A stretch of DNA of 64,000 nucleotides from Plumapathes pennacea. Lineage: Eukaryota > Cnidaria > Anthozoa > Antipatharia > Myriopathidae. The position numbers and the translations under genes were made by a program. The notes beneath the pieces were generated by a model that had not been told where the DNA came from, did not search any database, and saw only the letters and a program-made list of their open reading frames with translations. The stretch's first letter is position 1; every line of letters begins with the position of its first letter. This document shows, one piece after another, positions 1 to 64,000 of the stretch. Where the stretch lies: positions 21,882,331-21,946,330 of the forward strand of contig OZ038465.1 of the NCBI GenBank assembly GCA_964036295.1. The letters are read 5' to 3'.

Positions 1-341
1 CTATGGTGTGCCAATTACTCTCGTATATTTATTTTGCTCAAACATTTTTGGAATTTCAAGAAAAAAGTTAAAACCGCTACGCCTCAAAATGACTAAAATG
101 AAAGGAATTAATAGGACCACAAAAGCCTTCGCACGCGACCACGCAACGAAGTTCTGTTCTTAAATGTCTTTATCTATTGATTAAGAAGACATCCACGCGG
201 TTACCCCGCTAACCAATAACAAAGGTCGGATCGATCACGTGTGCCCTGTTGTTTTACTTGGAATAACTTAGAGAAATTAGATTTGAACGAAGCATTTAGA
301 TTTGAACGAAGCAACAATATATCGTAGCTGCGTTAACGAAA
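1..341. other. Spacer, no gene recognised
   Basis: No coding exon or named repeat is visible. A short direct repeat, AGATTTGAACGAAGCA, occurs twice around 280-312 just before the basic-repeat reading frame that follows. Confidence 0.5.
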
Positions 342-540
342 ATGGAAAACTTAACTGAAAAACTTGAAACACAACAGTCTCGCGAAGCTCGTCTTCAAAT
401 GTGAAAGGAACAGGCACGAGAAAGGCGAAATCGTGAAACGAGCGAACAACAGCGCATGAATGCCGATCGAAACAAAGACTACATGATCGATTGAAAGAAA
501 CACTTCAACAGGCAATGTACGATACGCAGAAGAATTTTAC
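342..540 (+). pseudogene. Basic E/R/Q-repeat protein remnant fused to repeat R
   Basis: A frame opens at ATG 342 and reads MENLTEKLETQQSREARLQ, then a TGA, then KEQARERRNRETSEQQR. After a one-base shift it continues into a stretch reading RLHDRLKETLQQAMYDTQKN, which is also present inside repeat R (for example near 1062-1120). Arg/Glu/Gln-rich repeats of this type occur at the amino end of some cnidarian transposon proteins; I do not assign a class. One stop and one frameshift make it a pseudogene. It suggests that R descends from a larger coding element and has lost most of its coding part. Confidence 0.45.
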
Positions 541-1545
541 GGCTAAAGCTTACCGTAGCTTTGGTTTCTGTTTTCGCCCTGTTATCTTCCCAAAAGTATT
601 TCGTGTCGCCACAGAAAGTTTCGTCGGGACTAAATACTTATCGGCGACAGAGATATTTGCAATACCCCAGAAGTACCATCAAACATTTGTTTACGGCTAT
701 TCTCAAAGCTTGTGCGGTGAACGCGAGCCAAATTTTTTTCCTAAAATCCAGTTTATCCGTGCATATTCCACAGAGCCAAATGGCGTTGAATTTGAATGGA
801 TGCAGTTTACTTTTTCGCTTCACTACTTATGTGTTTTCTTTTATTAACTCAATACGTTTTTTTCTATCAGGTTTTCGAGTATTCGTGCTCTGTAACAAAT
901 ATAAAATTGAAAGCGAGGAATGTCACACGAGATGTTTACAATATTATTGCGCTTTTGTTCACAGTGTGTTCAGTCCATTTGTGACTGCAAACTCAATCCT
1001 CAGAATTATTTCGGTGTATTTTTCATTTCTGGTATTCACTGACCATTGCGAAACAAAGGATACATGATCGAATGAAAGAAACACTTCAACAGGCAATGTA
1101 CGATACGCAGAAGAATTTTATGAGGCAACAGATGTCATGTACAGAGTAAAGCATAAAGCGTCATTGTTTTACGGCTAAAGCTCACCGTAGCTTTGGTTTC
1201 TGCTTTCGCCCTGTTATCTTCCCAAAAGTATTTCGTGTCGCCACAGAAAGTTTCGTCGGGACTAAATATTTACTGGCGACAGCGGTACCATCAAATATTT
1301 GTTTACGGCTATTCTCAAAGCTTCCGCGGTGAACGTGAGCCAAAATCGTTTCCGAAAATCCAGTTTATCCGTGCATATTCCACAGAGCCAAATGGTGTTG
1401 AGTTTGGATGGAATGCAGTTAACATTTACACACAAGTAACGAGCAATTCACTGGCCACATCTTGAGTTATTTAGCGAAGTCAATTACGTCATCGCCCAGC
1501 ACGTGATAATATGAACCAATCACCGTGTGCTGATTCTCGACCCAC
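470..1545 (-). repeat. Dispersed repeat R, copy 1, internally duplicated
   Basis: This is the reverse complement of the sequence at about 36829-37760. The block GGCAATGTACGATACGCAGA...CGACAGAGATATTTGCAAT occurs twice (about 510-700 and 1095-1290), the same internal duplication as in the copy at 36829-38450. It ends at AATCACCGTGTGCTGATTC. Reading frames inside it are short and share no conserved domain. Confidence 0.75.
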
Positions 1546-3029
1546 AAAAAGGAAAAAAAATAAATAAAAATGCCCATTTTTAAGTTCTCGTGCCCCCCAG
1601 GCCCCCGCGAGCAATAACAAAGCAATCATCGCCTGAAAGACTATTTCTTGAAAATGATCAAGTTCAAGATTCTTATATTGCTTAAATATAGTACGTGTGT
1701 GTACTTTAAATAGCGACGCTATTGAACGAAATTTTTCAAGGGACACGCGCGCATCTTTTTGAGACGTGTAAGTTGAATATAAAAAAAAACATTTTCTGGA
1801 CATGTTAAAAAGTTATACTATTTAGATATATTTGCCAACAATTTCTCTTGTGTAAGAAAAAAGAAAAAGCATAGGGCATCCTGGGTGTTCGGAGCGAACG
1901 CTTGAGTTTCTATGAAGTGGTATTTCATGCATTTTCAGATTACCTGATGTTCATATTTTTCCAGTACCCCTCTTTGGAAAAAAATGGAAGTTTTTCAAAT
2001 ACCCTCTTATCGTACCTCTATCTAGCTATTTGAGACACTTCTTATCAATCTTTCCTATAACAATTTTTCGTGAATTTTCCCTTTGTATGATGCATGTAAA
2101 AGTATCCTCCATATTAAGAAGTTAAACTTTCTAAAACTATCAGCTGATGTAAAGTTTCTCGCATAATCACTATTTATGTTTGATTTTTGAGGCTACCACT
2201 CTTGCGCATGTAGAAACGTGATATACTGTGTGTAATGTAACGTATTGAAACGTAATTCGGCATAAGAACCGATAAGTGGTCACATATTAATATTTGGGAC
2301 AAATGAAAAGCAGTTTATGGTTGTTTTTTGTGACGTCAGAACTCACGGCTGCACGTTTGCCGACGATTGCCGGCCGTATACTTACTTCAACATAAAAGCG
2401 GAATTAGGCTGGCGAAAAAAACCCTGCGGTATGAGCTTCGACGAGTTCTTTGCGATATCTTCACACTTGCCACAATAAGTATGCCAAACCCGCTCGAACG
2501 GAAGGTTATTTTTAAGGCTGGTTTATACGTACGACGCAAGCATAAGCACAAGCGTAAAAATAGCACAAAAGAGCCAGAGTGGCGACATAGTGTTCTAGGC
2601 CAAAAACGAATCAAGTATTGTAATATGCACCGAAAACGATTTTTCTGATGGACTCTGCCTAAAACACACTTAGGCCCGGGTCAAACGCTGTATTTCACAT
2701 GAGCCTAACTCAATGCAAACTAGCTCAAACAATGGGGTTTGTTAATTTGCATTGAGTTCCGCTCACATATAGTACGGCGTTTGTACCTGTCCGTAGCCAG
2801 TGTCACGATTCGCTGTCAAAGTATACCCATTGGGTGCCTATTTACATTACGTCAATTTTACATTTGCTTCCAAATTTTATTATAAATCATATTACAAAGT
2901 ACGTTATATGATGGGCAACTCAAGGGGTTGAATCGAGGTTAAAATAATGTAACGACATCTTTGTAACTTTAGATATAAATTGGGTACGGTAAGTGTATTT
3001 TAAAAAATGCAAAAGAATGGACAGACTCA
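1546..3029. other. Spacer with a small repeat fragment
   Basis: No gene recognised. Around 1636-1675 a short piece (TTGAAAATGATCAAGTTCAA) matches the repeat pair at 21470-22300 and 42231-43185. A GCTCG-bounded GC-rich stem (about 1588-1612) resembles the hairpin next to R copies at 30455 and 56370. The open frame at 2367-2648 shows nothing I recognise. Confidence 0.4.
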
Positions 3030-4407
3030 ATCAACAAGTCACAAAGACTCCTGCGCATATTAGCTCCGGTTATTGTAGAACCGCTGACCAGTTTGACCAA
3101 TCACTTGATAGCTAACTTACCTGGCCGACGGTGTGGAAGAGCAGCAACATCTCTCTCATTTACAAGAAGTCAGATGAGACAGTCAAGGTTAACGATCGAC
3201 CCGTTTCCATCTTAACAGCGTTGTGTACGAAAATGTCATGTTTGAGCAGATGTATGGATCTTTTAGCTACAAACTTTCTCCTAATCTCTCTGGCTACTTA
3301 AGGGGGCAGTCCTGCTGCACAGCAACTTCTAAAGATAACCGAAGACTGGAGGGCAAGTCTTGACAGGCGGGAGGGAGTGGCTGCGGTAGCGATCGACTTA
3401 AGCAAGGCCTTTGACTCGGTTTGTCATTCACTTTTACTCGCCATGCTGAAGGCCTGTAAATTCTCAGATGCAGCTATACCACTTATGACTTCCTATTTAT
3501 GCGAGAGGAAAGAGCGCGTTAAACTAGACAATGTGTACTCTCAATGGAGAATTACTAGATCAGGGGTCCCGCAAGGGTCCTTATTAGGTCCGCTGCTGTT
3601 TAATGTATACATTAGTGATATGAATTACCTTATCCGCGGTACGTCTTTGAGATTATATGCAGATAACTCGACAGCATATGCTTCTGATGCGTCTCCTATT
3701 GCCTTAGTACCTAATTAATTCAGATCTTAGGGTAGTATCAACGTGGCTTCAAAGTATTTTTTTACAAAATTAATGCTACTAAGACCCAAGCTATGGCCAT
3801 TGCCCCATATCTTACGAGTACGATATTAAGTTTGATATCCGTAATATAGATTTGACAGAAAGTTTGAAGATTCTTGGTGTTACTTTGGACAGAAAGCTTA
3901 CTTTCAAGCCTCACTTAACCGAACAGCTGAAAAAAGCCTGCGCCAAGGCATCGCCCTTGCGGAAGCTCTGCAATTTCATTCCGCAGGATATCATGGTCCG
4001 TCTATACAAGGCGTACATCCTCCCTCATTTGGAGTATTGCAGTCCCCTTCTTCTTGGAATCAGTGATGGTTTAAGATACAAATTGGAGGACACTAATTGT
4101 TTTAGTACAATGGCAGTCCTTACATCTAAGAAGGCAATTTCAGTCACTCTTTATCTTATATAGATGCATGCATGGGAACCGTATCGAATATCTAAATGAG
4201 CTCTTTAAGATAAAATATTTTGATTATAATCTACCTGATACAGGTACATGCCTCCAGCAGCCTTCATTCAATCTACAAGTTTTTCAGCAGTCATTTTCCT
4301 ATCTTACAGCCAAATTATGGAACACTATTCCTGTGACAGTAAGAGAGTCCCAAGATATTACAATTTTTAAGCGTGCATTACGCTCGTATATGTCTAAACA
4401 AGGCTAA
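3030..4407 (+). pseudogene. Non-LTR retrotransposon reverse transcriptase, decayed
   Basis: Pieces of a LINE-type reverse transcriptase appear in order but in different frames. About 3030-3240 reads SLIYKKSDETVKVNDRPVS (finger region). 3377-3718 reads AIDLSKAFDSV, then GVPQGSLLGPLLFNVYISDM, then YADNSTAY; the catalytic box is normally YADD and its second aspartate is Asn here. 3852-4163 reads LKILGVTLDRKLTFKPHL and HLEYCSPL (thumb). 4168-4407 is the carboxyl end with FSYLTAKLWNTIP. At least three frameshifts or stops and the Asp to Asn change make it inactive. The motif set fits the CR1/L2/Jockey group; I cannot say which family. The 5' end is missing. Confidence 0.85.
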
Positions 4408-4725
4408 GTGAAGCTATTATGCACTATAGAGAGAATATTGATATATTTAACCCTCGATACTTTTCTTACAACAACACAACGCACACATCACATCGCATTT
4501 TATATCTCATCCATGTACAACAAATTCTAAACACTTATTTATTTATTTATTTATTTATTTTATTTTGGATTTATTTTTATTTCATTTCATAGAAAAACTG
4601 TATACTTAACCAATTTATTGTAATTTGTTTACTTTGATGTCTTATGTTCACGTTCACGTTCTAACGAGCTTTATCAGCTCCTAAATGATTACGTGGTTAA
4701 ATAAAGTATTGTGTTGTATTGTATT
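4408..4725 (+). repeat. LINE 3' untranslated tail with TTTA microsatellite
   Basis: Follows the reverse transcriptase stop. It contains a (TTTA)n run at about 4535-4562 and ends in TAAATAAAGTATTGTGTTGT, a short repetitive 3' tail like those of CR1/L2-type LINEs. Confidence 0.55.
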
Positions 4726-4932
4726 TTATTACACGACTTCACATTTTCGAGTGCAAATACGGGCCAAAACGAGTGCAAAGATGGGAGCGTATTGCACTCG
4801 TCAGGAACCAGATCAACTGGTTTATTAGCTTACGTGATCAGTTTTCGCAAGCAAAGTTTACGAACGCGTCATTTTTTGTTCCATTTTGCGCGCGGCGAGA
4901 ATGTTTGCCCTGCTTCGTTTGTCGTGTAATAA
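4726..4932. mobile_element. MITE with TTATTACACGAC inverted ends
   Basis: Begins TTATTACACGAC and ends GTCGTGTAATAA, perfect 12-bp inverted termini over 207 bp. There is no coding content. It abuts a second element with the same termini. Confidence 0.7.
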
Positions 4933-4937
4933 ACAAT

Positions 4938-5075
4938 TTATTACACGAAAAAGTCGTGCAATACGGCTGTATTTTTACTCGTCAGTTTTATTTTTTCTCG
5001 CCTGAAGCAGGCTCGAAAAAATAAAACCGACTCGTAAAAATACTCCGCCGTATTGCACTCCTTCCCGTGTAATAA
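4938..5075. mobile_element. Fold-back MITE, same termini as its neighbour
   Basis: The 138-bp sequence folds almost end to end. Arms carry GTGCAATACGG / CCGTATTGCAC, GTATTTTTAC / GTAAAAATAC and AGTTTTATTTTTTC / GAAAAAATAAAAC, closing at CGCCTGAAGCAGGC. Termini are TTATTACACG / CGTGTAATAA. It lies 5 bp from the previous MITE, so the two may share a terminus. Confidence 0.75.
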
Positions 5076-6050
5076 CCTCTTTGTATAGGTCATGGTTGAA
5101 TTTCAGAGCTACAGCGCTTTATTTAGAGGTGCAACGTGCGCCAAATTGAAGCACGCGCAAGCGGGTACTAAGCGATCCGCGCTTTCCATAATAAGTTAAA
5201 CAGTCACTTGATAAATATCGCTGAAGATGTTTCTATACATAGGAATACATATACGTAACCTAAAACGATCAATATTTGTCTCTACAGAGAAATTGTGTTA
5301 TTTTAGTGGTCCACCAAGAAGGTCTATTTGACTGTATGACCGGGAAAATAACGGTCAATTCCGCTCCAATATGGCAATAACAGCAGAAAAGGAAATCCAG
5401 TGGCTCAGGGAGATTCACTGTAATGGTTTATACAGAACTGTCTTTTATACGTTCTTCACAATACAACGATCTAAAAAGGACAACTTCAGGGGGTCATGGT
5501 TCAATTTTATGACCTTTATCAGAAAATTCAATCACGAACGACAGAAGCAGAACGATTCCGTATCAGGTCAATGAAGTCACATTTGTACACGACACCTTGA
5601 CATTTTGTTGTTTTGCCAGTAATTTATAATTTTTTGCCAACTTATGCTACCAACAACGTCTTTAAACCTTGGCATAATGTTGCTGTCATTGTTCGTTGCG
5701 ATCGTGATTGTGTAAGATCACCTTATATACCTTGATAATCTTGCATAAGTTTAGTCAACGCTCAATGTAAAAACAATGCGTGAGCTTAATGCGTGAGCTT
5801 AATTAAGTACTTGTAAATATATTTGTATTTTGCACGATCTCACAATGAATTTTGCAACAATGTTTATGTTTACGATGCTTTTAATGTTTGTTGCTTGTTT
5901 ATTATTATCATTAATAAACAAATGAGTGATGTCTGTTTCCTTTTAGTAGAAACACGGAAATCGCAAATGACTTCTTCCAACTGAGCTAAATGCCTGAAAC
6001 GTCTTGTTACAAAAGCTTTGTGTAAGCCAGTGGTCAATAAAGTGAGAGTC
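5076..6050. other. Spacer, no gene recognised
   Basis: No domain, TIR pair or RNA gene could be supported. The open frame at 5371-5574 has no motif I recognise. Confidence 0.4.
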
Positions 6051-6051
6051 C

Positions 6052-6225
6052 GTTGTTTGGACTGATTATACGAGACCGGTAAGAACTCAGACTGGTATGA
6101 CTTTAGTTCGGTCTCCATACGAATCATTTGTTTTTGTTTACATGATACTACCGGTTCGAAAATAACCTCAAGCCGGTTTGACTCATTCCGGGAGCTAAAC
6201 CAACAGGAATAAGTCAAACCGGTGT
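6052..6225 (-). repeat. Dispersed repeat S, copy 1
   Basis: The reverse complement matches about 17592-17725: both read GCTCCCG(A)AATGA(G/T)TCAAACCGG, then TATG(G/A)AGACCGA, then a segment ending near CAGTCTGAGT. Repeated ACCGGT-like motifs give it a partly palindromic character. Class unknown. Confidence 0.55.
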
Positions 6226-6316
6226 GAGTGAGATCGGTTCGGCACTTTTTGTTTGTTGGACGTAGCCCGATGAGCTTAGTTTTGCAAATGTGTCTTCATC
6301 ATGTTATTAGTTTTTT

Positions 6317-6581
6317 TCTGGGTTACGGTTCAGTACACAGTGATTGGTTCACATTGCCACGTGATACGAGATGACGTAAGGTGACTTCGCGAACAACTTG
6401 AGATGTGGGCGCTGCGATTGAATTCTACGTTAACGCAAATGTGTGTAAAGTTAGCTGTATCCCATTCCAACTCAACACCGTTTGCTTCTGTAGAACTTGC
6501 ATCGATAAACTGGGCTTTATGGAATGATTTTGGCTTGCGTTCTTTAGCCGTAAACAAATGTTTGATGGATTCGATTATATT
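6317..6581 (+). repeat. Repeat R, copy 2, left half
   Basis: Starts TCTGGGTTACGGTTCAGTAC and follows R to TTTGATGGATTCGATTATATT. R resumes at 10773 on the far side of the Harbinger element, so this copy was split by that insertion. Confidence 0.8.
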
Positions 6582-7120
6582 AGAGAGCTTTAGATCCGAC
6601 TCCCAGTACGACTTCGAGTACGAATTTTCCACTTTGCGCGTAATGCGCACGCGTTCTGCCCGCGACGCTGTCACGCAAGCTGTAGACTCGTATCGGCCTC
6701 TCGCAGTACGAGATTGTCGACAGAAGTCGTCCTCGGGCTACGAGATTTTGTCAGGTAAATTTTCTCGCCTAAAACATTATCTATTTCGCTTTTTAGACAT
6801 GCAGAGTTGAAAGTGGTCAGTCACGATCGTTTTTAGATAAAGTGGACTGTCAATTACCGGCTTCACGAACGCGAACGAGATGTTTTCCTCTGGCCTATTC
6901 TTAACTTCTAATTAGCTCTGTGTTTCGCATCTTTTGCTCATGGAAACCATTGATAAAAATAGCCGAAAGACTTGCTTGAATGGTATTTGAATTATTGGCT
7001 TTAAGTTGTTTTCGAAAAGAAACCGGGTGCTTACATTTCAGTGTAAAGGATGTGATTATTACTTTGCGTTTAAAAATTTTACAAATCTGGAGAAAAATAT
7101 TTAAGAAATATAAAACGCGC

Positions 7121-7273
7121 GCCGTGTTTACATAGCCTGATGCAAATACGAGAGGGAGTTTGGGAGAATGAGAAAGTTTGTGTAAACCCGAACCGCCGCG
7201 GTGAGGGTTTACACAAACTTTCTCATTCTCCCAAACTCACTCGAGTGTTTGCATCAGGCTATGTAAACACGGC
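7121..7273. mobile_element. Fold-back hairpin MITE
   Basis: GCCGTGTTTACATAGCCTGA at the left is the reverse complement of the right end. Arms of about 70 bp pair almost perfectly around a loop near GAACCGCCGCGG. A related unpaired arm (ATTACATAGCCTCATGTAAA) lies near 8278. No duplication was assigned. Confidence 0.8.
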
Positions 7274-8368
7274 AAGTGTTTTATATTTCTTTTATGAAAT
7301 AAACGACAGCAATACTACCGCAAAAACGACCGTTTTACGTGATTATCAAAGTCGAGATTCTCAACACACAAACTGAAACCAATCACAGATCGTTGTGCAG
7401 AGCGGACGAGACAAAGTTTTCAAATCTTCAAACTACGAACTTACGAATGCTGGAGAAATGAATAATTAAAAGGTCATTCCATCAATGAGTCTCAAACTGA
7501 ACTTCCCTCGGCTCGGTTGGCGTTTCTGTTGTATCCAGAGCAGAGCTGTCTTAAACCGGCCGAGCAGCTAGTGAAGCTTCTGACCATGCCGATTGAAGTG
7601 AGCGATGTGAACTGCACTAAATGTAAACGCAACGTTTGATACTTCGCTATGATTACTTTCTGCTTCACTTGTCCAAGGTCTCGTCCAGAACTGATTTTGG
7701 TGTGGTACAAGTAGATGACCTTTCCGGACTGAGTTGAACGGATGAATGTTTTGCAGTGCCGTAGTCACGTATGTACTTTGTAATTACTTTACGTATTTTG
7801 TTTACACGTATTTCTCAATGGGACTGAGTTTTGATGAACCGATACTTACTGTATTTATTCGCGTTTGTGGTGTATTAAAGAGGCACTGCATTTATTAGTG
7901 AATTGTATTTAGTGGGTCGCGAGCAAACGAGATCACAACTGATTGTACAAATGCTCTGTAAATTATCGTTCGGTTTTCAATGTTTACTGTAAGTTGCCTG
8001 TTGCTCAGTTCAACAATTCAGTGGACTTATCCTTTCCGCTGTTATTTCAAAGAAACTCTAGTGTTAGCGAACTGTTTCTGCCCAGCGCTAAATAATCTTT
8101 CATCAATCATTCCTTCTGCCACAACTGCCGTTGTCGTTTCTTTGCTAGAGGCTTATAATTTCTTGTTTTTCTCGTAAACTCAGGTCAAATGAAGAATCGG
8201 GAACTTCACTAAAATCGAGCAGTCCAAAAATTTGTCCCACTGCATAACCTCAGAGCAATATAACACGCTTTCCGTATTACATAGCCTCATGTAAACACGG
8301 TTGGGAACCAATCAGAGCGCTCGTTATATAAGTTTTATTTTATAAATATGGATGTTAAACTTTTGCAG

Positions 8369-8582
8369 TACTCGTGTAAGAGTGGCGAATAAGAAAGTGG
8401 AACAGGAAGAGCAGAGGGAGTTAAGAAAGAGGGAGTTCGATATAAGGGCAGCTGAAGTCCAACAGCAGCAGCAGTTTCAGGCCATGCTGCTGCAACAGCA
8501 GCAGGGCTTTCAACAGCAACAGACCATGAACATGGCAATGCTTAACACCATTAATGAGCTGTTGAAGCATATTCAAAAATAA
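8369..8582 (+). CDS. Last exon of Q-rich Harbinger partner protein (partial)
   Basis: An acceptor (CTTTTGCAG, ending 8368) opens a frame to TAA at 8580-8582. It is charged and Gln-rich: VEQEEQRELRKREFDIRAAE, then QQQQQFQAMLLQQQQGF, then MLNTINELLKHIQK. Carboxyl ends like this follow the Myb/SANT-like DNA-binding domain in the second protein of metazoan Harbinger elements, which helps the transposase bind the TIRs. I could not find the Myb exons upstream; the intervening DNA holds a hairpin MITE, so they may be lost. Its place inside the Harbinger TIRs, facing the transposase, supports the call. Confidence 0.6.
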
Positions 8583-8599
8583 GATAAACTGTTAAATAT

Positions 8600-8817
8600 T
8601 TAACCCTTTCACTCCCAAGAGTGACAAACTTCAATTTTCAGTTTCTCACCAGATATACTTATCATACAGTGAGGAGAACTTGACTGTTGATACCTTGCTC
8701 AGATGATATAGCTGATTAAACTATCCATTCTCACTACATCACTTATACACTTTCTTCCTGAAAGGTAGGGATAATCTGTATTTTGAGCTTGGAAGTAGAA
8801 GGGTTAAATATGATGCC
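8600..8817. mobile_element. Small inverted-end repeat (TTAACCCTTTCACTCC)
   Basis: Left end TTAACCCTTTCACTCCCAAG is loosely mirrored at the right by CTTGGAAGTAGAAGGGTTAA. The interior is a diverged relative of the R 3' region (TTTCTCACCAG...GAGAACTTGACT...CCTTGCTCA). A similar partial copy lies near 15268-15390. Confidence 0.5.
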
Positions 8818-9365
8818 TACTTATTTGATCTGCAAGAATTTCATATTTTAACTATATCTCTTTTTTAAGTACTGCCAGTACATTATTTGAATTAACAACT
8901 CGTGAGACTTTTTAAAATGTACACATACATTTTTAGTGTGTATTCTGCAATTTCATTCCAGGGAATTATACAATATTGACTGCAGACAAGAAAAATAACT
9001 TATTGGTGTGGGTGTTTGCTGCCTGCACCTTAAACACCTTGTGATTATTTTTGTGTGAACTATCAAAATTAAAATCATTTCTATTAAGTCAAGCTACAGC
9101 ACAATATTATTTTGAGGTGCATTAACTTTTTTTAGAACTCGGAGACAGTTTGTACTCCTCGGGAAATGCTTTTCATGTTTCAAAAATGATTTAAAAACTC
9201 AGCTGGTCAATGTAAGAGGTATGGATATTTCTGGAAATCTACATGAGATACAACACAATCACGGATGGCACTTTGTACATTATTAAACTTTACATGCAGT
9301 TAATTAGAACAGAACCTTCAGAAGACTGGAGAACAGTATTCTTTTGGACGACACTTACAAGCCCA

Positions 9366-10575
9366 CTAAACTTGAAAATAATCTTGTAATGTAGGAGGTT
9401 GCAAATCAAAAAAGGAACTTGTCTTGGAACCATACGCAAGTGAGGGACATTTCTAAGTAATGCACAAAATGAATACATTTTCCCCACAGGACTAAGTCCA
9501 ATCTTTAAGTTCCTTTTGAAATCAACAAAGGCAAAGTAAGTGGTAATATCCCCAAAAGGCTCATTCTACAGCTGCCGTGACAGCACTCATAGAGGAATTA
9601 AACTCCATCTGCTCATCAGTTAAATTGCCTGCCTTGTATGGACCTTGTAAAAAGATGAACTCGCAGTGAATATGCTGGATTACCGTAGATACATAGGGGC
9701 TGACCAGCAAGATTAAAGGAATGCCGATGAAGCACATCAAGAAGACCTGACATCCTAAGCATTCCTGCATCATGCCGTTTACCCTCTGACAAAAAATAAA
9801 AATAAATGATTGTATCTGCAGTTTATGGTTGGTAGTTATTTATAATACTCATAATGCACAGCTAATAAAACAGCCAAAATGAATCCACTATATAATAGTC
9901 AATCAATCAATCAAACAAATATCACTAACTACTTTACATAAGATTGCAATCATATAGCTTACCTACTGGCCCATAGAGGTTGGTAATCATGCCGTTCGGT
10001 GCCAAGACTGACTGGAACTTTATGGCGTGAACCCGTTTATACATGATGCTTTGATGTTCACCAGGCCAACTAATTGGCTGGACTGTTCCATCCACAAAAC
10101 CCCAGCAGTTGTCCAGAGCTGCTCCCTTCCGGTACTCTGCATTAGGAAACTCCTCTAGGCGGAGCGAGTTACAACAAGGTTGGTTAATGTCCCGCAGTAA
10201 ATAACCATGGTTTTCATGAATGAAATTAATGACTTCGCTAAGAATCAGGCTCAGTTTTGGGACCGATCGTCTAAACCTTGGTATCATATCCGACAGTCGA
10301 CACGGATATACAAACCACTTTAGCAAAGCGCCTTCCAGTCCAGAAGCCACAGTTCCATTGTTGCAAACAAACTTATCGGGAATTTTCAGCGTTTCGGCAA
10401 GGAGAGGAAGCTCGGCCATCCCAAATCGGAACTCGGTCTGAAATTCATCCGGCGACATTTCGTTTAGAACATGCTCAATCATCTCGTAGTTCCGGTACGG
10501 ATGTTGAACTCGCTTGGTTGTTGCTTCATAAATGGCCAACAACTCAACTTCATCTATCACACCATCGCAAAACAA
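9366..10575 (-). pseudogene. HARBI1-like transposase (DDE_Tnp_4), two exons, broken
   Basis: Exon 1 is 10575-9963 and ends in a GTAAGC donor. A 177-bp intron follows, with a TTTTTGTCAG acceptor, then exon 2 from 9785 to the TAG at 9366. Exon 1 reads FRFGMAELPLLAETL, YPCRLSDMIPRFRRSV, then KGAALDNCWGFVDGTVQPIS with the first catalytic Asp (FVDGT). The exons join in frame as GPVEGKRHDAGML. Exon 2 has QPLCIYGNPAYSLRVHL, where the usual GDPAY Asp is Asn, then a frameshift near 9660, GPYKAGNLTDEQMEFNSSMS, a Trp-to-stop after AVE, another stop, and CALLRN and PPTLQDYF. A few residues are missing before KRVHA. The enzyme would cut and paste the surrounding element but is dead. Confidence 0.9.
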
Positions 10576-10772
10576 TCATAACAGAGGTATCTAAAATCCT
10601 TCTTTTACTGAACATGGCTTATCTTCGTATAACTGGTGCTCAATCCGGATGTTTACAACCTAAAATAGCAATTCGTCACGGCTGACGACAAGTGCGAAAA
10701 CAATAGTGCCAGTCTACTGACGGTCAAATGTAGTACTCGTAGTTGTACTGGTAGTCGGATTTAAAGCTCTCT

Positions 10773-11525
10773 ATTTAATGGATACCGCTACTGGATTGCA
10801 AATATCTCTGTCGCCGCTAATTATTTAGTCCTGACGAACTTTCTGTGGCGAAACGAAATTTCTTTGGGAAGATACCAGGCCGAAAACGGACACCAGTGCC
10901 ATGACGAACTTTAACAGTAAACAATGATGATTTTAACATGCATTTACACTGTATATGACATCTGTTGCCACGTACATACTGTAGCTGTTTTGTAAAGTTT
11001 TTTTTTGCCAAAAGTATATCCGTTTTCGTGACGAAAATACACATTCTCGCGGTTTAAGAACTACACAACGCTGCTCTGTAAATATATTAAATGTTTGTGC
11101 TGCGCGCGAACGTGACAGTTGTCAAAATGCTTTGGCTTATCGTACTGTACCTGTTGAAATATTTCTTCCATTCGATCATGTAACCTTTGTTTCGCAGTAG
11201 TAATTGTATACTAGAAATGAAAACTACACCGAAATAGTCCTTAGCTTTGAGTTTGTTAGTCACAAATGACTGAATACGCTGTGAACAAAACGGCAATAAT
11301 ATTGTAAAGTCTCGTGCTACTTTCCTTGCTGTCAATTATATTTTTTTACGGAGCGGGAATGCTTGAAAGCCTCATAGAAGAAACGCATTCAGTAAAAAAT
11401 GTATATAAGTATTGAAGCGGAGGCTAGATTATCGTGGCCTCTGATTAAAAATAAGTGTTTAAAATCAAACTGCATGTCAAAATCGACTGAGCATGAAAAG
11501 ATAAGTCACGCATTATAAGAGACAC
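10773..11525 (+). repeat. Repeat R, copy 2, right half
   Basis: Continues R from the ATT duplication: ATTTAATGGATACCGCTACT, CGCCGCTAATTATTTAGTCC, GAACTTTCTGTGGCG, then GTTGAAATATTTCTTCCATT and the region ending near AAAGATAAGTCACGCATTAT. More diverged than the copies at 37 kb. Confidence 0.75.
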
Positions 11526-11789
11526 TGTGCGAAAAGCCAAGTATTCGGGTCAACACACGCTCGAAAACGGATCAACACACGTCTCGTGTTCTGGCGTATT
11601 CGGTCGTATTCAGACTGTTATGACGTTACGTCAACCTGGAGTATGCAACACGAAAACAGACTGTTTTTTTCGAATTCGAATCGAATACTCTTGACTAATC
11701 TAAAGTAGCCGGTGTATCACACGCTATAATCCTAACAAACACGCAAGGTATTTTGGTGAGCCAGCCCTAAAAAACCAGGAATATTTTCC
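11526..11789. other. Spacer, no gene recognised
   Basis: Short AT-rich stretch between repeat R and the tandem array. No supported feature. Confidence 0.4.
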
Positions 11790-12115
11790 GTGTTCAAGAG
11801 TATTCGAGTTGAGTTTTTACAGCGCTTCCAGTTTTCTTGGGTGTTCGACTTGAAAACTAGCGAAAAACCTAGCGCTTTCAAGAGTATGCCGATTCGAATG
11901 CTATTCCACTTTAAGTTTATTTTAATGCTCGACTTGAAAACGCGCAAAATATCTAAAGTTTTCAGAAGTATGCAATTTGAATTTTGTGGCGCTTCAAGTT
12001 GTTTTTGTGTTCGACTTGAAAACTTGCGAAAAACCTAGTGCTTTCAAGAGTATACGATTTGAATGCTAACGGCGCTTCTGATATTTGTAGGTGTTCGACT
12101 TGAAAATCTCAGCAA
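11790..12115 (+). repeat. Imperfect tandem array, about 90-bp unit, four copies
   Basis: The phrase GTGTTCGACTTGAAAAC (or TGCTCGACTTGAAAAC) recurs near 11840, 11927, 12007 and 12091. Each is followed by GCGAAAAACCTAGYGCTTTC or a variant and by AGAGTAT...TTGAATGC. The copies are diverged and cause the short open frames here. No function inferred. Confidence 0.7.
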
Positions 12116-13325
12116 AATCTGTCGTCAACTAATAAAAATTTCTGAAAACCATAATATTTCCGTTATCAAAAACGTCTCATTTTTACGTGTAGTTTCCGAA
12201 CGAATGTATTCGGAAACTACAGCTGCTATTTTATTCTTTTTACTCATAAGTTGAGCAATGACATACCCATTTATAGTCGAAATGCTTTTATTTTTATGGA
12301 ATAGTGCAGTCTAAAAATACATCACTGCTTCTTTCATAGCTTCGTTCTGTAGTGAATTGCTGTACTCCTTAATCAAAGGGTAAGAATATAAGCCTTTTTT
12401 TTAAACCGGAGCGTGTTCCCTTTGAGGAGAAGGGGACCTCCTTCTCTGTGGTGTGGGAGTTTTAACCCTCTGTTGGCAAATGCCTTCACCAATTGTAGCC
12501 CAAGTTACGAGTAACCTGGGCTTGCTTCGCGTTGAAGGAGTGCTGGGCACTCAAAGGTTTCTAGGGCGTTCTTCTTGGCTAGCCTCTACTTTGCCTTGTA
12601 GCCTTCTCATCAAGGAATCTGCAGCTGCAGTCCTCCACATTGGGGGCCTGACAACCCTGTATGTATCTCTCTTCTGATTCAAATGTATTGTTCAAGAGGT
12701 GAACATCATTCTGAAAATAACGTTTTTAGGTATTAGGAATATCCACAAAGCACAAAATATGAAATGACTGCGCAGCTCATGATGATTAAAAACCACTCTT
12801 ACAGGGACAAGAAAGATATGTATGCATTTTTACATGAAATCTCAGATATCTCCTCGCTTTACGCCTTTGCCGGTTGCGCCGCAAAATACCATATGTGTTA
12901 TATTATACTTTTTTATACGGCCTCAAAAATTTTAAAGTCATTTTCAACTTGAACCGCACAGAGATACTTTGAAAACAGGAACTGCTTTAGCGGCTAAGTT
13001 AATATAGACTGTTTACTTTTAAACAATGCCGCAAATTCCACAAATACCGCGTGTACCAGTAGATGTTTTTAAAAACCTCCATTCATGTATTTAGACCACA
13101 AGGCGATCACAACTCATGCCTCATGTTTTTTTTGCTTCATGTCCTTTTTTCTGTTCTTCCTACAACGGGACTACAACTACAACTAGAACGGTTTTTTCAA
13201 ATACGCCGCGCTTTTCTAATTAGCGAAACCGCGCACTTTTAATTAATTGTTTTGCGATCTTTGTTAACTTTTTATATAAAACAATAGCTGTTAGCTTAAT
13301 TAAAAATTAGTTCGTTTATACTCAC
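12116..13325. other. Spacer, no gene recognised
   Basis: No exon, TIR or RNA gene supported. The frame at 12453-12677 has no recognisable motif, and AT-rich runs near 12400 and 13120 are simple sequence. Confidence 0.4.
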
Positions 13326-13691
13326 CGAAATTTCAGGTGGGATCTTGCCCTCATCCTCGTGGAAGCCTTTACTTCCTAACTCATCCACTTTTTCGTGAAG
13401 TAACTTGTTGTCTTCTCGAAGCTGCTTCACTTCTGTGATAAGTAGATCCTGTGAGTTTGCCAAACTTTGCAGCAACTTTTGGTTATCCTTCAGTTGCACC
13501 GCTGTTTAATTGAAGGCATCAAACAACTTGTTCAACTCTAATGTAGAGACAGTCACCGCTTCTCTTTGTCGCACTGGTGTTTCATCCCTGTTGTCTCTGC
13601 TAGATGAGTGCAAACGGTTTGCTGAGCCGTTCCTACGGGTCACCGAATTGCCATTACGAGAGAAGAATGAACCAGAACGGAAACCCGACAT
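13326..13691 (-). pseudogene. First exon of a coiled-coil protein, one internal stop
   Basis: ATG at 13691 opens MSGFRSGSFFSRNGNSVTRR, a Ser/Arg-rich head. Then come ETPVRQREAVTVSTLELNKL, a TAA at 13506-13508, and in the same frame a heptad-rich coiled coil (LLQSLANSQDLLITEVKQL, NKLLHEKVDEL) ending GKIPPEIS at a consensus GTGAGT donor (13325). The clean frame on both sides of one stop and the strong donor suggest a real exon recently lost, or a base error. The R/S head plus coiled coil plus KIPPEIS ending recalls orphan cnidarian multicopy proteins. No downstream exon was found. Confidence 0.5.
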
Positions 13692-13699
13692 ACTGTAAG

Positions 13700-14854
13700 C
13701 GTTTTCTGAGTAAAAGAGAAAAGCGGGAGAACGCGGATTTTTAAAGTGTCCTCTTAATATCCTATAAAATCTTTACAGTACCTTCAATTAAGACACTCTA
13801 AACTTTGTCTCACCTGAGTAATCCTTGAAGAATAATTCTGGAAAGGCGTCCAACAATTCTCCCACGTGCGTCAACGAAGAAGAATGCATGACTTCGAATG
13901 TGTAGGCTAATTAAAATAACTGTGAAACTATTGGAAGTTTTATCCTCGTTCCCATGCTTGATACTTTTGTCGCGTTTCACACCGCTGACTTCACGAGCCT
14001 GCGCAACGCGTCGGTAGTGTGGCGGGAGTACGGTGCACAATGACTTGAAGCTCTTCTTCCGATGGCCGCGAGGCAACGAGCCATTTGTTTGGAATATTTC
14101 TTCCTCTAAAAGGTAAGCATACCTAGAAAGACTTATATGTGGAGAGCAAACCGATATTCGTACGATGTGTATCTCACCATGGCGCCAAAGATTGCTTTCG
14201 CGCCACATTTTTGCCTTATGTCCGACGCTCGACATTCGATCTCTTTCTCAACCGGGATAAAGTAACTTTTACTCAACCCTTGTTCCTTTGTTCCCATTTT
14301 GACGCCATCAGCTTCTCTCTTTCGCCGCCATCTTGAACACACGGTGTTTCAGTTGCTCTGAGGCAATTTGTGAAATACGTAAGCCAAAATACGAGTTTCT
14401 TGAATAGTTGTCATTCAAAGATTTTTCGTATTATTTATTTGAGTTATGGTTTATTGAGTCATGATCTTTGAATTTGGCATATTCAGTAAAGTGACCTCGA
14501 GATCTTTGAACTGAATATTACCACAGTAAAGTGAGTGTCTTAATATTATCTGACTCCTGCAACAGCCACATAGATAATACCTTTGTTTTCAAATATGTCA
14601 AATATAGTGTCGTAGCTACTTTCCTGCTTTGATTGGCAGTGACATGATATTCAAGTTGTTTGATGTATTTCAGTTCAGTGCTCCGAGTCAATAATAATTA
14701 CTCACTATGTCCTCAGATCAACCATTGTCGACCCTACAAGCAGCTCCTACGCTCTATTAGAGCAAAATATCTAATGACTGGTCAGACAGTCACTATGTGA
14801 GTTGAATAGGCTTGCACTGTTGCATTGAAATCCATTGATTTTGTCTTGTTTCAG
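13700..14854. other. Spacer, no gene recognised
   Basis: Open frames on both strands at 13810-14342 overlap and share no motif. An AAGATGGCGGCG context at 14324-14335 (minus) reaches a stop after a few codons. No TIR pair found. Confidence 0.4.
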
Positions 14855-15139
14855 AATACTAGTACTGTAAATCAATGGGAAGGCACTCAAAAGAAAAAAA
14901 GTAGAATATATGAAAAGAAAAGGAAGCAAAGGATGAAATTGATTAAGAAACAACAAAGAGCCGAAGTGCAAACAAAGCAGAATGAAGACAAAGATGCACA
15001 GGACAGTATTGAGTTTGCTACATGCAGTTCTGTCACACAAACTGATACAGAAGAAGAAAGTATTTGTAGTGTGCCACCCCAGAAAGATAGATATATTGAA
15101 CTGCTTGATATAAGGATGTGTCATACACAGGAATGCTGA
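14855..15139 (+). CDS. Isolated terminal exon, Lys/Glu-rich (partial)
   Basis: A good acceptor (TCTTGTTTCAG, ending 14854) precedes a frame that runs to TGA at 15137-15139. It starts NTSTVNQWEGTQKKKSRIYE, continues through a basic stretch KKRKQRMKLIKKQQRAE, then an acidic and polar stretch with VTQTDTEEES. An AATAAA lies near 15197. No domain recognised and no upstream exon found, so this may be a stranded exon of a mobile-element gene. Confidence 0.35.
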   Translation, partial: NTSTVNQWEGTQKKKSRIYEKKRKQRMKLIKKQQRAEVQTKQNEDKDAQDSIEFATCSSVTQTDTEEESICSVPPQKDRYIELLDIRMCHTQEC

Positions 15140-15734
15140 ACTATGCAAAGACAAAAAAGCTGCTTAGACACCTGAAAAAATATCCGCTTCGCAAGCAATA
15201 AATATATAATTTTATACTATTTTTTAGATTTTTTTTGTAGGACAAAAAATGGTAGCTGGTTTTGTTTTTTACCCTTTTGCTCCGAAGAGTGATCAACTAC
15301 CATATTTATCTTTTCAGTTTCTCAGCAGAAACATCTATATATCATACAGTATGGAGAACTTGGTATGTGACAGCTTGTTCAGATGCAGGCTAATAGTCTC
15401 AATGCACAAATAATATTCACTTCAGAATTATTTTGCACGTGAGGTCTACATTTTCCGGCCCGCAAATGCTAGTCACGTCGAATGCGATCGTCATACTCCA
15501 GAAAAATTTTGCACGCGAAGTATACGGTCAAGAATATTCCAGGAAGATTTAATACGCAAGGTGTTCTTCCGTGTTCGGTAAGAATAGGGAACTTAAGCAC
15601 CGACGTTTTAGAGCCGACGGCGGCGTCAGCAACCGAGAGGGGCCTGGGTAGGGGACGTTGCATTCCCGCCTAATTACGAAGGTTTAAGCAAGCCGCGCGA
15701 CGGCAACGTCTTCGGCACTAAAACTCGTGTCAAA
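15140..15734. other. Spacer with a diverged R-like fragment
   Basis: About 15268-15390 resembles the small repeat at 8600 (TTTCTCAGCAGA, CATACAGTATGGAGAACTTG). The remainder is unassigned. Confidence 0.4.
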
Positions 15735-16022
15735 ATGTCTTTCCGCGAAATAAGGGAAATGCTGCTACTATCGTATGATAGTAAGATGATTTCAGATGAA
15801 GAATTTTTGGTGTTGTGAGAAAGCTACCACTCCAAGAACCCAGGATTTCGTTATGATTCATATGAAAGATTTAATCTTCAAGACATCGACGAAGCCGAGT
15901 GCTCAGCAGAATTCAGAGTCTGCAAACAAGACATCCCTGTGCTGGCAAATGTTCTTCAACTACCAGTGAACATCCATTGTCCACAAAGAACAATATGTGA
16001 TCGAGTTGAAGCCTTGTACTGA
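15735..16022 (+). pseudogene. HARBI1-like transposase, amino-terminal fragment
   Basis: One frame from ATG 15735 reads MSFREIREMLLLSYDSKMIS, a TGA at 15816-15818, then YERFNLQDIDEAECSAEFRV, DIPVLANVLQLPV and CPQRTICDRVEALY before TGA at 16020. The (E)EC...EFR...DI..LA..L..P pattern followed by QRT(V/I)CD is the amino region of metazoan HARBI1-like transposases, also seen in the 9366-10575 copy (EFQTEFRFGMAELPLLAETL). The catalytic part is absent. It is an independent, 5'-only remnant. Confidence 0.7.
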
Positions 16023-16680
16023 AACAATTCGCTAGCGATCATTTCACGCAGAAGAAGAACATCGTGGTCATCTGTCCATTCCATTACACTGAAAGCGCAG
16101 AAGCAAAGAAACCTAATTTAGTTGACATGACCCCTATTTTCCTATCAGGAATCTCATGAATCAATTCAAAGTTGGCAATTCGATTGGATAACATGAATAA
16201 AAAACGAAGAATCGGAACATAATCAACATTTCCAAACACTTACGGTTGTTTCTTCGCAGCCATTGTTCAACAGCTTCAAAACCTGAGAGAAAAATTCCGC
16301 AATATCCGTTAATACCGCTCCAAAACCAAAGAATACAAACTTGAGCTTTGAATACATCCAAAAATTCCGCTGCACGACAACATGAAAGCACAGAAATCAC
16401 AAAGCAAAACTCACGTTTTTCAGGCGACGTCAAACCAAGCAAAGCCGCGTCGGCGCGGTGTCGCGACGGCTGACCATGTAGGCGGGAAACGTGGATCGGA
16501 AGTAAAATTGACTTCCGGTTGCCGTCGCCAGGCAGAAAACGTCTGTTGCTTAAGTTCCCTAATATCCCAGATGGACGTGACGTGAGGCGCGCGACTTGAA
16601 TACGCCAGGCACACACGAAATCACGACGGCGTATACAATACAAGAACACTCTTGAAAATTCGGCTTTTCACACAGTGAGA
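16023..16680. other. Spacer, no gene recognised
   Basis: Overlapping open frames near 16161-16649 on both strands show no motif. No repeat structure recognised. Confidence 0.4.
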
Positions 16681-17314
<634 letters not shown>

Positions 17315-17324
17315 CTTTTCCCTG

Positions 17325-17590
17325 CTGGTTAACTTTTTACCTCCAACGCTCAAATTGCATAGTCGCTCAACCTTTAACAAGCAAGTGTATGAGTGTTGTA
17401 ATAACAATTTATAGTAAAAGGTTTCATTTGAGCAAAATGTCAAAAGTCAAGTTATCTATACTGTATGATATTTTTTGGTGACAAACTTTGTCTCTTTGGG
17501 GAGTTACGCTCTTATCTCTACTTTCCATTTTAGATTTTTCAGGTTTTGACCCCACCCAGCGAATTCACTGGAAACCCCAGTCTTGTTGCC
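17325..17590 (+). repeat. Repeat R, 3' end fragment
   Basis: Matches the R end: CATAGTCGCTCAACCTTTAA, GCAAGTGTATGAGTGTTGTA, AAGTCAAGTTATCTATACTG and CACTGGAAACCCCAGTCTTG. Confidence 0.7.
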
Positions 17591-17591
17591 C

Positions 17592-17812
17592 GTGTAGTCG
17601 CTCCCGAAATGATTCAAACCGGTCTGAGATGAATCTTCAAAACGATCTCAGGTGCACACAAACAGGGATTTGTATGAAGACCGATCTTAAGTCGTATCGG
17701 TCTGAGTTTATCCCAGTTTCGTCTCTTTTTTGCTATTGTCGTACCGATTTCATGTAATGACTCCGTGTCGTTCTGAGTTAGAACCGGTATGACTTCCTAA
17801 TGGTCTCATGTA
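17592..17812 (+). repeat. Dispersed repeat S, copy 2
   Basis: Opposite orientation to the copy at 6052-6225; contains GATTCAAACCGGTCTGAGAT and TTGTATGAAGACCGATCTTA. Class unknown. Confidence 0.55.
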
Positions 17813-19361
17813 ATCAGCGCTCTGCTTGACAAATTTCTTAAATTGAACTTTACGCCACTCAAACTCAAAACCAAATTTTAGACAAGTTTATAAGCGTAAA
17901 CAAAGAGATAATCAAGGATAACATTTTAAAGGTTAACTCACATTATCTCCAAAGAATAAAGGTTGTAGAATATTCTCGGTGGAATCCGCCTTATACGGTT
18001 AGAGAACAGATACCTGGAAGACAGAAATGAGTTAAAATCAAGTCTTTGCTAATTACTTAGATCGATGTAAAGGGCCCTTTATTCTATAAGCTGACATACG
18101 CTGCTTTAAAATTGTTTATAAGTAACTTATAGGCTAACCAATAGACACATTATCAAATAAGTATATATTATTCAAAATACAACGTTCAACGACTTCACAC
18201 TTACAGTTCCGTCAAATCTTACTTTGGTACCAGAGGTTTTTAATTCCCCGAGTGAAACATAACCCGCGCAGCGGCAAAAAGCTCTTTCCGTTCGTCGCTT
18301 TGCGACTCGCTCTTCGTCGCTACGCGGCTCAGTGTTTCGCTCGGAGGATTAGGAAACCTTTGAGGCAAGTTCTCAAATTGGAGAGGTTTTCAAAAATTCC
18401 TTCCAGCAACCTGGATTTAATAAATTCCCACTGGTTTGCCGTGGTATGGACTCTTATTTACCACAATTTACGTCATCACATGGTCAAAATGTTGTGGACT
18501 CACGAGGCGCTTCGCTCATCATTTAAGTAGCGATGCACAGATCGAAGAAACTAAAGCGCGCGCCTGTTGTTCGTTTGCAATCTGAGATGCAGCGACATGC
18601 GACTGCTATTGTGAAACTGGAAACGGAAGTTTCCAGCTGAAAAGAACAGCCCGTTTGTTTTTTACAGAACTGTGACCCCGGGGCTGTGACTCATACAATA
18701 AAAGTGTATTTGACTGACACCCGACCCCTAAACGGTACCACGTAACATTAAAATGTCAGCCTTTGATGTTGAACACCCTAAGCGGTACCAAAACTGTGAT
18801 TTTTACCCCTAAGCGGTACGACGAGCATCCCCGTCCTTTCATATATGGGAGTACCCCCGTTCGGGCACATAACACACGCCAGCCAATTAAACAGACCTGT
18901 TTTTTTTGTCTTCTTCGAACGGTCGAGGAGGAAAAAGGGATTCATAATTTGTCGATTTTGTACTCATATTTTTGAAATCCTCCTCGCCTTGACTTTGGTG
19001 AACCAGCGACAAAACTCACTCGATCAAACCAATCTTAAAACAGACCGTTCAAGAGATTTAAACGAGAGCATATCAGCGAACGCAAGAAACCCAAAATTGA
19101 ATCCGCTTTACCTCTGATAAAACGCATCATCGCACAAAATAAGCGATACATTTATTTGATTGCAGCAGTTGTAATTTTTGTCCAACAAACAATTAATATT
19201 TTGTGTAGTTTACGAATTGCAGTTTTTAACGTGTTAATGCAAGGTGAGTTGCAAATGCCATATTTCAGCCTTTCTTTCATCTTTCATCCTTTATAGTTTT
19301 GACCATATCACTGGTCCAAGGTAGCGTAGCAAGTGCCTACCATCAATAACAGTATTAAATC
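17813..19361. other. Spacer with short CCTAAGCGGTAC repeats
   Basis: No gene recognised. Near 18723-18822 the phrase (AC)CCCTAA(A/G)CGGTAC recurs three times about 50 bp apart. A CG-rich stretch at 18290-18350 (GTCGCTTTGCGACTCG) forms small hairpins. Confidence 0.45.
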
Positions 19362-19363
19362 TA

Positions 19364-19577
19364 CAATCCTGGTCAAAAGTCATGGGACACTTGGCCTTTT
19401 ATCTGAAAATTACGACACTTTTACCCTTCCCGCCCCCACACAGTATGTGCTAAAAGTGCACTCCCTTTAAGCAACAATGTATGGGGAAGGAGAGAGAGCC
19501 ACTTTTGTTGTTGAACAAGGAGTCATGGTGAAAAAATAGCATTTTTTCAGTGTCCCACATACTTTTGACCAGGATTT
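19364..19577. mobile_element. Tc1/mariner-type MITE, copy a
   Basis: Left CAATCCTGGTCAAAAGTCAT, right ACTTTTGACCAGGATTT. Flanked by TA on both sides (19362-19363, 19578-19579), the duplication typical of Tc1/mariner elements. Related to the copies at 43661, 58061 and 59622. Confidence 0.8.
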
Positions 19578-19579
19578 TA

Positions 19580-20674
19580 GGCATTGTGAAATCATTATCT
19601 ATTAATGAATACTACACGATTGTTTGAAGCTAAATATATCAGTAAAGTTGTGGGTACAATATTATTTTTACTTTGCACAAGTAGATTGCGATATCCTGTA
19701 GTCTCCAGTTTTGGAGTGATTGGCAGCCAAGCTCGATAAAGGTTCGCGTCCCTCAAAAATATTCTCGCAAATAAAAATCATTGTAGCGTTGCTATTCAAG
19801 GTATGAACACGTCCTATAATATTGTTGTAAAGGTCTGAGACTAAACAATGCAGATCTACTATTATAGTTTTCATAGACGTTAAAGATAGACTACGATCTA
19901 GATCAGAGCGATGAAATAGTTTCACGAAAAATTAGGCCTTTTAGGAACTAAAATTTTTAAGCGGTTTAGTCGATATCGTTGAAACTTTTGTGAGGTGTAG
20001 TAGACAAGTATTTCTCAAATACCGTGTCAGCGATTTTTTTTTTCGTTCATGTCTTGTTGAACAGTTTGCATAAAAATGGGTTCCCAAACCCTCCCTCCAC
20101 TTTTAAAAGAGAATAAAATCCTTAAAACAAAACGGATCAAAAATCGCTCACACAGTATTTTATTCAAATTCATTGAGTATATCTAAAAAAAGTTATTTTA
20201 GGAAGCATTTTCGAATTAAACGGACAAAAGTTTTGATTCCCGTTTCTGAAACAGCCAAGTTTTAAACTAATCTATATATTTTACAGTCCAAGACCTTTAC
20301 AACGATAACTAATACGATCTAACAAGCTATTTAAGACTTTGGTTCTAGATGTCTTTTTTTCTAACGACATTGTTTTCATGCAGCATAGAGGCCCTCAAAT
20401 ATCGTTCTTATTCGTTTATGCTCTTGACTGTACGTGACAATTTGTTCCTTGAGTAAGTTTAGTTAAAGTTCTTGTTCCACATATCGCATTGGCACTGCGT
20501 TTCAACCACTAAACATCACTTTACCAGCGTTGAGTTGTTCTAGCAAGAGTCTTGCTTGTTCTTTCGTCGGAGCGTGTTATTAAAGGTGTTCTTCGTAGGG
20601 CGTCTTGCAAAATGTGATCGATATTCTGTAGCGTTGTGGCTAGATCAAGCGCGTAAATATCACTATATACATAA
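19580..20674. other. Spacer, no gene recognised
   Basis: AT-rich DNA without supported exon or repeat ends. Confidence 0.4.
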
Positions 20675-20680
20675 GTATAT

Positions 20681-20710
<30 letters not shown>

Positions 20711-20711
<1 letters not shown>

Positions 20712-20992
20712 CAGCCGTTTGCAGAAATTTTGAGCACTCAATATATATCAGTATATACAAATATCAAATGCATTGTGGGAAGAGTTTCGTTTAAAAACTT
20801 GCTTTCCGAATCAAATTAAGTGGGGAGACATAGAAGGTTCATCACAGTTTCAACATATGTATCGTTTTGGTGACAAAATGTTATGATTGGTGCGGTTTTG
20901 TGTGCATTTTAGAGCCATCATCCTTCCCACAATGCACCAGATATTTGTATATACTGATATATATTGGGCTCAAAATTTCTGCAAACGGCTGT
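20711..20992. mobile_element. MITE inserted in a TA tract
   Basis: Left ACAGCCGTTTGCAGAAATTT is repeated inverted at the right (AAATTTCTGCAAACGGCTGT). Arms continue about 75 bp through ATATATCAGTATATACAAAT to the GCATTGTGGGAAG / CTTCCCACAATGC pair. It is flanked on both sides by TATATA. The 282-bp length and TA context suggest a Tc1/mariner-type non-autonomous element. Confidence 0.8.
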
Positions 20993-21335
20993 ATATACAT
21001 ATATATCACTCCCTATATTCAAATCTAGCCTTCTTAATATATATGCCTCAAAACGAGTAGCTTACAGTCCTCCAGGCTAGTGTAAATCTGCTTCTTTCTA
21101 CTTAATTGTTAGTGTATAATATCATTATAGTTTTTTCTTATTCTATTTTAGTATAAAGGGGTTAAGTTGCAATTGGGACGCAAGTTCTGTTCTTTTCCCC
21201 AGTCACACCCTTAATTTCTTTGTTTCATGTGCTTGTAAATTGTGTGCCTTTATACGTTATTCTACTTGTAATTTGTAAAGGTGGCAAATTCATTAAACTA
21301 TTTAATTAATTCATTAAATTCATTAAACTAACCTA

Positions 21336-21463
<128 letters not shown>

Positions 21464-21469
21464 GCCGTG

Positions 21470-22300
21470 TGCAAATCATGTGCAATTAATTAAAAAGAAA
21501 AAATGTCTGAATATTGCATGAAATTTATCGGAAACCGTGAGACAGAAAGACAACTACGAAGTTAAAAAGCTTTCTCTAAAGTTTCTAACCTTTACACCTT
21601 CGTCTCCTGTGGCTCATAGCCATTCACTAGATGGCTTAGATGACCAGAGTTTCACACATATAATTGTAGGTTTAAAGTGATGAAGTCACAAACAGTCTTC
21701 GAAAATGGGTTTGTCTCGGTTGTCGGCTCGGTGACAAAAAAGCCGTTGAACCGATCCAACGGAGTTGATGGCCGTCCGGCAAAGTTCAAGTAATGCTCAA
21801 GTAAAGCAAACAAATATACAAACTACCTTCTTCGGCAGGATAGTGCTGTTGTGCAGACATGTTTACATCGAGTGACACCGGTCCTGAAAAGTTAAAGGCT
21901 TAAAACATTCTCGCCGGTTCTTTTGAATTCTTAACAAACAGCGGGACTAATATCTGACATATTTCTTGCGAAATTCATTTTCATCTAGCAGCCTGTAAAA
22001 TTCTCCACGTGAACGCGAGTGATGTTCCGTTTTCATTCATGGACTGACTTTAGCAAAGTGCCGTGAAAAGGACTATCCGATTGGACGAGCGTGCGTTTTG
22101 ACGGTTTTCGGGAGAATCTTGAACTTGATCATTTTCAATAAATAGTCCTTTCAGGTGAGAAATGCTTCGTTATTTTATGAAAGCAATATCGAAGCCGAAG
22201 CGGCTCGTGATATTGAACTTTTTCTCGTGTTCTCCCAACATCCCCGTATTTATACATTAATAGTACAAATACATGAAAACTCGTGTAGGATTATATATAC
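21470..22300 (+). repeat. Dispersed repeat H, copy 1 (half of a fold-back element)
   Basis: Opposite-strand match to 42231-43185. Shared phrases include GAAACCGTGAGACAGAAAG, TAACCTTTACACCTTCGTCT, GACGGTTTTCGGGAGAATCT and GAACTTTTTCTCGTGTTCTC. In this copy the first hairpin arm is missing: the loop CGAAGCCGAAGCGGCTCGTG follows directly after GAAAGCAATAT. Confidence 0.7.
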
Positions 22301-22749
22301 CCTTTTAGGATGGAGCAAATCAGGACCCTTTTTTTATACAAAGCTTTTCAATAAAACAGGAACGAAAAATAAAAGACATTGGAAATTGCTGTCAAGGTAT
22401 TCATCGACCAAACCGCTCAAAACTTTCAGTTCCCGAAAGACTTTTTCGCGAAACTGTTTCATCGATTTGATCTAAATTGCACTTTTAACGTGTATGAAAA
22501 CATAATAGTGGATCTGCATTATTCAGTCTCAGACCTTTGGAACGATATATAGTGCGTTTATATACCTTAAAGAGCAATGCTATACTGATCTTTTTCGAGA
22601 ATAGTTAGTCGAGGGACGTGCGAACCTTTATCGAGACCTTAATTACGAATCATATACATGCACACGCCAATTACAGTGGGCCCAGATAATTCAAATCCAA
22701 TAAAGAAGTATTAAATCTAAAAGATGCAGCCATAACCCTATACATTAAG
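22301..22749. other. Spacer, no gene recognised
   Basis: No supported feature. Confidence 0.35.
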
Positions 22750-23700
22750 TTGCGGGCAGAGTTGCAGGTAGTACAGATACTTTTATAGGTTCTTGTTCTT
22801 CAGGGTCGTAAGTCATTGACAAAGCATTTTGTAGTAGGCATAAAGAACTGTTTTGAAGTCGATCAATTTCACATGCTAGAGATAGTTCCAGGTCGTTATC
22901 AAGGGCATTCCAAGTTCTTGCTACTCCGTTAAACGAAGGACCTCTGAAAAGCTGAGGTTTTACATTTACGTGTGAAAAATTTTACTACTTTTGAGTTTCT
23001 ATTTGATCTAGTGGCACTGGTGGAGGTGCTTACAGTTGGAAGCATGATAGAATATATTTTAATTATACCAGTAACATTTTTGAAAAGTCAAGATATTCGT
23101 GCCACTAGGACACGGGTAAGAGGTCTAGTTTGATTAGTCTATTCTTGTAGATTTCCTGACAATGGAAAGTAAGTTAAGAACAAATACTGCAGCCCGTCGC
23201 TGGACCCGCTCCGTCTTTGTGATAAGTTCCTTTGGTTTTTGCGCCCATACTTGAAAGGCGTAACCAAGGTGGGAACTCGCTAATGCGAGATAGATGATGC
23301 ATCTAACTAAAGCGTTTGTGATGTATCTCGTATTGTGCTTCACGAACCCTAGTATCCTATTTGACTTAGAACATTGTTCAGACACTTGCTTCTCCCAAGG
23401 AGATGTACACCCGAGGTCCTCCCTGGTGGTAACGCCGAGGGGAGCTTCCCTAATGTGGTAGTTAGTGATGACAGGTTTTAATTTCCTGGTAATCCGTTGG
23501 CACTCTTGCATTTGGTTTCGCGAGCTATTGTGGACCAGGAGACGACATGACGAGCCGCACGCCTTGACAACGGCCTTTCGGTGGGGACAATTTGTCCCCA
23601 CCGCCCGTGGAGTGCGGTCTGCTTGGTATGAATGACAGACGTGTAAACTCCAAACCATTAGCACAGTCGGTGTGCCGATAATAACTTTGTCCTGAATTAG
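22750..23700 (-). pseudogene. LINE reverse transcriptase, carboxyl-terminal remnant
   Basis: Reading leftward, the frame contains LGVTTREDLGCTSPWEKQVS, CSKSNRILGFVKHNTRYIT, YLALASSHLGYAFQVWAQ and TERVQRRAAVFVLNL, the thumb and carboxyl region of CR1/L2-type reverse transcriptases (compare SHLGYASQVWAP). It then continues with stops and shifts through LLPVS-W-HEYLD and ARTWNALDNDLELSLACEID to about 22760. The catalytic domain is absent. It is 5' truncated and inactive. Confidence 0.8.
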
Positions 23701-23839
23701 AAATTGTAATTTTAGCCTGCAATCGTGCTCTGGGGTGCCTTTCTCACTCTATAACTCACTCTATGGCATCTAATGAAAGAGCTTGACGTCCAGTAAAAAA
23801 AATCTTATTAGTTTTCCGCCAGTCACAAACAATGTCATT

Positions 23840-23945
23840 GATTTGACTTCACTTCCGTCCAATATTTCCTCACAAAGATTCGTGTCGAAACACGCACTTC
23901 CTGAGAATATTACAGTAACAAAGATTCTGTCGGGTCAGGTAGTCG
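23840..23945 (+). repeat. 105-bp repeat T, inverted partner at 26430-26535
   Basis: Reads GACTTCACTTCCGTCCAATA...CTGTCGGGTCAGGTAGT. The inverted copy lies 2.5 kb away on the far side of the MULE-like helicase element. In one frame both encode LTSLPxNIxSQRFxSKHxLP followed by TKILSGQVV. Confidence 0.65.
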
Positions 23946-24787
23946 CCGAAACATTCAGTGAATGGTTTCTATGTACCGCAATCAAAAAGCTATAATATGT
24001 CCGTTCAATCAAAGCCTGTTAAAGTCAGGAAGCTCTTTCCTGTTATTTCACGTTATCGCGTTTTGTGACTGAATCAGCTGCTGGCAGACAATGTGCCGAA
24101 TCGAAAATCAATCTTTCTAAATCCGAATTTCAAATTAGATGCTGAAGACGTTATCAAAATCTTACAAAAGATTGTTTCAAAGCTAGTTATCAGTGAAAAA
24201 TGTTCCACGGTATTATTCCAATAAAGGCTCATCCACATCAAGCAACTCTCAACTGTCAAAAATCAGCATGATAGCATCCAGTTCCAATAAAATTACATTC
24301 GCGGGGCATTACTATTTTACGCGGGAAGGACAAGAGGCAGGATTGAGAGGGCTAGCGAATCGCGTGTAGTGGTATAATCGGTTGAGGGTAAGCTATTGCT
24401 ATTTCAGTTAATCCGCGAGATTTATTCGGGCCGATTTCCCGTGTGTACTTTCTGGCCACATGTTTGGTTTTGTGGCCGGATCTTGCTCTATAATTGTTTA
24501 GCTGCAAATTTCAGGATGGGTAGATATATTAGTTAGATTTATGTTTCTTGAAGTATGGCTCATAGCTTTAAAAATTATATGTTGAAGTGATTGTGGCTCT
24601 TTTTGTGTGACGGCCAGATCCGTTCAATCGGTGGTTTTGAGCGAACCATATTACTGCGAGATCACCTCGCGAACGAAGCCCAGGGTACTTGTCAAAGGTC
24701 TAGCCCTCGGCCCGCGTATAGTCTGATCATAACAGGGTTACTTGTAAACTCGCGCAGGCCCAAAGGTTTATATAGTCATAGCAAAAG

Positions 24788-25997
24788 TAGGCTGCGAATA
24801 GAATACAGCCGTCTCCCGTCGGACAGCTTGTTTGAGCCCCCAGAGACAGACGTCTGCGTTGCGAGCCGAAAAATTCCATACTGGTGACGTCACCCCCGTC
24901 CAGAATCCGGATAGACGCTGTGAATGGTCAAGCGAAATTTATTCGCATAAATTATTCTTAAATAGTCATCATGGCGGAATACGCGGACGACGTTCCACGT
25001 GTAAATCTATCTTGGGATGTTTTTCGCAAGTGTATCGATTCTCTTTGCCCAAAGCTTAACGTAACATCGTTGAGGGAGAATCAGCTTCAAGAACTGTATA
25101 GTTTTGTCTGTGGAGAAGAAGTTTTTGTATCTACCGACAGGATCGGGGAAGTCGGTGATATTCCACATGGCGCCATTGGTGCACACTTGGTTAGCAAAAA
25201 ATTCTGCGACTATTTATTCCAATTTGTCGTGGAAGAAAGATCCAATTATAGTGATCATATCCCCGCTTGTTGCTCTAATGCAAGATCAAGTAAAGAAGTT
25301 AAGTTCGCTGGGCCTCCAAGCTGCGTGCGTTGGAGGAAATCAACACTCGTCCGTTCTTCGGGATATCGAGCAAGGCAAGGTCACGTTCGTCTTCATGTCC
25401 CCAGAATCGACTCTTGCCTCGGAAAGATGGCGAAATGTACTTGCCAGTGACGTATACCAAGAGAACCTAATTGGAATAGTGGTGGACGAAGTGCACTGTG
25501 TGACAGAGTGGGGTACGTCTAACAACAACGAGAAGAAGTCGGCCTTCCGGCGCTGGTACAGCCGTTTAAACGAACTAAAATTGCTCGTGTATGATGTACC
25601 ATTTCTTGCACTCACTGCAACAGCGACCAAGAAAACCAGGGACAAAATCTTTGAGCTACTGGAATTCAAGTCACCGAAGGAAGTGTTAGAATGCCCAAAT
25701 AAGCCCAACGTGAGATATTCAGTACAGAAACTGGATAATTCGCAGCCTATCATTGAAAATTTCCATGGCATAATTCTGGAGCTTCGACTGAAGGGCAAAG
25801 AAACAACCAGGACAATATTTTTTTGCCAGACTGTAAAGCACTGTTATTTACTGTTTAAAATGTTTGAATAATTATTTCCATATTTTCGGTTTGAGGGTGA
25901 CATCACCAGTATGGAATTTTTCGGCTCGTAACGCAGACGTCTGTCTCGGGGGGCTCAAACAAGCTTCCCGACGAGAGACGTCTGTATTCGCAGGCTA
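24788..25997. mobile_element. MULE-like element carrying a RecQ-like fragment
   Basis: Left end TAGGCTGCGAATAGAATACA and right end (reverse complement) TAGCCTGCGAATACAGACGT begin TIRs of about 110 bp. They share CAGCTTGTTTGAGCCCC, GACAGACGTCTGCGTT and ATTCCATACTGGTGA. Flanks are TAGCAAAAG (24779-24787) and TAACAAAAG (25998-26006), an 8/9 match. Long TIRs with 9-11-bp duplications are typical of Mutator-like elements. The cargo is a helicase fragment, not a transposase, so this is non-autonomous. Confidence 0.82.
24971..25871 (+). pseudogene. RecQ-like DNA helicase, truncated, frameshifted
   Basis: ATG 24971 starts MAEYADDVPRVNLSWDVFRK and reads through CPKLNVTSLRENQLQELYSF to CGEEVFV. The frame then slips near 25126-25134 to continue as YLPTGSGKSVIFHMAPLV. 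Superfamily 2 motifs follow: Walker A PTGSGKS, VIISPLVALMQDQV (Ia), VVDEVHCVTEWG (DEVH box, II), FLALTATAT (III), then TIFFCQTVKHCYLLFKMFE and a stop at 25871. RecQ enzymes unwind DNA 3' to 5' and need a second RecA lobe and usually RQC; here only the start of the second lobe remains and the right TIR begins about 25 bp later. The frameshift just before Walker A prevents a continuous protein. Related cnidarian copies are numerous. Confidence 0.85.
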
Positions 25998-26429
25998 TAA
26001 CAAAAGATTAAGTTTAATTTTCAAAACTGATCGATGTTTGGACATTGCAGGCAGCTTTATGGAATGTATTTTACTCATTGCGGCAAATGGAATGGTTCAA
26101 AGCTAAATTAAGCTTTGTTAGGAGAACACAAGACAAAACTCCGGGCAGACTCACAGAAAGTACAAGAGCATTAACTCGTACATGGTTCGTTTGAGTCTTT
26201 GATCAATTACAGGGCGAAGTATTTATAGTTTGATTCGGCATAAATCTTTGTGAAGGAACATTGTATGGAAGTGAAGTCAAATTCAGGTAAAATAGCTTGT
26301 AGCCGCCCAGTTTCAGCAGTCTTTTTGTCGTTGCGATTGTACCTCAAACAAAACAAGTAAGATCTCGCCTGTGCAAAGTAAACATCTCGGCTTTTCTTGG
26401 AACAAATTTCAGCCATTTGGGATCTTTCT

Positions 26430-26535
26430 ATTACTACCTGACCAGACAGAATCTTAGTTGCTACAATGTTCCCAGGAAGTGGATGTTTCGACGCGAATCT
26501 TTGTGAGGGAATATTGCACGGAAGTGAAGTCAAAA
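26430..26535 (-). repeat. 105-bp repeat T, inverted copy
   Basis: Reverse complement of 23840-23945 with about a dozen differences. A partial tandem piece (GAAGTGAAGTCAAATTCAGG) lies at 26266-26300. Confidence 0.65.
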
Positions 26536-26618
26536 TCAGGTAAAACCGTTTTTGTAGTGATTGGCTTTTTTACAAGACTGATATACGCTTCAATCTTGTG
26601 TATCAGCTTACTTTGGTA

Positions 26619-27404
26619 GGGTGTCTCGAATACTAAGACCTAAGACCTAAGACATCGAAAACTAAGACCCCCAAAAAATATGCTCAGCGAAACGCTCGAC
26701 TCGTCTCGGAATTGCTTTTTGGGCCGTAAGCAGTGAGGACTACATAAGTAGAAATAACGTATAATTACGGAGCTCTATTTGTTCTTCAAAATGTACAATA
26801 TCTTCAAATACAGATAATAGAATTATTGTCCATTAATGCTACGCAGACAACACACTGCGTCTTGCTTATCATGTTGTACATCAGGGATTGGTTTAAACCT
26901 AATTAAAGGCTCTATTCAAGTTTGGAAAATCCTATGACGTTATGGCTAGACACTTGGTCACAAGATTTACAGATGACCAAGTTTTCAACAGTTCTGTTTA
27001 GAATTTCTCCCCGCAAACTGATCATTGGAAATTCGTGCCCACGTGCGACGACAAGTATGGCGTTCAAACTACCACTATTTTCCCGAAAGAAACCCCCAGA
27101 AAGCAACGATCTACCTGGATTCCGGTATACAGACCTGCAGAATTTGACGAATCGAGCGATTCGCTGAGCATATTTTCGGGGGTCTTAGTTTTCGAGATCT
27201 CGAAAACTAAGACCCTTTGGAATCATTGCCAAATGTCTAAAAATATCGCATTGTTTGAAGTGTCACACAACCAGCTTCCGATAAAAACAATTCCGAGGCG
27301 AATCGAGCGTTTCGCTGAGCAAATTTTTGGGGGTCTTAGTTTTCGAGGTCTTACTTTTTAAGGTCTTAGGTCTTAGGCCTTAGGTCTTAGTTTTCGAGAC
27401 ACCC
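26619..27404. mobile_element. Non-autonomous TIR element with CTAAGAC repeats
   Basis: Left GGGTGTCTCGAATACTAAGA, right CGAGACACCC preceded by the inverted repeat. Arms of about 85 bp carry tandem CTAAGAC/CTTAGGT units and CTCAGCGAAACGCTCGA. Flanks TACTTTGGTA (26609-26618) and TATTTTGGTA (27405-27414) match 9/10, a duplication size found in Mutator-like elements. An internal third copy of the arm motif (GGGGGTCTTAGTTTTCGAGA) lies at 27178-27198. No coding region recognised. Confidence 0.8.
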
Positions 27405-27568
27405 TATTTTGGTAGGACAAAAAGTTGTCAATTTTAATACTCGGCGACGGACGGTTACTTTAAATTTGCGCAATAGTTTAGTGTATTAGCCCATTTGTCG
27501 AAGAAAAAATGACAAACTTTGTAGAGATTCAAAAATACAGCAAAACGGCCCCAAAGCTCAGTGAATTC

Positions 27569-27633
27569 TAGCCCGTCTATCTCGGGGGGCTCAAACAAGC
27601 TTCCCGACGGGAGACGGCTGTATTCGCAGGCTA
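27569..27633. mobile_element. 65-bp minimal MULE-like element
   Basis: It consists of little more than one TIR of the helicase-carrying element: starts TAGCCCGTCTATCTCGGGGG, ends GGCTGTATTCGCAGGCTA. AGTGAATTC is perfectly duplicated on both sides (27560-27568, 27634-27642). The perfect 9-bp duplication suggests it moved as such or was deleted after insertion. Confidence 0.85.
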
Positions 27634-27829
27634 AGTGAATTCTTGATATCCAGCTTTCACAAAGCAGCTCAACAGGCTGGCGTTTTCCCACGGGAAACAT
27701 TCTCACCCCAAGGATCGAGGCACTTGCGTTCTGTTTTGCTTACACCTTTGTTCGCCGCAGTTAATTGGGATTAGAACAGCTTGGTTAGCAACGGGTACTT
27801 ACGGCTCAACCCGGCTGCGGCTCCTCATG

Positions 27830-28030
27830 TTGCTCAGATTGTTCTACAGTGATGATGCGTCAGTTTTCGACTTAACGGCCTGTATAGCTGGCATTGCCTG
27901 GGATGTTGCACCTAAAGCTTTTACTCTCTGGTGGCGTTTGTGGAGGTATGACTCAAACCAGGCCAGCAGCTTCCCGTCGAAACCATTGTTGTCGATCACC
28001 GCGACCAACTGCGTTACAACCGTCCCACCA
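27830..28030 (-). pseudogene. LINE reverse transcriptase fragment
   Basis: Reads VIDNNGFDGKLLAWFESYL, HKRHQRVKALGATSQAMPAI on the minus strand. This is the segment just before the PQGS motif of LINE reverse transcriptases (G..G..L.WF.SYL..R.Q.V). The catalytic motifs are missing. About 60 codons only. Confidence 0.6.
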
Positions 28031-28689
28031 TAAAGCCGTGTTGACATTTATTGATCACACTTAACACATGGTCTTTGGTCGAATTAAACAGACAGCGTGT
28101 CATTGCTGTGGAGACCAGCGACAATAATAACATGCCAATAAACAGAACTTACGTCCCAATTGACATCCAACTTCTAACGGGAAAAAATCTATAAATATAT
28201 CTAAAACAAAAAATCTAAGATGTAATAAAAGTATTAAACCACTAACTATAAACTGTAGACTAATAGATTATAAATGCAGCCTCGCACAAATTACCTAATT
28301 ATTGTCTAAAACTAAATATTTCTATACAATGAATGTCTTATCTAAAAGTACACAATTCTATTAAATGAATAGTATCTACATACATAGCAACAAAAGCTAT
28401 GACGGCTGGTAAACATGCAGTTTTTCTTTATAAAACGCATGCAGTGTATTCCTAAACTTTAATATACTATAGCAGCACACCAGAGGTTTGAGGCAGATTA
28501 TTCCACAGATTAATGGATTTAGGAAAAAAAGAAAATTTGAAATAATTGTGTTTGTTACAGGTTAAAGCGCGGTAGTTGTTCTGGTCAAATTGACGGGTAC
28601 ATTACAGCGGTGGCGGGTACAAGGTAGTTGTTGAAAGCTGCATCAATCAAGCCGGTCCTATATTTGAATAGAAGTATCAGGTCGCTGAT
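28031..28689. other. Spacer, no gene recognised
   Basis: No supported exon or repeat end. An A-rich stretch at 28190-28400 is simple AT-rich sequence. Confidence 0.35.
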
Positions 28690-28948
28690 TTTCCGTCTGT
28701 ATTTGGTTTTTTAGGAATTCCGATAGATACGTACTATACTATATGTATTATTCTGCATACCCTCTTCACACCGAGAACATCGACAAAAGTTGGCATGTTG
28801 TTAGTGCCTTGAATTTTTTTCGATTAACCTAGATTCTCTATATATTTAGTGATCAAGTGACTGACATGAAAGTAATATGTGTCTACTGAAATCTCTCTGC
28901 TTGCATCTTTTTACAGGTTTGCTCATGATCTGCATCTGCATCACGCTC
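28690..28948 (+). repeat. Dispersed repeat U, left part
   Basis: Matches about 45465-45700 (ACATCGAGAACATC, TTAGTGATCAAGT, TGCTCATGATCTGCA). It is interrupted at 28949 by the next element and resumes at 29765; the copy at 45 kb is uninterrupted. Confidence 0.65.
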
Positions 28949-29754
28949 TAGCATGTCATTCGTCTCCTCGTCGCTCAACCCAAGCCCCGCGCGAGAGAGA
29001 CGTCTGAAATGTGAGCGCGCTAATGCCGTTCCATGACGTCACGCACTTTTGCGATAATGGCAAGTAAATTTTGATTGGTTTTTGGTCAAACAACATAAGA
29101 CACCGTTTCTCATTGGTTACACGTAGCAAAGGTTAGTGATGGCGGAGTTTCATGGTGGTCGAATTTCGAAAGAAAGATTTGAAGAATGTTTGAGATGTGT
29201 TCTCCCACCGTTTTCCCAATTTTCGGGCTTGGGTTAAGGGCAAGGAGGCGACTGATATTTCAGGTTATTGTGCTGTTTTGACAGTGTGAGAGTCACTCAC
29301 GCGCGACAAATGTTATTTACGGTTTCGGCACACAGTGTTCGGCTGACTCAAATTTTATTGATCATGTGAACCTCTAAACGGCCTAAATTCCTCCCAAATC
29401 AAAGCATAATGGACAGGAAATACTTTAAAGTACACAAACCTTGCCTGACAAGCCTCAGCGCCGCTTTAATCCAGAGAAATTTTGAGCGGTTTTTGACCGT
29501 TATAAAACTACAAGACACTTCAAAATTGCCATAGCAGGAATTCTTGCGAAATACAACACGTTGTTTAAAATAAACTCCGAAGTCAATAAGATTATACTTC
29601 GAAAATCACCTGGACGAAAGTTTAATAGTTGGAGAACAGTCAATAGTTCACTCACTGAAATTCAACCATTCAAATTTTGGTTAATACTTTTGCGTGTTTA
29701 CGTGTGACAGTCGTCTTGCTTTAGCTGCAGGGAGACGACTGACATTTCAGGCTA
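28949..29754. mobile_element. MULE-like non-autonomous element
   Basis: Left TAGCATGTCATTCGTCTCC, right (reverse complement) TAGCCTGAAATGTCAGTCGT, which align once 5 bp are gapped at the left. Flanks CATCACGCTC (28939-28948) and CATCACGTTC (29755-29764) match 9/10. The TAGCCTG start and CGTCTCC motif are shared with the element at 24788. Inside, a 33-codon frame (29139-29237, MAEFHGGRISKERFEECLRC) resembles the start of the helicase fragment at 24971. Confidence 0.72.
29139..29237 (+). pseudogene. Short helicase-leader-like frame
   Basis: Reads MAEFHGGRISKERFEECLRC then VLPPFSQFSGLG and stops. The MAE start, about ten residues, then F-(E/R)-(E/K)-C-(L/I) echo MAEYADDVPRVNLSWDVFRK-CI at 24971. 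A real relationship is inference from few residues; the rest of the helicase is absent. Confidence 0.3.
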
Positions 29755-29764
29755 CATCACGTTC

Positions 29765-30260
29765 ATGATCTGCATCTTCAGTCACTAGTTTTTCTTGCTA
29801 ACAATGTCTCACTGGTATGCACATGACGTCTGATATTACAAATGGCGTTATTTAGTCATTTCTGGAACACCTCACTGCTGAAGTTCAGTCCAAAAGGTAA
29901 ACATGCCTATTGAAAGCTCACAAAAGAGGTTTAAGATCCTTGTCATATGGCTTAATTCTTCAGGTTCCATCGTATACAACGAAACGCTTTTTCAACATCA
30001 AGCTTAATTTTCAGGTGTCTGTGATAGCTTGTAGTGTTCACGAAACAGCGCATCACTGGTGCTTCAAAGCTGTCACACGGCTTTTGTCCGGCAGCTACAT
30101 CGAATCAAAATTATCAGAACCGTCAGAACCAGGGTCACTTTATTCTCAAGTCTTACTTGATAGACTGCAATTACTTGCAACACCACAATCAAGCCACTCA
30201 GTCTGGATACTTTGTGTTCTCCACCTTCGAAACTACAATATTTTGATGATTTGAGGGAGT
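29765..30260 (+). repeat. Dispersed repeat U, right part
   Basis: Matches about 45700-46170: GTCACTAGTTTTTCTTGCTA, AATGTCTCA, GGCTTTTGTCCGGCA, CAGAACCAGGGTCACTTTAT. Its open frames have no recognised domain. Confidence 0.65.
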
Positions 30261-30518
30261 TCTTGATGGGTGCATCTTGTTGTCCATCATCATCATAATA
30301 TTCTTTATTTCATCACGGAGTCTCATCATCCTATGTAATTAAGAAACTTACAGATGCTCTTCCGGAGAGCCGTGAAATATAATAATATAACAATATAAAA
30401 TATATTACAAAATACTTAAAATCTATATAATTAACTTAGTAATCGCCTAATTGCTCGCGGGCGTGGCCCGTCGAGCTTAAAATCACACGGCGTGTCTTTA
30501 TCGTCATGTTAGTTTTTT

Positions 30519-30998
30519 TCTGGGTTACGAATCTGCACACCATAATTGGTTCAGATTATCACGTGATATGCAATGACGTAATTGACTTCGAAACAACTCG
30601 ATTGTGGCAGCTCGGTACTTGTGTGTAAAAGTTAACTGCATTTAATCCAAACTCCACCGTTTGGGTTTGTGGTACACGCACTGATAAACTGGATGTTAGG
30701 GAACGATTTTGGCTTGCGTTCTTTAGTTCACCGCGGAAGCTTCGAGAATAGCCGTAAACAGATGTTTGATCAGATACCGCTGGGGGATTGCAAATATCTC
30801 TGTCGCCGCTAAATATTTAGTCCCGACGAAACTTTCTGTGGCGACACGAAATACTTCTGGGAAGAAACAGGCCGAAAACGGAAACCAAAGCTACGATGAG
30901 CTTTAGCCGCAAAACAATGGCGATTTATGCTTTACTCTGTTCATGACATCTGTTGCCTCATACGATTCTTCTGCTTATCGTACATTGCCTGTTGAAAT
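30519..30998 (+). repeat. Repeat R, copy 3, left half
   Basis: Starts TCTGGGTTACGAATCTGCAC and follows R to CATTGCCTGTTGAAAT, where the two-gene element begins. R resumes at 36267. A GC-rich stem (TGCTCGCGGGCGTGGCCCGT, from 30450) precedes it, as in other R copies. Confidence 0.85.
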
Positions 30999-31028
30999 CA
31001 TGGCCAGAAATATGCGACATTTGCGCCC
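30999..31028 (+). repeat. Left terminal inverted repeat, 30 bp
   Basis: Begins CATGGCCAGAAATATGCGAC and ends ATTTGCGCCC. Perfect inverted match to 36237-36266. Likely transposase recognition site. Confidence 0.9.
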
Positions 31029-31064
31029 GCGCGGTGGTCAGCGTTCAACTCCCGTGGTGTAAAC

Positions 31065-34000
31065 ATGGCGCCCAAGAAAATGTATGGAGACAAGTAAAAT
31101 AATAGAGATATATCGTCTTGTGTGATTGTTTTACAAAATGTCGGCATCAATAACGAATATAGTTCCCATAAGCTTTTAAAACATCTTACTTGCTTGAACT
31201 GAACAGCTTCCACCGCTCTGCTTTTTCACATGTATTTCTCCCCGTATCGGTCCCACACATTTCCTTATAAATCCTGTCCATACAGCACGGGAAGCGATTT
31301 TCAAACTTGCTTCGCGGAGCAGGTTTTCATTTTTTTGAAAATGTCGGCATCAGACTTCGCTGCTGAGTCGCCTCTGAGAAAGCTGGCCATAATTTCTTCA
31401 AATCTGTGGTCGTATCTTTCCTGCTTTTATCCAGAGAAAACGCTGCACATTTCGCTGGGACGCGGACATGATTAAAACCGGAAGTAGAGGATTGGCTCGG
31501 AGCGATATCGTCTCTCTGAAGTCCCTTTAGTTGGCGATATGTTCTCGAAACCCCAGCATGTTTGGTATCATAATAAAGCTCAGAAACCGCTCTTTTCGGG
31601 TTTGCACAGCACTCTGGGATCAGGACAAACTGCTGCGCACCCTACCCCCAAAGTATGTTTACTTCCGGTGCGAAAGCGGCAACTTCGCGCGCAAATTCGA
31701 ACATCGATGTAGTGCTATTAGGGCTGGAATGTCTGATTTACTTGGAGAATATTGCCGAAACAAATACACTCAAAGTATACATGTGTCTTCTGAGCACTGT
31801 CTTAAATATGTGAGACAACAATCGGTTTCTAGTGAGGACATTTGTTTCACTATTGAGATTCCGTACGAGATTCTCAAGGACTGGAAAGTGGATGCTGCAC
31901 ATCCGCTTACGTTTGTAGACCTGCTCAATGCTTTTATACCAGGTGAATCATTCAAGATTAAAAGCGAGAGAATCGAAAACAGGCTGCGTATAATTTGCTC
32001 AGAAGTTCGAAGGAAATTCAAGGGAAAGAATGGTGCTGCATTTAGAAGGATGATGCAAATGAAGAGTCGGCTGTCGGTTCGATGCGAAGACCTAGTGAAG
32101 GTAGACATGCTGGAAAAAAGAGTGGAGGAGCTAAACAGAGACAATTCTATGCTCACTGACAATAATGAGGACTTGCATGCAAGATACCAAGAACTGTACG
32201 GGGAGCTCACACAGTCAAGGGCCATGGAAACTGAATCCCTGAGAAAGCTGGAAAAGGCCAACGTTGACCTGGCAACCTCTCAACTCAGGAATCACAAACT
32301 GCATGAATACGTGGAGAAACTGGAACAGTTCGAGTACGAAAACACCGGGAAACCCATTTCCGACATTGGAGAACGACAACGGTATCGGAAACTTCGTGAA
32401 CTGAAGACTCGCACTCAGCAAGCGATGTGGTTTGTGGAGTCGTTCGGCCTGTCCTTGGATACTGTTTCCATGAAAGATAAAGAAGGCATGCAGTATACCC
32501 TATCTTACGCTGAAGAATCTGGGAAGAAATCGTTTGGCAATTTACCACAGGAAGAGCAGGAGAAAGTGAAGCAGATTCTGTTCTTATTGGACAAATTTTG
32601 TATAAGCGAGGCTGCCTACCATGAGATCACAATGCTACCAGAAGGTGAAGGTTTGCCAAAGTCCTACTTGGTGAGACAGTGCAAAGAAAATCTGAATGGG
32701 ATGTGTCACATAGAACGAACACCCGGATCAGCACCAGGTGCTCAACTTGATTTTGAGCAGGAGCTCAGAATTGCAGTACAAAAATTTGTAAGTATCTATC
32801 TACAAGCAGCAAATAGTTATTGCCCTAAAGTGAATACACTGCATGACATAATTGTTTTTGTTCCCAGTGATATATTGCTCCTCACATGTGACTGGAACAA
32901 TAAATTGGGCAACTTTTCTCTATTCAGGAAGGCCATTTTTAAATATACATTATGCCTATCATTATGTTTCTCAGGTGGCAGGAAAAAGTAGAGAGGAGAT
33001 ATCAAGCACAAGGCTACAAATAAAGATCAGTGGTGATGGAGCTAAGATGACAAGGCTGACAAATTTCATTCTTTTGTCATTTTCCATTTTAAATGAGGGT
33101 GAAGAAGTTATGTCCTCAAAAGGTAAATAACTTTGTTATAGTTGCCACAAAACAAATCTGGAACAATAGATATATGAACATACATCTAGGTTTGTAAGTT
33201 TACACCATTGTCTTTCAGGTAACTACACAGTTGCTGTAATTAAAGCACATGAAAGCTATGATGTCCTGAAATCATCTGGTGCTAAAATTTGGGCAGCAGT
33301 GAATAAACTAGTGAAAGCTGGGAAAATAACTATCAGAGATGGCAGTGATGATGTGCAAGTAGATTTCTTTCTTGGTGGCGACTACAAGGTAAACAGAAAA
33401 AACACACTAAATTACTGTATTGCTATTTGCATTCAATTTACAAGTATCAAGTTAACTCAAAGTTCCACAGGCAATTTAGCTCTTCTTTTTTTAGTTTCTT
33501 CTTCTAGCAATGGGGATGAAAGGAGCAACATCACATCATGCCTGTATATGGTTCAAGATACACAAAAAGGACAGGTTGGCATTTTTTATGACAAAAATAC
33601 AGACAAACATAGGCAACTCAAAATGCCAATGCTAACTAGCAACGTTTTGTTTTGAACAGGCATGACATGTCTTTGCCCATGGACCACTACTGGAGGGAAG
33701 ATGTTGCTCGAACACTTCAGGAGGTGAAAGAGTGTGCAAAGAAGAACCAGTATTCTTGTCAACACTGCCCACTCCTGGATATCCCCCTTGAGAATGTTGT
33801 TCTTGATGAACTTCACCTGATGTTAAGGGTCACAGGTAATATAGCACTTCATGATGGTGATCACCATAATAATAATTATTATTTATTGTTATGCAGCATT
33901 TGTAATATTCTAATATTTCTTGAACTTCTTGCCACAGATGTCCTTACTAAGAACCTGATCACTGCTGCCATTGAATGGGACTCTAGGGACAACCTTGGTA

Positions 34001-35110
34001 AGCCAAGCAGCCAAGCAGTAAGCCAAGCAGCCAAGCAGCAAACACCTTCATCAGGTAGTGACAGCCATTAAAGAATGTGGGGTATGTTTTGACGTATGGG
34101 AGAAGACGAATGCTGATGGCAGAGCTAGTGGCCTATACGACTGGACAAGCCTGATGGGTTCGGAAAAGAAATTGCTACTGAAGCACCTTTCCCAAAAGCT
34201 AAAGGCTGTCTGCAAACCAGAGACTGGGGAAACAGTATCGAAGATCTGGGAGGTACTGTAAACACAACTGTTGTATGAAACATTGCATGCATACATGATT
34301 TACATCCTACAATTTCTGCAGGACTTTGATGAGCTTTACGCTATCCTATCCAAATGGGAACTCTCAGAAGAAGAGATCAAAGCATACTTCATAAAGGTGA
34401 TCTTTTGAAACAGCCAGTGTCACTTATGTATTTTTAGCAATGATTCCCAAACTTGATTACAAATACTTGTTTATTTGCAGGCAAACAGATGGGTTTCCTT
34501 ATTTCTGTCACTAGCAGGAAAAGAGTTTGGCTATATCAAGGCAGCTATTACACCTTACATGCATGGAATGGTGTACCATGTCCCACTCTTCATGACAAGG
34601 CACAAGGGCATAAAGAAATTTACTGGACAGGGTAAGGAAATTACCATAAAAAGATGATCAATTTGCATATCAATCCAGTTCTTCAAATAGTTTCTCAGAT
34701 GTTTCGTTAAGGCATGTCTTGTATTGCAATTCAAAGGGGTGGAAAAAAACAATGACGATGCACGCAAAGTTCATCTGCTAAAGTCTAACAAGTGGGATGC
34801 GGCAAAAGATGTTCTGCAAGTCAGCAAGCGGATGTCCATGCTACAGGACCTTGAACGCACCCCCAACACATACACAAAGCGTAACGTTGACTACTGGGGA
34901 TCAGAGATAAAGGAGAAGCGATCTCAGAGGAAAAGAATTTGCACAGAAGCTCCTCCTGATGCTGAAGTTGGTGAATCTGGAGGCCCTAACATTGAAAACC
35001 TTTCAGCACAAGAAATTAGGGACAAACTTAAGGCTCTGGGTACAATAACTCGAGTGCGTAATCGTGTCAGGCTGCTTGAGCTACTAAGGGATGCCCTTGA
35101 TTCCTCTTGA
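31065..35110 (+). CDS. Orphan putative transposase, coiled coil + D-D-E-like core + SAP
   Basis: Probable exons: 31065-31093 (MAPKKMYGD, least certain), 31557-32787, 32975-33122, 33219-33388, 33495-33574, 33660-33835, 33938-34252, 34322-34396, 34481-34631, 34737-35110. All use GT-AG and intron phases match. About 915 residues. Residues about 190-290 form a coiled coil (MLEKRVEELNRDNSMLTDNN). Candidate acidic residues: IKISGDGAKMTR (about 441), FFLGGDYKFLLL (about 524), VLDELHLMLR (about 600), GVEKNNDDARK (about 794). A Cys/His patch (ACIWFKIHK) follows the second. The tail NLSAQEIRDKLKALG...RLLELLRDAL is SAP-like. A one-base phase error lies in an AGCCAAGCAG repeat (34001-34050). The catalytic role is inferred; relatives are known to me only as uncharacterised multicopy proteins. 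If exon 1 is wrong, the first ATG in frame is 31558. Confidence 0.75.
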
Positions 35111-35220
35111 AATTTCAAAGAACTGCATAAATTTCCAAATAACATGTAGTACAAAATTAATGCTGTACTGACTAGAGTTCCCTAAAATATGACCCAGGAT
35201 GACCAACCTAACTCGTGAAT

Positions 35221-36193
35221 CTACTGAAACAAATTTTCTACATTACATGGTCGCCTGGCAATAGTAACCTGTAATTTTTCTACTGGCAGCCTTGTTGCTT
35301 CAATTACTCTTTTTTCATGGATAATATGATGCTTTGGTGACCATGAAAGCAGTGGTTTGATTTTTAAAGGGAAATCTACTGCGACTCCTTCACCATGCTG
35401 ATCAAAGTAGTACCACCAATGCAGTGACAGTGTAGAAAACCTACTGAAATCTTCTTTTTGGTACAAATAGCAGCCAGCATCCCCACAAGGCTTCCCTTTG
35501 CCCCGTACTATATACCTCCATAAAGTAAGGCTAAAATTGTCAATGTGGGAGGGCAAGACAGACTTTGATTTGAGAGCAGACATTAGGCTGCTTTCGAAGG
35601 CTCTCGCAGCATCTTCCAAGTCCCTAACAGATGGCTTGGGAGGCCTCTCGTAGCTCCTGCAGGGACAGAATAATAGTTATTTATATTGCAAAACTGTAAA
35701 TTTCACTTGAAACAAAACTTTACTTGAAAAAAGAACGGAATCCATGCAAAGATTTCTTGACAAGAACTAGATGGTTAGACGGCGATACTATAATAACATA
35801 TATATACGTAGTTTAATGTGAGGTATAAGAAAAACATCAATGAGTTTTTGTAGACCTGATATTGAACTCACTTGAGCAATTCTTGATTTAAGTGATCAGA
35901 AGGCTCCCACGTGCAACTCTCGTACGGCCAGCCTTGCCATTTTATCAGGTATTCATAGTCCTGTGAAACATAGAAACAGATATCCCTTGAGCACAGTATT
36001 GGAATTATTTTACACGAACGAACTGAAGTGATATCATGAATAAAATACTCACGCGCTTCGTTCTCCTCCGTTCGATAATTCTCTCTGTGGGCCAAAGTCT
36101 CCCTCTGCTCCTTTTAGTCATATCATACAACACCACAGACGAAAAAGAATTCAGCTGAACATAATCCACTTCACTTCTTCGCTTGTCCGCCAT
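35221..36193 (-). CDS. Chromodomain protein, intact, 221 residues
   Basis: Three exons: 36193-36053, 35960-35872, 35656-35221; donors GTGAGT and GTGAGT, acceptors CACAG and CTGCAG, phases consistent and no stop. Start context AAAAATGGCGG. Residues about 34-75 form a chromodomain split by intron 1: WPTERIIERRRTKR joins DYEYLIKWQGWPY, then SCTWEPSDHL. The aromatic cage positions are W34, W55 and W58, so methyl-lysine binding is plausible. The remaining 145 residues (LTLWRYIVRGKGKPCGDAGC, LHWWYYFDQHGEG) match no domain I know. Chromodomains occur in integrases of some retrotransposons and steer insertion to marked chromatin; here it is a separate small protein convergent with the putative transposase and within the same TIRs. 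Targeting is inference. Confidence 0.88.
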
Positions 36194-36236
36194 TTTTTTT
36201 TGCGTGTTTTCTGTTGAGTGACCGCTGATCACAGTT

Positions 36237-36266
36237 GGGCGCAAATGTCGCATATTTCTGGCCATG
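36237..36266 (-). repeat. Right terminal inverted repeat, 30 bp
   Basis: Reverse complement identical to 30999-31028. The chromodomain start codon lies 43 bp inside it. Confidence 0.9.
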
Positions 36267-36814
36267 GTTTCTTTCATTCGATCATGTAGCCTTTTTTGCA
36301 ATGGTCATTGTATACCAGAAATGAAAAATACACCGAAATAGTCCTGAGTATTAAGTTTGCAGTCGCAAATGGACTGAACACACTGTGAACAAAATCGCAA
36401 TAATATTTTAAACATGTCTCGCGTTACATTCCTCGCTTTCAATTTTATATTTGTTATAAGCACGAATACTCGAAAGCCTAATAGAAGTGAAACGCATTCA
36501 GTTAAAAAACAAGACAGACTAGTATTGAAGCAAAGGCTGGATTAATCGTGGCCTCGAGGTCAAACTGTCAAAGACAAGTCACGCATTACTCAGATTTACT
36601 CGGTGGGTAACCGTTTCGCTTCTAAGCTCAAAATGCAGAGTCGCTCAACCTTTAAGAACCAAGTGTATGAGTGTTGTAATGATAGCCAAGTTCTCTATAC
36701 TGTGAGAAACTGGAAGTCTCCCGGTCTTCCGCTCTTGTCCTTGCTTTCCATTTTAGTTTATTCTGCTCTCGACCCAACTAACCGGCCGCGAGCTTACTGG
36801 CAACGCCAGTCTAG
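36267..36814 (+). repeat. Repeat R, copy 3, right half
   Basis: Resumes R at GTTTCTTTCATTCGATCATG and runs to CTGGCAACGCCAGTCTAG. The next R copy starts 15 bp later. Confidence 0.85.
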
Positions 36815-36828
36815 TTTTTATTTTTTTT

Positions 36829-38450
36829 CTGGGTTACGAATCAGCACACGGTGATTGGCTCATATTTTCACGTGATTTATGATGACGTTTTGTCATCACA
36901 TGACTTGCCGGGTGAGCAGTTTCGCCATTTTGAAGGAGATATGTGGGCGATAGAATTGTGCTTTGAGAATAGCCGTAAACAAATATTTGATGGTACCGCT
37001 GTCGCCGATAAATATTTAGTCCCGACGAAACTTTCTGTGGCGACACGAAATACTTTTGGGAAGATAACAGGGCGAAAACAGAAACCAAAGCTACGGTGAG
37101 CTTTAGCCGTAAAACAATGACGCTTTATGCTTTACTCTGTACATGACATCTGTTGCCTCATAAAATTCTTCTGCGTATCGTACATTGCCTGTTGAAGTGT
37201 TTCTTTCATTCGATCATGTAGCCTTTGTTTCGCAATGGTCAGTGAATACCAGAAATGAAAAATACACCGAAATAATTCTGAGGATTGAGTTTGCAGTCAC
37301 AAATGGACTGAACACACTGTGAACAAAAGCGCAATAATATTGTAAACATCTCTCGTGTGACATTCCTCGCTGTCAATTTTATATTTGTTACAGAGCACGA
37401 ATACTCGAAAGCCTGATAGAAAGAAACGTATTGAGTTAATAAAAGAAAACATATAAGTAGTGAAGCGAAAAAGTAAACTGCATCCCATTCAAACTCAACG
37501 CCATTTGGCTCTGTGAATATGCACGGATAAACTGGATTTTAGGAAAAGATTTTGGCTCGCGTTCACCGCACAAGCTTTGAGAATAGCCGTAAACAAATGT
37601 TTGATGGTACTTCTGGGGTATTGCAAATATCTCTGTCGCCGATAAGTATTTAGTCCCGACGAAACTTTCTGTGGCGACACGAAATACTTTTGGGAAGATA
37701 ACAGGGCGAAAACAGAAACCAAAGCTACGGTGAGCTTTAGCCGTAAAACAATGACGCTTTATGCTTTACTCTGTACATGACATCTGTTGCCTCATAAAAT
37801 TCTTCTGCGTATCGTACATTGCCTGTTGAAGTGTTCCTTTCATTCGATCATGTAGTCTTTGTTTCGCAATGTTCATTAAATACCAGAAATGAAAAATACA
37901 CCTAAATAATTCTGAGGATTGAGTTTGCAGTCACAAATGGACTGAACACACTGTGAACAAAAGCGCAATAATATTGTAAACATCTCTCGTGTGACATTCC
38001 TCGCTTTCAATTTTATATTTGTTACAGGGCACGAATACTCGAAAGCCTGATAGAAGAAACGTATTGAGTTAACAAAAGAAAACACATAAGTAGTGAAGCG
38101 AAGGCTGGATTAATCGTGGCCTCTGATTAGAAATATGAGTCAAGGTCAAACTGTCATAATCGATTGTGCATAAAAAGATATGTCACGCATTCTCAAGATG
38201 CAGGGTCGCTCAACCTTTAAGAAGCAAGTGTACGAGTGTTGTAATAATAATTTTTAGTTTAATCAAGGTGTCAAAAGAGCAAGGTGTCAAAAGCCAAGTT
38301 CTCTATACTGTGTGATATTTTTATGGTGAGAAATTGGAAGTCTCTCTTGGGAGTTCCGCTCTTGTCCCCTACTTTCCATTTTATATTCTGGTCTCGACCC
38401 AACTCACGCCGCGAGCTCACTGGCAAGGCCAGTCTAGTTATTTAAAATCT
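36829..38450 (+). repeat. Repeat R, copy 4, internally duplicated
   Basis: Starts TCTGGGTTACGAATCAGCAC. The block from GAGAATAGCCGTAAACAAAT to AAACGTATTGAGTTAAYAAA occurs twice (about 36966-37440 and 37580-38075), as in copy 1. It ends near GCCAGTCTAGTTATTTAAAA, where a LINE 3' end abuts. Confidence 0.85.
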
Positions 38451-38510
38451 ACGGCTAGTATGCTAAAAATACCTATAATATTTATAGCCTACAAATAAAA
38501 GTTTATTAAT
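38451..38510 (-). repeat. LINE 3' untranslated end
   Basis: Short AT-rich tail (AATAAACTTTTATTTGTAGG on the minus strand) between the reverse transcriptase stop and repeat R. Confidence 0.5.
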
Positions 38511-39740
38511 CTATAACCTATAACTGGTTAATAAACTGCGCAATACCAGAGGCATTGCATTGGTCTGTAATAGACTGTTCCATAGTATAGCCCCTCTGTA
38601 TGAAAAGCTTTTTTTTAAGGCTTCAGTATTAGGTCTTGGTATAAAAAGACTATCGCCAGATCGGCGCAGGCCATATGCATGTATATCACTAGTTTTAGTA
38701 AATAGTTGGGAAATATATTGTGGAACCTGGTTATTCATGGTTTTAAACATAATGGTAGCTAGTTGCTGGCGGCGTCTTTCCGCCAGGTCTTTCCAGCCTA
38801 GATTGTTGAGAATATCTTTCGATCTGGTGTCATAATTTGAGTGAGTAATGATTCTGGCTACCCTATTTTGGAGTATCTGGGCCTTTTGGGATAAACATTT
38901 GCCCATTGAGCCCCATACAGTACTACAGTAGTCTAGGTAGGGAGCAATTAAAGAATTGTAAATAGTGATTAGTGTATTTTTCGGTACAAATGGCCGGAGT
39001 CTTCTCAAAACACCCAAACCTTTTGCAACTTTTTTTGAGATAATATTGATGTGAGATTCCCATGTGATTAACTCATCAATATATACGCCTAGACATTTGT
39101 AGGTTTTGACCCTTTCTATTTGGCAACCATTTACGCTGATATCCGGATTTTCTGGGATCAGACCAAGCCTCTGGCGTGTACCCAAAAACATACACTTAGT
39201 TTTCGTGATATTCAGACTAAGTCTATTCGCACTGAGCCAAGCATGTACATTTTTAAGGTCGTTATTGATAGTGTGGGATAACTCATCCAGGCTGTTAGAG
39301 GCATATGTGAGACTTGTGTCATCCGGGTACATACGAACATTTGATTCCAGATTAGAGTTTGGTAAGTCATTGATGTACAGGAGGAAAAGCAAGGGGCCCA
39401 GTATGGACCCCTGTGGGATGCCGCATGTGACTACATTAGAATCAGAAAGAACGCCATTTACCATGGTTCTTTGTGATCGCTGCGACAGGTATCCTGAGAA
39501 CCATGATAGAGTTTCGGGCTGCACGCCATAAAGCTTTATCTTAGCGGTCAATATAGAATGGTCAATCGTGTCAAATGCCTTTTTGAGGTCTAAGAATAAA
39601 ACAGCATTAATAAGGCCATTATCGATATTGATAAACCATTCAGTTGTGATATCTAGTAAAGCTGTTGTCCGCAGCATTCTGAGTAATCTTTTTGCTTTTC
39701 TCCTCAAATGTTGAGTAACACTGTTGCTAATTTTTAGCGC
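38511..39740 (-). pseudogene. LINE reverse transcriptase, 5' truncated, one long frame
   Basis: A 398-residue open frame (39707-38511) carries reverse transcriptase motifs in order: VLFLDLKKAFDTIDHSIL, CGIPQGSILGPLLFLLYIND, MYPDDTSLTYASN, LSLNITKTKCMFLG, KCLGVYID, APYLDYCSTVWGS, LQNRVARIITHSNYDTRS and FSYRGAILWNSL, ending at a stop near 38511. The catalytic YADD box reads YPDD, with both aspartates kept but Ala replaced by Pro. Upstream of residue 1 the expected fingers are frameshifted (QHLRRKAKRL). No endonuclease domain is present, so the copy is 5' truncated as usual for target-primed insertion. CR1/Jockey-like. The best preserved LINE of the window. Confidence 0.88.
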
Positions 39741-42230
39741 CTAACTTCAGTTTATCTAGTTAACTTGCTTGATTGTAAAAAAAAAAAGAAGAAAAATTAC
39801 AATGACCATAAATCTTACTTTGACATAATTTCTATCTAAGCAGCACAGTGATATATAGTACTTCAATCTATTTCACGACAAAAACAAGTTTGCACGTAGA
39901 AGTCAGTAAGGCCGGAGTTAAAGTTATTGATTTCTAATAAATGTTGGGCAAGTTTGAATAATTTCGCCTCCATTTCATACAATGTACACGGTCAAATTAG
40001 TTCTTTCAAATTAGTAAAGGTGTTCATATATTCGACCAAATGACACGGTCTGGACGCGTTCTCGATAACATAAACAGTCTAAACCGTTCAGATAAAATGA
40101 ACACACCAGCAAGCATAAATTGACGGTGCTGAATGCTTATCTTTTTTCCGATGACAGACACCAATTTACACTCGATAGACGGAAAAGTTGGCACAAGTTT
40201 TCAATATCCGAGCGTTAAGTCATTAAAAGTGTGCAGTATTCGCAAAACGGCACACACCGAAATACGAGGTCGCTACAAACTGCTCCAATCAATAAACTTT
40301 CCACCCCCACAACCACAAAAAGGAAAATATTAATACACAAAGCACTACTATTGATTTTTTTAATCAGTTGGTCCAAGTCGGTTGAACGTATAGTCCAAAA
40401 TAAGTAGGCTGTGAACTAGTGAGCGCCAACGATATAATTACCAGTTAATGAAAGATAAATTGCAATATAATATCAGCATTACAAAATAGATACCGAAACG
40501 TATAAAAGGTAGCTCTCCGCCTGCATTAGCTTTTGGTTTTACACTCTTGTGTTATACAAGAACATATCACAGTCCTGTTTTCCCGGCCCGAAGTGGCAGG
40601 TCAACACTAGCATTAAAATATGAATAAACAATAGAACATAGGTGAACGAGTCTAATTTGCATCAACTATGGCAATAAACAGCTGCATGGCTGTACATAAT
40701 CTATAGCTCAGTCAATAGAATACCATTTACCGGTACTTTCAAACAACTGAAGGATGTTATGGTCGAGAAGGGGCAACATAACAGTTGAAAACTAACTGCC
40801 TTGTTCATTGGAAATGGGGTAGCAGGTGGCTGATGCGTTTCAGAAAGCAGATTATTTGTACTACCTTTTTCTTGATATACACAATGGGAGATGGGTTCAG
40901 CCTTGGAAAGCGTCTCAGTCATTTATTAATCTAATATAATTATACCTGCTCACCTTTCCTAGGACGTGCTCATGATTAGATAGTGTAAAGAACTCGACCA
41001 AAATGTTTGTTAGTTTAGCTATATCGACTTATCATTAGATCATTTATATGGAATGTAACGACCCTTCTCGCTACCTTTTCTTTACCAGTTGTTCCATAAC
41101 GGAGCAACCTTTTATAATGGTCATAAAAATCCGAAGTTTTAAGACAAAATGATTTTCTCGCAGATCCCGCAACTTACTCAAGTTTTTCTATCAGCCAACT
41201 TGGCATTACAGTATATTTTACTTCATGAATGGAAAGCATAAAGTTGTTTTTAATTATTGTGAAAGAAAAAAAAAGTTTACATACAGATATCGCAAATCAC
41301 GGAGGTCCTTGAAAAGGTCACTACTCAAGTTCCTGATATTGTTGTTGTCAAGCCGTCTGTCGATATTCAATAAACTAAGTTAAAATTTCAGTATGTAAGC
41401 TGCGGATTGTAATCAAAAGTCAAGGTATCTAAAGAAGTCTTGGGGTTTTTGTTCCAGGAAGAAAATACAGCCAAAGATTTTACAGCTAATAAGTATATAT
41501 TTTTATCATATAGATATCAATGAATTACCAGGATTTCTACACTTTAAAAACTGGTATTTGCATTGCGCGCGATATTTTCTCACTTGAAGGATAAAGCGAT
41601 ATTATATTCAAAGTGCGCGCGATATTTGAACACAGGAAGTTCTTACAAGAAATAAAGGTTGTCCTTGTTCTAGATAATTTATATATATCTATATGATAAA
41701 CAGAACATCACATGGCCGCTTGGAGATAAGAATTTTATGTTTTCGTTTTGATAATATCTCTCTCTCGTTCGCTGCGCTCAGTCAGTAGAGTTATTGGGGA
41801 CTTTAAGATACAGGACGCGAGAGGACAATGACGACGTCGGTTAAATAATAAAACCCATAAACACAGAAGACAAAAGAAGCACGTGAATATCTGAGATTGA
41901 CATGTTCTTTGGGTCGCCGTGCTCTCGCGTGCGACTTCAAATGCTTCTTTTTTACGTCGTTGTCAGGACGTGGACGACAGTTCGATAAAATAACGGCAGT
42001 CGTTCTTCTTAGTAGGAAGCGATAAAATCAATAGAACCTAAGCAGAAACGGAACAAATTGAGCAACCTAAGAATAGGCAAAGTTACAAAGACATAGGGAA
42101 AACAGAGACACTGTTTTTTGGTTCCTCGCGTTGCGTCGCGTTGCCGTCGCCGTCCTAGGTTTCTAAACTCCCTATCACGAGAAGAGAACGTGAGAAAATT
42201 CCTATATCGGCATGGCCATGTAATATTTAA
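39741..42230. other. 2.5 kb without recognised content
   Basis: Both strands were read and no domain, splice-consistent exon, TIR pair or RNA gene was supported. A GC-richer patch at 41750-42180 (TTGCGTCGCGTTGCCGTCGC) breaks the AT-rich background. Confidence 0.4.
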
Positions 42231-42417
42231 GCAATATAACACGAGTTTCCATGTCTATGTACTCTTATATAAACACGCGGGATGTTGGGAGAACACGAGA
42301 AAAAGTTCAAAATCACGAGCCGCTTCGGCGAGTGATTTTGAACTTTTTCGAGTGTTCTCACAACATCCCAAGTGTTTATATAAGAGTACATAGACATGGA
42401 AACGAGTGTCATATTGC
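42231..42417. mobile_element. Fold-back hairpin element, about 80-bp arms
   Basis: Starts GCAATATAACACGAGTTTCC, ends with its near-perfect complement, and closes at GAGCCGCTTCGGCGAGTG. It is part of the wider repeat H (42231-43185), of which 21470-22300 is an opposite-strand copy lacking one arm. Confidence 0.85.
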
Positions 42418-43185
42418 TTTTTTAAAATAACGAAGCTTTTATTACCTGAAAGAACTTTATATTGAAAATAATCAAGTTCAAGATTCTCCCGAAAACCGTC
42501 AAAACGCACGCTCGTCCAATCGGAAAGTCTGTTTCACGGCACTTTGCTCAAGTCAGTCCGTGAATGAAAACGGAACACCACTCCCGTTCACTTGAAAAAC
42601 TTGACAGGCTGCTAAATGAAGATGAATTTCGCAAGAAATGTGTCGTATATTAGTACCACTGTTTGTCAAGAATTCAAAAGAACCGGCGAGAATGTTTTGA
42701 GCCGTCGGGTTTCAACTTTCAGGACAACGGTGTCACTCGACGTAAACATGTCTGCAAAACAACACTATTCTGCTGAAGAAGGTAGTTTGTACATTTGTTT
42801 GCTTTACTTGAGCATTACTTGAACTCTTCCGGACGACAGTCAACTCCATTGAATTGACTCAACAGCTTTTGTGCCACCGAGCCGACAGCCGAGACAGACT
42901 CATTAGCGAAGACTGTTTGTGCCTTCATCACCATAAACCTACAATTATTCGTGTGAAACTCCGGTGATCTAAGCCATCTAGTTACTAGCTACGAGCCACA
43001 GGAGACGAAGGTATAAAGGTTAGAAACTTTAGAGAATGTTCTTTGACTGTGTAAATGTTGGCTTTCTGTCTCACGGTTTCCGAATTAAATTTCATGCAAT
43101 ATTCGGACAACTTTTCTTCACGCTGCTTCACTAATTGCACATGATTTGCACACGGCTTCACTATTTGCTCTAATAGCCCACTGCA
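42418..43185 (-). repeat. Dispersed repeat H, copy 2 body
   Basis: Opposite-strand match to 21470-22170, including AGATTCTCCCGAAAACCGTC, GTGTCACTCGACGTAAACAT, GAGCCACAGGAGACGAAGGT and TTCTGTCTCACGGTTTCCG. Confidence 0.7.
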
Positions 43186-43779
43186 GTTTCTGTAACACAT
43201 GAATCTTTCAAAGTGAAGTAGGGGACGACACGCAGTCTTTTTATTTCAGGATTCGTCATTTCCATGTCTTTGTACTTATTTATAAAATGGTTTTTTAACC
43301 AATTAGAGCGCGCGTAGTATCATAGTTATTTTATAAAGTAGGATATAGTTTGTGTGCTTGTTTGCACAAACGGCCACAGCCGCTGATCTAACGTCAACTA
43401 TATGGTTCTTTACTGATTCGGGTATCCCAGAATATTTCTAGACTAAAAAAGTGTGCCAAAAAAGCATGACTTAATGATTCGTGATTATATTCAGACTAGC
43501 ATTTGATACATTTTTATACGGACCATAATTATAGCGAGCTGTAAAAGTGTTTATTACAATTTCGACAAGAATTCCGAGCCGAACTATCTCCATTTTTTAC
43601 AATAGTTAACTCGGACAATTATTTGATAAAAGTATGTGTGAATTGAATAGATGAAAGCTTCATCTCTGGCCAAAAGTCGTGGGACATTTTGCCTTTTATT
43701 TAAAAATTATGACACTTTCCCTCTTCCCGCCCCCCTTTCCCCCTGACAATGTTGACTGAGTGTGCTCAAAGTGCACTCC

Positions 43780-45261
43780 ATAAGGAGCCAGAAGGTGTTA
43801 AAAGTTTTCACGCCTGGGGACCTTGGTTGCTACTCTTGAATTACAATCCAATTACAGATCTGTCATCGGATCAGAAGCTAAAACTGTCTCTCTCTTGTGG
43901 TTTCTGTCAATCACTCGTTCTCTCGTAATATCATTTTACATTGTATGTTGTGAGTTAATCAATAAGCCGGGAAGACCGCGCGCCAGTGAAGGATCCACGA
44001 GGTTTACAGTTTTGATGTTTTGGACCCTGTTTTCATGTTGGAATGTTTCCGGAAGAGTTATTGATCGACAGGTCGCTGGATCAATTCGACCCACGCATTC
44101 ATGGTCTTGAACGTTTCTGGTAAACACGGCGTGCGGTGCGGTGGAAATGTGGCGCGAACAGGGCGCGCAAATTGCACCGATGTGCTTTAGGCGCGGCAGA
44201 GCCGAAGAAACTAAAAGGAATGATGCTGCGATAAACCCATTTCCTAGGCAGGATTTAGGCTTTCGTCTCTTCTCCGGATGGTGGAATGAGGAAACAGTAT
44301 TACCGTTTTATTGCCTATTATTTTATTGATGTACTGAGCTTTTGCTGTTAGTGTACCTCAAGCTGGGAATCAGTTCATTCTGATAAATCGGCACAATGTA
44401 CGTGCATTCGAGGTTCACTTATTTATGATTCTATTTGCTGTTCCTGCGGTTAGTGAACCTCAAGTTGGGAATCAGTTCATTCTGATAAATCAGCACAATG
44501 TACGCGCATTGGAGGTTCACTTATTTATTATTCTTATGCTGTTTTTGCTACTGAACCTCAAGCTGGGAATCAGTTCATTCCAGTGATAAATCAGCACAAT
44601 GTACGCGCATTGGAGGTTCACTTACTTATTATTCTTTGCTGTTGTTTTTGTTGGTGAATCTCTAGCTGGGAATCTGTTCATTCTGATAAATCGGCACAAT
44701 GTACGCGCATTGGAGGTTCACTTATTTATGATTCTATTTGCTGTTTTGCTGTTAGTTAACCTCAAGCTAGGAATCAATTCATTCTGATAAATCAGCACAA
44801 TGTACGCGCATTGGAGATTCACTTTGTTAGAATATTTAGCATTCAGTTACAGTGATACGATTCTCAGCATTTCTCATACGCTTCTCGTTGTTAATAGCAA
44901 ATAGCAAGAGTTGTAGTGATTTCTCGTTCAATGCGTTCTGGGTTAGCTGTCGCACTGTTTGCATTTTATCTCTGGACGTCGAATAATAGCATATGTAACT
45001 CATAAAACTCGTACCTTCGACAGCGGACGTTTTTAAAGCCCCGAAGTAAATCTCAGCGGCATGAAACCGCGACGAACCGAGCCTGTTTGCAACAGAACTC
45101 TAATTTTAAAAGCGTCGGTTCACCATGTTATGCTTCTCCTCATTTTGTCACCTTTCTCGCTCCGTGTGCCGAACGAGGTGTCGCCGGTAATTAATGGCAT
45201 CTAAAAAATGCGGCCATTTCGGCCGCATTACATCGGTTACTAAGGGGCTCTGGCTCGTTAT
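43780..45261. mobile_element. 1.48-kb insertion with short inverted ends and satellite
   Basis: Left ATAAGGAGCCAGAAGG, right (reverse complement) ATAACGAGCCAGAGCC. It contains a five-copy 102-bp tandem array (44350-44826). Boundaries are set by the interrupted MITE. Class unknown and no transposase seen. Confidence 0.55.
44350..44826 (+). repeat. Minisatellite, about 102-bp unit, five copies
   Basis: Units start near 44352, 44455, 44555, 44656 and 44757 with AACCTCAAGCTGGGAATCAG, then GATAAATC(A/G)GCACAATGTA, then CGCGCATTGGAGGTTCACTT. GTGAACCTC at the start and GAGGTTCAC at the end make each unit partly palindromic. Confidence 0.9.
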
Positions 45262-45464
45262 GCTTTATGCAACATTGTATGGGGGAGGGTTAACTTTCGA
45301 AAAAGGAGCCGTTGTCGTTTTAAAAAGAGAGTAATGTTGAAAAATTTTTTCAGAGTGTCCCACATACTTTTGGCCAGGATTGTTGGTAAAACGAGGGTTT
45401 AGGGACCAAATCATCTCAACTCCTGGTGTCTATAGAACTTTGGCAGTTTCCAGGGTTTGGTAGT

Positions 45465-46180
45465 ATGTTCCGACAGATACTACACTGTGCTATTCTACAT
45501 AGCCTCTTTACATCGAGAACATCAACAAAAGCTGGTATGCTGTTAGTGATCTCGAACATTTTTTTGATTAGCCTGGATTCTTTACTTACTTAGTGATCAA
45601 GTAACTGGTATGAAGGTAATATGAATCTACTGAACTCTCTCTAGTTACATTTTTGTTTGTTAAATTTTAGGTCATGCTCATGATCTGCACCCTTAGTCAC
45701 TACTTTTTCTTGCTACCAATGTCTCATTAGGTATGCATATAACGTCGACGTCTAAGATCACATTCGTTCAGTTGTTTCTGGAAAATCTCATTGCTGACCT
45801 TCAGTCTAAAGGGAAATGTACATTTCGATCTTATAAAATTGGTTGCCATCCTTGTCACACTGCTTGATTCTTTGTGAAAACGCGTATAACAGAACCTTTT
45901 TAACACCATGCTTAACTTTCAGCGGTCTGTGGGAGGACATCATCTAGTACAAGTAGCTTGTAGTGATAAGAAAAAGTGCCTCGTTGGCACTTCAAAACTG
46001 TCATAAGGCTTTCGTCCGGCAACCGCAGCGAATAAAAACCCTCAGAGCCAGGGTAAACTTTATTCTTAACCATTACCTGATGGATTTATAGCAATAATGC
46101 TTGTCGGTTGCGTCTCCTACTGCCCACAGCATTCTTACTAGCATGCGTCTATCAGATGGTATCCTGAATAACACTGTTAC
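45465..46180 (+). repeat. Dispersed repeat U, uninterrupted copy
   Basis: Homologous to 28690-28948 plus 29765-30260 without the 0.8-kb MULE-like insertion. Diverged by roughly a fifth by eye. Confidence 0.6.
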
Positions 46181-46199
46181 TTCGTCACTATTTCTTCAG

Positions 46200-47394
46200 A
46201 TAGTTCACAATTTGATTTGAAGGTTCTATTCTTATTTTTTTTTATTTATTTAGATTTCTTCAAGTCCGAGTTTCCAGAGAGTTTGGGCAAGACTGCAACA
46301 TGTATGTGTCCTATCAAAGAGCAATATATTCGCAACCAAACAAGTATTTTCTGTTTTTTTTTTTGTTTTTTGTTTTTGTTTTTTGTTTTTGTTTTTTCAA
46401 GGAGTGTATTACTAAAAAAACATACATATATTACATTTAATCGGTTATTTGATTTATTTATTATTCTATGTATTTTAAATTTCTTAGCTTTGCCATTTTA
46501 TATGGCAGGATATCAGTAACAACAGTGGGCCAATTACTGCAAGCCCTTGCTAGCACTGAGGGTGGTCACAAAGTGTTCAAGTTAGTTAAGAAACCCTTAA
46601 ACAATCACTGCCCAAAACTTTTAACATAATTTTTAAGGCGACCTTATTGCAGTCAAGACTGCGTCAGCCCGTCAGTCAGTCAGTTAGTCGTGTGTCAACA
46701 ATATACTTCCAAATTAGGAAGTTTAATCCAAATTTGGGCATGATCATGATTAAATACGCACGAAGAAATAGATTTCAAGAGATCGATGAACTTGAAAGGC
46801 ACAGAATTTTACGGAGTTGTTTTGATTATTATCTTACTCATGAATTGCCAGGCAAAACTGTTGCATTTCAGGACCATTACCACAGAGGTTTTGGTAAATT
46901 CTTGGTTGTCTGAGAATCGTAAATCAAAGTTGAAAGACCCGTGACAGCCCGGAGCGACTTCAGCTTGTCGAAATATTTCTATCATTTGCTTTGCTTTGCT
47001 TTGCTAAATTTTCGCCAGCAACATATCATTATACTTATGATTTGCCGGTCGATCTGTTGCATTTCAAAAACAATACCATCGAGGTTTGAGAATAGCCGTG
47101 AACAAATGTAATGGTACCGCTGTGGGATTGCAAATATATCTTAAGCCCAGCATAATAATCCAGCAACAGTCTTGACTGGTTATTCAGGAATATGACAAAA
47201 AATATGCTTTAAAACCCTGTTATGACCTTGATTTCGGCTAATTTTCAGTAAAAGTATACTTCTGCAAAAAACGTATTGACATTGCTCAACGTCTACCGAA
47301 ATCATGGCATAATTGTTTCAACTGATGCTTTGACTAACACCAACAGATGAGAAGCAGGTGTGATAACATAATGTGCTCGTAAATATCGTTTTGA
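46200..47394. other. Spacer with simple repeats
   Basis: T-rich run with TTTTTG units at 46345-46400 and (TTTGC)n at 46987-47006. A tiny R piece (GAGAATAGCCGTGAACAAAT) lies near 47087. The frame at 46647-46913 has no recognised motif. Confidence 0.4.
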
Positions 47395-47511
47395 TTTTAA
47401 AAGAAACAAGACTGGTTTTGCCAGTGAGCTCGTGGCGTGAGTTGGGTCGAGACCGGGATAAACTAAAATTAAAAGTAAGGACAAGAGCGAGACTCCCTAG
47501 AGAGACTTTTA
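47395..47511 (-). repeat. Repeat R terminal fragment
   Basis: AACAAGACTGGTTTTGCCAG and GCGTGAGTTGGGTCGAGACC match the R end in reverse. Confidence 0.6.
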
Positions 47512-47600
47512 GTCCCCGGGGGAGGAGGGTACTCATCATAGTTTTGCGTGGGTATGCCGCCCGGTACTGAAAACCCTTAACCTATTTCAAACCAAAATAT
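47512..47600 (+). repeat. Half copy of the GGGGAGTACT-type MITE
   Basis: GGAGGAGGGTACTCATCATA then GTATGCCGCCCGGTACTGAA match the right arm (inverted) of the element at 50473-50850. Confidence 0.5.
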
Positions 47601-47809
47601 CTGATTTTCTATACGCTATTTCAGACCTAACTTCAAAAACGTACACGGCACATACCTTACCCCATCGGGTTTCAGTCTCACCAGAAAAATATTATACAGC
47701 ATAAAGAACTTGGTTTTTGAGACTTTGCTCAAATAAAACCTGATTCCCACGCCCTGCGTGGGTACTAATCTGAACACCATGTCGTTTTTTAATGTTTTTC
47801 GTTCACGGG

Positions 47810-48080
47810 CGACCTCCCCGCGCAGCGGGGTTTTCTGGGAAAAACATCGGAAGAAAATCACTTCCCCGCGCAGCGGGGTCTGCTGGGTAGAAACTCGGAA
47901 CAGAATCACGCGCGGGGTTTGCTGGGTAGAACACTCTAACCTCGTTCCCAGGCTCTTTCCTCTCGCGACCTCGAATCTCGTGTTTTAATGTTTTTCGTTC
48001 ACGGGCGACCTTCCCGCACCGCGGTGTCTGCTGGGTTGATCACGTGGTGTTCTGCTGGTCCGTTGCGAAGCAACGGACAC
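47810..48080 (+). repeat. GC-rich hairpin repeats, about 50-bp unit
   Basis: TCCCCGCGCAGCGGGGT recurs at about 47816 and 47864, with degenerate copies at 47910 and 48010. Each is followed by (T)CTGCTGGGT. CCCCGCGCAGCGGGG is itself a perfect-stem hairpin. A further hairpin TCCGTTGCGAAGCAACGGA lies at 48059-48077, just before the basic-repeat frame. Confidence 0.75.
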
Positions 48081-48096
48081 TGTATAGGAGGCAAGT

Positions 48097-48583
48097 ATGA
48101 ATCAAGCGAAGAATCACACCGAACACTCTCAAGAGGAGAAACAAGTTTGTCTTCAACAACGAAGAGAACAAGCGAGACTAAGACGAATTCGTAAGACAAG
48201 GCAGGAGTGGTGTATCCGTGTCTAGCGCAGACGGCGAACAGACAGTGCTGTCGCTGCCAAAAAAGCGAAGCAACGGTATGACCGAGAGCATTATCAGCAG
48301 AAACGAGCTCAGAAGACAACCCAGGAAAGAGAGCAGCTGATCGGGAGCATCATAGGCAGAAGCTGGCCCAAGAAACAACTCAGGCAAAAGAACAGCGCGT
48401 TAAAGCCGCTCGACAACGAGCTGCTTCCCGACGCCACAATGAAACGATTGCACAAGAGGCCCGCAGGCTTCAGGCTCAAAATGAGGCAACTTCCAGAGGC
48501 AACAATATCTGCATAGCCGTGGATGGGCTAACCCTGACAACCCGGCTCTGCACGAACAGCAGGAGGACAGAAAATAAGCTAAA
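48097..48583 (+). pseudogene. Basic E/Q/R-repeat protein remnant
   Basis: ATG 48097 opens MNQAKNHTEHSQEEKQVCLQ then QRREQARLRRIRKTRQEW. A stop and frame changes follow, but the same composition continues (YDREHYQQKRAQKTTQERE; then in another frame ETTQAKEQRVKAARQRAAS). The (E/Q)T..E...R..R.R...R repeat resembles the remnant at 342-540. Repeats of this kind front some cnidarian transposon proteins. No helicase or nuclease domain follows. Confidence 0.5.
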
Positions 48584-48599
48584 ATAGTGCTTGAAGGCC

Positions 48600-50472
48600 A
48601 GCCGATAGCTCCAAGGGGCAGGTAATACACGTCTATTTACTTTCTTCACTCAACTCGTCCGTTATGCATTGCTTCGAGCTTATCGGACATTTTGTGGCCG
48701 CGATAAGGCTTTGTTGTTGTGATGCTATAAATTTTCACGACAGAAAACTGTTTTGACCGTTTGAGTCTTGACAGTTAGATTAACTTCCAGTGTCATACGG
48801 TGCAGAGGTTAATTTGCCACTTAACAAGTAACTTGCTTTATAGACAAAATCACAACATATATATATCACTCACACAGAAGAAGTTGGCGTTTCTGTGCAT
48901 TTGATTAGAGAGAACTGTGTTTATTAAATTGCAGCACTAGAAACCATGATTTCAGTTTATCAGAAAAACAGATCAAAACATTTGTCCTCTGTGAAATTAT
49001 ACAGTGCAAAACCTTGTGAGTTCTGGTTTAAGTAGGCAGTTTTGTTTTAACTGCTCAGCTGTTTTTATCATGTACTGTATAACACTGTATATTATACAGT
49101 GTATATTATAATATATTATATACTATAAGTACTATAAGTCAAATGTTATTTGAACTGTACTTTTTATGTTGGGCTAAACTTTCCAAAATCCGGCCACTAC
49201 TTTCCATATACAGTCTTTGTTTGTGTTTACTTCTTTGTCTTACTAAGCCCCCCTTCCCTTTGCTATAAATCATAGTACATATACTAATATAAAATGTATA
49301 TATAAATAAACAGAAATGATGTTTAGTAAACTAGAAATTGTTATGAATGATTATTTTGTCAATTTGGCACCAGGAAAAGAATGTAATTTATTGCTGCAAT
49401 TCCTTTTGCATTTTTGAATTTATAGCAGTTTAGCTGTACTTTATACATTACTGTGTATAAAGTAATGTTCAGAAGAGATTTACTGTGTTAGTAGCTGGTG
49501 TGGGCAGAAAAAAATTGCCATGATCTAAACAAGTTCAATTAGATAATGCCCTGACAGGTCAATGCCTTCAGTAGACTGAAAGTCAAAAATCCATTTGCAA
49601 AGATACATATTAATTATAAGCCAAACAAGTCATTTCCATTTACCACAGTTTCATTTCACTTCAGCCAGCTCTTTACTAGCATTAATTTCTTTCTTTTCCT
49701 AGATAGAATTAGTGATATAGTTTAATAAGTTTTCTTCTGAACAAGTTTTTTTCCATGCACCTGCATGACATCTGGTGAGATATTGTCTAAACTGTTACCC
49801 CACCAACACATAGTATCTCAAGCCACAGAACACACTTTTTAAATTATAGACTTTGATGCTTGTTTTGTTTTTCATAGGTCCCTAAATATCAAGACAAGCA
49901 TGAAGTTCACTAAGTCCAACTGGAAAAAGTATCTTTCTGTGATTAGGAAGAGGTAGTTTATACCCACATGACATGGGAAATGAGACTTTTTTAAGATAAG
50001 AATTTCAATACAGTACTAAACTGATGCTCTTCTCATGTCTCACAGCATCTTACAGTTGTGGATAATGTGCAAACCTGACTCTCATTTGTCTAATATTCTG
50101 TAAAATTATTGAATATTTATAATTCATTTTTCCATTTTTACTCACAGGAGAGTATAGGGTTAGGGCTATATTTCTCTGGCATGGGATTTTGTGTGTTTGT
50201 ACATGTACTGGGCAACACATGCATATCAATTTGCTTCTGAGAAGTATAATGTAACCTACAGGTACTTGAGAAGTATGTAATATACAGTCTTTCACCAATG
50301 AATGTAGTGCAAAGACTATGTATACTTTCTTATGAGACAGAATAAATTACTGTGAAATGGACATGGCATGATGAATAATATCATAAGAACTTCCTTCTTT
50401 TAAGACCACCCTACATATTATATAATAAAATTACTGTACTCTTCAAACAGCAGTGGGATCCCAGGGAGGGGA
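48600..50472. other. 1.9 kb AT-rich spacer
   Basis: No exon or repeat end supported. Short palindromes such as CACTGTATATTATACAGTG occur near 49084-49104. Confidence 0.4.
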
Positions 50473-50850
50473 GGGGGGAGTACTATGCTATATAGGTATG
50501 TGCCGTCCCAAAGGGTATCGTTTTCAAACATTTTTAGTCTGAAATAAGGTATAGATTTTGCCTTTTTGGCCTGGGACAGGGTATGATTTTAATAGAAATG
50601 TGTCGCAGCGGACAATGCACAGCAAATGGAAAAAAACACAGGGCGGAAATTGATGCAAAAGAAATAAATCTCTAAAATAGGTCTGAAATATGGTATTACA
50701 TTTTGGAGTCAGGTCTGAAATAGGGTATATATTTATGGAGTCAGGTCTAAAATGGGTATAGTAAGTCACATATTTTGGTCTGAAATAGGGTAAGGGGTTT
50801 TCAGGTACAGGCGGCACATCCCCACCCAAAATTATGATGAGTACTCCCCG
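50473..50850. mobile_element. MITE with GGGGAGTACT ends
   Basis: Left GGGGGAGTACTATGCTATAT...GTATGTGCCG, right CGGCACATCCCCACCCAAAA...GAGTACTCCCC. The interior repeats the phrase TCTGAAATAGGGTA or variants about six times on alternating spacing. No coding potential. Confidence 0.65.
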
Positions 50851-51114
50851 GAATGGGACACATGTCAATATCATGTAAATGCTAATATAGTGTCATCCGC
50901 CTTTAATTACATTATATAATATTGAGATGTGTAGTGAAAGCATACAGTACATGAGAGCTCTAAGCAGTGTCATACATAATCGATTACTTGGGCGTGGGAC
51001 CTCTGCGAATATCGTATTTCTAGTTAAATTATAAATTTTCATACAACACTCATAAGAGTAATGCGTGACCCTGTGCGTGACTTGCAACATTTATTGTATT
51101 TTTGACAGTTTGAC

Positions 51115-51640
51115 TTCGAACACTTATTTCTAATCAGAGGCCACAATTAATCCAGCCATAGCTCCGATACTTATATGTTTTCTTTTTACTGAATGCGTTT
51201 CTTTTATTAGCCTTTCGAGTATTCGCGCTTTGTGGCAAATATAAAACTGAAAGCAAGGAATGTGACACGAGAGTTGTTTACAATAATGAATATTCTCGCG
51301 GTTTTGTTTCACAGCGTGTTCAGTTCATTTGTGACTAACAAATTCAATGCTTAGGGCTATTTCGGTGTGTTTTTCATTTCTAGTATACAGTTACCATTGC
51401 AAAACATAGGCTACATGATCGAATTGAAGAAACATTTCAACAGGCACTCTATACGATAAGCCGAAGCATTTTGACGGCACAGGCTCGCAGTATGATGCAT
51501 GTAATATGCTCACAAAAAAAAACTGTACAAAACAGCTAACAGTATGTATGAGGCAACATATGTCATGTACAGTGTCAAATGTTACGGCTAAACAGTCATC
51601 GTAGCTTTGGTGTCTGTTTTCGGCGAAAAACAAGCCAGAA
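51115..51640 (-). repeat. Repeat R, copy 5 fragment (shows an empty site)
   Basis: Reverse complement contains AGTGCCTGTTGAAATGTTTC then TTCAATTCGATCATG, the uninterrupted counterpart of the junction at 30998/36267. Confidence 0.75.
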
Positions 51641-52084
51641 ATTTGAGCGAGACACGAGCAAGACGGAGCTCAGCAATGAGCGATAATTAATGGGCGATAA
51701 CTGAACAAGAATTGAGCGAGACACTTGACTGACCGTGACATATGGATGGCTTGTTTCTGGCGAGTATATCGCCCGTCATTGGACTCATTTTTTCTACGAG
51801 ATTATCGCCTGTTATTTGACTTATGTATCACTGGTAAACAAATGGAGTTCACATGCGACGCGTTCACATAACCAACGACACAGCAGAGTTGATTCAAAAT
51901 TACAATTTAATTATATATTGATCTCTTAAGACAGTTGTTCAAAATACAATGAACTGTCTCAGTCGTCAAACAATATTGGCTAACATATCACATCACATCG
52001 ATGATAGTGCCACGAGCAACTACTATGAATACATATACAGTGTAGATCCACCAGATGCCTTAATTTGTATGTGGTTGGATTTTA
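51641..52084. other. Spacer, no gene recognised
   Basis: Short repeats of TTGAGCGAGACAC and GCGATAA near 51640-51725; nothing else supported. Confidence 0.35.
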
Positions 52085-53030
52085 AATAAACAAGACTGGT
52101 TGCCAGTGAGCTCGTTAGGTGGGGTCGAGAAAGTAGGGAAAAGAGCGAAACTCCCAAAAGAGACTTTCAGTTTCTCACCAGAAAAATATCACACAGTATA
52201 GATAACTTGACTTTTAACACCTTGCTCAAATGAAACCTATTGGTATAAATTGTCATTAAAACACTCGTACACTTGCTTCTTAAAGGTTGAGTGATTCTGC
52301 ATTTTGACCTTTGGAGTGAAAAAGTTAGCCCGCAAGAAAAGAGTAAAGCGTGACTTATCTTTTTATGCACAGTCGATTTTGACAGTTTGACTTTGAAGAC
52401 TTATTTGTAATCAGAGGCCACGATAAGCTAGCGTTTGCTTCAATGTATGCTTATGTATTATTTTTTTAGTGAATGCGTTTCTTCTATGAGCCTTTCGAAT
52501 ATTCGCGCTCTGTAACAAATATAAATTGAAAGCGAGGAATGTAACATGAGACTTGTTTGCAATATTATTGAGGGTTTGTTCACAGCGTGTTCACTCATTT
52601 GTTACTAAAAAACTCAATGTTCAGGACTATCGGTGTATTTGCTCGCGGCGAGCTGAAAAACGGAGTTTGTGTGTTCGTTTTCGTTCCTTTTTCTGGGTCG
52701 AGAATCAGCACACGGTGATTGGTTCATATTACCACATGATATGCCATGACTTAAATTGACTTCGCGAAACAACTCGAGATGTGGTCAGCCGAATTGCTCG
52801 TTACTTGTGTGTAAAAGTTAACTGCATCCCATCAAAACTCAACACCATTTTGCTCTGTGGAACATGCACGGATAAACTGTATTTTAGAGAACGATTTTGG
52901 CTTGCGTTCTTAAGTCCACCGCGGAAGCTTTGAGAATAGCCGTAAACAAATGTTTGAAATACTTCTAGAAGATACCAGGCCGAAAACGAAAACCAAGACA
53001 ATGATGAGCTTTAGCCGTAAAACAATGATC
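52085..53030. repeat. Two repeat R fragments, head to head
   Basis: 52085-52660 reads in minus orientation (from AACAAGACTGGTTGCCAGTG). 52695-53030 reads in plus orientation (from TCTGGGTCGAGAATCAGCAC). Confidence 0.7.
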
Positions 53031-53044
53031 AATTTTTGATCAAT

Positions 53045-55019
53045 CAAATTTTTGCCAATTTTAATTTCACCAGTAACATTTGGTACCTGTCGTTTGAGCA
53101 AAAACCCAACGTCAACTGAACTGATAGGCATTGAAATTTCTTGTCTCAAAAGGTTTTTTGCGGCCCGCAAAATGCCTCGCGTTGAGAACCATAAACAGTG
53201 ACGGTAGTTTTACACAATCGGTACCGGACGCGGGAAATGGCTTCGGCTAAAACGAAGAATTAAACAGGTACACAGATGAGATTTAAAAATCGATTTGCTA
53301 TATTCTCTTCCATTGTGTGACTTGAGTTTAGTAGACGGCATCAAATGGCTATTCTGGCCTAGTGAAAGGTTTCTGCGGCTGAGCAACAGATCACCGGCTG
53401 AATTATTTCCGACAGCACTGATATGAAAATAAAATTGAACTGCTGGTGACGTTTATTTTAGAACTCTGTCACAGGCCGGTTTGTTTTGCTTGCTGAGACG
53501 TTCTTTGGCGGATCTGCAAGACACGACTGCACGATTTCAGATAAAACCGCAGTTCATAAACCCCTTCAACAGCAAAGGTTTTAAAGTCAAGAAAATCAAA
53601 CCATTTCACGGTAACACTTGCTAAAGCGAATTCTGATTAATTTACCACCAACATTTTGCGGGACATTTAAGTCACGCAAACGGCATCAAATTTCTGTTAA
53701 AGGGCTTTCATGTGTTAAAATGACAATTTTTTTCAAATTGGAAAGCAAGGATTTCGAGTTACAAGTACGTATTACGGTTAGCTGAGGTTGGCAAATTAGA
53801 TGTTATGTTGACCGCGGTAAGTGGATTATTGTGTATAACTCACTGACATCTATCTGAAAGTCCTTCTGTAGCTTTTGATTTAACTATACCCAGTCACTCT
53901 AATGGCTTGTAGTGAAAATACTTGGTAATATACACGTGCTTTTACTGCAATGTTACAGTTGAAACTTTCCGTATTAAGAACTTTTGAATTCCGGAAAATG
54001 TAATCTGATCCGTGCTCGCATCGGTTCTTATTCACCACAACATCGCCTTTTTCTGCGAAAATGACACTCTAAGTCACACATTTTACAATAAAAGGTCAGT
54101 TTCTCGCTTTATGATTGGCTAATTTTCATTATCAACAAGAGGACAGACACATAAAATCGAATGCTGACGAAAGTGATTTGGACGAAGAAGGTGAATTCAG
54201 CTTCAATTTTACCTCAATGCTTGCAAAAGCGACATTCGACATTTGAAGTAGAGAACCAGAAGTGTTCAGAGGCAAATTTCCTTGAGCTTTGTCTTAGAAT
54301 TGTCGAGAAAACCGCAGCAGAAAAGCGTCTAGATTCATTTCTTTCCAACTTCTTTGACAAAATTTTATTTGCACGCGCAAAATGCTCACGTCAAACTGTC
54401 ACTTTTCGGCCAACAAAATGTCTTGAATTTTAACCTCGACCAATTAGAAAGCAGGAAAAGTTGTTGACAACATTTCGGTCAAATCAAACAAAATCCAGTT
54501 TTCTCGCGTGTTTTTCCCGCCTCATCGCTTGAGTTTTGTTATTGTAAAAAACAAATTCGCGTAAATATTTTATGTGTCTGTACTCTTATTGATCATGAAA
54601 CGCGTCATAACATTGTCAAAAAGTTCCGGATCCACTCGGCGAAGCGCCTCGTGGATCCACAACTTTTTGACAATTTATGACGCGTTTCATGATCAATAAA
54701 AGAACAGACACAAAAAAAATTGACGCCAAGTGGAAGAGAATAAAGCAAATCGAGTTTTTAATTGTCAAACGTTTGATAATTTTCTCATCTGTGTACGTGT
54801 TTAATGCTTCGTTTTAGCCGAAGCCATTTCCCGCATCCGGTACCGATTGTGTCAAACTACCGTCACTGTTTATGTTTCTCAACGCGAGGCGTTTTGCGAG
54901 CCGCAGAAAATCTTTTGAGACAAGAAATCCCAATGCTTATTACTTCAGTTGACGTTGAGCTTTTGCTCAAACGACAGGTACCAAATGTTCCTGGTGAAAT
55001 TAAAATTGGCAAAAATTTG
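53045..55019. mobile_element. Long-TIR element, about 280-bp arms
   Basis: Left arm 53045-53315 starts CAAATTTTTGCCAATTTTAA. The right arm 54727-55019 is its inverted relative with small indels. Shared segments include CGGTACCGGA/TGCGGGAAAT and the outward frame RAA-NLLRQEI. A nested hairpin sits at 54573-54712. No transposase recognised. Duplications were not evident (flanks GATCAAT and ACCTGCC). Confidence 0.8.
54573..54712. mobile_element. Fold-back hairpin element
   Basis: TGTGTCTGTACTCTTATTGA and its complement (TCAATAAAAGAACAGACACA) bound arms containing ATGAAACGCGTCATAA and GTGGATCC, closing at CTCGGCGAAGCGCCTCG. A further unpaired piece, AGAGGACAGACACATAAAA, lies at 54138. Confidence 0.85.
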
Positions 55020-55379
55020 ACCTGCCGCCCTTTACCTTGGTCTTTTTGAAAAATCGAAACACTACCACAAGGTCAAGTTTCCATATTTATTTTAGGTGCT
55101 TTAAATATAAAAAGAGGTACTTTGAATTACTGACCAGTTGCAATGACCAGATTGTTTACCGTTTTATTACACGAGCTTGTTAAATATGCACAATTTTCGT
55201 GTCGGTTCGAGGGGTCGAGAGGGCATTTTAGACTTTCCGTGATTTTGTCAAAATGAAAAGACAGTTGAACTTTTGAATATTATTTTCGAAGACAGTTCAC
55301 CAAAGAGGTTCTTCGGGTTAAATAAAATGAGTTTCGAAATTTGGTATTTGGCGCCTGATTCTCGAGATTTACAGAGAGC

Positions 55380-56385
55380 CGCTCTTAAGAAGCAAATTCA
55401 TGGTGAGTGTTGTAATGATAATTTATAGTTTATTCAGGTTTTATTTGAGCGAGATGTCAAAAGTCAAGTTCTTTATACTGTGTGATATTTTTCTGATGAG
55501 AAACTGGAAGTCTCTCTTGGCAGTTCCGCTCTTGTCCCTACTTTCTATTTAGGATATTCTGGTCTCGACCCAACTCACGCCGTAAGCTCACTGGCAACGC
55601 CAGTCTAGTTTTCATTTCTAGTATACAATTACCACTGCGAAACAAAGGCTACTTGATTAAACGGAAGAAATATTTCAACATACATTGTACGATAATCCGA
55701 TCAAGCATTTTGACAACTGTTACGCTCGCGCGCAACATAATACATGTAATATTTTCACAGAGACGATTGGTCGAGTTTTAAGTCATGACAATGAATATTT
55801 TTGACACAAAAACGGATACACTTTCGGCGAAAAAACTTTCCAAAACAGGTACAGAATGTACGAGGCAACAGATGTCATGTACAGTGTAAAGCATACATCA
55901 TTGTTTACGGCTAAAGTTCGTCATGGCTTTGGTGTTCCGTTTTTGGCCTGGTATCTTCCCAGAAGTATTTCGTGTTGCCACAGAAAATTCGTTGGGACTA
56001 AATAATTAGCGGCGACAGAGTTATTTGCAATCCTGTAGCGGTAGTCATTAAATATAGTCGAATCAATCAAACGTTTGTTTACGGCTATGACGGTGACCTT
56101 AAGAACGCAAGCCAAAATTGTTCCCTAAAATCTAGTTTATCCGTTCGTGTTCCACAGAGTCGAATGGCATTCAGTTTGGTTGGCATAGAGGTAACTTTCT
56201 ACGCAAGCATTAACGTACGATTCAATCGACTAGATCTCAAGTTATTTACGAAGTCACCTCACGCCATCACATATCACGTGGCAATGTGAGCCAATTACCG
56301 TGTGCTGATTCGTAACCCAGAGGAAATTATAAACACACGGCTTGTGGTTTTAAGCTCGTCGGGGCCACACCCCAACGAGCAGATA
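55380..56385. repeat. Repeat R fragments, tail to tail
   Basis: 55395-55612 is an R 3' end in plus orientation (to GCCAGTCTAG). 55613-56330 is R in minus orientation. Its reverse complement near 56041-56070 reads GATTCGACTATATTTAATGA, the empty site for the Harbinger insertion. A GC-rich stem (GCTCGTCGGGGCC...CCCCAACGAGC) follows at about 56355-56385. Confidence 0.75.
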
Positions 56386-57811
56386 TATGATACCGCTGAC
56401 CACCCGCGGGCGCCCACGGACGCGTAATCGAATGATGTTTCTAGCCGGAGGGTCGAATGCAGGGTCTTTTTGGTCACATTTTTACTAGTGATTAGTGAAG
56501 GTGTAGTTTTGTTTGAGTAGCGGAAAACTGAATAACGGAACACTTTAAAATGTGCGCAAAAGTAAGCTTTTGACATGTCAAACAAATCTGGTTACAGATG
56601 TGAGCTCAGCAAAGCGAGCCGGGTAAGGAAATTGCCGCTAATAGTGCAGCTTTAGCCGAAATAGCTGTGGTGTTTTTTTGAGTTCCACCAACGGATCCTG
56701 GCTTTAGTCCAATTAAACTTAAAAGCCGGAAAAGATGTGACAGCGTGACACTGCTATGTTGAAATGATATGACAAAATTAAACTATGAACAGTTTTCTGT
56801 TCGCATTATCTATTTATCAAGATTCTCTAAACAAACCGATCGTGAAAATCCACCAAAATTATACCAGAGAGGAAGACGAGCTCCACTGATCAAAAACCGA
56901 TATTCCAATCGTACATAGTTATTAACTTAACCCCGTGGGAATAGCGTGTCGTGCAACGATTGTCTTATGCTAATTAATGGTTACCCAAGACTTGCAACAC
57001 TTTCCTCGTTTTCTGAGCCGCTGCTGCTTAAAAACACTGTAGTACCAGAAAACGTATCTGAGCTGACAAAAGCACGTTTGAAACCAATACAATAACCGAG
57101 AAAATCGGCCTGACAAAAGATTTCTCACGACTAACCATGAGTAACCACACCAATAAAACAAATACTCTGTTACTATTTAATCATAGCGGTTACTCGTGGT
57201 TACTCATGGTGAGAGCACAAATGATGTGTCTTGCAAAGCTTTTCAACCGACTAAGCGTTTAACTCTGTTCTTGCTCGGAATTTTGTATTAAAGTGTAATG
57301 TGGCCACCACACATAATTCACGGGTAACCACAGAGGTCTCACGTTTCTCTGACTCAGTCTCCTTGCTTTTGTCGGTGTAATTTGAAACTGTAGAAGGAGC
57401 ACAATCTCGCATAAAATCTTCGATCAGACTCCAATTCAAAAGGTTCAATGAAATCTACGTCTAATACGTTGCGTCCGCTTCACCCTTGTGCATCATTCAA
57501 ACCGCGCAAAGTGACGGTTCGCCTTTGGTCGTACATGTTTGATAATCATCAGATCAGAAACCAAACCACGAACTCCTTATAAAAGGACCATATAATAAAA
57601 TGCGGTACCCATTTTGTCGAATTTGGCAGAAAAATGTAAGTCTTTCCCGGCTGAAACGTATAGATTACGAATAAACTGATACACGTAGTGTCAGACTGTA
57701 GCACTAAACGATTTTCTTGTGGCAAAGTTAACGCTCTACATTTATTACTACGCAGCAAGGAAAGCAACAGTCTATATTATTGACATACGATATCGTATAT
57801 GCAGGAATATT
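56386..57811. other. 1.4 kb spacer
   Basis: No gene recognised. ACCATGAGTAACCAC (57134-57150) is inverted at 57196-57212, a small stem. Confidence 0.4.
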
Positions 57812-58060
57812 TCACTCATTCTCGCTTAAAGTGCTTTAAGTTGCTATTTTACGTGTCTTTTGCTAATAATTCTGTCTGTGGGATCACTAGAGCCAAGGTT
57901 ACTTCATCAAAATACTAATAGATACTTTTAATAGGACCAGCCAAAAAAAATGGGAAAAGGTTTGGTTTTTCCTACAAATTATTGGTCAAAACACCCCAAA
58001 ACAGGCACTTTTTGAATGTCCCCGACGGAGTTGCCACTAAACATCCTCTTTATGTGCCTA

Positions 58061-58307
58061 CAATCCTGGCCAAAAGTATGTGGGACACTCTGAAAAAAAT
58101 GCTATTTCTCAACATTACTCTCTTTTAAATAACGAAAGCGACTCTTTTTCCGAAAGGTAACCCTCCCCCCTCCCCCTGTACAATGTTGCATAAAGGGAGT
58201 GCACTCAGTCAACATTGTCAGGGGGGAAGGGAAGGGAGCGGGAAGAGGGAAAGTGTCATAATTTTTACATAAAAGGCTAAGTGTCCCACGACTTTTGGCC
58301 AGGATTG
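58061..58307. mobile_element. Tc1/mariner-type MITE, copy c (whole)
   Basis: CAATCCTGGCCAAAAGTATG to CGACTTTTGGCCAGGATTG, 247 bp, preceded by TA. Reference copy for the split element at 43661-45382. Confidence 0.85.
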
Positions 58308-59621
58308 TCCCTATAGCGCGAGTTTGTAAAAAACGCCATAACTTGTAAAATATTTTATGTATTGCGGCAAAATTTGGATGGGTAAATTTTTATAAACTTT
58401 GCGCATGTATTTTCGATATATTCACTGCGAAAAAATATTTTAGCACGAGTTTTTCAGTGATATGAGGTGTTAATAGTGGTTAATTTAAGAAAATGTCATA
58501 AATTGATGCGAGCATTGAGTAGCTAACTCTTAAAGCAAGTGTTATAACGAGCGTTCATTCAGAGAAGGCACCGACTGAAACATATTTTGATTTTTTTATC
58601 TGTGTAGATGTATTTTTTCTGAAAATTAAATGAAACCGGATACCTACAATAATATTACAACTAAGAAGCATGCAACGCACCTCCCCACTACCAACGGGCT
58701 TGGTCAGATATTTAGCGGTGCACCTGTTACAATTCACCAATAATTCACAGCACGGTTCATACTTGCGTTTATCATCATACTGATCACACTGAGAAAGAAA
58801 ATAACTCGACTATGCCTTCATGTGATGAACAAAATCTTACTTTACGTACTATAAACTAATGTACGATCGTGAACTACACGAATACTATGTTCGCACCGGT
58901 TCACCATTTCAACAGCTTATAAAAAAAATAATATTTTTTTGTAGGTTATAACGATTCCCCATTTTCAATTGTCTCAATTTTGGTAAATACTTTCACAAAG
59001 TAAATGATAATGGTCTATACGTGAACATCGTGATTGTTGAAGCTGTAGCAATCAATACAGAAACTAATAGTGTATAACTGTGTTCCTAGTGAAGCAGCCC
59101 AAAACGGTGAACCGTGAGTGTGAATCGAGCGGTGATTCGTGTGTGCTGAACCATAAAAACATACCTAAGACTACGGCCGCAAACAACTCTAACCGCAGAA
59201 GACTTGGAAATCGCACAATCTAGCGCGATGTCGCGAAACGATCTATTTTCGTCGATTCGCAAGCAAATGGCCAGCCCTCTGCTCCACGGAAATTGTTTCT
59301 TTTCCTACGTGAATCTCTGTTTTTCGTTAAATTTTGACGTCTGCGTATCGTAAAAGAAACGATTAATTGATTTGAGGGTTTAATCCTCAGTTTTTAATCG
59401 TAAAAACCGTTAAATTTAATTGTGACCTAACATTTTTAATTTTACCGCGTCACAATCATATTGCCCAGCATTCACTGAAATGTTCCAACTGTTTTTTATT
59501 AGCCAAGCTTTGTTCGAATATATACACAAGGTCATAAACAACAACTATTTCAAGTTCGGCATTAATACATAAAATCCTCTAGAAGTTATGGATTACTTTT
59601 ATTAAACTCGCCTAATTAAGA

Positions 59622-59861
59622 CAATCCTGGCCAAAAGTATGTGGGACACCCTGAAAAAATGTTATTTCTCAACATTACTCTCTTTTAAATAACGTAAGCG
59701 ACTCTTTTTCCGAAAGGTAACCCTCCCCCCTCCCCCATACAATGTTGCATAAAGGGAGTGCCACTTTGAGTCAACGTCAGGGGGAAAGGGGGCGGGAAGA
59801 GGTAAAGTGTCATAATTTTTACATAAAAGGCTAAGTGTCCCACGACTTTTGGCCAGGATTG
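59622..59861. mobile_element. Tc1/mariner-type MITE, copy d (whole)
   Basis: Same ends and interior as copy c, same orientation, 240 bp; followed by TA. Confidence 0.85.
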
Positions 59862-59999
59862 TAGTTATCTTTTAAAATTTTACTTCTACTTTATTTTACT
59901 TGATAGTATATAAAACAAGCTTTCAGCAGATACTTTACTTCTGGATGTACGCTTAGTATAGTCTTAGTTATGCCTGAGAGAACAATGTCCGAATATTTT

Positions 60000-60720
60000 G
60001 GATAACCTCCGCTACCTTAAAGTAGGCTGATCGGATGAATGTTTAAACATGGTTGTTTGCACTTTTTGTGCATCGAATGTGCTCCTTGAGCATCGCCCAA
60101 CCAAATGAAAAATAAAGAATATTGCGGTCTTGTATACAACCTGAGAAATTCCACAACTTAGAAGAGTACCGCAAGGTTATGGTCAAGAGCATAACCTCCG
60201 TTGCCTAGATTTCTCAATGTCTTTGTATTCAGTCTTTGTTACGTTTTACGCGCTAATAATTGTTTCGCCAAAGACCAAAGTGGGGTAGAAAACAGCGATC
60301 GAGAAGTTAATATACGGTAGATAAGAGACACGAAAGTCTGGAAACATAACCTCTGTTACCGGTGTTACCAATAACCTCCGTTACAACAAATCAAAATCTG
60401 TGTTAATATTAACGGTGGAGTAACACAAACCATTTGTAAAGTTATGATAACGTTGCGCAAACTTTTTCCTGTGGATTTCGCAACGTGTACAGCCTTTTCA
60501 GACCTCTTGTCTGCTTCACGTGGTTGTGATTACGTGTAATCCCAGAGTTTTCTCCCAAAATCAAAGTGTTACGTGTTCTTTTGCTACGAAATTGATAACA
60601 CAAGCCAGGTAAGCACGTTTACTTACTCTGTCCTTCTTTTTAAAGACTATAACCCAATAGGTTCGAAAATTTAATCTCAATCAATGAACTTAACGATTCT
60701 GGTAACGGAAGTTGCGTCGG
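60000..60720. promoter_or_regulatory. Subterminal repeat cluster, left side
   Basis: Motif ATAACCTCCGTTACC and close variants near 60003, 60193, 60347 and 60371, with inverted forms GGTAACGGAAGTTGC (60699) and TTAACGGTGGAGTAAC (60408). Similar sites reappear right of the gene (62251, 62590). Arrays like this often bind transposase; that role is inferred. Confidence 0.55.
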
Positions 60721-60899
60721 TCGGTTAAAGTGTCAGTATGTCCGGACTGACGTTTGGATACACATGAAACCCCTTCCATATCATGTTATGCTTCCATGCC
60801 GTTCTTAACTGAAGAAATAATCTTTCCTGGATAAAGACAGAGCTTATCTCAAAACTATATAACACCAAACGTCGATTACACGCTTTCTGCCCTAGATGC

Positions 60900-62184
60900 T
60901 CCCCAAAACGCGAGCAGAGATCCAACGAGCCTATCGCCAGAAAAAACAACAATAGGAAGGGATAACGAAAGCGCCTTGAAAGACACGGGCTGAAATTCAA
61001 AGAGAATATAGAGAAAGAAAAAAGCAAACAGATAGGAAAGGATATGAAGAAAATGAAAGAGAGCGGAAGCGGCGTGCATACATTCCAACGTCCTTGTTAG
61101 ACGAAAAGGTGCAGGCACGTTTTCCGAATTTGCATGCAATAGTCCAGATGGACTTTGTCGAAAACTACACCTGCCAGTCCAACGAGGAGGTACAGCCGGC
61201 CTACTGGAATGCGTCAATGGTAACGCTTCATCCATGCGTTGCGTACTTAAAGTCCACTGAGGGCGAGTTAAACCACTTTAGCAGAGTTTTTGTCTCAGAT
61301 GAGCTTGGTCACAACTCTGCTACCGTATTTGCGATTATCAAGAGGCTCATGTCGGAAATGAAGGAAACATCGCCAGGCCTTCAGCACGTACACTACTACA
61401 CCGACAGCCCAACCTCCCAGTACCGCAACAAAACGATGTTTCACATCGTTAGCCAACATGAAAAGCTTTTTGGTGTCACTGCATCCTGGAACTTCTTCGA
61501 AGCAGGTCATGGTAAAGGTCATTGTGATCGCGTTGGAGGGTCAATGAAGCGCATGGCCGACGAGGCTGTGCGACAACAGAAGGCAGTCATTCAAGATGCT
61601 GCCGACTTCTTTGCATGGGCAAAATCTGGGCACATGGCAAAAAGTTCAGTTTCGTTCTACTTTGTCCCAAAGCAAGACTGCCAGGCTGCCAACCAAGAAA
61701 TACAGCATTTCGGGAAAATCAAACCTGTTCCTGGGACACTGAAGCTTCACGCAGTTGCGGGAGATCTACAAGAGCCGGGAAAAATCATCGCAAGAGAACC
61801 TCGTGTCATTGCGAACAGTGCTTCAACGGTGAATCATTTAACCGCGATTCACCATGCAAGTGGTCAACGCATATTCTGAAGGAACCCCAAATCCCAGGTG
61901 TGATTATACCAGCGACAGGTGACTGGATTGCCGCAGTTTACGACGATAAGTGATACGTGGGCGAAGTCCTTGAAGTTGACAAAACTGAAGGCGACGCCAA
62001 CGTATCTTTCATGCATTCGTCTTCAAAAAATGTAGCCATGTTGAAGAAGCCGAACCAACCAGACGAGTTGTGGGTCATGTTTGGTTCGATACTTGCCATA
62101 TTTGAGCCTCCATGCCCCCACGGAAAAACGCGCAGGCAGTTCAAGGTAAACAGTGATACTGTGGACAACATTAAACAGCTCTAA
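60900..62184 (+). pseudogene. Orphan transposon protein (DSPTSQYRNK family)
   Basis: A basic leader (TRAEIQRAYRQKKQQ, stops, TRAEIQREYRERKKQTDRKG, then RKRRAYIPTSLLDEK) precedes a long frame to TGA 61877-61879. Counted from 61094, it carries VQMDFVENYTC (D20), YYTDSPTSQYRNK (D104), FFEAGHGKGHCDRVGGSMKR (E136, D145) and QDAADFFAWAK. After a frameshift near 61805 it continues with SCHCEQCFNG and TGDWIAAVYDDK, a stop where Trp is expected, then VGEVLEVDKTEGDANVSF and PDELWVMFGS to TAA at 62184. I know the family only as repeated, uncharacterised animal proteins. The spaced acidic residues would suit an RNase H-fold nuclease, which is inference. Two leader stops, a frameshift and one nonsense change make this copy dead. 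Confidence 0.75.
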
Positions 62185-63126
62185 ACAAAATGGCTGGACC
62201 AATAGGCAAATGGAGAGGACATGCACTACCTACAAATATTTTGAATGACTTCAATAACCTCCGTTACAAAGATCGTTACCACAAAACGAATGATTAATTC
62301 GTTATTTGTGAGGTATAAACAGGATAATCATTTTACAAATATAAGATCACTCACACATTAACGCTTTTAAGCACGCATACCTTTTGTAGGTCTGAAACAA
62401 CCAACTACTCACAAAGTTTCATAATCTATTAACCATCGCTTCCTTACAACAACATAACTATTTTAGTTTATAATCAAAAGAGTACTTTTGCAACTTTGGT
62501 ATGTGAAAACAAATGTACTTTACTCAGTGACCAATAAAACAGTCATTAATGTCAAACTTTTGAGTAAAATCTTCAGTCTATTTTAAGGGAATTCGTGTAA
62601 CTTCCGTTACCAAAACCGTTACCAGAGAGATCTTCGATATCTGTTGAAGCAAATTTTCGAAATCTTCTAGGACTTTCTGAAAGTGTAAACAGCACCTCAA
62701 AGATTTTAAAACGCTATGAAATGATTTTTTTGCCACCCATATCGAAAAGGGAACAGAAATCAAAGGCATTACATCGTGTTTTCCACTCAAAATTGTAAAT
62801 TTGATGAATGTCTCAAGTATCCATTGCGAACAAAATATTGAAGTAAATACTCAGTTTTTTGTTTTCGCTATAAAAGAAGACACATCGATGTTCCCTTTAA
62901 CGTTACTGGTGAAATGTGCGTAGTTTAGCAAGTACTCTTTGAAAAATATGTGTATATTTTTAGTCCCACCCATATGTAATGAAATAACGATAACTTCTCG
63001 AATATAAAAGATTACATGAAAATGTTTCGTAAATTTCATCTGGAATACCTAAGCTGCATGGCAGAAACTTCAAACATGAAATTGGTGCGACTTCATTTTG
63101 GTCGATTTCACAATTCCTACTTGTGT
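62185..63126. other. Right arm of the orphan transposon, non-coding
   Basis: Contains further ATAACCTCCGTTAC (62251) and GTAACTTCCGTTACC (62590) sites, with no exon. Ends at the right TIR. Confidence 0.5.
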
Positions 63127-63194
63127 ACTTTAAGCGAGAATGAGTGATTTTTTATTTGCTTGACTGCAGTTGACTTTGCAATTGCAAATTTTGG

Positions 63195-63254
63195 TTACAA
63201 AGCGCGCAAGGCAGTTTGGCCTAATTAGACCAAACTGCCTTGCGCGCTTTGTAA
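63195..63254. repeat. Perfect short hairpin
   Basis: TTACAAAGCGCGCAAGGCAG...TTTGG pairs with CCAAA...CTGCCTTGCGCGCTTTGTAA around CCTAATTAGA: 25-bp arms, no mismatch. It lies 48 bp outside the orphan transposon's right TIR. Confidence 0.85.
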
Positions 63255-64000
63255 ACAAAATGCTTTGCGCCCGTTTGAATCATAAATCACATGACCTGCT
63301 GGACGGCTTTCTTTTCCACGTGGGAGTAATCTGTGCTTTTTATCCTGTCCATATTACTTTTTAGTTTAGATTTTGGGTTTGCTGCCTCGGTTTCATTGCT
63401 GTGTACACAATTTACAGGATTACAAGCTGTAAGCTTTATCAAGGAGTTCATACGATCGCTCAGTTTGGTTTTGTGTTTTAACATCATCCAACGCTGAGCT
63501 TCATCTATCCCAGTAAAAATGTTTACTTTAATTGCTGAAATCCTCTGCAAATAAAATCAATATTGTTTATTGTCATCGCAATTTCCTCAGCTCAACATTC
63601 CTCTTTTTTTTCATCACACTTCAAGTACACACCACATTTTTCACAATGGCCGGCACTTAAAAAGTGCAAGAATCACTATCTTCGTTATACTAGTAGGTAT
63701 ATGTATATTTTGTATACGATGGTTGGCAATCAAGTTTTATAAAGAGAAGGTGAAGCATTATAGAAGTAAGTCAAATTATGTTTCAAATAAAGAAATATTA
63801 TTTTACTAAACAGCTTCCCGAACCAATTTTAGTAGTCTGTATGAATATTATGCTTAAAATGTACATCACGACAGTCATGCACCTTGACTTATAAAATTTG
63901 CAATTTTAGCTTGAAGTTTAAAACAAATGTACTATATGGCTGTTCCAGAGTCACTTAAACTTCAATTAAGTTCGATACGGCGGTCAAGTTGGAACTTACG
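63255..64000. other. Spacer, no gene recognised
   Basis: No exon or repeat end supported up to the window edge. Confidence 0.4.

Follow-up and report, generated by a model that had tools for sequence, protein, structure and literature searches.

RAG1 is the enzyme that cuts antibody genes, and among the chromatin-reading partners of RAG1-type recombinases the best known is RAG2, a protein with a PHD finger. Transib ends start with CAC. EnSpm/CACTA elements proper generate target duplications of 3 bp, in some cases of 2 bp. Sections of Martin (2020) describe RAG-like (RAGL) elements with a convergent two-gene layout and a histone-reader partner, and Transib with one gene and 5-bp duplications. 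In the parts of Kojima (2025) drawn on here, EnSpm/CACTA, Mirage, Chapaev, Transib, Plavaka, ESTA and Lanisha form the CMCT clade with a stated duplication length of 2-5 bp; the CxxC and H(3-4)H motifs are common to CACTA, Mirage, Chapaev and Transib, whose ends are for the most part CA..TG, and EnSpm ends read CAC..GTG. In chromoviruses (chromodomain Gypsy elements) the chromodomain is fused to the integrase of an LTR retrotransposon.

The window, i.e., the whole stretch of 64,000 nucleotides from Plumapathes pennacea that was analysed, contains at 30999-36266 a DNA transposon bounded by perfect terminal inverted repeats (TIRs) of 30 bp and carrying two convergent spliced genes. The left TIR (30999-31028, forward strand) is CATGGCCAGAAATATGCGACATTTGCGCCC and starts CATGGCCAGAAAT; the right TIR (36237-36266, reverse strand) is its perfect inverse over 30 bp. 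Transposase exons at 31558-35110 on the forward strand face, tail to tail, a three-exon chromodomain gene at 36193-35221 on the reverse strand. The right flank (36267-37767) is an interspersed repeat, of which empty copies within the window represent the pre-insertion site. Paralogues reading through the insertion site are located at 37157-37240, 37791-37874 and 1042-1125, and also in L059. When the flanks are joined, GTTGAAAT+GTTTCTTTC equals the L059 paralogue at the junction, i.e., the host repeat rejoins exactly. In these points, namely perfect TIRs, convergent spliced genes and a cleanly rejoining repeat, exact coordinates and empty paralogues agree with a first-pass annotation of this DNA.

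The TIRs are not unique to this locus. A 27-bp TIR pattern with up to 3 mismatches occurs at 18 genome sites (0 for the reversed control), and the wider terminus pattern CATNNCCAGAAATNNCGGACAT with up to 2 mismatches at 1,521 sites (2 for the reversed pattern). A second long copy of the window element is present, together with short derivatives. The left end region (31000-31682, forward strand) is common, in whole or in part, to short non-autonomous derivatives, which on C1, C4, C8 and C10 are 82-96% identical to it. When termini were searched without CAT in the pattern, CAT was present at 17 of 19 ends, the exceptions being L011 and the left end of L014; 29 end pairs also read CAT, but here the search pattern itself contained CAT. 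The end consensus is CATNNCC and the termini are of the CA..TG type. CAT ends and a matching outer base are found together in families that have diverged considerably, namely the window, L060 and L063 types, with transposases 41-49% identical to that of L060.

The transposase gene was resolved into ten exons, all on the forward strand. Exon 1 (31558-32788), starting with the first ATG of the open frame, encodes a coiled-coil N-terminal part. Exons 2 (32975-33122) and 3 (33219-33388) carry the putative catalytic residues D1 in GDG (codon 33035-33037) and D2 in GGDYK (33380-33382). Exon 4 (33495-33574) contains the first zinc Cys (33543-33545), exon 5 (33660-33835) the LDELHL motif. The 3' junction of exon 6 (33938-33997) abuts a 20-bp tandem duplication (33998-34037), and the start of exon 7 (34040-34252) is approximate, 34059 being one possible acceptor. 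A frameshift at 33997-34040 was considered; several GT-AG joins, e.g., 33997 to 34059, would keep the frame. Exon 8 (34322-34396) is followed by exon 9 (34481-34632) with the zinc His codons 34562-34564 and 34577-34579 (HxxxxH), and by exon 10 (34738-35110) with the putative catalytic E in GVEKNND (34742-34744) and a SAP-like tail. The tail, already suspected in the first pass, is supported in the relative L060 (Pfam SAP, E 2e-4; 21.3 bits, below the curated cut-off of 23.9).

At the second cysteine position of the CxxC the window copy has Phe (33552-33554), whereas Cys occupies it in the other long copy and in those relatives that align at this point. One zinc-site cysteine is lost and the zinc site of this copy is damaged. 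The element had been called complete, which is correct only in part, given the zinc site and the transposase junction near 33997-34059 with its tandem duplication. The epithet "autonomous or recently active" fits the relatives better than the window copy with its damaged zinc site; copies of a short derivative of the L063-type element are 94.6-99.7% identical to one reference copy.

The earlier view of a two-gene DNA transposon with a D-D-E-like transposase is borne out, and the group is multi-copy, yet the protein is no orphan: comparisons by PDB profile, structure model and Foldseek point to RAG1 and Transib. A profile of the core has lancelet RAG1L as its top PDB match (E 0.0025), and the search with a relative has RAG1 (E 0.045). 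Two RAG1L stretches, taken alone, were not significant in a profile comparison (E 3.5 and 8.1). The spacings of the zinc site and of the catalytic residues equal those of RAG1. In L060 the zinc motifs are C323-x2-C326 and H548-x4-H553, kept in L063 and L049, and three acidic residues, the putative catalytic DDE, align in L060, window and L063 and are collinear with RAG1. In this alignment GGDYK is the predicted second catalytic D; DELHL is not, and corresponds to the ALH region of RAG1. The structure model has a mean pLDDT of 49.4, with residues about 391-530, the insertion domain, mostly confident. For this modelled domain RAG1, RAG1L or Transib occupy all of the best 28 matches, at Z values which helical matches can reach by chance. 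Foldseek with the transposase model gave no match at E 0.001 (best 0.019). The RNase H fold, for which the first pass had proposed a structure check, is absent from the model because D1, D2 and E as well as the Cys pair all lie in parts with pLDDT below 50; the structural comparison with RAG1, RAG1L and Transib covers the insertion domain. For neither the window proteins nor those of L060 does the complete list of Pfam matches contain a transposase family, and none, CACTA included, is among 25 of the 29 Pfam families listed for six members, HMMER filters dropping weak matches. The core motifs alone fail to single out RAG1/Transib, since CACTA, Mirage, Chapaev and Transib have the same motifs in the account consulted. 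From its sequence the transposase is probably of the RAG1 type, i.e., a RAG1/Transib-like D-D-E enzyme.

The second gene is on the reverse strand. Exon 1 (36053-36193) encodes a conserved N-terminal motif and the start of the chromodomain, exon 2 (35869-35960) its remainder (EYLIKWQGWP...TWEP), and exon 3 (35221-35656) a C-terminal domain of 144 aa. The chromodomain (Pfam Chromo, E 2e-14) is Polycomb/HP1-like with the places of the aromatic cage kept, which fits histone reading. The C-terminal domain is confidently modelled, matched no known fold and is kept across diverged relatives. As a rule, the two genes are not found apart; like the recurrence of the TIRs, this leaves the first-pass proposal standing against its own refuting conditions. 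Of 15 further loci with the chromodomain gene, none from the window family, 11 have adjoining transposase sequence, in all 11 cases convergent; no convergent transposase was seen at the remaining four, one of which, L041, has in its longer stretch L059 transposase pieces on the same strand only. The chromodomain gene is a recurrent, separate partner of the transposase.

The outer flanking bases match at 32 of 38 insertions, compared with 24 at most in 100,000 permutations. Only this one base matches; there is no second. At six of the 38 sites, the window copy included, the outer bases are unlike. Empty paralogues of six sites show one extra base in three cases, none in two (window copy and L063) and two bases in L018, where the left end is uncertain; at L101 one of six window matches disagrees with the one-base result. 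Taken as sequence comparisons, these data indicate that the group usually makes a one-base target duplication on insertion.

With a probability of about 0.8 we consider this a DNA transposon of the cut-and-paste kind that belongs to the RAG1/Transib/CACTA (CMCT) group and encodes two convergent proteins, of which the chromodomain partner would tether the complex. Support comes, at the level of sequence, from the ends, the matching flanking base at most sites, the RAG1-like core and the recurrent convergent pairing. The first protein would combine a coiled-coil N-terminal part, a DDE core that includes a helical insertion domain and the CxxC/HxxxxH zinc site, and the SAP-like tail. It is expected to bind the CATNNCCAGAAAT ends, to cleave next to the terminal CA/TG and to insert the ends into the target at a stagger of one base, which in most cases would leave a duplication of 1 bp. 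In the second protein, a chromodomain of the methyl-lysine-reader type is coupled to a new C-terminal domain, which may bind the transposase or the transposon ends. The chromodomain might then tether the complex to marked chromatin, much as RAG2 is suggested to do in RAG elements through its PHD finger. Alternatively, the partner could be an anti-silencing factor or an end-binding helper for synapsis that does not guide integration. The C-terminal domain, preserved without an assigned function, would suit such a role, whereas the preserved cage and Polycomb/HP1-like character of the chromodomain suit histone reading; we regard this alternative as doubtful, if quite possible.

Another reading is that Repbase already includes the element within a common family of EnSpm/CACTA, Mirage or Chapaev; the chromodomain gene would then be an addition peculiar to that family, and the single duplicated base a local anomaly. 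The zinc motifs and CA..TG ends, which by the excerpted account of Kojima (2025) are clade property, are as expected from this proposal, and a bias of PDB comparisons towards RAG1 and Transib is conceivable, since their structures are solved. It is nevertheless unlikely. The ends read CAT, not CAC..GTG as stated for EnSpm; one base is duplicated at most sites, not the clade's stated 2-5 bp nor the 3 bp of EnSpm/CACTA proper; no CACTA transposase is listed for the two members with complete Pfam results, from which weak matches may have been filtered; and the combination of CAT ends and matching outer base recurs across the diverged families. With the clade the group does have in common the putative DDE core, the C(2)C and H(3-4)H motifs that lie between D2 and E, and the CA..TG ends. 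The word chromodomain is absent from the main text of Kojima (2025). A true RAGL transposon with a highly diverged RAG2-like protein is disfavoured and, in our view, very improbable. RAGL elements such as lancelet ProtoRAG likewise have TIRs, a RAG1-type core whose zinc residues form CxxC and HxxxxH and, convergent in most of them, a second gene for a protein with a histone-reader domain, in line with the layout reported in the cited sections of Martin (2020). However, their partner consists of kelch and PHD, neither of which had a Pfam match in the window partner, a chromodomain joined to a fold without known match; they make 5-bp duplications and have RSS-like CAC heptamers instead of CATNNCCAGAAAT, and the SAP-like tail is a feature of the window group. 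Transib, with one gene and 5-bp duplications, differs from the two genes and one base observed here. Chromoviruses, too, are mobile elements encoding a chromodomain, fused to a retrotransposon integrase, whereas the TIR transposon of the window encodes it in a protein of its own.

Probably, then, the RAG1-related transposon described here represents a distinct lineage of the RAG/Transib/CACTA group which pairs its transposase with a chromodomain protein. That the group is undescribed, as first proposed, is plausible; literature searches at the level of titles and opening lines of abstracts, outside Repbase, showed no element of such kind. Only tentatively, at somewhat less than even odds, do we suggest a new superfamily-level RAG1-related lineage, with one-base staggered integration and a chromodomain partner that is an independent counterpart of RAG2, steering the transpososome to marked chromatin. 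One-base staggered integration is not reported for the RAG1-related transposase group in the literature examined. A one-base duplication lies outside the stated range of 2-5 bp and raises the question of how the active sites are spaced on the target DNA. How a RAG1-type recombinase acquired its first chromatin-reading partner is a standing question, and the element adds a case for comparing how RAG-type recombinases acquire such partners: a RAG1-related transposase is arranged tail to tail with its partner as in RAG elements, but the reader is a chromodomain. Should the partner guide integration, the association between RAG1-type enzymes and separate histone readers would have arisen more than once.

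Perfect 30-bp inverted repeats bound positions 30999-36266 of the window, on contig C4 of a 290 Mb genome in 24 contigs, and the 5.2 kb interior holds two convergent spliced genes; both features had been described in the first-pass annotation. The transposon lies inside an interspersed repeat. Paralogues without insert, at 37157-37240, 37791-37874 and 1042-1125 of the window and in locus L059, read through the insertion site: the empty sequence is GTTGAA(A/G)TGTT, the filled one GTTGAAAT followed by CAT...ATG and GTTTC. Many copies of this repeat occur across the window in both orientations, e.g., at 468-1562, 10781-11441, 30509-30997, 36267-38442, 51137-53028 and 55497-56372. A 409-residue open frame at 38514-39740 (minus strand), whose product matches the Pfam reverse transcriptase domain RVT_1 (E 9.6e-21), marks a retroelement near the transposon. 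Further open frames are a 265-residue DEAD-box helicase domain frame at 25074-25868 (plus strand; Pfam, E 2.8e-16) and a 299-residue frame at 60980-61879 (plus strand) with no Pfam match at E 0.01.

The transposase had been considered an orphan D-D-E-like protein, a view which the structure database does not bear out. Pfam returned two weak matches in all for the window protein, both to coiled-coil families. A related element on C10, L060, carries all transposase motifs in a 693-residue intronless frame comprising most of the protein (L060:2924-5005, minus strand). Its best PDB match is RAG1 (E 0.045), in an ungapped alignment of VTPYMHSLVYHVP to GVEKNND over RAG1 ITNYLHKTLAHVP to GNESGN. A core profile of seven rows, of which those of the window and of L063, another two-gene element, were spliced by us, had five PDB matches: lancelet RAG1L (E 0.0025, with a score contributed by two collinear stretches each non-significant alone, E 3.5 and 8.1), a ribosomal protein (0.21) and RAG1 entries (0.25, 0.67, 0.67). 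Conserved in L060 are D223, D304, C323, C326, H548, H553 and E573. The spacings, 19 and 22 from the second Asp to the Cys residues, 5 from His to His and 20 from His to Glu, equal those of RAG1 residues D708, C727, C730, H937, H942 and E962; the E962 numbering also appears in PDB entry titles. The second catalytic Asp is that of GGDYK, not of DELHL as first proposed; DELHL follows the CxxC and matches the ALH region of RAG1. The N-terminal part of the L060 protein sits in a different frame, thus this copy may be broken too. Because the L060 frame is intronless and the window transposase has about nine introns, introns were gained or lost within the group.

Target-site duplications were examined in 40 loci of short non-autonomous derivatives; 29 with both ends were counted, and 11 with one end missing from the retrieved sequence (L066, L073, L074, L076-L081, L086, L091) were left out. 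The bases outside CAT and ATG were identical in 26 of the 29, against 13 for the best of 63 other offsets, the ends having been found with a pattern that itself contains CAT. Among nine further sites the flanking bases match in L060, L063, L010, L011, L015 and the L012 group (L012, L013, L014 and L016, counted once for their common flanks) and differ in L009, L017 and L018. Together 32 of 38 sites match, hand-picked as one outermost end pair per insertion from 66 pairs which include inner pairs and the same copies in overlapping loci; shuffled pairings gave a mean of 10.3 and a maximum of 24 in 100,000. Among the sequences compared, six of the 38 have empty paralogues. Relative to these, the insertion site carries one extra base at three (the L012 group, 1/1 window match; L101, 5/6; L104, 6/6), equally long at two (L063, 4/4; the window copy, 7/7) and two bases longer at L018, where the left end is uncertain. 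Thus, the one-base duplication is usual, not universal. It is absent at the window copy, whose flanking repeat does rejoin as cleanly as first noted. L101 and L104, derivative insertions elsewhere in the genome, sit within copies of the window's interspersed repeat.

The partner gene is open through all three exons. Its C-terminal domain (35221-35656, minus strand) yields a confident model in which a known fold was not recognised; on this model it is a candidate new domain, with relatives in L041, L042, L044 and L048.

In RAG-like transposons the RAG1L and RAG2L genes are convergent, with an algal exception; the ends are RSS-like, the duplications 5 bp long, and the partner is a kelch-PHD protein whose PHD can read methylated H3K4 (Martin 2020, PMC7204232; Tao 2022, PMC9435367; Kapitonov and Koonin 2015, PMC4411706). 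The gene layout of the window element is the same, yet partner, ends and duplication are unlike. By analogy it would therefore work as RAG-type transposons do, its partner serving as the reader subunit, but it falls outside RAGL and Transib by the defining features of those groups. With the CMCT clade of Kojima 2025 (EnSpm/CACTA, Mirage, Chapaev, Transib and others) the C(2)C and H(3-4)H motifs and the CA..TG termini agree, but the duplication length, stated as 2-5 bp for that clade, does not. The best explanation, a transposon of the RAG1/Transib/CACTA group with a chromodomain partner, is given a probability of about 80%; what lowers it slightly is that empty sites confirm one base at only three of six and that the confidently modelled part is limited. 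Full-text literature, a scope short of Repbase and most subscription papers, contained no RAG-like transposon with a chromodomain and nothing comparable on 1-bp duplications; within the same scope no paper on chromodomains and transposons fitted by title and abstract start, and one of them, PMC12477816, is about Gypsy elements. On that basis the group is plausibly undescribed.

The ends of the family recur in the genome, at 18 sites with up to 3 mismatches versus 0 for the reversed pattern; the wider pattern CATNNCCAGAAATNNCGGACAT with up to 2 mismatches has 1,521 sites versus 2. A second long copy, the only further one detected by DNA search, lies at C3:10206401-10211430 and shares 92.5% identity with that of the window over 5,050 aligned bases (MAFFT; 88% by BLAST). 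Shorter elements on C1, C4, C8 and C10 share the left 0.7 kb partly or wholly and in most cases the right end. The first-pass annotation had proposed an autonomous or recently active element. For the window copy this probably does not hold: the second zinc Cys of its transposase, present in the other long copy, is replaced by Phe, a 20-bp tandem duplication lies at a predicted exon junction, and the copy is probably inactive. Recent activity better fits a derivative of about 768 bp, commonest among the first 100 of the 1,521 matches listed (C1). It corresponds to the L063-type two-gene element with its interior deleted (92% and 95% identity at the two ends); the family ends are CATCGCCAGAAATTCC. 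The full-length copies examined match a single reference copy at 94.6-99.7% identity, suggesting that they were amplified recently. As this family looks young and abundant, active elements may still reside in the host.
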